DNA of 42,527 nt from Elusimicrobiota bacterium (GTDB taxonomy: Bacteria > Elusimicrobiota > Elusimicrobia > Elusimicrobiales > Elusimicrobiaceae): contig JAAYTX010000093.1 in NCBI GenBank assembly GCA_012523635.1, positions 1 to 42,527 on the forward strand, given 5' to 3'. Every line of letters begins with the position of its first letter. Position 1 is the first letter of the stretch. This document shows, piece after piece, positions 1 to 42,527 of this stretch. The notes beneath the pieces were generated by a model. The model was not told where the DNA came from. It saw only the letters and a program-made list of their open reading frames with translations, and ran no database searches. Made by a program: the position numbers and the translations under genes.

Positions 1-529
1 TGCGGGTCAGGTCCGCCCAGAAATTGCCGATATTGTCCGTTTTGCCGGACGTGATTGCGCGCGCAAGCGCGGCGAAAACCGCCATGCCCGTCGCCGCGCT
101 GAGGAAATTCTGCACGCCCAGGCCCAGCATCTGCGTCAGATAGCCGAGCGTCGTCTCGCCTGCGTAAGCCTGCCAGTTGGTGTTGGTCATGAAGCTGGCC
201 GCCGTGTTGAACGCCAGCGACCAGTCCACGGGGCCAGCGTTGTTCGGGTTAAGCGGCAACTTATGCTGAAACAGTTGCAGTGCGAAGACCGCCAGGAACC
301 CCAGCGCGTTGAACGCCAGCAGCGCCCCGGCGTAGCTTTTCCAGGTCATCGGCTCGTCCGGGTTTATGCCGCACAGCCGGTAGACCAGGCGTTCCAGCGG
401 TCCGAAGAGCCTGTGCTGGAAAGGGCTTTTGTCCTGCAAGGCTGCGGCCACATAAGCGCCCAGCGGCCTGGCTAAAACAAGCAGCGCGGCTATGTAAAGC
501 GCAATCTGCGCGATGTCGTATTTGTTCAT
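1..529 (-). CDS. kdpA: Potassium-transporting ATPase subunit KdpA, N-terminal part (runs off window start)
   Basis: Minus-strand translation starts MNKYDIAQIALYIAALLVLARPLGAYVAAALQDKSPFQHRLFGPLERLVYRLCGINPDEPMTWKSYAGALLAFN...NPNNAGPVDWSLAFNTAASFMTNTNWQAYAGETTLGYLTQMLGLGVQNFLSAATGMAV, a characteristic KdpA N-terminus. The frame is open to the window edge, and SD GGAGAGG lies upstream. Confidence 0.95.
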   Translation of the reverse strand, partial: MNKYDIAQIALYIAALLVLARPLGAYVAAALQDKSPFQHRLFGPLERLVYRLCGINPDEPMTWKSYAGALLAFNALGFLAVFALQLFQHKLPLNPNNAGPVDWSLAFNTAASFMTNTNWQAYAGETTLGYLTQMLGLGVQNFLSAATGMAVFAALARAITSGKTDNIGNFWADLTR

Positions 530-530
530 G

Positions 531-614
531 TTAAAACCTCTCCGGGTTGAATACGGCGTAAACCAGATAGGCGAATACCAAAATCGAAGCAATAAATGCG
601 GTGGTAAAAGCCAT
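531..614 (-). CDS. kdpF: KdpF-like small membrane subunit (27 aa, MAFTTAFIASILVFAYLVYAVFNPERF)
   Basis: Single TM peptide ending in the YLVYA-x-x-NPE/NAE-like motif typical of KdpF, immediately upstream of kdpA, with an SD (GGAGAAG). The supplied 64-aa ORF over-extends it. Confidence 0.85.
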   Translation of the reverse strand: MAFTTAFIASILVFAYLVYAVFNPERF

Positions 615-625
615 GGTTTCTTCTC

Positions 626-694
626 CTAATCCTTGCGTTTTCCTGTCGCTAAAGCTCCGGCTGCTATGAACAGAAAGGCGCCGGTACGAGACAT
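626..694 (-). CDS. Candidate 22-aa small ORF upstream of kdpF (MSRTGAFLFIAAGALATGKRKD)
   Basis: ATG at 694 preceded by a strong SD (TAGGAGGCAATT-ATG) and stop TAG at 626-628, 11 nt before the kdpF start. It has a hydrophobic core and a basic C-terminus. Confidence 0.5.
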   Translation of the reverse strand: MSRTGAFLFIAAGALATGKRKD

Positions 695-781
695 AATTGC
701 CTCCTAATAAACAGCTTAAGCGCACCTTAATTAAAAGATACCTCCTCCGCCCAGGGAAGGAAAGTAAAGATAGCGCCGGAA

Positions 782-804
782 AGCGTAAAAAAAGAGTAAA
801 AATC
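782..804 (-). promoter_or_regulatory. Putative KdpE-like operator upstream of the kdp operon
   Basis: Minus strand reads GGATTTTTACTCTTTTTTTACGC, a T-rich direct-repeat site (TTTTAC...TTTTTAC) resembling the E. coli kdp operator as I recall it (TTTTTATACTTTTTTTACAC), about 90 nt upstream of the first small ORF. Confidence 0.4.
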
Positions 805-876
805 CGCCCGCATACGGATTTGCGGGGTTTTAAGCGCTAAATGCGGGGGGTTGCCGGATAACGACGGCGCAGGCGC

Positions 877-903
877 AAAAAAAGGCGGGACGAAAGTCCC
901 GCC
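877..903 (-). terminator. Rho-independent terminator of the OmpA/Pal-like gene
   Basis: GGCGGGAC-TTTC-GTCCCGCC stem-loop followed by a T-run on the minus strand. Confidence 0.85.
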
Positions 904-929
904 TTCGGTGCGGATATGCCTTCAGGAAA

Positions 930-1418
930 TCAGAAAATGGCCTGCCAGTTGCGGGTGGTGAGGCGGAATTCCACGCGGCGGTTCAGCGCGCGCGCTTCCT
1001 CGGTGGTGCTGCGCACCAGCGGCTTGCGCTCCCCGTAGCCGTATATCTTCACATAGTCTGGCCAGACGCCCCTGTCGGTCAGATAGGTTTTCACGGCTTT
1101 GGCGCGGGCGTAGGACAGCGCGTCGTTGTAGTCGTCGGAGCCGACGTCGTCGCAGTGCCCTTCCACCACCAGCTTCAGCGTGCGGTTGTCTATCAGTATC
1201 TGCGCTATCTTGTTCAGGGTTTCGTAGGAGGCGGGCAGCAGTATGGCCTTGTCCGATTCGAACTCTATGGCCGGCAGCTGGCGCGAGGCTATCATCTCCT
1301 TTATGGTCTGGAGTTTCTGGGCGTCGCGCCTGGCCCACTCGCGTTCCTCGTAAGACACCGAGGCGCAGGCGGCCAGGCCCAGCAGCAGTATGGCGGGAAG
1401 CAGTTTTTTCACAGGCAC
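930..1418 (-). CDS. OmpA-family / peptidoglycan-associated (Pal-like) lipoprotein
   Basis: Lipoprotein signal MPVKKLLPAILLLGLAAC; OmpA C-terminal domain motifs (VVEGHCDDVGSDDYNDALSYARAKAVKTYL, IYGYGERKPLV, LNRRVEFRLT). Confidence 0.9.
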   Translation of the reverse strand: MPVKKLLPAILLLGLAACASVSYEEREWARRDAQKLQTIKEMIASRQLPAIEFESDKAILLPASYETLNKIAQILIDNRTLKLVVEGHCDDVGSDDYNDALSYARAKAVKTYLTDRGVWPDYVKIYGYGERKPLVRSTTEEARALNRRVEFRLTTRNWQAIF

Positions 1419-1482
1419 ATTCTACAAAAGTCTTCCCGCCCGGGCCACCCTCTTTTTCCGCCCGGGAGGGTTTCCTGACGGG

Positions 1483-1875
1483 CTAGGCCAGCCCGGTTTC
1501 CTTCAGCGCTTCCTTCAGCGACTGCGGCGTCGCCGGCTTCACTATGTAGCCGGAGCATTCCTTGTTGTAGGATTCGGAAACGTCCTTGAGCCGGTTCTTG
1601 ACCGTCACCATCAGCACCTTTGAGCGTTTGGCCGCCGGCACGGCCAGCTTCTCCTCCTGGGCGCGCAGCAGCTCAAGCACTTTCTTGCCGTCCATGCCGG
1701 GCATCTCTATGTCCAGCGTGACAAGCTCGTACGGCAGGCCGCTTTCCAGCGCGTCGCGGAACAGCAGGAGCGCCGCCTCGCCTCCGGGAGCGACGTCGCA
1801 GTCCCCGTATGCCGCCAGCAGCGATTTAAGCTGCGTGCGGCTGGTGTAATCGTCGTCCACAACCAGTATTCTCAT
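1483..1875 (-). CDS. Single-domain response regulator (CheY-like receiver)
   Basis: MRILVVDDDYTSRTQLKSLLAAYG...LVTLDIEMPGMDGKKVLELL...GYIVKPATPQSL. The start at M15 of the supplied ORF is more plausible than the extended start. Confidence 0.9.
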   Translation of the reverse strand: MRILVVDDDYTSRTQLKSLLAAYGDCDVAPGGEAALLLFRDALESGLPYELVTLDIEMPGMDGKKVLELLRAQEEKLAVPAAKRSKVLMVTVKNRLKDVSESYNKECSGYIVKPATPQSLKEALKETGLA

Positions 1876-1891
1876 AATCCCTCCGTACGGC

Positions 1892-3541
1892 TCAGGCGTC
1901 CATGGCCGCCACCACAAGCGGGGCGATGCGCGTTATTTCCGCGGCATGGGCGGCGCAGGCCGCCCCATCCCCCGACCGGGCGGCATCCTCAAGCTGGCGC
2001 GCGGCCGCCGATAACCCCGGGGCTCCCACGGCGGCCGCGCTTCCCGCCAGCTTATGCGCTGTTTTCCCCAGCGTCGCGAAATCCCCCCCGCGCAGCTGCT
2101 GGTCCAGCGCGGGAAGAAAAAGTTCCAGGTCCCCCCTGAATTTGCTTAGGGCCATGCGGTAAAGCATGGCGTTTCCGCCGAAGAGCTCAAGCCCCAGCGC
2201 CGCGTCGAGCGCAGGGGAGGCTGAGTTTGTTGTCGGCGCGGCCTGCGGCCGGGCCGCCTGCGCGGCGGGCAGGTTCACGTGCCCGTATCTGCCTATCAGC
2301 GCGGCCAGCGCGCCCACCTTGGTGGGTTTCAGCAGCACTTCCGCGAAGCCTGTTTCCAGGCATTCGCGGTGCACTGCCGGGTTCACGTTCGCGGTGATGG
2401 CTATCAGCGGCAGGCGCGGATGCTTCAGGCGTATGTTGGCGGCGGCTATCACGCCGTCCATGACCGGCATCTGCAGGTCAAGGAACACGAGGTCGAATTC
2501 CGTCTTTTCGCAGGCGGCGACGGCCTCCTCGCCGTTTTCCACTAAAACCAGGTTTTTAAGCCCCAGTTGCTGGAGCTGCGCCCGCGCCAGGTCGCGGTTG
2601 ACCTCCTGGTCTTCGGCGTAAAGTATGCGCAGGTTCTCGGCCGGGACGGGGATTTCCGCCGGAGCCGCCGCCGCGCCGTCCCTGGCCGCCGCAGACGCCT
2701 CCTGCGCCAGCTTTGTGGTGAACGGTATCTCGCACCAGAAGATGCTTCCTTTGCCGGGCTGGCTTGAGCAGCCCAGCGTGCCGCCCATCTGCTCCACCAG
2801 GCGCTTCACTATGTAAGTGCCAAGCCCTGTGCCCTCGTATTTTCGGTCGAGGTTTGAGTCGGCCTGATAGAACGGGGTGAACAGGTTCTTCATTTTATCG
2901 GCGTCCATGCCTATGCCGCTGTCGGAGATGCGGAAGCGGGCGCGGTACTGGTCCGGCCCCGAACGCTCCGCCGTGATTTCCAGCGCCACAAACCCTTTTT
3001 CGGTGAACTTCACGGCGTTGCCCACCAGGTTCACCAGTATCTGGCGCACGCGGTAGGCGTCGCCTATCACCTGCGGGGGCAGGCCTTCTGCGGCGGACAC
3101 GTCAAGCCGCAGGCCCTTGGCCTCGGCCAGCGGGCGCATTATGGTTTCCAGGTCGCGGGCGACGCCCGACAGCGTGAACGGCCTGGCCACCAGGTCGAAG
3201 GTGCCTGCCTCCATTTTGGCCTGGTCCAGAATGTCGTTGATGAGGCGCAGGAAGGATTCAGACTCGTGCATTATTATAGACGCCCGCCGCACCACTTCCG
3301 GCTGGTTTGAAATCAGCGTTATATACTCCGCGAACCCGATGATGGCATGCAGCGGCGTGCGCATCTCGTGCGAGATGCGGGACAGGAATTCGCTTTTCGC
3401 GGTGTCGGCGTCGGGTTTCGCGGCCTTGTCGAACCGGTCGTAAGTCTCCGATACGGAGCGCAAAAGAGGTTCCAGTTCGCGGGGTATGTCCTTCTCCCCC
3501 CCGAAAATGTCGCGCAGTTGCAATACCAGCCTTTTGTTCAT
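1892..3541 (-). CDS. Soluble hybrid sensor histidine kinase (HisKA-HATPase-REC-HPt)
   Basis: H-box SHEMRTPLHAIIGFAEY, N-box NLVGNAVKFTEKG, G-boxes DSGIGM / GTGLGTYIVKRLVEQMGG, receiver LDLQMPVMDG, C-terminal HPt-like TAHKLAGSAAAVGA. Start taken at MNKRLVLQLRDIFGG. Confidence 0.92.
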   Translation of the reverse strand: MNKRLVLQLRDIFGGEKDIPRELEPLLRSVSETYDRFDKAAKPDADTAKSEFLSRISHEMRTPLHAIIGFAEYITLISNQPEVVRRASIIMHESESFLRLINDILDQAKMEAGTFDLVARPFTLSGVARDLETIMRPLAEAKGLRLDVSAAEGLPPQVIGDAYRVRQILVNLVGNAVKFTEKGFVALEITAERSGPDQYRARFRISDSGIGMDADKMKNLFTPFYQADSNLDRKYEGTGLGTYIVKRLVEQMGGTLGCSSQPGKGSIFWCEIPFTTKLAQEASAAARDGAAAAPAEIPVPAENLRILYAEDQEVNRDLARAQLQQLGLKNLVLVENGEEAVAACEKTEFDLVFLDLQMPVMDGVIAAANIRLKHPRLPLIAITANVNPAVHRECLETGFAEVLLKPTKVGALAALIGRYGHVNLPAAQAARPQAAPTTNSASPALDAALGLELFGGNAMLYRMALSKFRGDLELFLPALDQQLRGGDFATLGKTAHKLAGSAAAVGAPGLSAAARQLEDAARSGDGAACAAHAAEITRIAPLVVAAMDA

Positions 3542-3719
3542 ACCGCTCCCGGCTTTGCGGGTGTTTTTTACGCGCAACGCTTCAGCCCCCCGCTTCGCAA
3601 GCCATGCGCCGCTGTTTCCATTGGCGCTTTGTACTCCAGTATATCCGCCGGCTATTGCGCCTGCTATCGGGAGCCGTCCTACACGTTTGTAGGGATGGGG
3701 GTTCGGGTCGAATTGTGAA

Positions 3720-4072
3720 CATCTTGTGCAAAAATAAACCTTTATCCACATTTTCAACACTCATTTTCCGCTTTTTAAGCCCCATTTGGGCTGGTTTATC
3801 CACATTAGGTTGACAATTATATACGGTTATTCTGCCGTCGGAAAAAGGCATTTTTTTGCGCGGGGTTGCCAACAGGTGTGGAATTAATGTTGATAACTTT
3901 ACATCGTTTGAGATTGTGCTTGTTTTATAAGGCTTTTTTACGGTTTTTCAGCGGGGAAGGGGCGGGTTTTCCGGCTTTAGACAGCTTTATCAACAGCTAA
4001 AAGCGGGGGTGTGTGGATAACTTCGCGATTTGTGCAAATTGCTTTGGCATTTGCGCAAACGCTTTGGGGCAT
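3720..4072. other. Candidate replication origin / DnaA-box cluster
   Basis: Perfect TTATCCACA at 3742-3750(+), 3796-3804(+) and 4012-4020(-); TTATCAACA at 3987-3995(+) and 3888-3896(-). All lie in an AT-rich noncoding stretch between two CDSs. Confidence 0.6.
4029..4072. repeat. Two-copy tandem repeat TTTGYGCAAAnnGCTTTGG(GG)CA
   Basis: TTTGTGCAAATTGCTTTGGCA followed by TTTGCGCAAACGCTTTGGGGCA. A further TTGTGCAAA is at 3724-3732. Confidence 0.6.
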
Positions 4073-4073
4073 G

Positions 4074-4100
4074 AAAAAGCCCCGCTTTTATGCGGGGCTT
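4074..4100 (-). terminator. Rho-independent terminator of the ferritin-like gene
   Basis: AGCCCCGC-ATAAAA-GCGGGGCT followed by TTTTC on the minus strand. Confidence 0.85.
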
Positions 4101-4124
4101 TGCATGGCTAAAGCCGGACTGGCC

Positions 4125-4667
4125 CTATGCGGCTTCCTGCTTCAGTTGGGCAATCAGTTTCGAAAGCATCCGTATGTGCTTGAGCTCCTCGGCCACTATG
4201 CCGTCTATTACCAGCTTGTCGTTTTCCTCGTCCATGTTTTCGCGCATTGAGAGGTAGAAGACGACGGAATCCTTTTCCATGCCCATGGCGGTCTGCGCCA
4301 GCTTCAGCATGGAGGTGTTGGCCGCCGCCATGTCCTGCGGCTGTGAGGACAGCACGGTTTTGGACACAAACGCGTCGGCCTGGGCAAGCGTCGGGCCCTG
4401 TCCGGCGGGCTGCAGCTCCTGCTGCACGTATTTGAAATACGCGTCTATAGAATCGGTCGAGTCTTTTTTTGCGGTAAGTTTGGCTTTTTCAAGCTGTTCA
4501 GTGAAGATGCGCGAATGCTGGAGCTCCATTTCCGCCAGGTCGTTGAAAAAACCCTGCTGTTCCTCAGTGCGGGACATTTCAGCCGCCTTGCGGTAAAACC
4601 CCGCGCCGCGCTGTTCTATCAGCACCGCCATTTCCAGAACGTCCTTGCCGTTGAATAATGCCGCCAT
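4125..4667 (-). CDS. Ferritin-like / rubrerythrin-type diiron domain protein
   Basis: Paired helical motifs EMAVLIEQRGAGFYRKAA, EMELQHSRIF, EKDSVVFYLSMRENMDEENDKLVIDGIVAEELKHIRML (ExxH-type ligands). Confidence 0.85.
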   Translation of the reverse strand: MAALFNGKDVLEMAVLIEQRGAGFYRKAAEMSRTEEQQGFFNDLAEMELQHSRIFTEQLEKAKLTAKKDSTDSIDAYFKYVQQELQPAGQGPTLAQADAFVSKTVLSSQPQDMAAANTSMLKLAQTAMGMEKDSVVFYLSMRENMDEENDKLVIDGIVAEELKHIRMLSKLIAQLKQEAA

Positions 4668-4686
4668 TCTTTCCCCCCTGCTTTTT

Positions 4687-6534
4687 TTAGTTTCCCCGCC
4701 GCTGCGAAACGGCCTGATGCCACAGCGCCAGCAGGCTGGCGCGGTACAGCAGGCCCTTGTCTTCCTGCCGCGAACCGGCGGCCAGGTTCTTAAGCCCGGC
4801 CGACAGCGCCTGCGCGTTCAGCACGCCCTGCCGCGCCAGTTCGCCGCCCGCAAGCGCGGCGCGCACCGGCTCCGGGTCCGACTCTATCCATTTCTCCCAC
4901 GGGCCCACGAAGCCGTGCTTCCTGCGCCACGAGAGGTTGCGCGGTATGTATTTTTCCGACAGCTTCCTCAAAATCCACTTGCCCTTGAAATGGCGCTGTT
5001 TGCACGAAGGCGGCATTTGCAGGGCCAGGTTTATCAGCTCCGGCGCCAGGAATGGGACCCGCGCCTCTATGCTCGCCTGCATGGTGGCCTTGTCCACCTT
5101 CATTAGCAGGGCCTCGGCCATCACCGAGCGCATGTCGAATGCCAGCAGCGCGTTGAAGCCCTTGCCCTGCTCGATGAAAGAGAACCACGAGTCGTCGCGT
5201 CCGCAGGGCGCGGCCATCAGCGCGTCAACCGCCTCCTGCCGCGACTGCAGGCCTGCCTGCGCCCAGTCCCACTGCGAGGTTATGGGGATATTCCGGTAAT
5301 GGCTGCCGCTTCCCATGCGCCGCGCCAGCGCCGCCGCCAGCGGGCGCAGGAATTCGGGCGCGTTCTGCACGCGCCACGACAGCATGGCCGGCTTGTAGCG
5401 GCGGTAGCCTGCGAAAAGCTCGTCGGCCCCTTCGCCGGAGAGGGCCACCTTCACGCGGCTGGCCGTGTGCTTTGCCAGCAGAAGGGTGGGCAGTATGGCG
5501 CTGTCGCCTATGGGTTCGTCCAGCGCGCACAGCAAAGCTGGTAGGCGGGCCAGCACCCCGCCGTCAAGCACAAGCGGGTGGTGTTGCGCGCCTATGTAAT
5601 CGGCCATCTGTTTGGCGGCGGCTGATTCGTCCAGCGCGCGTTCCCCGGAAAAGCCTATTGAAAATGTCTGCACCGTGCCGGAGCCGTGTCTGGCCGTAAG
5701 CGCGGCCACGAGGCTGGAGTCCACCCCCCCGCTCAGGAAGACGCCGACGGGCACGTCGCTCAGCAGGTGGGCTTTCACCGAGGCGTTCAGCGCGGCGTCC
5801 AGCCTTTCCATCAGCTCGGCTTCGGGGACGCCTGCCATGTCGTCGTCGGAAAGCGGGATGTCGTAATGGCGCTTTAGCGGCCCGGCGCCGGTGAACGGCT
5901 GGCCCTGCTTCAGTTCAAGGTGGTGGGCCGGGGGCAGTTTCCACACGTTTTTGAGTATGGTGCGCGGCGCGTGCAGGAAGCCGTATTGCAGGTATTCCGC
6001 GACCGAGACGGGGTCCAGCTCCGCTTCCACCCCGGCGGCAAGCAAAGCCCGCAGTTCCGACGCGAACAGCAGTTCGTCCCCGCGCACGGCGTAATAGACG
6101 GGCTTCATCCCGGCGTGGTCGCGGGCCAGCAGAAGGGTTTTGGCCTGCGAGTCGAAGAAAGCGAAGCCGTACATTCCGCTAAGCTTGCCGAGCGCGCAGG
6201 CGCCTTCGGCGCGCAGCAGGTGCAGCAGGGTTTCGGAATCGGCGTGGGTTTTGAAAGCCGCGCCGTTTTTGATAAAGGGTTCGCGCAGGGATTGGTGGTT
6301 GTAAATCTCGCCGTTGAACACCAGGGCGCATTTTTCGTCCGGCGTGAGCATGGGCTGGTGGCCCAGTTTCAGGTCCAGTATCGACAGCCGGCGGAAGCCA
6401 AGCGCCGCGCCTGAGGCCGAGTAAAAACCCTCGTCGTCCGGACCGCGGTGCATTATGGCCCCGGCCATTGCCCGCGCTTTTTCAAGGGCAGGCTTAGCGC
6501 CTGTGAACGAGTATATTCCGCAGATGCCGCACAT
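4687..6534 (-). CDS. asnB: Asparagine synthase (glutamine-hydrolysing)
   Basis: N-terminal Cys MCGICGIYSF, MHRGPDDEG, FNGEIYNH, synthetase motif SGGVDSSLVAAL, LSGEGADELFAGYRRY. Confidence 0.95.
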   Translation of the reverse strand: MCGICGIYSFTGAKPALEKARAMAGAIMHRGPDDEGFYSASGAALGFRRLSILDLKLGHQPMLTPDEKCALVFNGEIYNHQSLREPFIKNGAAFKTHADSETLLHLLRAEGACALGKLSGMYGFAFFDSQAKTLLLARDHAGMKPVYYAVRGDELLFASELRALLAAGVEAELDPVSVAEYLQYGFLHAPRTILKNVWKLPPAHHLELKQGQPFTGAGPLKRHYDIPLSDDDMAGVPEAELMERLDAALNASVKAHLLSDVPVGVFLSGGVDSSLVAALTARHGSGTVQTFSIGFSGERALDESAAAKQMADYIGAQHHPLVLDGGVLARLPALLCALDEPIGDSAILPTLLLAKHTASRVKVALSGEGADELFAGYRRYKPAMLSWRVQNAPEFLRPLAAALARRMGSGSHYRNIPITSQWDWAQAGLQSRQEAVDALMAAPCGRDDSWFSFIEQGKGFNALLAFDMRSVMAEALLMKVDKATMQASIEARVPFLAPELINLALQMPPSCKQRHFKGKWILRKLSEKYIPRNLSWRRKHGFVGPWEKWIESDPEPVRAALAGGELARQGVLNAQALSAGLKNLAAGSRQEDKGLLYRASLLALWHQAVSQRRGN

Positions 6535-6580
6535 AGGAGATAAGGATATAAAATCTGCGCCCGCTCCGCGAGTGGGCGGG

Positions 6581-8239
6581 TCAGCGGGGGGCCAGCTTCA
6601 ATATCGCCCCGGCAATGTTCGCGGCCAGCAGGGTGTTTCCCTTTTCGGTGCAGTGCCCGAAATCTCCGGCGAAGTAATCGGTGAAATACTCGCCATAGGA
6701 GTTTCGCGCCACGGCGTCGCGGAAGGGCTTTTCGTTATCGACGAAAAAAACGCCGGGGTTCTCCTCGAATATGTCGCGCAGAGGGGCAAGCGGGCGCATG
6801 GGGTACTGCGCGCAGATATAGGTTATGCCACGCGCCTTGAGCATTTGCGCCAGCGCCAGGTAGTTTTTCGCGGTGGCCTGCGGCAGCGGGCCATAGGACG
6901 AAGGCGCGGCGGCGTAAAACGCGGCTTTTGCGCTGTCGCCCATCAGCCTGTAATGCGCGGCCAGCAGGTTTCGCGCCACAACCATAATGGGGCCCGGCGC
7001 GGCAGCTTTACCTTCGGGCGCGGCGGCTTTCAGCAGTTCGGCAACGGCTTTGCGGGCCTGCGGGTTTTCGGCATATGGCGCAGTCCGTCCGTATTTTTCG
7101 CGCAGTGCCCCGGCAAGGCCGGCGACGCGCCCCGCCAGCGCGTCCGCCGCAAGCTGCTGGTACAGGCTTGCGTCTTCGCCGGAAAGATAGCAGATGCCCA
7201 GCAGTGCGCGCATTTCGCGGCTTTCAGGATGCGCCGCGGCCGACTTTTCAAGAAACTCCAGCGCCAGCCCGGGTTGTATTGAACGCAAAAGCAGCAGGGT
7301 TTCGGCGGCCGCCGAAGGCGTTTCCGGGTCAAGCCGTATTGCCCGCAGGTAGTTTTCGAGCGCTTTCATGTTTTGCCCTGAACCGGCATAAAGGCGGCCC
7401 AGATGCAGGTAAGACCATTCGTTGTCCGGGGCTTTGGCGGCGGGGGAAAGCAGGGTTTGCTCGGCTCGGGCTTTTTCTCCGCGGGCAATATAGACCTGCG
7501 CCAGCAGGTGCAGGGCGCTTATATCGCCGGGGTTGCGCTTCAGCACGGAGTTTAAAACGGTTTCGGCCAGCGCGTTATTGCCGTCGCTTAGCAGCAGGCG
7601 GGCCTGCCTGGTCCGCGCTTCGTCGGCACCGGGGCCGGGTTGCGTTGCAGAGGCCCCTGCCCGGGTTTCAGCATTTGCGGTGGATGGAAAAAGCAGTTGC
7701 GGCAGTACGGACAGCCGCGCCGCCTTCCGCGCCCCAAGATGCAGGCCCAGCAGTTTGAACAGCCTGTATACGCGCAGGGAATACAGCATCTTTTTCGCGG
7801 CTGACGGGGATTTTTCGTAAACGGGCATGTGAGAGCCCGCATCGTTCACTCCCATCATGCTTACCACGAAATCGGGCCTGTACCGGTCCATCCATCCGGG
7901 CAGAAGGGAGAGAATAACATCGGTGTCGGTGCCGGGGATCCCTTTATCCACCACGCTGAATTCCGCGCCGCCGGGTTGCGAATTCAGCAGGCGTTCCAGT
8001 ATCGCGGGGTACTGGTTTGCAGTCGTGGATTCGCCTACGCACAGCACCGTCAGCGAATGCTTGCGGGCAAGCGCCCGGCGGTTGCGGCTTTCCTGCCGTC
8101 CCGAGGCAATGGCCCCCGCCGCCCGCAGGCCCAGTTCCAGCAGCACGAAGGCGAGAAAAACGCCGAACAGCACAAGGAGCGCGCGGTTAAGCGGCGCGGA
8201 CAGCCCCTTTTTTTCTGCTGGAATATTGAGTGTTCCCAT
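6581..8239 (-). CDS. Membrane-anchored SGNH/GDSL-type hydrolase with internal TPR region
   Basis: N-terminal TM helix; VLCVGESTT (block I), MMGVNDAG (block III), TPR-like repeats (ALHLLAQVYIARGEKARAEQTLL, SYLHLGRLYAGSGQNMKALENYLRAIRLDP), C-terminal GDFGHCTEKGN (D-x-x-H block V). Confidence 0.85.
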   Translation of the reverse strand: MGTLNIPAEKKGLSAPLNRALLVLFGVFLAFVLLELGLRAAGAIASGRQESRNRRALARKHSLTVLCVGESTTANQYPAILERLLNSQPGGAEFSVVDKGIPGTDTDVILSLLPGWMDRYRPDFVVSMMGVNDAGSHMPVYEKSPSAAKKMLYSLRVYRLFKLLGLHLGARKAARLSVLPQLLFPSTANAETRAGASATQPGPGADEARTRQARLLLSDGNNALAETVLNSVLKRNPGDISALHLLAQVYIARGEKARAEQTLLSPAAKAPDNEWSYLHLGRLYAGSGQNMKALENYLRAIRLDPETPSAAAETLLLLRSIQPGLALEFLEKSAAAHPESREMRALLGICYLSGEDASLYQQLAADALAGRVAGLAGALREKYGRTAPYAENPQARKAVAELLKAAAPEGKAAAPGPIMVVARNLLAAHYRLMGDSAKAAFYAAAPSSYGPLPQATAKNYLALAQMLKARGITYICAQYPMRPLAPLRDIFEENPGVFFVDNEKPFRDAVARNSYGEYFTDYFAGDFGHCTEKGNTLLAANIAGAILKLAPR

Positions 8240-8332
8240 TGGCTAATGAATTGACATCCAAATCTAGAACTTTTGCCGCGGAAGTGCAAGGCGCGTTGTG
8301 TGCTGATTCAGAGGCTGCCGCGTCGGCTATGG

Positions 8333-8410
8333 TGTCATTGCGAGGCCGAAGGCCGCGGCAATCTATGTGTGTCACCGCGAGCGAGTGAAACGAGCGCCGC
8401 GGTCTATAAT
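8333..8410. repeat. Palindromic interspersed repeat (TGTCATTGCGAG...GCAATCTAT family), two half-units
   Basis: TGTCATTGCGAGGCCGAAGGCCGCGGCAATCTATG followed by TGTCACCGCGAGCGAGTGAAACGAGCGCCGCGGTCTATAAT; the same family recurs at 9721-9850, 10017-10055, 25855-25939 and 25949-26022. Confidence 0.8.
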
Positions 8411-8544
8411 CGCGTTAGCTCCAGCAAGCCGGGCCTTCCGCCCCTGTGGCATTCTTCCGCGTTTGACTGTGGCGGAAGCCAAGCGCTACAATTTGCCGCA
8501 ATGGGCCGCCCGTTTTTTGCGGCAGATTCCCGGAGGTGGGTTTT

Positions 8545-9669
8545 ATGAAAGACAATCCGTTGATGGCGTTGGCGAAACTGGGCCAGTCGGTCTGGCTGGA
8601 TTACATACGCCGGGACCTGCTGTCCGGCGGCGGCCTGCGCCGCATGATTGCCGATGACGGCCTTGCGGGAATGACCTCCAATCCCGCGATTTTTGAAAAG
8701 GCCATTTCGGGAAGCCGCGACTACGACGCCGACATCAACGCCCTTGCCCGTTCCGGCAAGAAAGTGGGCGAAGTGTACGAAGCGCTGAGCCTTGCAGACA
8801 TCAAAACCGCCGCCGACCAGTTCCGCCCTCTTTACGATTCCACCTCCGGGGCCGACGGATACGTAAGCCTTGAGGTGAACCCGCACCTGGCGCACGACGC
8901 CGGGGGCACTGTCCGCGAAGGCCGCCGCCTGTGGCAGGCCCTTGCCCGCCCCAACGCGATGATAAAGGTCCCGGCCACAGTCGAGGGGCTGGAAGCGGTG
9001 CGAACCCTGATTGCCGACGGCATCAACGTGAACGTGACCCTGTTGTTCGGAGTGCCGCGCTACCGCCTTGTGGCGGAAGCCTACCTGTCGGGGCTGGAGG
9101 CGCGCGCGGCGCAGGGCAAGGAACTGAAAAACATCGCGTCGGTGGCCAGCTTCTTCATCAGCCGCATAGACACGTTTGTGGACCCAGCGCTTGAAAAAGC
9201 CGCCGCTTCAGGCGGTGGTGTTTCAGAGCGGGCCGCGAACTGCGCCGGCCAGGTTGCGGTGGCCAGCGCCAAGGCCGCGCACCAGGCCTGCGGCGAAATT
9301 TTCGGCGGCGAGCGCTTCAAGCAACTGGCCGCCAAAGGCGCGCGCGCCCAGCGCCTGCTGTGGGCCAGCACCGGCACGAAGAACCCCAAATACAGCGATA
9401 TTAAATATGTGGAGGCGCTTATAGGCCCCGGCACGGTGAACACTGTGCCGCCGGAAACGCTTGCCGCCTACCGCGACCACGGGGCCCCCGAAAACAGGCT
9501 GGGGCAGGATTTCGAGCAGTCCCGCGCCGTGCTGGAAGCCTTGCCCGCGCTTGGCGTGGACCTAGAGGACGTTTCGCGCCGCCTTGAGGAAGACGGGATA
9601 AAGAAGTTCAACGAGCCTTTCGATAAACTGCTTTCCACCATAGAAGCCCGCATGAAACAGCAGTCCTGA
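8545..9669 (+). CDS. tal: Transaldolase
   Basis: MKDNPLMALAKLGQSVWLDYIRRDLL...GMTSNPAIFEKAISGSRDYD; MIKVPATVEGLEAVRTLIADGINVNVTLLFG; SVASFFISRIDTFVD; WASTGTKNPKYSDIKYVEALIGPGTVNT. SD CGGAGG at 8531 supports the ATG at 8545. Confidence 0.95.
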   Translation: MKDNPLMALAKLGQSVWLDYIRRDLLSGGGLRRMIADDGLAGMTSNPAIFEKAISGSRDYDADINALARSGKKVGEVYEALSLADIKTAADQFRPLYDSTSGADGYVSLEVNPHLAHDAGGTVREGRRLWQALARPNAMIKVPATVEGLEAVRTLIADGINVNVTLLFGVPRYRLVAEAYLSGLEARAAQGKELKNIASVASFFISRIDTFVDPALEKAAASGGGVSERAANCAGQVAVASAKAAHQACGEIFGGERFKQLAAKGARAQRLLWASTGTKNPKYSDIKYVEALIGPGTVNTVPPETLAAYRDHGAPENRLGQDFEQSRAVLEALPALGVDLEDVSRRLEEDGIKKFNEPFDKLLSTIEARMKQQS

Positions 9670-9720
9670 CGGGCTCCCCCCTCGCCGCGCATGACCGCGC
9701 GGCCTAAGCCGGTTCCAACC

Positions 9721-9850
9721 TGTCACCGCGAGGGCGGACCCGTTACCCATGGTGTCATTGCGAGGGTGCGAAGCACCCGCGGCAATCTATAATTCTACTC
9801 TGCGGTCGTGGCGGTCTATAATTTTCAGATTCATAGACTGCTTCATCGGG
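9721..9850. repeat. Palindromic interspersed repeat cluster
   Basis: TGTCACCGCGAG..., TGTCATTGCGAGGGTGCGAAGCACCCGCGGCAATCTATAATT and GCGGTCTATAATTTTCAGATTCATAGACTGCTTC: several (partial) units of the family. Confidence 0.75.
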
Positions 9851-9910
9851 AAGATAACATGCTCGCGACCGAGTTAAGACGAGTAGGAGCGACCAAGCGC
9901 TAACGCGAAG

Positions 9911-10006
9911 AAGTGCCACTACCTTTAAAGCTGTTTAGAAAAGTGGCCCACTTCAAAGTTGTTTGAAGAGTGGCCAGTGATACCAGGTGAAAAGCGGTCA
10001 GTGGCA
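9911..10006. mobile_element. Putative relic of an IS21-like terminal repeat end
   Basis: Direct imperfect repeats CCTTTAAAGCTGTTTAGAAAAGTGGCC and CACTTCAAAGTTGTTTGAAGAGTGGCC, plus a preceding AAGTGCCACTACC, resemble multiple terminal repeats of IS21-family ends. No transposase ORF is present. Confidence 0.4.
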
Positions 10007-10016
10007 TATTTTTTTG

Positions 10017-10055
10017 TGTCACCGCGAGCGAGTGAAACGAGCGCGGCGGTCTATG
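10017..10055. repeat. Palindromic interspersed repeat half-unit
   Basis: TGTCACCGCGAGCGAGTGAAACGAGCGCGGCGGTCTATGAA, nearly identical to the second half-unit at about 8371-8410. Confidence 0.75.
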
Positions 10056-10060
10056 AATAC

Positions 10061-10086
10061 AAAAGCCGTCCATTGGACGGCTTTCT
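10061..10086 (-). terminator. Rho-independent terminator (possibly bidirectional)
   Basis: AAAAGCCGTCC-ATT-GGACGGCTTT hairpin. Confidence 0.6.
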
Positions 10087-10124
10087 CTCTAATTTTAACC
10101 GAACCGACCTAGGCATGGTTTTCG

Positions 10125-11039
10125 CTATTTTGCTAAGCTGAACTTGCTAAGACGTATTCCTGTATAATCATCAAAATCCCTGTCTTCCGGTTTGCCTGGC
10201 TTATCTGAATATGGCGCCAATAGGTAAAAATTACCTTGCATAGATACACGTCTACTAGACATAAGCTCATACGGTACTTCCGCTAAAAAAGTCCCATCAG
10301 GACTATATTTTCTTATTACACCTTGCATAAGTACCCAAACATTATTAAAACTATCCGTCAAAAAATAGTACATGTCCTTACCTGCATAGGCGGGGGACTT
10401 GATTGCCTCATCCTTGACCTGACCATCATTCCCAATAACTCCCACAATTTCAGTAATAATTTCAAATCTAGGGTCATTCTTAAATAACTTTTTTAATTCG
10501 GCCAATTTCTCTTCGGATGTCATTCTTTTTTCAACCTGAGCTCGTTCATCTGCTGAAGTAATTTTAATGAACTTATCATTTTCTAATTTAAGAACATTCA
10601 CATCGTTATTCCACTTGCCGCTGCGATCAAGCTGAAGAGCATATACGGCACCGTTTTTAAATAACATCGATTCTATGAAGTAGAGACTAAATGGCGGTTC
10701 GTATTCTTCCCGCAGGTAATTATTGGAAGGCAGATAAGCATTAATCGGAATTACCCCAATCAAATGGCCTGCGGCATCATAATGTTGGACACGATTATTA
10801 AATGAATCCAGTATATAAATGTGCTCCTTATCATCTACAACAAATTGGTCGGGCCAAGAAAAACTACCTTCCCCTCCGCCAGTCCGATATTCACCCGGTT
10901 TAGTTCCCCATGTGGCCTGTATAAGCACCTTTGATTCGTAGCGTTCTTTGGGGTGTTCAGCCTCTGCCGCCAAAGCTTTCTGGCCGTAAATGCCAGACAA
11001 CATAATTGCCGCCATTATCAACCCGTATTTTGTTTTCAT
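10125..11039 (-). CDS. Secreted NHL/6-bladed beta-propeller-like protein, low GC
   Basis: Signal peptide MKTKYGLIMAAIMLSGIYGQKALAAEA; propeller-like repeats (FSWPDQFVVDDKEHIYILDSFNNRVQHYDAAGHLIG; MYYFLTDSFNNVWVLMQGVIRKYSPDGTFLAEVP). Start taken at MKTKYG after an SD-like GCGAGGGAA. Confidence 0.7.
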   Translation of the reverse strand: MKTKYGLIMAAIMLSGIYGQKALAAEAEHPKERYESKVLIQATWGTKPGEYRTGGGEGSFSWPDQFVVDDKEHIYILDSFNNRVQHYDAAGHLIGVIPINAYLPSNNYLREEYEPPFSLYFIESMLFKNGAVYALQLDRSGKWNNDVNVLKLENDKFIKITSADERAQVEKRMTSEEKLAELKKLFKNDPRFEIITEIVGVIGNDGQVKDEAIKSPAYAGKDMYYFLTDSFNNVWVLMQGVIRKYSPDGTFLAEVPYELMSSRRVSMQGNFYLLAPYSDKPGKPEDRDFDDYTGIRLSKFSLAK

Positions 11040-11291
11040 ATTCCCTCGCTTTCGCAAGAAATCTTCATAAATTTCGTACCACGCCACACCCGCCTCAACC
11101 ACCAAATAGCCTATTTTAGGCTGCATTTCCGCAATGCCACAGCATTGCAATGCAACAAGCCTGTAGCTAACCCTTACCCGGCACCACAAACATGTTCGCT
11201 AACCCCCCCACGACACGTGGACACAACCATAAAAACTCTGCTATTGGCACTGCTGTAGGTTGAATATCCAGCGCCACCCCACACTGAACTC

Positions 11292-11918
11292 CTACTCCGC
11301 AAGAGCTTTCTTCCTAAACTCTTCCTCTTCCTCAGCACTTTTTTTCTGATATTCTTCCTGCAGAACTCTAGTTTTCACATCGTACTCTTTCCTTAGCGCG
11401 GCTTCCTGGGCTTCGTCAAGGTTTGGCTTATCCAAAGCGTCTAGCAGTTTCTCTTTTTCTTCAAATAGCTTGTTGTTGTATTCCTTCCCGCTTTTGTACC
11501 GCGTTTCCATACGCGCCATATAAGTGGCCTTCTCGTCTTCTGTCATCTGCTTGTTCTCCGCCAGTTTCGCCCTCATATTGGATACTGACTCTTTATGTTT
11601 TTTTGCCTGATAGTCCGCCATTTTTTCATGCATCTGTCTGCGAAACTTCTTCTTCTCGGCTGCTTGCTTTTTCTTGAATTTGGCCATGGCTTTGGCGCGA
11701 GATTCAGTGCTTTTGCCGGACAATGTGGACATAAACTCGCTTTCAGCCTTACGCTCCGCCATAGAGTGCTCTTCCATTTCCTGAATCAACTGGCGGCCGA
11801 AGGCCCTGTCCCGCTTTAACGTACTTAGGGCCACAGTCCCGCTGGACTGTTCTTGCGCCGCGCAAGGCGCAGCCGCAAACAAGACGATAACAACAGGCAA
11901 CAATAAACTTTTTTGCAT
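11292..11918 (-). CDS. Secreted, highly charged coiled-coil protein of unknown function, low GC
   Basis: Signal peptide MQKSLLLPVVIVLFAAAPCAAQE followed by long K/E-rich helical sequence; SD GGAGAAG upstream. Confidence 0.65.
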   Translation of the reverse strand: MQKSLLLPVVIVLFAAAPCAAQEQSSGTVALSTLKRDRAFGRQLIQEMEEHSMAERKAESEFMSTLSGKSTESRAKAMAKFKKKQAAEKKKFRRQMHEKMADYQAKKHKESVSNMRAKLAENKQMTEDEKATYMARMETRYKSGKEYNNKLFEEKEKLLDALDKPNLDEAQEAALRKEYDVKTRVLQEEYQKKSAEEEEEFRKKALAE

Positions 11919-12173
11919 ATCTTCTCCTAAATTTGCGGGAGCACGTCTTGCTTAAACTGTCCTAAAGCGGGGCAAGCTACAAAGCTGCCACGCAATCGCC
12001 CAAACCTTATTTCGCGGCGACAGATTATTGCCTATGCCCTGACGTGAATTCCCCCACCGGATGATTGTAGCTCTTGGCATGAGCACGGGCAAGGTCGCGG
12101 CGGTCCCGTCGGGCGGAATTTGCCTCGTCGGCGGACTATTTGGCACAATATATACAGGACTACGCGCTACGAC

Positions 12174-13937
12174 ATGATTTCCATACGCAGCCTCACCAAA
12201 AGCTTCGGCGAACAGGCGCTTTTTAAAAACGTCTCCCTGCAAATCAATGCGGGCGACCGCTTCGCCATTGTCGGCCCCAACGGGGCGGGCAAGTCCACCC
12301 TTTTCAAAATACTGCTGGGCCAGGAAGAGCCCGATTCGGGCACCGTGGAACTCAAGGGCGGCGTGTCCATAGGCTACCTGCCGCAGGAGCCGGGCCGCCC
12401 CACCTCAAAGCCCGTGCTGGACGAGACGCTGACCGCCGTCGAGCATCCCAGCGGACAGACCGAGGCCCGCGCCAAGGAAATCCTGATGGGCCTTGGCTTC
12501 GCCATAAGCGATTTCGCCCGCCCCGTGGACACCTTGAGCGGCGGCTGGGCCATGCGCGTGTCCATAGCCAAGCTGCTGCTGGCCGAACCCGACCTGCTTT
12601 TGCTGGACGAGCCCACCAACCACCTTGATTTGCAGTCCCTGCTGTGGTTTCAGGACTGGCTTCAGCACTGGCGCGGCGCGATACTGCTGATTTCGCACGA
12701 CCGCGATTTCGTGGACAACGTCACCGGCGCAATCGTCAGCCTGGAATACAAAACCATGCGCGTGTATTACGGCAACTACCAGCATTTCCTGGACGAGTAT
12801 TCCGCCGCCCGCGAGCGCCTCGCCATAGCCTTCCGCGACCAGCAGAACGAGATAAAGCGCATGCAGGAATTCATCTTCCGCAACCGCGCCCGCATGTCCA
12901 CCGCCACGCGCGCCCAGAGCGTGCAGAAGAAGCTGGACAAGATGGAGCTTATCGAGCTTCCGCCCGACAACAGGGCCATAAAGATTTCCTTCCCCCAGCC
13001 CCAGCGCACAGGGCTTAAGGCGCTGTCGCTTAAAAACGTCAGCAAGGCCTACGGCTCGCTGAAGGTGTACGAGAATTTCAGCTACGAACTGGAGCGCGGG
13101 CAGAAGCAGGTTTTCGTGGGGCGCAACGGCGCGGGCAAGTCCACCCTGCTGAAGATGCTGGCGGGCGTGCTTGAGCCCGATTCAGGCGAACGCGAACCCG
13201 GCCTGAACGTGCGCGTGGGCTACTACTCGCAGCACCGCCTGGACATGCTGGACCCTGAGCGCACCGCCCTCGCCGAGGCGCTGGACACGGGCCGCATAAA
13301 TTCCGAACTGCTGGTGCGCACCATACTGGGCTCCTTCCTGTTTTCCGGCGACGCCGTGTTCAAGAAAGTGAAATACCTAAGCGGAGGCGAAAAAAGCCGC
13401 CTCGCGCTGGTGAAGCTGCTGCTGAACCCGCCCAACGTGCTTTTGCTGGACGAACCCACCACCCACCTGGACCTTACCAGCGTGCAGGTGCTGGCCAACG
13501 CCCTGAAGGAATTCGACGGCACGCTGTGCTTCATCAGCCATGACGTGTATTTCATAAACGAGGTGGCCAACTCGGTGGTGCACGTCGAGGGCGGCAAGGT
13601 GACCCACTATCCCGGCAATTACGACTATTACGTTTCGCGCCAGGAGGCGGGTACCCACGCGGTGGCCGACCTTAACCGCCGCGCCGAACAGCCCGAGGAA
13701 TCCGGCTCCAAGGCCGAACGCGCCGCCAAAAAAGAGCGCGAGCGCAACATCCGCCGCCTTGAAAGCGACATCCTCCGCGCCGAGGAAGAGCTGGAGCACC
13801 TTTCCGGACAGCTGGCCGACCCCGCCGTCTATGGCGACTTCAACAAGCTGCGCGACATCGGCGACAGGATGCAGGAACTCCAGGACGGCCTTGCCCAGAT
13901 GCACCAGCAGTACCAGTCCGCCGCAGAAAAAGCCTGA
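12174..13937 (+). CDS. ABC-F family ATP-binding protein (two ABC domains)
   Basis: Two Walker A (GPNGAGKST, GRNGAGKST), two signature motifs (LSGGWAMRV, LSGGEKSRLALVKLLL), Walker B LLLLDEPTNHLD / VLLLDEPTTHLD, inter-domain linker, C-terminal coiled coil. Start at MISIRSLTKSFGEQ. Confidence 0.93.
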   Translation: MISIRSLTKSFGEQALFKNVSLQINAGDRFAIVGPNGAGKSTLFKILLGQEEPDSGTVELKGGVSIGYLPQEPGRPTSKPVLDETLTAVEHPSGQTEARAKEILMGLGFAISDFARPVDTLSGGWAMRVSIAKLLLAEPDLLLLDEPTNHLDLQSLLWFQDWLQHWRGAILLISHDRDFVDNVTGAIVSLEYKTMRVYYGNYQHFLDEYSAARERLAIAFRDQQNEIKRMQEFIFRNRARMSTATRAQSVQKKLDKMELIELPPDNRAIKISFPQPQRTGLKALSLKNVSKAYGSLKVYENFSYELERGQKQVFVGRNGAGKSTLLKMLAGVLEPDSGEREPGLNVRVGYYSQHRLDMLDPERTALAEALDTGRINSELLVRTILGSFLFSGDAVFKKVKYLSGGEKSRLALVKLLLNPPNVLLLDEPTTHLDLTSVQVLANALKEFDGTLCFISHDVYFINEVANSVVHVEGGKVTHYPGNYDYYVSRQEAGTHAVADLNRRAEQPEESGSKAERAAKKERERNIRRLESDILRAEEELEHLSGQLADPAVYGDFNKLRDIGDRMQELQDGLAQMHQQYQSAAEKA

Positions 13938-14040
13938 CGCAGTTCCCCCCTCTTCAAAACGCGTCTTGCCCCCAAACCTGTTTCAGGCGCTTGTCTTTAT
14001 TTCCGCTTTGTGTAGAATAGAGGCAGTGGGGGCAATTAAA

Positions 14041-15354
14041 ATGCATTTACGCAAAACCGCCGTTTTCGCACTGTTTTCAGCCGTTTTAGTGCTTGCCTCG
14101 CATTCCGCCGCGCAGGCCGAGGGGCTTTCCTTCGACCCGGAACGCGCCGCAGAACTCGGGGCCTCGCTTTCCGAGCCTAGCATGGCTGAAAAGCCCGGCA
14201 TGGCTGTCCCGGCTGAGGCCGCCATTCCCTACGACGGCAAGCCGCACTACCTTGGCATCTCCCATTCCGGCGACCCGTTCGACATCCCCGATTTTTCGCT
14301 TGAGGAAGTGGCCCGCATGACAAAGGGCAACGGCGGCGCCTATTACCGCCCGCACATACCGCTGAAGGAAGCCCTGCCGGTGATAGACGCCCAGCACCTG
14401 GCCCGCCTTGAGGCCGCGCAGGAGAACCCGCAGGAAATGCAGGCCCTTATAGACGAACTGGCCGAAAACGGCAACTGGGCCCGCATAGACGGCATGATAA
14501 ACACTTTCGTCTCGGCCGGGCTGAAGCTGATTGTGGTGGCGGGCTGCGGCTACCAGAAGGAAGCCCCCTCCATATTGAATAAAGACGGCAAGCCGCTGAA
14601 GGTGTCGCCGGGCCGCATGGGGCGCAGCCTGTATCTTGCGATGCTTAAATGGTACGTCGGCGCAGCCGTGCGCCGCTACGGCGACCGCGTGAAGGTCTGG
14701 CAGGTGGAGAACGAAATCAACACCTCGGTCACGCACGCCGTCGCGGGCTGGCGGCTGAAGGATTCCGCCTGGCTTGACCGGAATTATCAGATAAGCATGC
14801 TGGCCGGGCTTTCAGACGTGGTGCACCAGCAGGGCGCGCGCCTCGGTTACGATTTGAAGACTACGCAGAACTATTCCACCGCTATCGTGGGCTGGGAAAA
14901 GTATATTAGGGACAGCGCCCGCTATGTCGATATAGTGGGCATAGACCTTTACGCCAACTATTTCTTCGGCTGGCCCCGCGCCGACAAGGCGCAGGCCGAC
15001 AATGTGCTGAAAGCCAGGGCCGCCTCGGGCGGCAAGCCGGTGTGGATACTGGAAGCGGGCTTTGCCGACGGCCCCAAACAGCACCTTTTCAGCCCGCAGA
15101 CGCAGGCGTTGTATTTCAAGGGGCTTATAGACCGCGCCTTCAAAAACGGCGCCGAGGTGATACTGGTGTTCGGGTGGTTCTGGAACCCCGCCGGCTGGTA
15201 TACCGATTCAGCCAAGCCCGCCCCTTGGTACGCGGGCAACGCCGCGGAAGCGCACTGGAGCCCGCTTAGCCGCGACCCCAAGACCGGCGAGATTCGCTAC
15301 GGCCCGGCGTGGGACGTGTTCGGCGATGCGGCGAAAAAATGGTGCTCCAACTGA
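14041..15354 (+). CDS. Secreted TIM-barrel glycoside hydrolase-like protein
   Basis: Signal peptide MHLRKTAVFALFSAVLVLASHSAAQAE; KVWQVENEINTS (acid/base Glu context) and GGKPVWILEAGFADG (nucleophile Glu context); WFWNPAGWYTD. Confidence 0.75.
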   Translation: MHLRKTAVFALFSAVLVLASHSAAQAEGLSFDPERAAELGASLSEPSMAEKPGMAVPAEAAIPYDGKPHYLGISHSGDPFDIPDFSLEEVARMTKGNGGAYYRPHIPLKEALPVIDAQHLARLEAAQENPQEMQALIDELAENGNWARIDGMINTFVSAGLKLIVVAGCGYQKEAPSILNKDGKPLKVSPGRMGRSLYLAMLKWYVGAAVRRYGDRVKVWQVENEINTSVTHAVAGWRLKDSAWLDRNYQISMLAGLSDVVHQQGARLGYDLKTTQNYSTAIVGWEKYIRDSARYVDIVGIDLYANYFFGWPRADKAQADNVLKARAASGGKPVWILEAGFADGPKQHLFSPQTQALYFKGLIDRAFKNGAEVILVFGWFWNPAGWYTDSAKPAPWYAGNAAEAHWSPLSRDPKTGEIRYGPAWDVFGDAAKKWCSN

Positions 15355-15377
15355 TTCTCCCAGCCATATAAACGGCA

Positions 15378-15407
15378 AGGCCGGCGCCAACCGCGCCGGC
15401 CTTTTTC
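15378..15407 (+). terminator. Rho-independent terminator of the glycoside hydrolase-like gene
   Basis: AGGCCGGCGC-CAACC-GCGCCGGCCT followed by TTTT. Confidence 0.85.
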
Positions 15408-15420
15408 GTCTTAAAAGCGC

Positions 15421-16452
15421 CTATTTGCCGCAGGTTCCTGTGGTGTAGTATTCCAGCGCGGGGCAGGTTTTGCCGTCCACCTTGCAGGTTGCCGGCTTTT
15501 TCTCCGATTCATCCACGGCTTCGTAGCCGCGTATGGCGCAGTATGCGGCTTCCGGCGAAGTGTAGCCGGTGATTTTCACGCCCCCCTTTGGGCACTGGCC
15601 ACGGAACAGCGCCCATTCCTCGCACTGGCGGTTGTCCTCGAATATGCAGATGCTGTATTCCCCGCCCGGTTTTTTGCGTATCTCCAGCTTGCCGCCCTGG
15701 GCCTCGCAATTTACTGAAGCTGGGTTGGCGATGCCCGCATGTTTAGGCTTGCGCAGCGCGTCCAGCGGGATTTTCACTTCTTTCTCGCCGTAAGCGTAGG
15801 CCGCCACCTGGTACTGCGGGAACTGCACGAACATGTTGTCCTGTCCGTCCAGCGTGAACACGCTGAAGTTGGACGCGGCCGAGCTGGTGCCCTGCTCGAG
15901 CCAATGCAAGTCCGGTTCCTGCGCGCCGTCTGCTGTAAGCTGCTTTCGCAGGTCCTCCCGCGTCAGCGCCGAGAGTTGTTCCAGCGCGTAGCCAGTGGCC
16001 CCTTTTGTAAGGCGCTCCAGCGTCTGCGTCACGGCGGCTCCGGGGTTGAAGTTAACGGCCTCTATTGTCGAGTTCCCGTGGGCCCCGCCGGTGTACATGT
16101 ATGTGTTAAGCCGTACCGACACCAGGTTGGCGCTTGAGCAGTACACGGTGTAGCGCGTCACTATCTCGTTTTTCTGGCCGTTGGGGTTTTCAATCAAGCC
16201 GTAGTCTGTCCTGAAATTGTTGTACGTCTCGAACATGAACTTCTTGAACCTGGGGTTTACCGAGCGGCACGGCGGGCCGAACTGCGGGTATTGCAGGTCG
16301 AAGGTGTAGCGGGCGTTTTCGCCTTTCATCGTCTTCATCTCGACCGAGCAGGCGCGAGCGCCCGGCTTGGGCTTGCGGGCCTTGCCGACGGCGGCCTGCG
16401 CATGGGCGGCGCACAGCAGCCCCGCGAAAGCTAAAAGCAGTGTTTTTTTCAT
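15421..16452 (-). CDS. Secreted protein with DUF3298-like region and C-terminal DUF333-like region
   Basis: Signal peptide MKKTLLLAFAGLLCAAHAQA; N-terminal YTFDLQYPQF...TYMYTGGAHGNSTIEAVNFNPG (DUF3298/RsiV-like); C-terminal ANPASVNCEAQGGKLEIRKKPGGEYSICIFEDNRQCEEWALFRGQCP (DUF333 signature). Confidence 0.8.
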   Translation of the reverse strand: MKKTLLLAFAGLLCAAHAQAAVGKARKPKPGARACSVEMKTMKGENARYTFDLQYPQFGPPCRSVNPRFKKFMFETYNNFRTDYGLIENPNGQKNEIVTRYTVYCSSANLVSVRLNTYMYTGGAHGNSTIEAVNFNPGAAVTQTLERLTKGATGYALEQLSALTREDLRKQLTADGAQEPDLHWLEQGTSSAASNFSVFTLDGQDNMFVQFPQYQVAAYAYGEKEVKIPLDALRKPKHAGIANPASVNCEAQGGKLEIRKKPGGEYSICIFEDNRQCEEWALFRGQCPKGGVKITGYTSPEAAYCAIRGYEAVDESEKKPATCKVDGKTCPALEYYTTGTCGK

Positions 16453-16970
16453 GGCGTTATATTCCCTCTGGCATCGGTTTTGCGCGCCAGTTCAAGGGCG
16501 CGGAGCCTGCGGTCGCGGCCTATGGCCGCCCTTACCGCCAGCGTGCCGCTGCGGGCGTCCAGCAGCGGGTCGTTTTCATTAAGATAAAACTTTTCTATGC
16601 CGTATGTCACGCGCCCGCGAGTGTAGCGGCTGGGCTGCGCCTTCACCCAGATGCCTTCCCCCTCCGGGGCGGTGGCGCAGGCCTTTGCCTCGTGCAGGCG
16701 CACGGGGCCTTTTGCGGTGGGCGTGTCTTCCGCCGCCGGGTCCAGCCGCACGTAGAGGGTGTTTCCTCCGGCGGGGCAGTTCAGCTTCTCAAGGTTGTTG
16801 GCCTGATAGCGCAACTGCACGTATTTGCCGCTTATAAGGTCGCGCGGGTCCACGGGCTCGGTGGAAAGCCAGATTGCCGGCGCGTTGTTGAAATTGCGCA
16901 TGCACCACGCGGCCCACAGGGCGAAGAAAATTACCTGCGCGTAAAGCGCCAGACGCAGTTTCGTGTTCAT
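16449..16970 (-). CDS. GDYXXLXY-family membrane-anchored protein
   Basis: N-terminal TM, then VDPRDLISGKYVQLRYQ (G-[DK]-Y-x-x-L-x-Y motif). 4-nt ATGA overlaps with both neighbouring genes. Confidence 0.8.
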   Translation of the reverse strand: MNTKLRLALYAQVIFFALWAAWCMRNFNNAPAIWLSTEPVDPRDLISGKYVQLRYQANNLEKLNCPAGGNTLYVRLDPAAEDTPTAKGPVRLHEAKACATAPEGEGIWVKAQPSRYTRGRVTYGIEKFYLNENDPLLDARSGTLAVRAAIGRDRRLRALELARKTDARGNITP

Positions 16971-18292
16971 GACGCGCCTCCAGCCTTCTCTATAAGCGCC
17001 TTGCGCCCCTTATGCATCGCCCAGGCCAGCAGTGCAAGCAGAAGCCCCGCCGCCATGAAGGCCCCGCCGCTGCGCAGCAGAGAGCCGAAGTAGTCTATGA
17101 AGCGCGAAATCATCAGCAGTGTCAGCAGGGCCATGCCTTTATTTATCTGCCCCGCCCGGCCCTGCGTCGTCCCGTGCCACATAAGCCCCGCCGAGACGCC
17201 GAAAAGCGCTACGTTGGCGCTGATGCCGGCCGCGTTGTCGCCTGCGAACAGGCCCAGCAACGGAAGCGCCGAGGCGGCTATGGCGGTTATGCGGGCATAG
17301 GTTTCAGCCTCGCCGTCGCCGCTGAAAATGTTTTTGCGCGAAAACCACAGCGCTATCGCCGCCGCTGCGAACAGCGCCGACAGCAGTATCACGCCGCTAG
17401 TGTCCATATGGGCGTATAAAGTGGCGCCGCGCTTGTAGAAGAAGCTGGCTATGTAGGGCACGGCGGCCCATATCCAGAACGGCAGGGAACTGTCGTCGCC
17501 TTCCTGGTCCTGAGCGTTCACGAACAGGCAGGCCAGCCCCACCCCGCCGAAGCCGAACAGCATCATCCAGAAATTCTGGCATTCAAAGGTTTTGGTGAAG
17601 CCCGCCAGCGCCACCAGCCAGCCCATCAGGGCGGCTGTCATCAGAAGCCGCGCCTTTGGCAGTTTGGCAAGGCCCAGCGCCAGTGCCGCGCCGAAAACCG
17701 CCGCGCAGGTTGCCCAGGCGACTGGGCCTGGAACATGCGAGCTGCTGAATATTTCGCTGGAAATGTTCATTATCCCGTCGCAGGCGAAAGCGCCCAGCCA
17801 CAGCACGGCCAGCAGCAGCACCAGCTCAAGCCAAGCCATGATTTTTGAACTCCACTCGAAAGCCAGCGGGGCCGACAACGCGGCCCAGATAAGGAAAGGC
17901 TTTATGGCGTCGCCTGAAAGCTGGAAGACCTGCGCGTAAAGCCCTATGCCCGCTATGGGCAGGAAAAACCACAGCGCCGCAAGGCTTGAGGCAGCGGCGC
18001 GGCGTTCCGGCAGCAGATGCAGTGCCCCCTCGCCAGCGCCTATAAGAATAAGGATGAAAGACAGTATTTTGATGGCGTCGGGTATGGTGTCCCAGTTATG
18101 GCTTATTATAAGCACCAGACCCAGCGCAAAACAGATTCCCGCCATCACCGCTATCCAGGTTATGCCCTTTATGCGCCCCACGGCGGCGCCTTCAGCCTGC
18201 CGCGCGGCCATGGCGGACATCTGTTCCTGAGAGATTAGCCCGGCCTGCACGCTGTCGGCCAGCGCTTCGCGGAATTTCTTATCAAACCCCAT
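16967..18292 (-). CDS. DUF2157-type multi-TM membrane protein
   Basis: MGFDKKFREALADSVQAGLISQEQMSAMAARQ N-terminal domain then multiple TM helices (GICFALGLVLIISHNWDTIPDAIKILSFILILIGAGEGALHL). SD GGGGAGGA supports the start at 18292 rather than 18361. Confidence 0.8.
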   Translation of the reverse strand: MGFDKKFREALADSVQAGLISQEQMSAMAARQAEGAAVGRIKGITWIAVMAGICFALGLVLIISHNWDTIPDAIKILSFILILIGAGEGALHLLPERRAAASSLAALWFFLPIAGIGLYAQVFQLSGDAIKPFLIWAALSAPLAFEWSSKIMAWLELVLLLAVLWLGAFACDGIMNISSEIFSSSHVPGPVAWATCAAVFGAALALGLAKLPKARLLMTAALMGWLVALAGFTKTFECQNFWMMLFGFGGVGLACLFVNAQDQEGDDSSLPFWIWAAVPYIASFFYKRGATLYAHMDTSGVILLSALFAAAAIALWFSRKNIFSGDGEAETYARITAIAASALPLLGLFAGDNAAGISANVALFGVSAGLMWHGTTQGRAGQINKGMALLTLLMISRFIDYFGSLLRSGGAFMAAGLLLALLAWAMHKGRKALIEKAGGAS

Positions 18293-18394
18293 TCCTCCCC
18301 CTATTGTTTGCCGAAGTATCGTCCACAAGATGACTACGGCAACTATTAAAAATAGCACCATTTTCCCCCCTTCGGCGCCCTGATTGCGGATGCG

Positions 18395-18883
18395 CTATTG
18401 CAGTTCCTGCCTGATGCGCTGGGCGAAAGCGTCCAGTTTCGCGGCCAGTTCCTGCGGTTTTTTGTGTTCGGCGTCCGAAAAGCTTTCGGAGCAGCAGGCT
18501 TTCACTCCTGACACTTCCTCCATACGGCAGAGCGTTCTTTCGTGCCCGCTTGAAGCCGCGCTGGTAAAAAACGCGGCCTTGGACAGCTTTCCCTTGTTAT
18601 TTTCCAGCCAGGTCCGCACTGCCGGGGTCATGTTCCAGGCCCACACCGGCGTGCCCGCCACTATTATCTTGTAGGCTGCGGTGTCGCAGTCGGCGCCGGA
18701 AATATCGGTGCGCAGTTCCTTGGCGGCGTCGCGCCCGGCCAGCACGTAGTTTATCATCCCGGCGCGGTCTTTTGCGTCGATAATTTCGCGGAAGTCGGCT
18801 TTCAGGCGGGCGGCAAGCTCCTGCGCCAGCGTCCTGGTTTTTCCGGTGCGGGAATAGCACACTACAAGTATTTCTGCGGGCAT
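18395..18883 (-). CDS. Flavodoxin family protein
   Basis: FMN-loop-like MPAEILVVCYSRTGKTRTLAQELAARL; IIVAGTPVWAWNMTPAVRTWLENN; AAFFTSAASSGHERTL. Confidence 0.9.
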   Translation of the reverse strand: MPAEILVVCYSRTGKTRTLAQELAARLKADFREIIDAKDRAGMINYVLAGRDAAKELRTDISGADCDTAAYKIIVAGTPVWAWNMTPAVRTWLENNKGKLSKAAFFTSAASSGHERTLCRMEEVSGVKACCSESFSDAEHKKPQELAAKLDAFAQRIRQELQ

Positions 18884-19054
18884 TGGCCCTCCTTAGATGC
18901 TTTTCAGCGGAAAGTATAGCAAACCCGCTTTCCGCGCGGGAGCGCCGAAATTGAGCGCGGGGGCTTGCAAACCCCGCGAACTATTATTATAGAATCTGTT
19001 TAGCGCTGCTTTAAGCAACGCAGATGGAAGTGAAAATAACGGAGGTTTGTGTAA

Positions 19055-19675
19055 ATGAAAAAGGCAATAATCGCAGTTCTGTTCCTGGCCGGTTTCGCAG
19101 GCGCTCCTGTCTGCGCTGAAAACGGCAAGTACGAAGTGGGCCTGATGCCCGGCTTCGCCATTCCCGTGAGCGGCAACTACTGGGGCAATTCCACCACTGG
19201 CGTGAAAAGCTCGTTTGCGCTGGCCGCCTATGGCGACTACCGCATCAACGACATGTTTGCCGCCGGCCTGGACATCGGCTACGACTTCGGCCACAAGGCG
19301 CAGGGCGACAACGTCACCAACAGCAAGACCAAGATGCTCCAGATCACCCCTCATGGCAAAATCATGAAGGACATGGACATGTTTGGCAAGAAAGGCAAGG
19401 TGTACGGCGTGCTGGGCCTGGGCATGTACAACCTGAAGTTCAAGAATGACGACGGCGACGTGCAGGATGCCGACGGCAACAGCAGCGTCACCAAGTTCGG
19501 CTTCAACCTCGGCGGCGGCGCCGATGTCGAAATCGCGCAGAACATCCTGCTGGGCCTGGAAGTCCGCTGGCACCATGTGTTCAGCGCCCTGGCCTCCACC
19601 AACGACGACGGCACCATCTCCAAGGACGCGGTGAACAACATCACCCCCGCGCTCAAGATAGCCTATACGTTCTAG
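19055..19675 (+). CDS. Outer-membrane beta-barrel protein (paralogue 1)
   Basis: Signal peptide MKKAIIAVLFLAGFAGAPVCAE; amphipathic beta strands ending in ...NNITPALKIAYTF (terminal aromatic). SD GGAGG. Confidence 0.85.
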   Translation: MKKAIIAVLFLAGFAGAPVCAENGKYEVGLMPGFAIPVSGNYWGNSTTGVKSSFALAAYGDYRINDMFAAGLDIGYDFGHKAQGDNVTNSKTKMLQITPHGKIMKDMDMFGKKGKVYGVLGLGMYNLKFKNDDGDVQDADGNSSVTKFGFNLGGGADVEIAQNILLGLEVRWHHVFSALASTNDDGTISKDAVNNITPALKIAYTF

Positions 19676-19696
19676 TCCCCGTCCGTTTAGTGGACA

Positions 19697-19730
19697 AACG
19701 CCCCGCCCAAAAGGCGGGGCGTTGTTTTTT
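19697..19730 (+). terminator. Rho-independent terminator of OMP paralogue 1
   Basis: AACGCCCCGCC-CAAAA-GGCGGGGCGTT followed by TTTTTT. Confidence 0.88.
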
Positions 19731-19849
19731 GCCTTAAAGAACGGCAGTATTGCCCCACATAATAACTGCTGGCATTATTATTGTAAAATCTATGTCAGCG
19801 CCGCTTTAAGCAGCGCGGATAGAAGTGAAAACAACGGAGGTTTGTGTAA

Positions 19850-20467
19850 ATGAAAAAGGCAATACTCGCAGTTCTGTTCCTGGCTGGTTTTGCAGGCGCT
19901 CCTGTCTGCGCTGAAAACGGAAAATACGAAGTGGGCCTGCTGCCCGGGCTCTCAATCCCGGTTGGCGGCGACTACTGGGGCAATTCCACCACTGGCGTGA
20001 AAAGCTCGTTCGCGCTGGCCGCCTATGGCGACTACCGCCTCAACGACATGTTCGCGGTCGGCCTGGACATCGGCTACGACTTCGGCCACAAGGCCCAGAA
20101 TGCAGTGGACAACGAGCGCATCAAGATACTGCAGATAACCCCCCATGGCAAAATCATGAAGGACATGGACATGTTCGGCAAGAAAGGCAAGGTGTACGGC
20201 GTGCTGGGCCTGGGCGTGTACAACCTCAAATACAAGGATGACGGCGAGGATTCCACCGACTACGACGATGCCGACGGCAAGACCAGCATCACCAGGTTCG
20301 GCTTCAACCTCGGCGGCGGCGCGGACGTAGAAATCGCGCAGAACATCCTGCTGGGTCTGGAAGTCCGCTGGCACCATGTCTTCGACGCCATGGACAACGG
20401 CTCCATAGACAACAAATACGCGGTGAACAACATCACCCCCGCGCTCAAGATAGCCTATACGTTCTAG
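19850..20467 (+). CDS. Outer-membrane beta-barrel protein (paralogue 2, tandem duplicate)
   Basis: Near-identical to 19055..19675 over most of its length (MKKAILAVLFLAGFAGAPVCAENGKYEVGLLPGLSIPVGGDYWGNSTTGVKSSFALAAYGDYR...), same C-terminus, same SD/leader. Confidence 0.87.
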   Translation: MKKAILAVLFLAGFAGAPVCAENGKYEVGLLPGLSIPVGGDYWGNSTTGVKSSFALAAYGDYRLNDMFAVGLDIGYDFGHKAQNAVDNERIKILQITPHGKIMKDMDMFGKKGKVYGVLGLGVYNLKYKDDGEDSTDYDDADGKTSITRFGFNLGGGADVEIAQNILLGLEVRWHHVFDAMDNGSIDNKYAVNNITPALKIAYTF

Positions 20468-20492
20468 TCCCCCGTCAGTTTAGCGGACAAAG

Positions 20493-20524
20493 CGCCCCGC
20501 CCGAAAGGCGGGGCGTTTTTTTTG
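20493..20524 (+). terminator. Rho-independent terminator of OMP paralogue 2
   Basis: CGCCCCGCC-CGAAA-GGCGGGGCG followed by TTTTTTTT. Confidence 0.88.
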
Positions 20525-20665
20525 TTTGTACAAAACGGCACAAGGTTTGCTATAATAACAGTATGGGGTCCGAAGGGTCATTTTTCTGCTACCGTTTGCA
20601 ACTTTCCAAGACCATAAGGGCGCACAGGCTGCGTATGAGCGGCCTATTTTAACTGCGAGGTTGGT

Positions 20666-21574
20666 ATGAAGTCATTAGTATTATGCTTGTCAGTGTTAGC
20701 GGCGGCCTCCTCGGCTTCCGCCGGCATCTTGCCGGAAATAAAAAACGAAATTGAAGTGGTGCAGCCGGTTCTGTCGGCTGTTCCGCTGGAATCCAAAAAG
20801 CGCGTGGTGGTGTTCGACATAGACGACACCCTTTCCATATCGGCCTACCGCAGCAAGGCCATCTTCCGCGAAATAGGCAAGGAACGCGCCATCCCGCAGC
20901 TTGAAAACATCGAAATCGGCCAGATAGGGCAGACCTGCCGCGCCACCTTGGACAATGCCGGCGTCACCGAAAAGCCGGTGGTGAACAGCATCTGCTCCAT
21001 GCCTAACGGCATCTGGGCCCGCCGTTTCTTCAAAGACCCCAAATATCTGAAGTTTGACGGCCGCGTGAAGGGCGGCGCCGATATGGTGCAGCGCCTTGTA
21101 CAGCAGACCGGAGCGGACGTGGTGTTCCTCACCGAGCGCCCCGAAGCCCTGCGCGAGGCCACCGAGCATCAACTTGCCCGCCTGGCAATGCCCGGCTTCA
21201 ACGGCGACAAATACCCGGGCGTCGAGTTCCGCGTGGTTATGCGCCCCGAGGGCCGCGACACCGAAGGCGATGCCGCGCAGTGGAAAGCCTCGGTAATCGA
21301 GTCCATGCTTGGCGATTTCATAGTCGCCGGAGTGTTTGACGATTCCATCTCGGCGGTCAACGCCATACGCCGCGTGCTTCCCAGCCAGGTGCCGGTTGTG
21401 CGCCTTGCGCAGAATGTGAACGACACCGCCGGCGTGGACATGGGCGTAGAGCAGATAACCGACTATACCCGCAACATGGTGGCCGATTCCCAGACGGGGC
21501 AGATGTTCGCTCTGCCCAACAAGCGCTACATCAATTCTCTGGTGACGCGCATACAGCAGGTGGACGAGTACTGA
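20666..21574 (+). CDS. Secreted HAD-superfamily phosphatase-like protein
   Basis: Signal peptide MKSLVLCLSVLAAASSASA; HAD motif I VVVFDIDDTLSISAY; motif II-like VVFLTERPEALREA; FIVAGVFDDSISAVNAIR. Confidence 0.8.
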   Translation: MKSLVLCLSVLAAASSASAGILPEIKNEIEVVQPVLSAVPLESKKRVVVFDIDDTLSISAYRSKAIFREIGKERAIPQLENIEIGQIGQTCRATLDNAGVTEKPVVNSICSMPNGIWARRFFKDPKYLKFDGRVKGGADMVQRLVQQTGADVVFLTERPEALREATEHQLARLAMPGFNGDKYPGVEFRVVMRPEGRDTEGDAAQWKASVIESMLGDFIVAGVFDDSISAVNAIRRVLPSQVPVVRLAQNVNDTAGVDMGVEQITDYTRNMVADSQTGQMFALPNKRYINSLVTRIQQVDEY

Positions 21575-21600
21575 TTCCCGCTTAAAAGCTCTGAAAACGA

Positions 21601-21632
21601 AATCCCCGCGCCTTTCAGCGCGGGGATTTTTT
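21601..21632 (+). terminator. Rho-independent terminator
   Basis: AATCCCCGCG-CCTTTCAG-CGCGGGGATT followed by TTTTATTT. Confidence 0.88.
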
Positions 21633-21733
21633 ATTTGCCGGCATATAAGGTTCAGTCCCTCTGAATCCAAACCGGTGCCGCGCCTTTCGCCTGCCAGGGG
21701 CCAAGAGCGGGTCTATAAAGCCTCTGGATGAAT

Positions 21734-22549
21734 TTATTGCGAAATGCGGCGCAGCCAGTGAAAAAGCGGTCTTGCGGTTGAGCGCAGGCCGCGCAGCATG
21801 TTTTTGGATAGAGAACGCCGTGCCGGGCTGTTAACCTGGGGGTTAATCGGTGTTTTGAATCCTATCCAGTTAACAGCGTTAATGTCTCCGTCAAAAGCGT
21901 TCACGGCTGTTATTTCCTGCGGCAGATAGTCTTTAAGAAGCTCTATATCCCCCCGATCATAGTTAAGCGGAGGAAGGCGCTGTTCCGATTTGCGCACGAA
22001 ACCTGCGATGTTATACCCATGCGATACAAAGTGGCCGTTGCGCACGTCAAACCCGCACAGCAGCAGGAAATAGATCAGCTGGCCCACGTTCCATCCCGTT
22101 ATAAGGTGGCCGCCCTGCACACGCGGCGAATACGGAGGTACGCAGATGAAAAGCCATCCGCCGGGATTCAAGAGTTTGTGTATTCGCTCTAGCGCCAGGC
22201 CGGGATTGGGCATATGCTCCAGGCAGTGGGAGAACCAGACCGCGTCAAATCGAAGGTTGTCCAGAGAAGAAGACATCAGGTCGCACCGGAGCAGAGATAT
22301 TTTATCGGTTAGGTTCGGCGGCAGACTGTAGGCGTCTACATTCAGACCGATGGCCGTCACTTTTTTGCCGTGGTCTGCGAAATAGGCGCTTCCTGCGCCA
22401 GCTCCGATGCCTACGTCGAGGATAGAGTCAAACCGCTCCAGCGGCACAGACCGTATAATATCGTCGAAACCGTCTACTGGCAGCACCATTTTCAGGTGAG
22501 AAGAACAGCCGACGTTAGCAGGTGTGGAGCCTCTGTTGTTTTGTGTCAT
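21734..22549 (-). CDS. Class I SAM-dependent methyltransferase
   Basis: FDSILDVGIGAGAGSAYFADHGKKVTAIGLNVD (motif I), FDAVWFSHCLEHMPNPGLALERIHKLLNPGGWLFICVPP. Confidence 0.85.
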   Translation of the reverse strand: MTQNNRGSTPANVGCSSHLKMVLPVDGFDDIIRSVPLERFDSILDVGIGAGAGSAYFADHGKKVTAIGLNVDAYSLPPNLTDKISLLRCDLMSSSLDNLRFDAVWFSHCLEHMPNPGLALERIHKLLNPGGWLFICVPPYSPRVQGGHLITGWNVGQLIYFLLLCGFDVRNGHFVSHGYNIAGFVRKSEQRLPPLNYDRGDIELLKDYLPQEITAVNAFDGDINAVNWIGFKTPINPQVNSPARRSLSKNMLRGLRSTARPLFHWLRRISQ

Positions 22550-22596
22550 GGTCCGGGGTTATTCTATAAAATCCGCGGCTGAAAAGATTCGCGTCT

Positions 22597-23367
22597 CTAT
22601 CTTGCGATAAGAAATATAATTCCGCACAGCAGCACCCCTAACAGCGCCGCGAGGGCGGCGAAAGGGATATAGCGTCCAAGAGACAGCTCGTACAGCCCCA
22701 TGAAAGCCTGCCATGCAACTTTAAGCGACAGTTTGCTTTCGCCGGCCGTGCGCGGGCGGAAGACGTAGCCTTCCTCTGCGGTGGCGGCCCCGGCGGGCAG
22801 GTTTTGCAGTATGTCCATTAGTATTTTGAAGCCCTTGGGCCGCAGTTTGGGTTTTGTTTCCTCGAATGCCTGCCGTTCCACTATGAAGAAGCCGCTCATC
22901 AGGTCGGTGCAGGGGCGTCTCAGCATCAGGCTGGCGAAGCGGTTGCCGCTTCTGCTCAGGAAAAGGCGGAAAGCGTTCCAGTTTTCCACCCCCCCGCCCC
23001 TTGTGTAGCGCGAGGCCACCACAAGTTTTGCCCCGCCCTGCGCCTTGGCCAGCATTGCGGGCAGGATTTTTTCGTCGTGCTGCAAATCGGCGTCCATCAC
23101 GGCCAGATACTCGCCGCGCGCGGCGGCGAAAGCGTCCATCACAGCGGGGTAAAGGCCCCTGTCCGTCGTGCGGCGCAGGACTTTCACCGGGTATTCTGCG
23201 GTGAGCGACATGGCGTGCTGCCAGGTCTTGTCGGGCGAATCGTCGTCGGAAACTATTATTTCGTGCGGCGCGGCCCCCAGCACCGCGTGTATGCGGGCTA
23301 TGGCGGCGGCTATGTTTTCGGCTTCATTGTAGGTGGGCAGTATAACGCTTATCAGTGGCTGTGTCAT
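22597..23367 (-). CDS. Glycosyltransferase family 2 (dolichol/undecaprenol-phosphate mannosyltransferase-like)
   Basis: ISVILPTYNEAENIAAAIARIHAVL, IIVSDDDSPDKTW, YLAVMDADLQHDEKILPAMLAKA, LMSGFFIVERQAFEE; C-terminal TM helix. Confidence 0.9.
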   Translation of the reverse strand: MTQPLISVILPTYNEAENIAAAIARIHAVLGAAPHEIIVSDDDSPDKTWQHAMSLTAEYPVKVLRRTTDRGLYPAVMDAFAAARGEYLAVMDADLQHDEKILPAMLAKAQGGAKLVVASRYTRGGGVENWNAFRLFLSRSGNRFASLMLRRPCTDLMSGFFIVERQAFEETKPKLRPKGFKILMDILQNLPAGAATAEEGYVFRPRTAGESKLSLKVAWQAFMGLYELSLGRYIPFAALAALLGVLLCGIIFLIAR

Positions 23368-23368
23368 A

Positions 23369-24925
23369 TTATTTTATGTACGGCGGCTCCTGGCAGTTTT
23401 GGCAGTATTCCCCGCTGAAGCGCAGTCCCGGGCGGCAGGGCCATTTCCGTGCTGCGTAGTAGAACTCCAGCGGCCTGACTAAAAACGGGTCCCCCTCGAA
23501 AACGCAGACTCCCTTGCGGCTTAGCGCGGCGGCCAGCGCCGAGGTGTCTATCATGTGCGCGGAATTTTCGTCATGCCAGCCCTGCGTGTAATGAAAGGGC
23601 GGGCGCGGCTGCGGAAGGGCTGTCTCGATATAGGTTATAAGCGAGACCGCGACGGCGCAGGCCGCCATGAACAGCCGCAGCGGGCTTGCGCTGCGGCGCA
23701 GGAACGCGGGCAGAAAGGCCGAAGCCGCAAAGACGAACAGGAAGAAGAAAGCCACATAGTAGCGCAGGGAATTGGTGTTGCGCAGGGCGGTAAAGACGGC
23801 GCAGTAGGACAGAAGCATCAGCCCGGCGAAAATACGGGCGGTTTCGTCCTGAGAGTCTTTGCAGGCTTTCCACGCCCCCTCAAGCACAGCGCCGCACAGC
23901 ACAGCGGCGAACGGGAAAAGCACGCAGGCCCCGGCCAGCCCCAAGTCGAGCGAGAAGATGCGCTTAAGCACATTGAAGCCCGACAGCAGGCCCAGAAATG
24001 CCGTGCCGTGGAACCACAGCGTGGCGGCAAGCCCTGCCCCGGCGAGATAAAGCAGGGCTTTTTTCACATGTTTATGCCCGGCGGATTTTTGTGAGAGGTT
24101 TACGCACAGGCGCGAACCGCTGTCCTGCCACAGCCAGATTGCGAAGGCAGACGCCAGAGGTAGTAGTGCGAAGAAGAGCAAGGCAGCCGTTCTGTGCGCC
24201 ACCCACAGTTCCTGCGAAAGGCCTTTCTTGCACAACACCAGCACGGCAAGTTGGGCCAGCACGGCAATCGAGGCAAAAAGCGGTTTTGAAAAACGGGCGT
24301 CGTCATTGGCCGTCTGCCACAGGAACAGGCCGAAAGCCGCCGCAAGCGGAAGGGCCAGGAATATCACGTGGTTAAGCGTGCCCAGCGCGGCGGCAAAGCA
24401 CAGCGCCAGCGCCGAGCCAAGGCCCAGGCGCTGTCCTCGGCGCACGGCCCACAATGCGGCTATAAACGCCAGCGTCAGCGCGTTCTGGAAAGCGCAGGCT
24501 TCCCACGCCAGCCTTGATTCAAGCGGAAAAAAAGGCAGTAACAGCAGCAGTCCCGCTACTGCCAGCACGGCCTCAAGCCCGAACAGCGCCCCGGCAAAGG
24601 CGGCCATCCCGCCCGCCGCCAGCGCGTTCAGCGCCGCGCCTGCGGCGCGCAATTGGAATACGCCCGCGCCGAAAACGTCGAAGACGCGGGCCAGCAGCCA
24701 TTCGTAAATGGAGGAGGTGTACCAGTTCATGGCGTGCAGGCTGAGCAGGCTGTTGTGCTGCATTCGCATTGCGAAAAGGCCGCTCCAGGCTTCGTCGGAA
24801 TGCAGGCCCGGAACATGGGAGAGGTTAAGGCTCAGCGCGCCCCACGCCAGCAGGGCCGTGGCTGCCCCAGCGGCCAAAGACTGAACGGCGGAAAGAGGAG
24901 CGCCTGAGGCGTCGGTGTTGTTCAT
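23369..24925 (-). CDS. Polytopic membrane protein, probable glycosyltransferase (GT-C-like)
   Basis: About 10-12 hydrophobic segments; early acidic loop NLSHVPGLHSDEAWSGLFAMRM (D-E pair as in lipid-linked sugar glycosyltransferases); adjacent to the GT2 gene. Confidence 0.65.
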   Translation of the reverse strand: MNNTDASGAPLSAVQSLAAGAATALLAWGALSLNLSHVPGLHSDEAWSGLFAMRMQHNSLLSLHAMNWYTSSIYEWLLARVFDVFGAGVFQLRAAGAALNALAAGGMAAFAGALFGLEAVLAVAGLLLLLPFFPLESRLAWEACAFQNALTLAFIAALWAVRRGQRLGLGSALALCFAAALGTLNHVIFLALPLAAAFGLFLWQTANDDARFSKPLFASIAVLAQLAVLVLCKKGLSQELWVAHRTAALLFFALLPLASAFAIWLWQDSGSRLCVNLSQKSAGHKHVKKALLYLAGAGLAATLWFHGTAFLGLLSGFNVLKRIFSLDLGLAGACVLFPFAAVLCGAVLEGAWKACKDSQDETARIFAGLMLLSYCAVFTALRNTNSLRYYVAFFFLFVFAASAFLPAFLRRSASPLRLFMAACAVAVSLITYIETALPQPRPPFHYTQGWHDENSAHMIDTSALAAALSRKGVCVFEGDPFLVRPLEFYYAARKWPCRPGLRFSGEYCQNCQEPPYIK

Positions 24926-25051
24926 GCGGTTAGCGGCAAGCGGCGCGGATATTGCACGCGCCTTTTCCGCAACGGACAGTCTACTATTTTTGCGCTTCTA
25001 CGCGCGCGTCTCGCCCGCGCCGCGCGTAGTTAAAAGCGCTATACTATTTTC

Positions 25052-25786
25052 ATGTCAAAACAACTGCAGGAGGCGGCCCGCAGGCTGGCGGCCTCAAAAA
25101 ACATTTTGGTGCTTACCGGGGCCGGAATTTCGGCCGACAGCGGCATCCCCACCTTCCGGGGAAAGGACGGCCTTTGGAACAACCGCCGGGGAGAGGAACT
25201 GGCGTCTATAGACCTATTGCTGGAAGACCCTAAGCTGGCCTGGCAGTGGTACGACGCCATGCGCGTCCTTATAGCCAAAAACAAGCCCAACCCGGGGCAT
25301 CTGGCCCTTGCCGCGCTTGAGAAAATGCGCCCGGACCTGGCGCTCACCACACAGAACATAGACGGCTACCACTCCGACGCGGGCAGCCGCCGCGTCTTCG
25401 AACTGCACGGCAATTTCTGGCGCTTGCGCTGCATGGCCTGCGGCAAAATGGACGAGAACCGCCAGGCTCCCATTAAGGAACTGCCGCCCAAATGCGCCTG
25501 CGGCGGCCTTTTGCGGCCCGATATCGTGCTTTACGGCGAGCAGTTGCCGGTTGAAGCGCTTGAGGGCGCTTTCGCCCGCGCCCGCGAAAGTGATTTCTGC
25601 CTTGTGGTGGGCACTTCCTGCGTGGTTTATCCGGCCGCGCTGTTGCCGCAGGCGGCCAAGCGCAACGGAGCTTTCCTGCTTGAGGTAAACCCCGAAAATA
25701 CCCAGCTTTCTGAATACGCCGATATGACGATAAACGGCACCGCAGCCGCAGTGTTGCCGAAGCTGGTGCATGCCCTGCAAAGCTGA
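25052..25786 (+). CDS. NAD-dependent protein deacylase (Sir2 family)
   Basis: LTGAGISADSGIPTFRGKDGLW, TQNIDGYHSDAGS, ELHGNFWRLRCMACGK...CACGG (Cys4 zinc), RPDIVLYGEQLP, VVGTSCVVYPAA. Confidence 0.93.
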   Translation: MSKQLQEAARRLAASKNILVLTGAGISADSGIPTFRGKDGLWNNRRGEELASIDLLLEDPKLAWQWYDAMRVLIAKNKPNPGHLALAALEKMRPDLALTTQNIDGYHSDAGSRRVFELHGNFWRLRCMACGKMDENRQAPIKELPPKCACGGLLRPDIVLYGEQLPVEALEGAFARARESDFCLVVGTSCVVYPAALLPQAAKRNGAFLLEVNPENTQLSEYADMTINGTAAAVLPKLVHALQS

Positions 25787-25854
25787 CACGAAGTGTCCTT
25801 GCACGGCGGAGACTTCGCCCATTTTTCACCGCAAAGCTGGGACTGCCGGTAATG

Positions 25855-25939
25855 TGTCATTGCGAACCCGCCGTATGGCGGGTGAAGCAATCTATAATTA
25901 TAGACTGCTTCGTCGCGCTACGCGCTTCTCGCAGTGACA
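25855..25939. repeat. Full palindromic interspersed repeat (MITE-like), copy A
   Basis: TGTCATTGCGA-[CCCGCCGTATGGCGGG]-TGAAGCAATCTATAATTATAGACTGCTTCG...CTCGCAGTGACA: terminal inverted repeats and a palindromic core. Confidence 0.85.
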
Positions 25940-25948
25940 GAAATGATG

Positions 25949-26022
25949 TGTCATTGCGAGCCCGTTGTAGCGGGCGCGGCAATCTATAATTCATAGACTG
26001 CTTCGCTTCGCTCGCAGTGACA
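25949..26022. repeat. Full palindromic interspersed repeat (MITE-like), copy B
   Basis: TGTCATTGCGA-[GCCCGTTGTAGCGGGC]-GCGGCAATCTATAATTCATAGACTGCTTCGCTTCGCTCGCAGTGACA. Confidence 0.85.
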
Positions 26023-26025
26023 ACG

Positions 26026-26055
26026 AAAAAACCGCCCTGTCAGGGGCGGTTTTTC
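26026..26055 (-). terminator. Rho-independent (probably bidirectional) terminator
   Basis: AAAAAACCGCCC-TGTCA-GGGGCGGTTTTT. Confidence 0.8.
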
Positions 26056-26072
26056 ATTTGCCTCAAACGATT

Positions 26073-26990
26073 TCAGCGCAGCACGGTTACCTGATAAGTT
26101 TCGCCCAGCGCCCTGTTCAGCCTTTCCGGCCAAGGCTTTCCGAAATAGAGGAAATATACGTGTTCGTTGACATTGGCGGCGGAGGTCCACACCCCGTCGT
26201 CCAGCGCCAGTTCCCGCGCGCGCTTTATGTAGCCTTCCGGGTCGTGCAGAACTTCCATTTCAGTGCTGCGCACCTGCGGCGGGCCGGTGTAGACCATCGT
26301 GAAGCCCTCGGGGCGCAGTTCCTTTTCCGGCACGTCAACGCCGGGCTGGGCGTCCAGCAGGGCCGCAAAAGGTTCGAACAGCTTTGCCGCCACTGCTGGC
26401 GGAATCAGCAGGTTCTCGGATTTGATGCGCATGCGGTCTGTTTCATCGCGGTTGGTGTAGCCGAAGTCGTAACGGCCGGCGGCTTCGACAGCCGCGGCCA
26501 GAACCGTTTCCTTGGACGGGGCTTGTGCGCCGGGAGCCATTATGAAGCGGGCGTACCACTGGCCCTCGTCGTCATCCTCGCCTTTCATCAGGTAGTGGAC
26601 GGCCTTGCCCATGCCCTTGTCCAGCGACACGGCGAAAGCCTCGGCCAGTTCCTGCGTTTTGAAGCGCACCGGCGCGTAATAGGGCTCTGGCTTCAACTCC
26701 TCGCCTGAGTAGCACACGCGGAAATAAGATTCGGTGTCCGCCCCCAGTTCGATTTTGCCGGGCTTGCGCCCGGTTTCGGAAAGCAGGTCGGCCAGCGCCT
26801 TGGCGGCCCGGGCGGCTTCCTCAATGTTTTTCAGACGCATCCTTGATTTGGATTCGTAGCAGTTGTCCGAAGGAGACTGCGTTGCGGCCGGCACCGGCGC
26901 GGGCATGCCGGCGAAGCTTCTGCGCCTGTCGGTGCAGGCGGCGGTTGCCAGCAGGGCGCAGGCCAGCGCGGCTTTGAAAATGGAATTCAT
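26073..26990 (-). CDS. Lipoprotein of unknown function
   Basis: Lipobox MNSIFKAALACALLATAAC; continuous ORF with its own terminator; no recognised domain. Confidence 0.7.
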   Translation of the reverse strand: MNSIFKAALACALLATAACTDRRRSFAGMPAPVPAATQSPSDNCYESKSRMRLKNIEEAARAAKALADLLSETGRKPGKIELGADTESYFRVCYSGEELKPEPYYAPVRFKTQELAEAFAVSLDKGMGKAVHYLMKGEDDDEGQWYARFIMAPGAQAPSKETVLAAAVEAAGRYDFGYTNRDETDRMRIKSENLLIPPAVAAKLFEPFAALLDAQPGVDVPEKELRPEGFTMVYTGPPQVRSTEMEVLHDPEGYIKRARELALDDGVWTSAANVNEHVYFLYFGKPWPERLNRALGETYQVTVLR

Positions 26991-27193
26991 GGCTAATATC
27001 CCTCCTCGGTGCGGGGCGGCGGTGCCTCCCTCTCCTGGTCCAATAGTTTAGCATAGCCAGGCGCTGCCCGCCCCCCCCCGCGCTTCCAAGTTTCATATAA
27101 TATCTGGGCTGGCGAAAGCTCTGCGGTTTTCCTCACACAAGATTTTACCAGTGCGGCACAGGCCGGTCCGCGGCGAGTTCAGCCGGCGGCGGA

Positions 27194-27207
27194 GCCCCTG
27201 ACGGGGC
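27194..27207 (+). promoter_or_regulatory. Hairpin in the typA leader next to the SD
   Basis: GCCCC-TGAC-GGGGC, followed by GGGAG and the ATG at 27223. Confidence 0.35.
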
Positions 27208-27222
27208 GGGAGCATTACCACA

Positions 27223-29064
27223 ATGGAGCACAGACGCAAGGATATACGCAACATCGCAATCATCGCGCACGTCGACCACGGCAAGACCACGCTGGTGGAC
27301 GCAATGCTCAAGCAGACGGGCGAGTTCAAGGTGCGCGCCGACGAGGCGCAGGAAACCGTCATGGACGCCAACCCCCTTGAACGGGAACGCGGCATCACCA
27401 TTCTGGCCAAGTGCACCTCGGTGCCTTACAAGGGCCACACCATAAACATAGTGGACACCCCCGGACATGCCGACTTCGGCAGCGAGGTCGAGCGCATCCT
27501 GCAGATGGTGGACGGCGCCCTGCTGCTGGTGGACGCGGTGGACGGCCCCATGCCGCAGACCCGCTTCGTTTTGCGCAAGGCGCTTGAACTGGGCCTTGCC
27601 CCCATAGTGGTGGTGAACAAGCTGGACAGGCCCAACGCCAACCCCCGCGCCGTGATAAACGCCGTGGGCGGCCTGTTCATAGACCTGGGCGCCACGGATT
27701 CCCAGCTTGAGTTCCCGTCCCTTTACGCCTGCGGCAAGGACGGCTGGGCCTCGGTGGACCCCGACGTCCCCGCCAAGGACCTTTCGGCCCTTTTCGAGGC
27801 CGTGCTGAAGTTCGTGCCTCCGCCGCTGGCGCGGCAGGAGGAGCAGCTTCAGATGCTGGTTACCATGCTGGAGCACAACAGCTATCTCGGACAGACCGGC
27901 ATAGGCCGCATTTTCAGCGGCTCGGTGAAGCGCGGACAGCAGGTTGAAATAGTACGCGCCGACGGCAGCATCCTGCCCGCCAAGGCCGCCAAGCTGGAGC
28001 GTTTTTCCGGCCTTGCCCGCATTGACCTGGACCATGCGGACGCCGGCGACATCATAGCCGTGGCCGGGCTGGAGGGCGTGAACGTGGGCGACACCGTGTG
28101 CGCGCCCGGCCTGCGCCAGCCGCTCAACCGCATGGCCATAGAGGAGCCGACCATCTCCATAGAATTTCTGGTGAACGACTCGCCTTTCGCCGGACGCGAC
28201 GGCAAGTGGGTCACCAGCCGCCACCTGAAGGACCGCCTTGAGCACGAGGCCCGCATCAACGTGGGCCTGAAGCTGGAATACGGCGCCGACGAAGGCCGCT
28301 TCAAGGTTTCCGGGCGCGGCGAACTGCACCTGGCCATACTGATAGAGACCATGCGCCGCGAGGGTTTCGAAATGTCGGTCTCGGCCCCCGAAGTGATTTA
28401 CCGCCAGGAGAACGGCGTGATGTGCGAACCCGCCGAATACCTGGTGCTGGACCTGCCGTCCTCGGCGCAGGGCGCGGTGTTCGAACTGCTGGGCCAGCGC
28501 GGCGCCAGCATGAAGAACATGGCCAGCGAAGGCGCCGACCGCCTGCGGCTTGAGTACATCATCCCCTCGCGCTCGCTGATAGGCTTCAAGTCGGAATTCC
28601 TTACCGCCACGCGCGGCGTGGGCGTCATGCACCACAGCTTCCACGGCTACGTTCCGCGTTCGTCCGCCACGGGCGCGCGCAAGAACGGCGTGTTCATCGC
28701 AAAAGAGGCGGGCATAAGCGCAGCCTATGCCCTGTACAGCCTGCAGGACGGCGGCACCATGTTCATAAACCCCGGCGTTGACGTTTACGAAGGCATGCTG
28801 GTGGGCCAGAACGCCCGCCCCAACGACCTGGTGGTGAACCCCTGCAAGCAGAAGAAGCTGACCAACATGCGCACCAAGGCCGCCGACGAGGCCATGGTGC
28901 TGACCCCGCCGTGGGAGATGACGCTTGAGCAGGCCATAGAGTTCATAGCCCCCGACGAGCTGGTGGAAGTAACGCCCAAGAACATACGCCTTCGCAAGAA
29001 GGTGCTGGAATACGGCGAACGCAAGAAGTTCAACAGGCAGGAGGAGCGCCGCGAGGAAGAGTAG
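27223..29064 (+). CDS. typA: Ribosome-associated GTPase TypA/BipA
   Basis: MEHRRKDIRNIAIIAHVDHGKTTLVDAMLKQTGEF; ERERGITILAKCTSVPY; NIVDTPGHADFGSEVERIL; VVNKLDRPNANP; C-terminal LTNMRTKAADEAMVLTPPWEMTLEQAIEFIAPDELVEVTPKNIRLRKKVL. Confidence 0.97.
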   Translation: MEHRRKDIRNIAIIAHVDHGKTTLVDAMLKQTGEFKVRADEAQETVMDANPLERERGITILAKCTSVPYKGHTINIVDTPGHADFGSEVERILQMVDGALLLVDAVDGPMPQTRFVLRKALELGLAPIVVVNKLDRPNANPRAVINAVGGLFIDLGATDSQLEFPSLYACGKDGWASVDPDVPAKDLSALFEAVLKFVPPPLARQEEQLQMLVTMLEHNSYLGQTGIGRIFSGSVKRGQQVEIVRADGSILPAKAAKLERFSGLARIDLDHADAGDIIAVAGLEGVNVGDTVCAPGLRQPLNRMAIEEPTISIEFLVNDSPFAGRDGKWVTSRHLKDRLEHEARINVGLKLEYGADEGRFKVSGRGELHLAILIETMRREGFEMSVSAPEVIYRQENGVMCEPAEYLVLDLPSSAQGAVFELLGQRGASMKNMASEGADRLRLEYIIPSRSLIGFKSEFLTATRGVGVMHHSFHGYVPRSSATGARKNGVFIAKEAGISAAYALYSLQDGGTMFINPGVDVYEGMLVGQNARPNDLVVNPCKQKKLTNMRTKAADEAMVLTPPWEMTLEQAIEFIAPDELVEVTPKNIRLRKKVLEYGERKKFNRQEERREEE

Positions 29065-29090
29065 AGCGCTTCGCCCGCAAAGCTATACCG

Positions 29091-29122
29091 AAACCGCCCC
29101 GCAGTCCGGGGCGGTTTTTTTA
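29091..29122 (+). terminator. Rho-independent terminator of typA
   Basis: AACCGCCCCG-CAGTC-CGGGGCGGTT followed by TTTTT. Confidence 0.87.
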
Positions 29123-29173
29123 TTCCCCGGCGCTTGTGGCGCGGCGCGGCCTAATTTATTAGGATAGGCGCTG

Positions 29174-31129
29174 ATGACCGCCGCATTGTTCTCCCCTCTG
29201 GCCGTACTGCCGGTTTTTATGCTGGCGGGTTTTCCCGCACATGTTCTTGCTACGCCCCGCTTATTGCGCGGGCGCGGGCTTGAGCCCTGGCTGTGCGCCT
29301 TCTGGGGCTTTTCGTTGTTGCCGCTGTGCGGGGCCTATGCGCTGGCGCTTGGCCTGCCTGTAAAATACGCTTTCTATTTGTTCTTCGGCATCAGCGCGGC
29401 GCTTTGGCTGCGGCTTCTCTTTTTCAGAAGGCAGGCGCTTGCGGCGGAACTGCTGGCCCTGCGCGACGCTTTCGCCTCATGGCGGGCGGGCCGCGCGCTT
29501 GCCGCCGTTGGCATCGCGGCGCTTCTGCTTTCTCCCCAATACGGGGCCGGCACGCCCTTCCGCTTCGGGCCCGACATAGCGCAGTACTGCGGCATGGCCC
29601 AGTTTCTGCTTGACGGCGGCACGCTTCCGGCACTGCGCGGCATAGACACCGCAGTCAATACCGGGGCCTCAGTGCTTGTGCAGTCTTTTTTACAGTATTT
29701 TCGCTGGGGCGTTTCCGTGGAACTGGCTTTCGCCGCGTGGCTTTTCGGCGGGGCCGGGGCCGCCGCCACGGCTTTCCCATTGTTGCTGGTTCCTTATGCG
29801 CTTGCCTGCGTGTTCGTCTTTGAACTTTTGCGCCGCCATGTTCCCGCCGCTGCGGCATTCTGGCTGGCATGCGCCTTCGCGTTGAACGGCAACCTGATAA
29901 ACGTTTATTACGAATCGTTCTGGGCGCAGGTTTGCGCGCTTCCGGGCGTGCTTTATGTTTTTCTTGCGCTGGCCCGCCTGCGAGAGGACGTCCAATGGGA
30001 ACAGCGCGAGCTTTTCTCGGGCGCGTTGGTTGTGGCCTCGCTTGCCGTGCTGTACAGCGAGTCAGCCATATTCCTGCTTCCTGCGCTGATCTTCTTGATG
30101 CTGTGCCTTGACCTGCTGTCGGGTTTTGGCCTGGGCTGGTTTTGGCGCAGTCTGGCCTGCTTCGGGCTCGGGCTTGCGATTCTTCTGCCCTGCCTGCCGT
30201 GGCTGTGCGCCAGCGTGTTCTGCTCCACTTCGGCTATAGGGCAGGGCGGCGGCGCGTGGCAGCAGCCGTTGTGGGCGTGGCCGTCGGAGATGCTGGGGTT
30301 CACCAGCATTTACGGCAAGCTGTACTGCATTGGCCAGCCGCTTCGCTATAACGCCATGATTGAGCGCTGCCTGCCGGACGCCTTTCTTAACGCGGCGGTT
30401 TCGCTGGCGGCCGTGTGGCTGGCGTTTTCCTGGTTCCGCCGGGCGGGAAAAAGCCTGCGGAATTTCTATCTTGCGCCGGTGCTGCTGACGCTGGCGGCGC
30501 TTGCGTTCCTGCTTCTGCGCGGCAGCCACAACTATCTTTATTTCAAGGTTTACACCCTGTTTCTGCCGCTGTTTCTGGCACTCGCGGCTGCGGCGTGGCC
30601 TTCAGGCGAAGGGACGTTGTTTTATAAATGGCGCGGTGCCGCGCTTTCTGTGTTCGCCGCGTGCGTTTTTTTCAGCGGCGCGCTTACCGTGAGGCAGTAT
30701 GCCGCGCAGCGTGGCTTTATCGGGGACAGGCTTTCCGGCCTGCATGCTTTCGTGGGGCGCGAGGTTTTGCTCAAGCCCACGCGCTGGGACGGGGCGCTGT
30801 TTGTGAATTCCGCGCCCGCGCAGGGCGGCGGCACGCCGCTTCCGCATCCGGCGGAACACGCCATGTTCAACATAATGCGCGTTAACTGGCTGAACTCGCA
30901 GGCGCTGAGCAGCCCGCAATCTGTGCGTCCGTTTCTGGGTTACCGCGCGCTTTTGCTGCTGGACGCGGGGCAGGCGGCTAAAGCGCGCATACTGCCGCCG
31001 GGTAAAATCCTCTATTCAGACGCTTATTACACGCTGTTTGACTCCGGGCGCGACGCCTCTTTTTTCCTGCTTCCGCCGCCGCTTGCCGCGCCCTACTTCA
31101 ACTTCTCCCCCACCTTCTCCCCCGCCTGA
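29174..31129 (+). CDS. Large polytopic membrane protein (possible GT-C-type glycosyltransferase)
   Basis: 651 aa with many hydrophobic segments, no recognised catalytic motif; ATG at 29174. Confidence 0.65.
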   Translation: MTAALFSPLAVLPVFMLAGFPAHVLATPRLLRGRGLEPWLCAFWGFSLLPLCGAYALALGLPVKYAFYLFFGISAALWLRLLFFRRQALAAELLALRDAFASWRAGRALAAVGIAALLLSPQYGAGTPFRFGPDIAQYCGMAQFLLDGGTLPALRGIDTAVNTGASVLVQSFLQYFRWGVSVELAFAAWLFGGAGAAATAFPLLLVPYALACVFVFELLRRHVPAAAAFWLACAFALNGNLINVYYESFWAQVCALPGVLYVFLALARLREDVQWEQRELFSGALVVASLAVLYSESAIFLLPALIFLMLCLDLLSGFGLGWFWRSLACFGLGLAILLPCLPWLCASVFCSTSAIGQGGGAWQQPLWAWPSEMLGFTSIYGKLYCIGQPLRYNAMIERCLPDAFLNAAVSLAAVWLAFSWFRRAGKSLRNFYLAPVLLTLAALAFLLLRGSHNYLYFKVYTLFLPLFLALAAAAWPSGEGTLFYKWRGAALSVFAACVFFSGALTVRQYAAQRGFIGDRLSGLHAFVGREVLLKPTRWDGALFVNSAPAQGGGTPLPHPAEHAMFNIMRVNWLNSQALSSPQSVRPFLGYRALLLLDAGQAAKARILPPGKILYSDAYYTLFDSGRDASFFLLPPPLAAPYFNFSPTFSPA

Positions 31130-32535
31130 CCTGCGGGCGGTTCCAGTTCATAGTATGCGGCGCAGTCCTTGGCTTTGGCAGGGTCTTCGGTGCCGCTGAA
31201 TCCAAACCCGTTCCATATATATGCGGCTGTTCTTGTCTTCTTCGCGGACGGCTCCGGCGCAAGGAATGAATCGCCCCTGTGCAGGGCGCACAGGAACTGC
31301 CCGTCGGACGAGTCCAGCAAAACCGCGTCCAGCAGGGGCCAGGCCAGCGCAGTGCCGCGCCATTTTGCGTTCAGTCCGTTGACGGTAACCTCGTATACAT
31401 AGGGGCGTGGCGCGTATTCCTTGTCCAGCGGCGAATAATGCTCTTCCAGCAGCAACAGCATTTCCTTTCCGGAGGCGTCTGTCATCTTTTGGGCCGAAAA
31501 AAGTTTTTTAGCCGGTGTGCGCCACAAAGGCCTCCCATCCCTGAAAGCGCGCAAAGCTATCTTGCCGGCTGAAGCATGTCCATTTTCCAGTTCGGGGCGC
31601 AGTTCATATCCGCCTACCGCCAGCGCGAGGCGCAGCGGGACGGGGCATTTTTTTAGCTCGTCCCCGGCTTCGGAATCCGGCCCGATTATCGAAGGAAAGA
31701 AGGAACCGGACGGCGTCTGCGTTTTCAGCGCCGAGCAGGACATGGCCGTTTCATTGGCGAGACAGTCCGCTATGACGCCCTGTTTCGCGGCGGGGTATTT
31801 CTGGTCGAAAACATGGTTGCCCAGCGAAAAGAAGACGGGCCTTCCGTTTACGCACCGCGCGGCTTCCGGGACATGCGGGTGGTGCCCGGCGAGGAGGTCC
31901 GCCCCGTTTGCGGAAAGCCAGCCTGACAGCTCAAGCTGGCGCGGCGTCAGCCAGCCTGAAAGTTCCTGCCCCCAGTGCACGGACACCGCTGTAACGTTTC
32001 CCAGCGCCTTGGCAAGCCGCAGTTTTCTGCGCAGAAGAACTTTTGAGGCCGTGGCCCCGGTATCGTCCGCAGCGATGACCGCCAGCACCTTGTTCCCGGC
32101 CCTGAAAAACCACGGAGAGCCCTCGAAATCCACCGGGGCGACGCCCGCTTCCATGAGCGCGCGTTTTGTGTCGGCGCGGCCTGCGGGGCCAAGGTCAAGG
32201 GCGTGGTTGTTTTCAATCCCCATCGCCGAGAACCCGGCTTCGCGCAGAAGCGGGATGTATTTCGGATTCACCGCGAAACAAGGGGTTTTACCAGCGCAGG
32301 CGGAAGACGGCCCCGCCGCGCCCTCGAAGTTGCCCATCACGAAAGCGGCTTGTTTAAGCAGGTCCCCCGTCTTATCCCATGGCGAAGCGCCGGCGCTCTC
32401 CAACTGCGTTTCCACCTGCCGGGCAAGCATTATGTCGCCGGTGAACAGCAGGCGCGCGTCTTCCTGCGCCGCGGCCGGCGCGGCCATTGCGGCGGCAAGG
32501 GCCCCTGCGATTAGAAGGGATTGCGCGGAGGGCAT
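31093..32535 (-). CDS. CapA-like (PGA_cap) metallophosphatase-family protein, secreted
   Basis: Signal MPSAQSLLIAGALAAAMAAPAAAQ; RLLFTGDIMLARQVETQL; FVMGNFEGA; GIENNHALDLG; VSVHWGQE; GADLLAGHHPHVP; VFFSLGNHVFDQ. Confidence 0.88.
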   Translation of the reverse strand: MPSAQSLLIAGALAAAMAAPAAAQEDARLLFTGDIMLARQVETQLESAGASPWDKTGDLLKQAAFVMGNFEGAAGPSSACAGKTPCFAVNPKYIPLLREAGFSAMGIENNHALDLGPAGRADTKRALMEAGVAPVDFEGSPWFFRAGNKVLAVIAADDTGATASKVLLRRKLRLAKALGNVTAVSVHWGQELSGWLTPRQLELSGWLSANGADLLAGHHPHVPEAARCVNGRPVFFSLGNHVFDQKYPAAKQGVIADCLANETAMSCSALKTQTPSGSFFPSIIGPDSEAGDELKKCPVPLRLALAVGGYELRPELENGHASAGKIALRAFRDGRPLWRTPAKKLFSAQKMTDASGKEMLLLLEEHYSPLDKEYAPRPYVYEVTVNGLNAKWRGTALAWPLLDAVLLDSSDGQFLCALHRGDSFLAPEPSAKKTRTAAYIWNGFGFSGTEDPAKAKDCAAYYELEPPAGQAGEKVGEKLK

Positions 32536-35294
32536 GGCAGGGCCTTGCCGCTGAAGGAATCCATTACCCAGCGCGGCGGCGGAAGGCGTTTCGTTATTTT
32601 CAGCCAGGCGCTGTCGTCCATCTGCTTTTGACTGGTGAACTCGTAGTAGGAATACACCGCGCCGCGCGTTATCTGCCTGCGCCCGAAGTAAGGCGTTACG
32701 GCGTCCCATTCAAGAGGGAGACCGACCGCCGCCATTCTCAGGCCGGACTGAAAATCTCCGGCGATGTCGGCCACCTTGGGCATAGGGTCCGGGTCGGAAA
32801 GCGCCAGGTCCTTGTTGGCGAGGCTTCTGAAGACCAGGAAGTTGTGTTCGACCGTTCTCGCCACATAGTGTATTTCATCGTACTCCTCTTCCGTCAGCGC
32901 CACGCCCGCTGTTTCCTTCCGCGCCATTGCGGCGAAAAGCAGGGCTTTGCCCCGCACTTCCCCAATCCTGTCCAGCAGGCCTTTTTTGATTTCGGTGTGC
33001 TGGAATGTGTCCTTCGGGTCCAGATAGCCGGACAGCGGCATTTTCCGCACGTTTTCCGCCGCCGCGTCCAGCAGTCCGGCTATGGCGTTGAACGTGCCGG
33101 GGTCGGGCTCCACATAGCCAAGCGGCTTTTCCATCACAATGTCCTCAAATCCCCCCTCTCCGCATTCTGCATCCGTGCGCTCGTTTACCAGCACCGTGGC
33201 GTGTCGCAGGGTGGCCCAGGAGGCTAGCCCGGTTTGCAGGCGCTTCACGGGCCACGTTTCACCCGCGAAGAAACTTTTATTTTTGAGCGCGGCATCGTTC
33301 CACTGCAGGGCGAGGGCGCTTATCCATTTGTCATAGAGGCTGTCTCCGGATTTGGCGGACGGCAGTCTCTTCTTGAGGCCCTCCAGGACGCTTTTCAGGC
33401 GGGGATAGCGCCTGAATTCGCCGGATTGATCAAGCAGCGCTTGCGCAAGCGAACTTCCGAATACCGCCGCAAGGTCCAGCCCGGTAGGGAGCATTCTCCC
33501 ATCCACCCGCTCGTCCTGCGGCCATATCTGGTGGTAGACCGACGAATTCAGCACCTCGTTGTCTTTGCCCCACGCCAGCGGGAACAGCGTGGCTTCCGTT
33601 TTGCGCGAGCGCCCCACATAGGCGGGGATGTCGCCGCCGCCAAGTATTTCCGGCGCGCGCGGCGATGCTATAAATGGCCTGTATGTCCCTATCCAGTCCA
33701 GCGCGGCTTTGCGGGCCCCCTTGGACATGCCTTTCAGCCTTTCTTTTTCCATCGGCGCAAGTTCGGCCATGGACAGGTAGCGGAAAGCCTTGAAGTAGCG
33801 GCGTTTGTCGGGTGAAGCGGCATAGTGCCCGTTAGGGGCTAGATTGCCGTATTCGAAATTCTGCTGTCCCAGCAATTGGGAATCCTCGGTCTTTTCAGCC
33901 TTCAGCACTTTTTCCAGTTCGGAGCCCGGGGCGCCTTCCCCGCCGGAGCGTATTTCGGCCAGCAGGCGGAATATTTTCCCAAGGCGTTCCGTTTCCGGGA
34001 ATTCCTTGGCGCCCTGCTTCACGAAGCTGTCGAAAGCCGGGATGGCGTATTCCTGTTCCAGCAGTATGAACAGCCCCTCGTAAACGGAGGCAAACAGTTC
34101 CCAGAACAGGTCCGTGGTGACCAGATAGGGGCGGGCCGGGCGCGTGGAATCGTAGGTGCGGCATGAGTAGAATTCCGATTCGTAAAGTTGGTACAACTGC
34201 ACGTTTTTAGTCTGGCGGAAAAGCCCGCCCCTGCCGTCAAAAAGTGCGCTTTCCCCGGCGTCAGGCGTGAAAACCCAGGCGTTTGCGATGTCAGCCAGCG
34301 GCATCTTGACTGGCACGTAATCCAGTGCGTCCCCGCTGGCGGCCTTCGTTGCCCCAACCAGACCTTTCCCGTCAGCCGTCATGAGCGGCGGAGCCGTGAA
34401 AGTGTGAGAAGAAGCCAGCACGGTTCTGGTTTTCCCGCCATCCAGATACAGAGCCGCGCCCGGCGCGCCGCTTTGCCAGTGCAGTATTCCAAGCCCGTTG
34501 GGCGTAACCGAGGCGTTCCCGCCGCACAGCCCCGCTACCACGGAAGTTTTCGGACGGGCCCATCCGTCGCCGTCGTATTCGGCTTTGCGCAGGCAGTCCT
34601 TTTCGTCCTGCCAGAGCATTATGTGCCCGCCCGGATGAAAGGCGACGGGGAGCGCCGAAGGGACCCTTATGTCCGCCGGGTGATAATCGCCCTCCAGGGC
34701 CATGGCCTCCTCTCGCCTGGATACCGGGCCGCACACCTGGTATTTGCGCCGCCCGGTTTCGGTTATGGTGTCCAACGAGTAACTGCCGGAAGCTTCCATG
34801 ACTCCGAAGAACAGGCGGTATTCAGGGGGCACATGGCTGAACATATCCACCTGGAAGGGTCGTGTCCCGACCAGCAGACCGCGCAAGGTTTGGGTGGAGA
34901 CGTAGAGCTCTTCGGCTTTGGCCCCTTTTTCATCGCGAAGCTTGAGTATGGCCGTTCCTCCCGGTGTTTCCGCCAGCATGAAAAAATGAGTGTCCAGCGG
35001 GTGCGAGGCCAGCGCATACGGCCTGTAGCCTGCCGGCGCATTCCAGAGCGCCGATGCCTTTTTGTCGCCAATGTTCCACAAAAGCAGGCTGATGTTTCCG
35101 GCATTCTCAGCCAGCACGGCGGCTCGGGGTTTTATGCGGGAAACATCCAGCGCCAGGATTTTTGCGCCTTTGCCAAGTTCCAGCCGGGCGGGAGTTTCCG
35201 GCGCGGGAAGCACCGTGGGCGGCAGCGCCGCGTAAGCGGCGGAGTTGAGGCACATAATTAATGCGGATAAAATGAAGGAACGGCTTTGCGGCAT
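32511..35294 (-). CDS. Secreted DUF3160-type protein
   Basis: Signal peptide MPQSRSFILSALIMCLNSAAYA; LLGQQNFEYGNLAPNGHYAASPDKRRYFKAFRYLSMA, as in the DUF3160 family; LFPLAWGKDNEVLNSSVYHQIWPQDERVDGRMLPTGLDLAAVFGS. Confidence 0.75.
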   Translation of the reverse strand: MPQSRSFILSALIMCLNSAAYAALPPTVLPAPETPARLELGKGAKILALDVSRIKPRAAVLAENAGNISLLLWNIGDKKASALWNAPAGYRPYALASHPLDTHFFMLAETPGGTAILKLRDEKGAKAEELYVSTQTLRGLLVGTRPFQVDMFSHVPPEYRLFFGVMEASGSYSLDTITETGRRKYQVCGPVSRREEAMALEGDYHPADIRVPSALPVAFHPGGHIMLWQDEKDCLRKAEYDGDGWARPKTSVVAGLCGGNASVTPNGLGILHWQSGAPGAALYLDGGKTRTVLASSHTFTAPPLMTADGKGLVGATKAASGDALDYVPVKMPLADIANAWVFTPDAGESALFDGRGGLFRQTKNVQLYQLYESEFYSCRTYDSTRPARPYLVTTDLFWELFASVYEGLFILLEQEYAIPAFDSFVKQGAKEFPETERLGKIFRLLAEIRSGGEGAPGSELEKVLKAEKTEDSQLLGQQNFEYGNLAPNGHYAASPDKRRYFKAFRYLSMAELAPMEKERLKGMSKGARKAALDWIGTYRPFIASPRAPEILGGGDIPAYVGRSRKTEATLFPLAWGKDNEVLNSSVYHQIWPQDERVDGRMLPTGLDLAAVFGSSLAQALLDQSGEFRRYPRLKSVLEGLKKRLPSAKSGDSLYDKWISALALQWNDAALKNKSFFAGETWPVKRLQTGLASWATLRHATVLVNERTDAECGEGGFEDIVMEKPLGYVEPDPGTFNAIAGLLDAAAENVRKMPLSGYLDPKDTFQHTEIKKGLLDRIGEVRGKALLFAAMARKETAGVALTEEEYDEIHYVARTVEHNFLVFRSLANKDLALSDPDPMPKVADIAGDFQSGLRMAAVGLPLEWDAVTPYFGRRQITRGAVYSYYEFTSQKQMDDSAWLKITKRLPPPRWVMDSFSGKALPCPPRNPF

Positions 35295-35439
35295 GTTGTT
35301 CTCCCCCTGAAGCGGCGTGAAGGCTCCATATTATGCCAGATAGCGGCAGGACGCGCCAGAAGGCGGCAAGCCGCCCCGCGTCGGAACAAATCCCGCCCGC
35401 GCTGGTGCTTCAAGCCGTTAATATACTACGATAGTAATT

Positions 35440-36720
35440 ATGAAAAGACTACTTTCGTTCTTGCTTCGCAGGACAAAAAAAGAGCCGGTGCCGGGCTTTT
35501 ACGGGCTGGGCATAGCGCCCAAACTGCTGGAAACGCTGGACAAGCTTAAATTCAAGGAACCCACCCCCATACAGAAGCAGGCCATTCCAATCGCCTGCGA
35601 AGGGAAGGACCTCGTCGGCATAGCCCAGACGGGAACCGGCAAGACGCTGGCTTTCGCCATACCCATGATTCAAACCCTGGCCGCCAAACCCGGCAAGGGC
35701 CTTGTGCTGGTGCCCACGCGCGAGCTGGCCCAGCAGGTCAACGAAGTGTTCCATATCTTCGCCCCCAAAATGGGCATGGCAAGCGTGTGCCTGATAGGCG
35801 GCGAGTCAATGAGCCGCCAGCTGGCCGATTTGCGCAAGAAGCCCCGCATCATAATAGCCACGCCGGGCCGCCTGCTGGACCACATGGAGCACGGCGCCGT
35901 GCGCCTCAACGACGTGCACATGGCCGTTCTGGACGAAGCCGACCGGATGCTGGACATGGGCTTCATGCCGCAGATAGAGCGCGTGCTGCGCGCCGTGCCC
36001 AAGCAGCGCCAGACCATGCTTTTCTCGGCCACCATACCAGACGAGGTCATGCGCCTTGCCGGCGGCTACATGAAGCTGCCAATACGCATAGAGGTGGCCC
36101 GCTCCGGCACCGCCGCCGAACATGTGATTCAGGAAGTCTATGTGGTGACCAAGGGAATGCGCCCCGCCCTGCTGTCGAAGCTGCTGGACAAGTACTGGGG
36201 CACTGTCCTGCTTTTCGTGCGAACCCGGCACGACGCCGCCACGGTGACGCGTTTCCTGCGCGAAATCGGGCACAACGCCGCCGAAATCCATTCCGACCGC
36301 ACGCAGGCCCAGCGCAACCAGGCGCTTGAGGGCTTCAAATCCGGCAAGTACCGCATCCTGGTGGCCACCGACATCGCCGCCCGCGGAATAGACGTCACGG
36401 GCATAGAGCTGGTGGTGAACTACGGCCTGCCCGACGACGACGACAACTACATCCACCGCATAGGCCGCACCGGCCGCGCCGGGCACGGGGGCCGCGCCGT
36501 CTCGCTGGTGGCCCCCGAAGAGGAAGGCGAACTGCGCAACATAGAGCGCCTTATGCAGAAACAGCTTCCGATAGTGACGCACCCCGACATCCCCGAGGCC
36601 AAGTTCGGCTCGGTGCCGCCCATGGAGCGCATGAAGCGCTACAAGGCCGGGCCGCCCAGCCAGTCAAAAGCCCTTCCGGCGGGCTTCCGCATGAGGCGGC
36701 CCTCCTACAAGCGCAAATAA
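35440..36720 (+). CDS. DEAD-box RNA helicase (RhlE-like)
   Basis: Q-motif FKEPTPIQKQAIPIA, AQTGTGKT, PTRELAQQ, VLDEADRMLDMGF, SAT, ATDIAARGIDV, HRIGRTGRAG. Confidence 0.95.
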   Translation: MKRLLSFLLRRTKKEPVPGFYGLGIAPKLLETLDKLKFKEPTPIQKQAIPIACEGKDLVGIAQTGTGKTLAFAIPMIQTLAAKPGKGLVLVPTRELAQQVNEVFHIFAPKMGMASVCLIGGESMSRQLADLRKKPRIIIATPGRLLDHMEHGAVRLNDVHMAVLDEADRMLDMGFMPQIERVLRAVPKQRQTMLFSATIPDEVMRLAGGYMKLPIRIEVARSGTAAEHVIQEVYVVTKGMRPALLSKLLDKYWGTVLLFVRTRHDAATVTRFLREIGHNAAEIHSDRTQAQRNQALEGFKSGKYRILVATDIAARGIDVTGIELVVNYGLPDDDDNYIHRIGRTGRAGHGGRAVSLVAPEEEGELRNIERLMQKQLPIVTHPDIPEAKFGSVPPMERMKRYKAGPPSQSKALPAGFRMRRPSYKRK

Positions 36721-36729
36721 GCCCCGGGT

Positions 36730-37455
36730 TTATTTCGACAGATATTTCCGCAGGGACTCCAGGTCCTTGCGGAAATTTTCTTTTTTGAGCAGTTCGGCGT
36801 GCACCTGCGCGGCCAGTTCCTGCCCGGCCTTCACGTCGGACGGGAAGTGCACCCCGCCGATTACGCGGTTTTCCCCCGCCTGCCCGGCGTCGGCCATGAA
36901 CTTGCCTTTGGCGTCGGGCAGGAGGTCTGAAAGTATCAGCGCGTAAAGCATGGACCTGGCCGCGTGCCCGCTCGGATAGGAATAGAAGCTTCCCGGCAGG
37001 CTGATGCAGGGCCTGCACTCCGTGCGCGCGCGGAACGGGCGCGGGCGCTTGGCTGAATTCTTGATGCCGTCGTAGACGCGGCTGATGTCGTTAAGCGTCT
37101 TTTTCAGTATCTTTTCGGCCTGCGGCGGAGTCTTGCCGAAGGGGTTGTCGCCGCCGGGAAAGAATTCGTCGAACACGGCCTTTTTCTGCGCCTCGGCGGC
37201 GGCGCACTGCGCGGCGGTGCGTCTGCCCTGCCAGTCCAGCACGGCGGCGAAATCGGCCTTCTCCTCTTCCGAGCCGGGGGCGGGCGGCTTGGCGAAGTCC
37301 TTTTGCAGGCTTTCCGCAGTCGTCTTGTCCAGGTAGTAAAGCCCGTCTTTTTTCGCCGCCAGCGCGGGGCCCGCGCAGAACAGCAGGGCCAGGGCCAGCG
37401 CCCCGGAGCGTATCGCGGTTCCCCGCCTTTCAACTGCAGTCAGTGATGTGTTCAT
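36730..37455 (-). CDS. Class A-type acid phosphatase (PAP2 superfamily), exported
   Basis: Signal peptide; KRPRPF...SYPSGHAARS...NRVIGGVHFPSDVKAG (the three PAP2 motifs). Confidence 0.9.
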   Translation of the reverse strand: MNTSLTAVERRGTAIRSGALALALLFCAGPALAAKKDGLYYLDKTTAESLQKDFAKPPAPGSEEEKADFAAVLDWQGRRTAAQCAAAEAQKKAVFDEFFPGGDNPFGKTPPQAEKILKKTLNDISRVYDGIKNSAKRPRPFRARTECRPCISLPGSFYSYPSGHAARSMLYALILSDLLPDAKGKFMADAGQAGENRVIGGVHFPSDVKAGQELAAQVHAELLKKENFRKDLESLRKYLSK

Positions 37456-38180
37456 TGTTTGGTGGAGTCCTGTTCAAGATAGCTGCGCATGCTGTCGGCG
37501 TCCCTGCGGAAGCTTTCGTTATTCAGCAGTTCGGCGTACACCAGCGCGGCGTACTGCTTCCCGGCCTCAAGGTCGGACGGGAAGTGCACGCCGGTTATGA
37601 GGCGGTTCAGGGCCGCATCGTCGGCGGCGGCCAGGAATTCGGCGCGGCGGGCCGGGGCCAGGTCGCCCAGCAGAAGGGCGTAGGCGCGGGCCACGGCGGC
37701 GTGTATGCTGGGATAGGAGTATTTGCTCCCCACGTCCTGTATGCAGGGGCGCAGTTCGGGGCCGTCGGGACGGGGCCGTTTGGCGTGTTTTTTAAGGCGC
37801 GCGGCGGCCAGCTTCACGTCGTCGCCGAAGCGGGTCATGAAATCCAGCACCTCTTTAGGCTCCGGCTTCACGAAGGGGTTGGCGTCGCCGCCGAAATATT
37901 CCGGGAAGTTGGATTTTTCCTGCACCAGCGCCGCCGCGCACTGCAGGGCGGTGCGCTTGTTCTGCCACTCCAGCAGCAGCTTCCAGTCGGCCTTCTCCTC
38001 TTCCGAACCGGGGGCGGGCGGTGCCGGGAAATTGTCCACCAGCGTCTTCAGCTGGGCTTCGGTTATGTAATGGGCGTCCGGGTAGGGGCCGTGCGAAGTG
38101 ACGCGCAGCTTGTCCCTGTTTTGACAGGCGCACAGGCCAAGGGCCAGGGCTGCCGTAAAAGCCAGTGTCTTGTATCTCAT
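37452..38180 (-). CDS. Class A-type acid phosphatase paralogue (PAP2 superfamily), lipoprotein
   Basis: Lipobox-like MRYKTLAFTAALALGLCAC; KRPRPDGPELRPCIQDVGSKYSYPSIHAAVARAYA...LNRLITGVHFPSDLEAG. ATGA overlap with 36730..37455. Confidence 0.88.
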   Translation of the reverse strand: MRYKTLAFTAALALGLCACQNRDKLRVTSHGPYPDAHYITEAQLKTLVDNFPAPPAPGSEEEKADWKLLLEWQNKRTALQCAAALVQEKSNFPEYFGGDANPFVKPEPKEVLDFMTRFGDDVKLAAARLKKHAKRPRPDGPELRPCIQDVGSKYSYPSIHAAVARAYALLLGDLAPARRAEFLAAADDAALNRLITGVHFPSDLEAGKQYAALVYAELLNNESFRRDADSMRSYLEQDSTKQ

Positions 38181-38275
38181 GGGCCTACCATAGCAAAATT
38201 GCGCGGGCGCGGCAAAAGCCGCCGACAGCTATGCTAAAATAACGCGATGGCCGCGTCTGCGGCAGGGGGACACAA

Positions 38276-38851
38276 ATGAAATACCTTATAGTATACGCGC
38301 ATCCGAATCCGAACAGCTTCAACAGCGCCGAGCTGCAAACCCTGGGCTCCGCGCTCAAACAGGGCGGGCACGACGTCCGCGTGCGGGACCTGTACGCCGA
38401 AAAATTCAACCCGGTGCTTGGCCCGTCGGACTTTCAGGCCCTGGCTTCCGGCTCGTTCCCGGCCGACATAGCGGCCGAGCAGTCCCATATCCGCTGGGCG
38501 GACGTGCTGGTGTTCCTGTACCCCGTGTGGTGGGCCGGCATGCCGGCCATGATGAAAGGCTACGTGGACCGCGTGTTCCTGAAGGGCTTCGCCTACGATT
38601 ACGGCAGGGACGGCTCCATAGTCCCGCTCCTTTCCGGCAAGAAGGCGGCGGTGTTCAGCACCACCGGAACGCCGTCGGAGTTTTACGAAAAGAGCGGCAT
38701 GCACAAGAGCATGCGCCAGACCGCCGACGAAGGCATCTTCGCCTTCTGCGGCGTGGAAGTCCTGCGCCACGATTTTTTCGGCGGCATACCTTCCTCCACC
38801 GCGGAACAGCGGGCCGCCATGCTGAAGCGTCTGGCCTCAGGCCTGGCCTGA
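38276..38851 (+). CDS. NAD(P)H-quinone oxidoreductase, flavodoxin-like fold (NQO1/KefF-like)
   Basis: MKYLIVYAHPNPNSFNSAELQTLGSAL; ADVLVFLYPVWWAGMPAMMKGYVDRVF; KKAAVFSTTGTP. Confidence 0.92.
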   Translation: MKYLIVYAHPNPNSFNSAELQTLGSALKQGGHDVRVRDLYAEKFNPVLGPSDFQALASGSFPADIAAEQSHIRWADVLVFLYPVWWAGMPAMMKGYVDRVFLKGFAYDYGRDGSIVPLLSGKKAAVFSTTGTPSEFYEKSGMHKSMRQTADEGIFAFCGVEVLRHDFFGGIPSSTAEQRAAMLKRLASGLA

Positions 38852-38864
38852 CCGCCCCGGCTGC

Positions 38865-38889
38865 AAAAGCCCGCCGCAGGGCGGGCTTC
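38865..38889 (+). terminator. Hairpin terminator after the quinone oxidoreductase gene
   Basis: AAGCCCGCC-GCA-GGGCGGGCTT; weak T-tract. Confidence 0.5.
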
Positions 38890-38902
38890 ATGCGGTTATA
38901 AT

Positions 38903-39739
38903 ATGGCAATGCGCCCCCCACATTTCGACTGGAGCATCCACTACCGCTGCCCCAACGACTGCCCTTACTGCTGGTATCATGCCGTGCGCCCCACGCTTGA
39001 GCCGGCCAATTTTTACCCAGGGGCCGAAACCGTGCTGGCGGCATGGCGGCGCATACGCGAAAAGTACGGCGAATGCGAGCTTTCCATAACCGGCGGCGAG
39101 CCTTTTTCCTACCCCGGCTTCATCCCCCTCTGCGCGGAACTGACCAGGTTGCACCGGGTGTTCATAGCCACGGCGCAGTGCGCCGGAATACCGGAACTGG
39201 CCTCCCTCTCTGAAAAAGGAAAACTGGAAATTTCGGCCAGCTTCCACCCGGAATCCGTTGCTCTGGAAACTTTCGCAGAGGGCGCGTGGAAGGCGGCCGC
39301 AAGCGGAGTCCTCAAGCGCGTATGGCTGGTGGGCTGGCCCCCGTTTCTTGAGCGTCTGTCCTCCTACAACGCCGAATTTTCGCGTCGCGGCATAGAAATG
39401 AAGGTTTACCCTTTCTGGGGCAACTGGGCCGGCAGGGAATACCCAGCCGCCTATACCCAGGCACAGCGCGAACTGATAGCCCCCTATCTGGGCGCGCGAG
39501 AAGGGCAGAATATGCAGCTTGTGCCCAAAAAGACGGCGGGCCTGCCCTGCCGCGCCGGACAGCTCCACGCCGTTATCCACCCCGACGGCAACGCCTTCCG
39601 CTGCGGCGGGGAGAATTACAGGCGCCAGCAAGCCCCGTTCGGCAACATTTTCAGCCCGGATTTCGCCCTGCTGGACGGCCCGGCCCCCTGCCGCGCCGAC
39701 GTGTGCCCGCATAACGAATGGGCGTTTCTGCTGGCCTAA
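38903..39739 (+). CDS. Radical SAM protein with C-terminal Cys-rich (SPASM/twitch-like) region
   Basis: CPNDCPYCWYH (CxxxCxxC), LSITGGEPFSYPG; C-terminal CRAGQLHAVIHPDGNAFRCGG...CRADVCPHNEW. Confidence 0.88.
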   Translation: MAMRPPHFDWSIHYRCPNDCPYCWYHAVRPTLEPANFYPGAETVLAAWRRIREKYGECELSITGGEPFSYPGFIPLCAELTRLHRVFIATAQCAGIPELASLSEKGKLEISASFHPESVALETFAEGAWKAAASGVLKRVWLVGWPPFLERLSSYNAEFSRRGIEMKVYPFWGNWAGREYPAAYTQAQRELIAPYLGAREGQNMQLVPKKTAGLPCRAGQLHAVIHPDGNAFRCGGENYRRQQAPFGNIFSPDFALLDGPAPCRADVCPHNEWAFLLA

Positions 39740-39835
39740 CAGCCGCGCTGTTGGCGCGCGCTTCAAAAAAAATATAATGCTTGTGCGCGGACGCTTTTTC
39801 GCAGCCTATGCGCCTCCGCGCGGGAGAAAACATAC

Positions 39836-40870
39836 ATGAAAGCTCTTGTGAAAGCCAAAGCCGAGAAGGGGCTGTGGATGCAGGACGTGCCGGTGCCGAA
39901 AATCGAGGACAACGAGGTCCTAATCAAGATAAAGAAAACCGCCATCTGCGGCACCGATATACATATTTACGAGTGGAACGAGTGGGCTCAGAAGACCATC
40001 CCCGTCCCGATGCACGTGGGCCACGAGTTCGTGGGCGTCATCGAGAAGGTCGGGCGCATGGTGCGCGATTTCAAGCCCGGCCAGCGCGTCTCCGGCGAGG
40101 GCCACGTCGTCTGCGGCCACTGCCGCAACTGCCGCGCCGGAATGCGCCACCTGTGCATAAACACGCGCGGCATAGGCGTCAACAGGCCCGGCTGTTTCGC
40201 CGAGTACCTGGCCATGCCCTCCGAAAACGTGTTCGTCCTGCCCGATACCGTCACCGACGACGAGGCTTCGATAATGGACCCCTACGGCAACGCCACGCAC
40301 ACCGCCCTGTCCTACGACATGGTGGGCGAGGACGTGCTCATCACCGGCGCTGGCCCCATCGGGATAATGGCCTCGGCCATCTGCCGCCACGTCGGCGCGC
40401 GCCACGTGGTGCTGACCGACGTCAGCGACTACCGCCTTGAGCTCGCCCGCAAGATGGGCGCGGCCCGGGTGGTGGACTCGCGCAAGGAAACGCTTGACGA
40501 CGTGAAAAAGTCCCTTGGCATGACCGAGGGGTTCGACCTCGGCCTTGAGATGTCGGGCGCTCCGGCGGCCTTCAAGTCCATGATAAGCGCCCTGCGCATG
40601 GGCGGCAAAATCGCCCTGCTGGGCATACTGCCAAACGACACCGCCATCCCCTGGGACCAGGTCATCTTCAAGGCCCTGCGCATAAAAGGCGTCTACGGGC
40701 GCGAGATGTATGAAACCTGGTACAAAATGACAGCCATGCTCCAGAGCGGGCTAAACATAAAGCCTGTCATCACCCACCACTTCCCGGTAAAGGACTTCAA
40801 GGAAGGGTTCGAGGTGATGGCGGCGGGCAAGTCCGGCAAGGTGATACTGGACTGGACCACGCTGTCCTGA
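39836..40870 (+). CDS. tdh: L-threonine 3-dehydrogenase
   Basis: [67 protein letters not shown]; zinc-site [30 protein letters not shown]. Confidence 0.94.
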
Positions 40871-40890
40871 CCTTCCCCCAGCCTTTCAGC

Positions 40891-40925
40891 AAACGCCCCG
40901 CCCTCAAAAGCGGGGCGTTTTTTTG
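40891..40925 (+). terminator. Rho-independent terminator of tdh
   Basis: AACGCCCCG-CCCTCAAAAG-CGGGGCGTT followed by TTTTT. Confidence 0.87.
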
Positions 40926-41049
40926 CCTTTTCCGGGGCTTTTTTCAAATAGACAAGCGCCGGGCGAAACGCTATAATACATAAACACATATTACATTGCG
41001 CGCGAAGCGGCGGCTGTACCGCGCCGGCGCGCCCTATTGCCGAATACAG

Positions 41050-42527
41050 ATGACCACTCCCGCAGAAGCCGACAGAGACGCCATTCGCACAGCCCTGCTA
41101 AAGCTGGGCAAGACCTTGTTTTTCCGCAAAGGCGGCGACGGCGGCATCTACGAGTTCGACGACGCCGCTGTGGCCGACTACTATATCCCCCGCTGCCTGC
41201 CGTCCAATCTGGGCAGTGCGGAGTTCCGGGCTTTCCTGGGAGTGAAATACGCCTATCTGGGCGGCTCCATGGCCAACGGCATCAGTTCGGCCCGCCTTGC
41301 GCTTGAACTGGGCCGCGCCGGGATGTGCGGCTTCTTCGGCTCCGCCGGGCTTTCCCCCGCCGAGACAGACAGGGCCGCGCAGGAGCTTTCGGAAAAAGCC
41401 AAGGGCCTGCCCTACGGCTTCAATTTAATCAACAACATGCAGGACCCGCGCTGGGAAGAGGAGCTTGTGGACCTTTTCCTGTCGCGGGGCATAAAACTGG
41501 CCGAGGCTTCGGCCTACATAACCCTTTCCCCCGCGCTGGTGCGTTTTCGCACCGCAGGCATAGCCCGTGCCGCCGACGGCTCGATAACCGTGCCCAACAA
41601 GGTGCTGGGCAAGGTCTCGCGCGTGGAAGTGGCGGAGCGCTTTTTCTCGCCGCCGCCCGAAAAAATACTGGCAGCCCTGGCGGCGCGCGGCGTTCTGACG
41701 GCCGAGCAGGCCGAACTGGCCGCCAAAATCCCGATGGCCGACGGCGTGACCGCCGAGGCCGACTCCGGCGGGCATACCGACAACAGGCCCGCCCTCTCCC
41801 TTTTCCCCTCCATAGCCGCGGTGCGGACCCGGATGCAGGCCAGATACAACTACGCGCGCCCGCTGTTTGTGGGCCTTGGCGGCGGCATAGCCACGCCCGA
41901 CGCGGCGGCGGCGGCCTTCGCCATGGGCGCGGACTACGTGATGGCAGGCTCCGTGCATCAGGCCTGCGTCGAGTCCGGCGCGTCCGACCCGGTGCGCGAG
42001 ATGCTCTCCCGGGCAGGGCAGGCCGACGTCTCCATGGCCCCCGCCGCTGACATGTTCGAGATGGGCGGCAGGGTGCAGGTGCTCAAGCGCGAGACCATGT
42101 TCCCCATGCGCGCCGCGAAACTTTACGAGCTTTATAAAACCTATCCCTCGCTGGAAGCCCTGCCTGCCGAGCACAGGCAGTGGCTGGAGCGCGACGTCCT
42201 GCGCGACAGCGTGGACGCGGTGTGGAATTCAACCTGCGAGTATTTCCGCGTGCGGGACCCGCATGAGCTTGAACGCGCCCAGGCCGAGCCAAAGCACAAG
42301 ATGGCGCTGGTGTTCAGGTGGTATCTGGGCCAGTCCTCGCGCTGGCCGCTGAAGCCCGTGCTGGAGCGCAAGACCGATTTTCAGGTGTGGTGCGGCCCCG
42401 CCTTGGGGGCCTTCAACGAATGGGCCAAAGGCTCCTTCCTTGAAAAACCGCAGGGCAGGCACGCCGCCACGGTGGCGCGCAACCTGCTGTGCGGCGCGTC
42501 GTATTTCCTGAGGCTCAATTCCCTTAA
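41050..42527 (+). CDS. pfaD: PfaD-family protein (polyunsaturated fatty acid/polyketide trans-enoylreductase-like), truncated by window end
   Basis: Not in the supplied ORF list because no stop lies in the window. Translation: MTTPAEADRDAIRTALLKLGKTLFFRK...YAYLGGSMANGISSARLALELGRAGMCGFFGSAGLS...LPYGFNLINNMQDPRWEEELVDLFLSRGIKLAEASAYITLSPALVRFR...IPMADGVTAEADSGGHTDNRPALSLFPSIAAVR...FVGLGGGIATPDAAAAAFAMGADYVMAGSVHQACVESGASDPVREML...APAADMFEMGGRVQVLKRETMFPMRAAKLYELYKTYPSLE, matching the PfaD family pattern. Confidence 0.9.
   Translation, partial: MTTPAEADRDAIRTALLKLGKTLFFRKGGDGGIYEFDDAAVADYYIPRCLPSNLGSAEFRAFLGVKYAYLGGSMANGISSARLALELGRAGMCGFFGSAGLSPAETDRAAQELSEKAKGLPYGFNLINNMQDPRWEEELVDLFLSRGIKLAEASAYITLSPALVRFRTAGIARAADGSITVPNKVLGKVSRVEVAERFFSPPPEKILAALAARGVLTAEQAELAAKIPMADGVTAEADSGGHTDNRPALSLFPSIAAVRTRMQARYNYARPLFVGLGGGIATPDAAAAAFAMGADYVMAGSVHQACVESGASDPVREMLSRAGQADVSMAPAADMFEMGGRVQVLKRETMFPMRAAKLYELYKTYPSLEALPAEHRQWLERDVLRDSVDAVWNSTCEYFRVRDPHELERAQAEPKHKMALVFRWYLGQSSRWPLKPVLERKTDFQVWCGPALGAFNEWAKGSFLEKPQGRHAATVARNLLCGASYFLRLNSL

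What the first reader, a model, noticed from the sequence alone, without database searches (positions are those of the whole stretch)
3720..4020. DnaA-box cluster in an AT-rich intergenic region: candidate chromosomal origin away from dnaA
Seen directly: three perfect TTATCCACA boxes (3742-3750 +, 3796-3804 +, 4012-4020 -) and two one-mismatch TTATCAACA boxes (3888-3896 -, 3987-3995 +) within about 280 bp of noncoding, locally AT-rich DNA in a GC-rich segment. Established: clustered DnaA boxes next to an AT-rich unwinding element are the hallmark of oriC. Inference: this is oriC or a DnaA-titrating/regulatory locus. Weak support: the kdp, Pal and kinase genes to the left are on the minus strand, while the housekeeping genes to the right (tal, ABC-F, typA, DEAD helicase, tdh) are on the plus strand, as expected for divergent replication. 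No dnaA or dnaN lies nearby in this window.
Basis: partly seen in the sequence, partly recalled or inferred. Interest (0 to 1): 0.8.

Follow-up and report, generated by a model that had tools for sequence, protein, structure and literature searches.

The report
Conserved DnaA-box cluster, not the origin
This stretch holds five binding sites for the replication-starting protein DnaA, away from where the chromosome starts replicating; most members of this bacterial family keep such a cluster beside the same outer-membrane protein gene, so it probably soaks up or resets DnaA rather than being the origin.

Summary
In detail: 3 TTATCCACA and 2 TTATCAACA lie in a 583-bp AT-rich intergenic gap, the only dense cluster in the held 2.35-Mb assembly. 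The oriC reading is not supported. dnaA-dnaN-gyrB-gyrA lies on another contig, where GC skew and gene strand both switch. In three well-assembled relatives the skew minimum falls at dnaA, and skew does not flip at their corresponding clusters. What exists is a family-wide (Elusimicrobiaceae-type) non-origin DnaA-box cluster upstream of one OmpA/Pal lipoprotein gene: in 80 named loci, 268 perfect boxes in the 63 kb upstream of that gene against 18 in 782 kb around it (185-fold). Most relatives share near-fixed geometry (+ 20 + ~84 + 11 + 12 -) although one long spacer is random in sequence. The window copy lies upstream of the same OmpA gene, but a hybrid kinase and a receiver gene lie between, and its spacing differs. 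Most likely it is a DnaA-titration or activity-control site that works like datA, DARS or the Bacillus clusters. It fails the tested DARS spacing and shows no IHF site, so it is filed as neither. A DnaA-controlled promoter is the main rival.

The parts
3542..4124 (.). AT-rich intergenic gap that holds the DnaA-box cluster
   Evidence: no gene; 36-43% GC in its middle
3742..3750 (+). DnaA box TTATCCACA
3796..3804 (+). DnaA box TTATCCACA
3888..3896 (-). DnaA box TTATCAACA
3987..3995 (+). DnaA box TTATCAACA
4012..4020 (-). DnaA box TTATCCACA
3751..3759 (+). weak box-like TTTTCAACA directly after box 3742
   Evidence: two mismatches to TTATCCACA
4071..4101 (.). G+C-rich hairpin with T run, probably the terminator of the ferritin-like gene; the only part of the gap with DNA matches in relatives
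1892..3541 (-). hybrid histidine kinase (HisKA, HATPase_c, receiver, Hpt) between cluster and OmpA
   Evidence: Pfam
1483..1917 (-). receiver-domain protein
   Evidence: Pfam
930..1418 (-). OmpA/Pal-type lipoprotein, orthologue of the gene beside the cluster in relatives
4125..4667 (-). ferritin/rubrerythrin-like gene on the other side of the cluster
   Evidence: Pfam

Best explanation
The cluster is not an origin. It is this genome's diverged copy of a family-wide, non-origin DnaA-binding locus that lies upstream of one OmpA/Pal lipoprotein gene. Mechanism (inferred): DnaA binds the high-affinity boxes as a multi-protein complex; the locus, once replicated, changes the amount or the nucleotide state of free DnaA and so helps time initiation at the dnaA-linked oriC. 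Shown: the boxes, their non-chance clustering, their distance from the skew-defined origin in relatives, family-wide conservation of place and, in most genera, of spacing, and an intact box-reading motif in the genome's DnaA. Inferred: that DnaA binds here, that binding affects initiation, and whether it acts by titration, by ATP hydrolysis (as at datA) or by ADP release (as at DARS).
For: Only dense cluster in the held assembly. Origin elsewhere: skew and strand switch at dnaA on C91 and at dnaA in G001, G007 and G015, with no flip at their clusters nor along the G050 contig. Six well-assembled relatives each have a dense cluster away from dnaA, upstream of the OmpA orthologue. The exact 20-bp pair is in 65 of 90 family genomes, reversed control in 1 of 235; in all 45 genomes where coordinates could be compared it lies within 1 kb upstream of OmpA on its strand. 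268 boxes in 63 kb upstream of OmpA against 18 in 782 kb around, in 80 named loci. The B-C spacer keeps its length within a few bases at 33% ungapped identity, so spacing seems to be under selection. DnaA keeps DHSTVVHA. In G020 and G030 two boxes remain between the esterase-like gene and the 3' end of uvrB, away from OmpA.
Against: The window copy lacks the conserved spacing, has two genes between itself and OmpA, and has a different upstream neighbour. In most relatives the cluster is directly upstream of the OmpA promoter, which fits transcription control as well. Some genus-g3 genomes lack a dense cluster, so it is dispensable there. No binding or replication data exist.
Confidence: 0.6

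Rival explanations
1. DnaA-controlled promoter. DnaA acts as a transcription factor at the cluster and ties expression of the OmpA/Pal envelope protein (here a kinase-receiver-OmpA gene row) to the replication cycle; titration is a by-product.
For: In relatives the cluster ends shortly before a conserved TGcTATAAT and ribosome-binding site of the OmpA gene, always on the OmpA side and strand. In the window the cluster precedes the kinase gene on the same strand.
Against: Five to six strong boxes over ~130-280 bp with a long fixed-length spacer is more than a simple promoter site needs. Two boxes persist in G020 and G030 between convergent gene ends without OmpA. No sigma-70-like promoter was found in the window gap.
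Confidence: 0.25
2. It is the chromosomal origin, or a second origin, of this genome.
For: Clustered boxes in AT-rich DNA; more perfect boxes than at the genome's own dnaA.
Against: Skew and gene strand switch at dnaA on C91; the window shows no skew switch at the cluster (-0.013, +0.017, -0.012 in three blocks); three relatives have their skew minimum at dnaA and none at the cluster.
Confidence: 0.05
3. The window cluster is unrelated to the relatives' OmpA-linked cluster and arose independently nearby.
For: Different geometry, different upstream neighbour, two genes between it and OmpA.
Against: It is the only dense cluster of a 2.35-Mb assembly and still lies within about 2.4 kb on the expected side of the marker gene, roughly 0.1-0.2% by chance (my estimate). 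The nearest relative, G004, has a looser, all-forward version directly upstream of OmpA.
Confidence: 0.1

Closest known systems
DnaA-box clusters outside oriC in Bacillus subtilis (Okumura et al. 2012, as cited in PMC13220808) and Streptomyces (Smulczyk-Krawczyszyn et al. 2006, as cited in PMC5742627)
   Same: Dense DnaA boxes in the chromosome outside the origin; reported there to restrain untimely initiation
   Different: Other phyla and gene neighbours; here one syntenic cluster per genome in most of a family, with near-fixed spacing in relatives; function untested
Escherichia coli datA
   Same: Non-coding locus with several strong DnaA boxes; in relatives the boxes A to D point the same way, as datA's essential boxes do
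   Different: No IHF-type site in the relatives' spacer or in the window gap; in relatives it lies partway along the replichore, whereas datA is near oriC; window boxes alternate in direction
Escherichia coli DARS1 and DARS2
   Same: The relatives' C-D-E module has two boxes facing one, the topology of the DARS core
   Different: Steps are 11 and 12 against 12 and 14 in both E. coli cores; the window copy lacks the module
Bacterial oriC
   Same: Clustered DnaA boxes in AT-rich intergenic DNA
   Different: No skew minimum, no dnaA or dnaN neighbour, no strand switch at the cluster

Membership tests
Chromosomal oriC | GC-skew minimum at the locus | tested here: not met
   Minimum at dnaA in G001, G007, G015; no flip at clusters there or in G050; no flip in the window. 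Own genome tested only on contigs
Chromosomal oriC | several DnaA boxes next to AT-rich DNA | tested here: met
Chromosomal oriC | replication starts here (read depth, nascent strands) | not testable with these tools
   no reads held
DARS | three-box core with steps 14 and 12, box I facing II and III | tested here: not met
   relatives 12 and 11 with the same topology, window none
DARS | promotes ADP release from DnaA | not testable with these tools
   needs biochemistry
datA | IHF site between essential boxes | tested here: not met
   no WATCARNNNNTTR in 48 B-C spacers or in the window gap; a diverged site or HU is not excluded
datA | stimulates ATP hydrolysis by DnaA | not testable with these tools
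   needs biochemistry
Non-origin DnaA-box cluster (Bacillus/Streptomyces type) | dense boxes outside oriC, beyond chance | tested here: met
Non-origin DnaA-box cluster (Bacillus/Streptomyces type) | removal advances initiation | not testable with these tools
   needs genetics
OmpA-linked cluster of this family (described here) | cluster upstream of the OmpA orthologue, same strand | tested here: met
   window cluster is upstream of OmpA 930-1418, but with kinase and receiver genes between
OmpA-linked cluster of this family (described here) | geometry + 20 + ~84 + 11 + 12 - | tested here: not met
   window steps 25, 99, 92, 54 with order + - + - -; no 20-bp pair in the assembly

The most novel reading that the evidence does not exclude
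The family carries an undescribed DnaA-activity switch: one nucleoprotein locus in which a same-direction box pair and a DARS-like three-box module, held about eight helical turns apart, together set the DnaA-ATP/ADP ratio in a phylum far from E. coli; the window genome shows the locus persisting after its geometry was rebuilt and a signalling gene pair entered beside it.
Probability: 0.25. Interest if true: 0.75.

Novelty: new variant of a known kind. Interest (0 to 1): 0.55.

Why it matters
Sites outside oriC that tune DnaA are worked out in E. coli and less fully in Bacillus and Streptomyces. A syntenic, spacing-constrained cluster across a gut-dwelling lineage of another phylum would suggest that such sites are a wider solution, and its near-fixed spacing makes the assembly rule testable with one purified DnaA. 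It also warns that picking the densest box cluster can name the wrong locus as the origin.

Tried and rejected
DNA similarity of the gap: only the terminator hairpin matched elsewhere, so clusters were compared by place and spacing. Ferritin-like neighbour as synteny marker: rare in relatives. Dense cluster in the sister family f2: none in the listed hits of three genomes, mainly dnaA-proximal pairs; the list was cut. CCGTCGG motif conserved upstream of box A: present at 3835 but common in these genomes, dropped. IHF site: none. Rfam: nothing. Tight conservation of chromosomal position: not supported; by my estimate about 0.42 of the arm in G001, 0.55 in G015 and 0.7-0.8 in G007, the last two resting on inferred contig joins. 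Esterase-like neighbour in the window's genome: no match, a weak negative. Literature on DnaA boxes or origins in Elusimicrobia: nothing on such a locus found in the held library.

Full report
Observation. They lie in the 583-bp gap 3542-4124 between a hybrid histidine kinase (1892-3541, minus) and a ferritin-like gene (4125-4667, minus). The gap is 36-43% GC in its middle against about 60% around it. The held assembly (G000, 2,347,802 bp, 209 contigs) has 21 TTATCCACA and 43 TTATCMACA, and this is the only dense group. Random placement reproduced three perfect boxes in 271 bp once in 20,000 trials and never five of the wider set; shuffles of the gap never gave more than one box.

Not the origin. 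dnaA (E 1.6e-140) is on contig C91, followed by dnaN, gyrB and gyrA (named here by their sequences); genes to its left run mainly minus and to its right plus. GC skew is -0.052 left of dnaA and +0.037 right of it. TTATCAACA boxes lie just upstream of dnaA and in the dnaA-dnaN gap, in AT-rich DNA. In the window, skew is weak and does not switch at the cluster (-0.013, +0.017, -0.012 in three blocks), and gene strand changes only at about 8.4 kb. Because this assembly is broken, relatives were used. Its sampled skew is positive from 0 to ~800 kb and negative from ~820 kb onward apart from one near-zero stretch at 1.60 Mb, with dnaA at 0.6 kb. Its remote cluster is at 338.7 kb, with no flip. G007 flips from minus to plus around dnaA (C1, between 340 and 370 kb) and so does G015 (C1, 222 kb); both carry their cluster in a steadily negative stretch. 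G050 is positive along the whole 699-kb contig that holds its cluster. In G001 the dnaA-dnaN gap carries several boxes and near-boxes, a good oriC candidate.

A family-wide locus. Listing TTATCCACA in six well-assembled relatives showed that each has a dense cluster away from dnaA. In all six it lies beside an OmpA/Pal lipoprotein gene, upstream of it, with an esterase-like secreted protein gene on the other side. The window's OmpA (930-1418) hits this same gene in each relative and aligns with it at 35-56% identity. The exact pair TTATCMACA-N11-TTATCMACA occurs in 65 of 90 family genomes and one genome of the sister family, and in no other of the 235 class genomes; the reversed control pattern occurs in one. 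In all 45 genomes where the two lists could be compared, the pair is within 1 kb upstream of the OmpA gene, on its strand. A scan of named genomes gave 80 OmpA loci: 268 perfect boxes in the 63 kb upstream of OmpA and 18 in the 782 kb around (185-fold). Record titles name Elusimicrobiaceae, Elusimicrobium and Elusimicrobiales, many from rumen and other gut samples.

Geometry. Read toward OmpA, 40 clusters show boxes A 0 (+), B 20 (+), C mostly 103-105 (+), D 114-116 (+), E 126-128 (-); 48 named loci agree, with C-D-E complete in most. A and B are present by selection of these loci; C, D and E are not. The B-C spacer keeps its length within a few bases while its sequence averages 33% ungapped identity, so spacing rather than sequence appears to be selected. 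The boxes, a TTGTCAACA about 112 bp upstream, and a TGcTATAAT and ribosome-binding site before OmpA are the most conserved columns.

The window copy. Here a hybrid kinase and a receiver gene, not found beside OmpA in the relatives examined, lie between cluster and OmpA, and read toward OmpA the boxes run + - + - - with steps 25, 99, 92 and 54. The nearest relative by OmpA, G004, has its cluster directly upstream of OmpA with all boxes forward. I read the window copy as the same locus with changed geometry; this rests on place and on its being the only cluster in the assembly. In G020 and G030 of genus g3, OmpA has no cluster, and two TTATCCACA boxes remain beside the esterase-like gene, facing the end of uvrB (uvrB named by its sequence).

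How it probably works. The DnaA of this genome keeps the DHSTVVHA box-reading motif. The likeliest role is that DnaA occupies the cluster and that the locus, once replicated, lowers or resets free active DnaA. This is inference. The published analogues are datA, DARS1 and DARS2, the six Bacillus clusters and the Streptomyces cluster (PMC5742627, PMC4585315, PMC13220808). The E. coli loci were measured here: DARS1 and DARS2 cores both have steps 14 and 12 with one box facing two. The relatives' C-D-E module has the same topology with steps 12 and 11 read the same way, so it resembles but does not match a DARS core. datA's IHF site is absent by consensus search. Hence it may work like this class without membership in either named type. 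The main rival is DnaA control of the OmpA (or kinase) promoter.

Limits. Skew in relatives was sampled in 20-kb stretches. Cluster positions along the arm in G007 and G015 depend on contig joins inferred from skew. The collections hold one genome per species and many are drafts. No binding or replication data exist here.

Noticed in passing
L002:922-2502 (-), from G000 contig C59: A protein of at least 526 aa with a Bac_DnaA ATPase domain (PF00308, E 6e-29), a long charged N-terminal stretch and no recognised DnaA DNA-binding domain; a possible DnaA paralogue in the same genome.
   Followed up: partly
window 9,700-12,000: A low-GC (41-48%), strongly C-skewed stretch with two minus-strand ORFs (10125-11189, 11292-11918) without a convincing Pfam match; looks like acquired DNA.
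   Followed up: no
L307:2881-3015 and L308:2952-3086: In G030 and G020 (genus g3), where OmpA has no cluster, two TTATCCACA boxes 126 bp apart sit between the esterase-like gene and the end of uvrB, perhaps a remnant of the cluster.
   Followed up: partly
window 3725, 4029 and 4049: Three near-palindromic TTGTGCAAA/TTTGCGCAAA-like motifs flank the box cluster; meaning unknown.
   Followed up: no
L060-L065: In the six relatives with clusters the OmpA gene points the way expected for the leading strand by local skew sign.
   Followed up: partly
L061:5832-8956: In G007 the OmpA-linked cluster is close to mnmE- and mnmG-like genes, which flank oriC in some other bacteria; skew shows no flip there.
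   Followed up: partly
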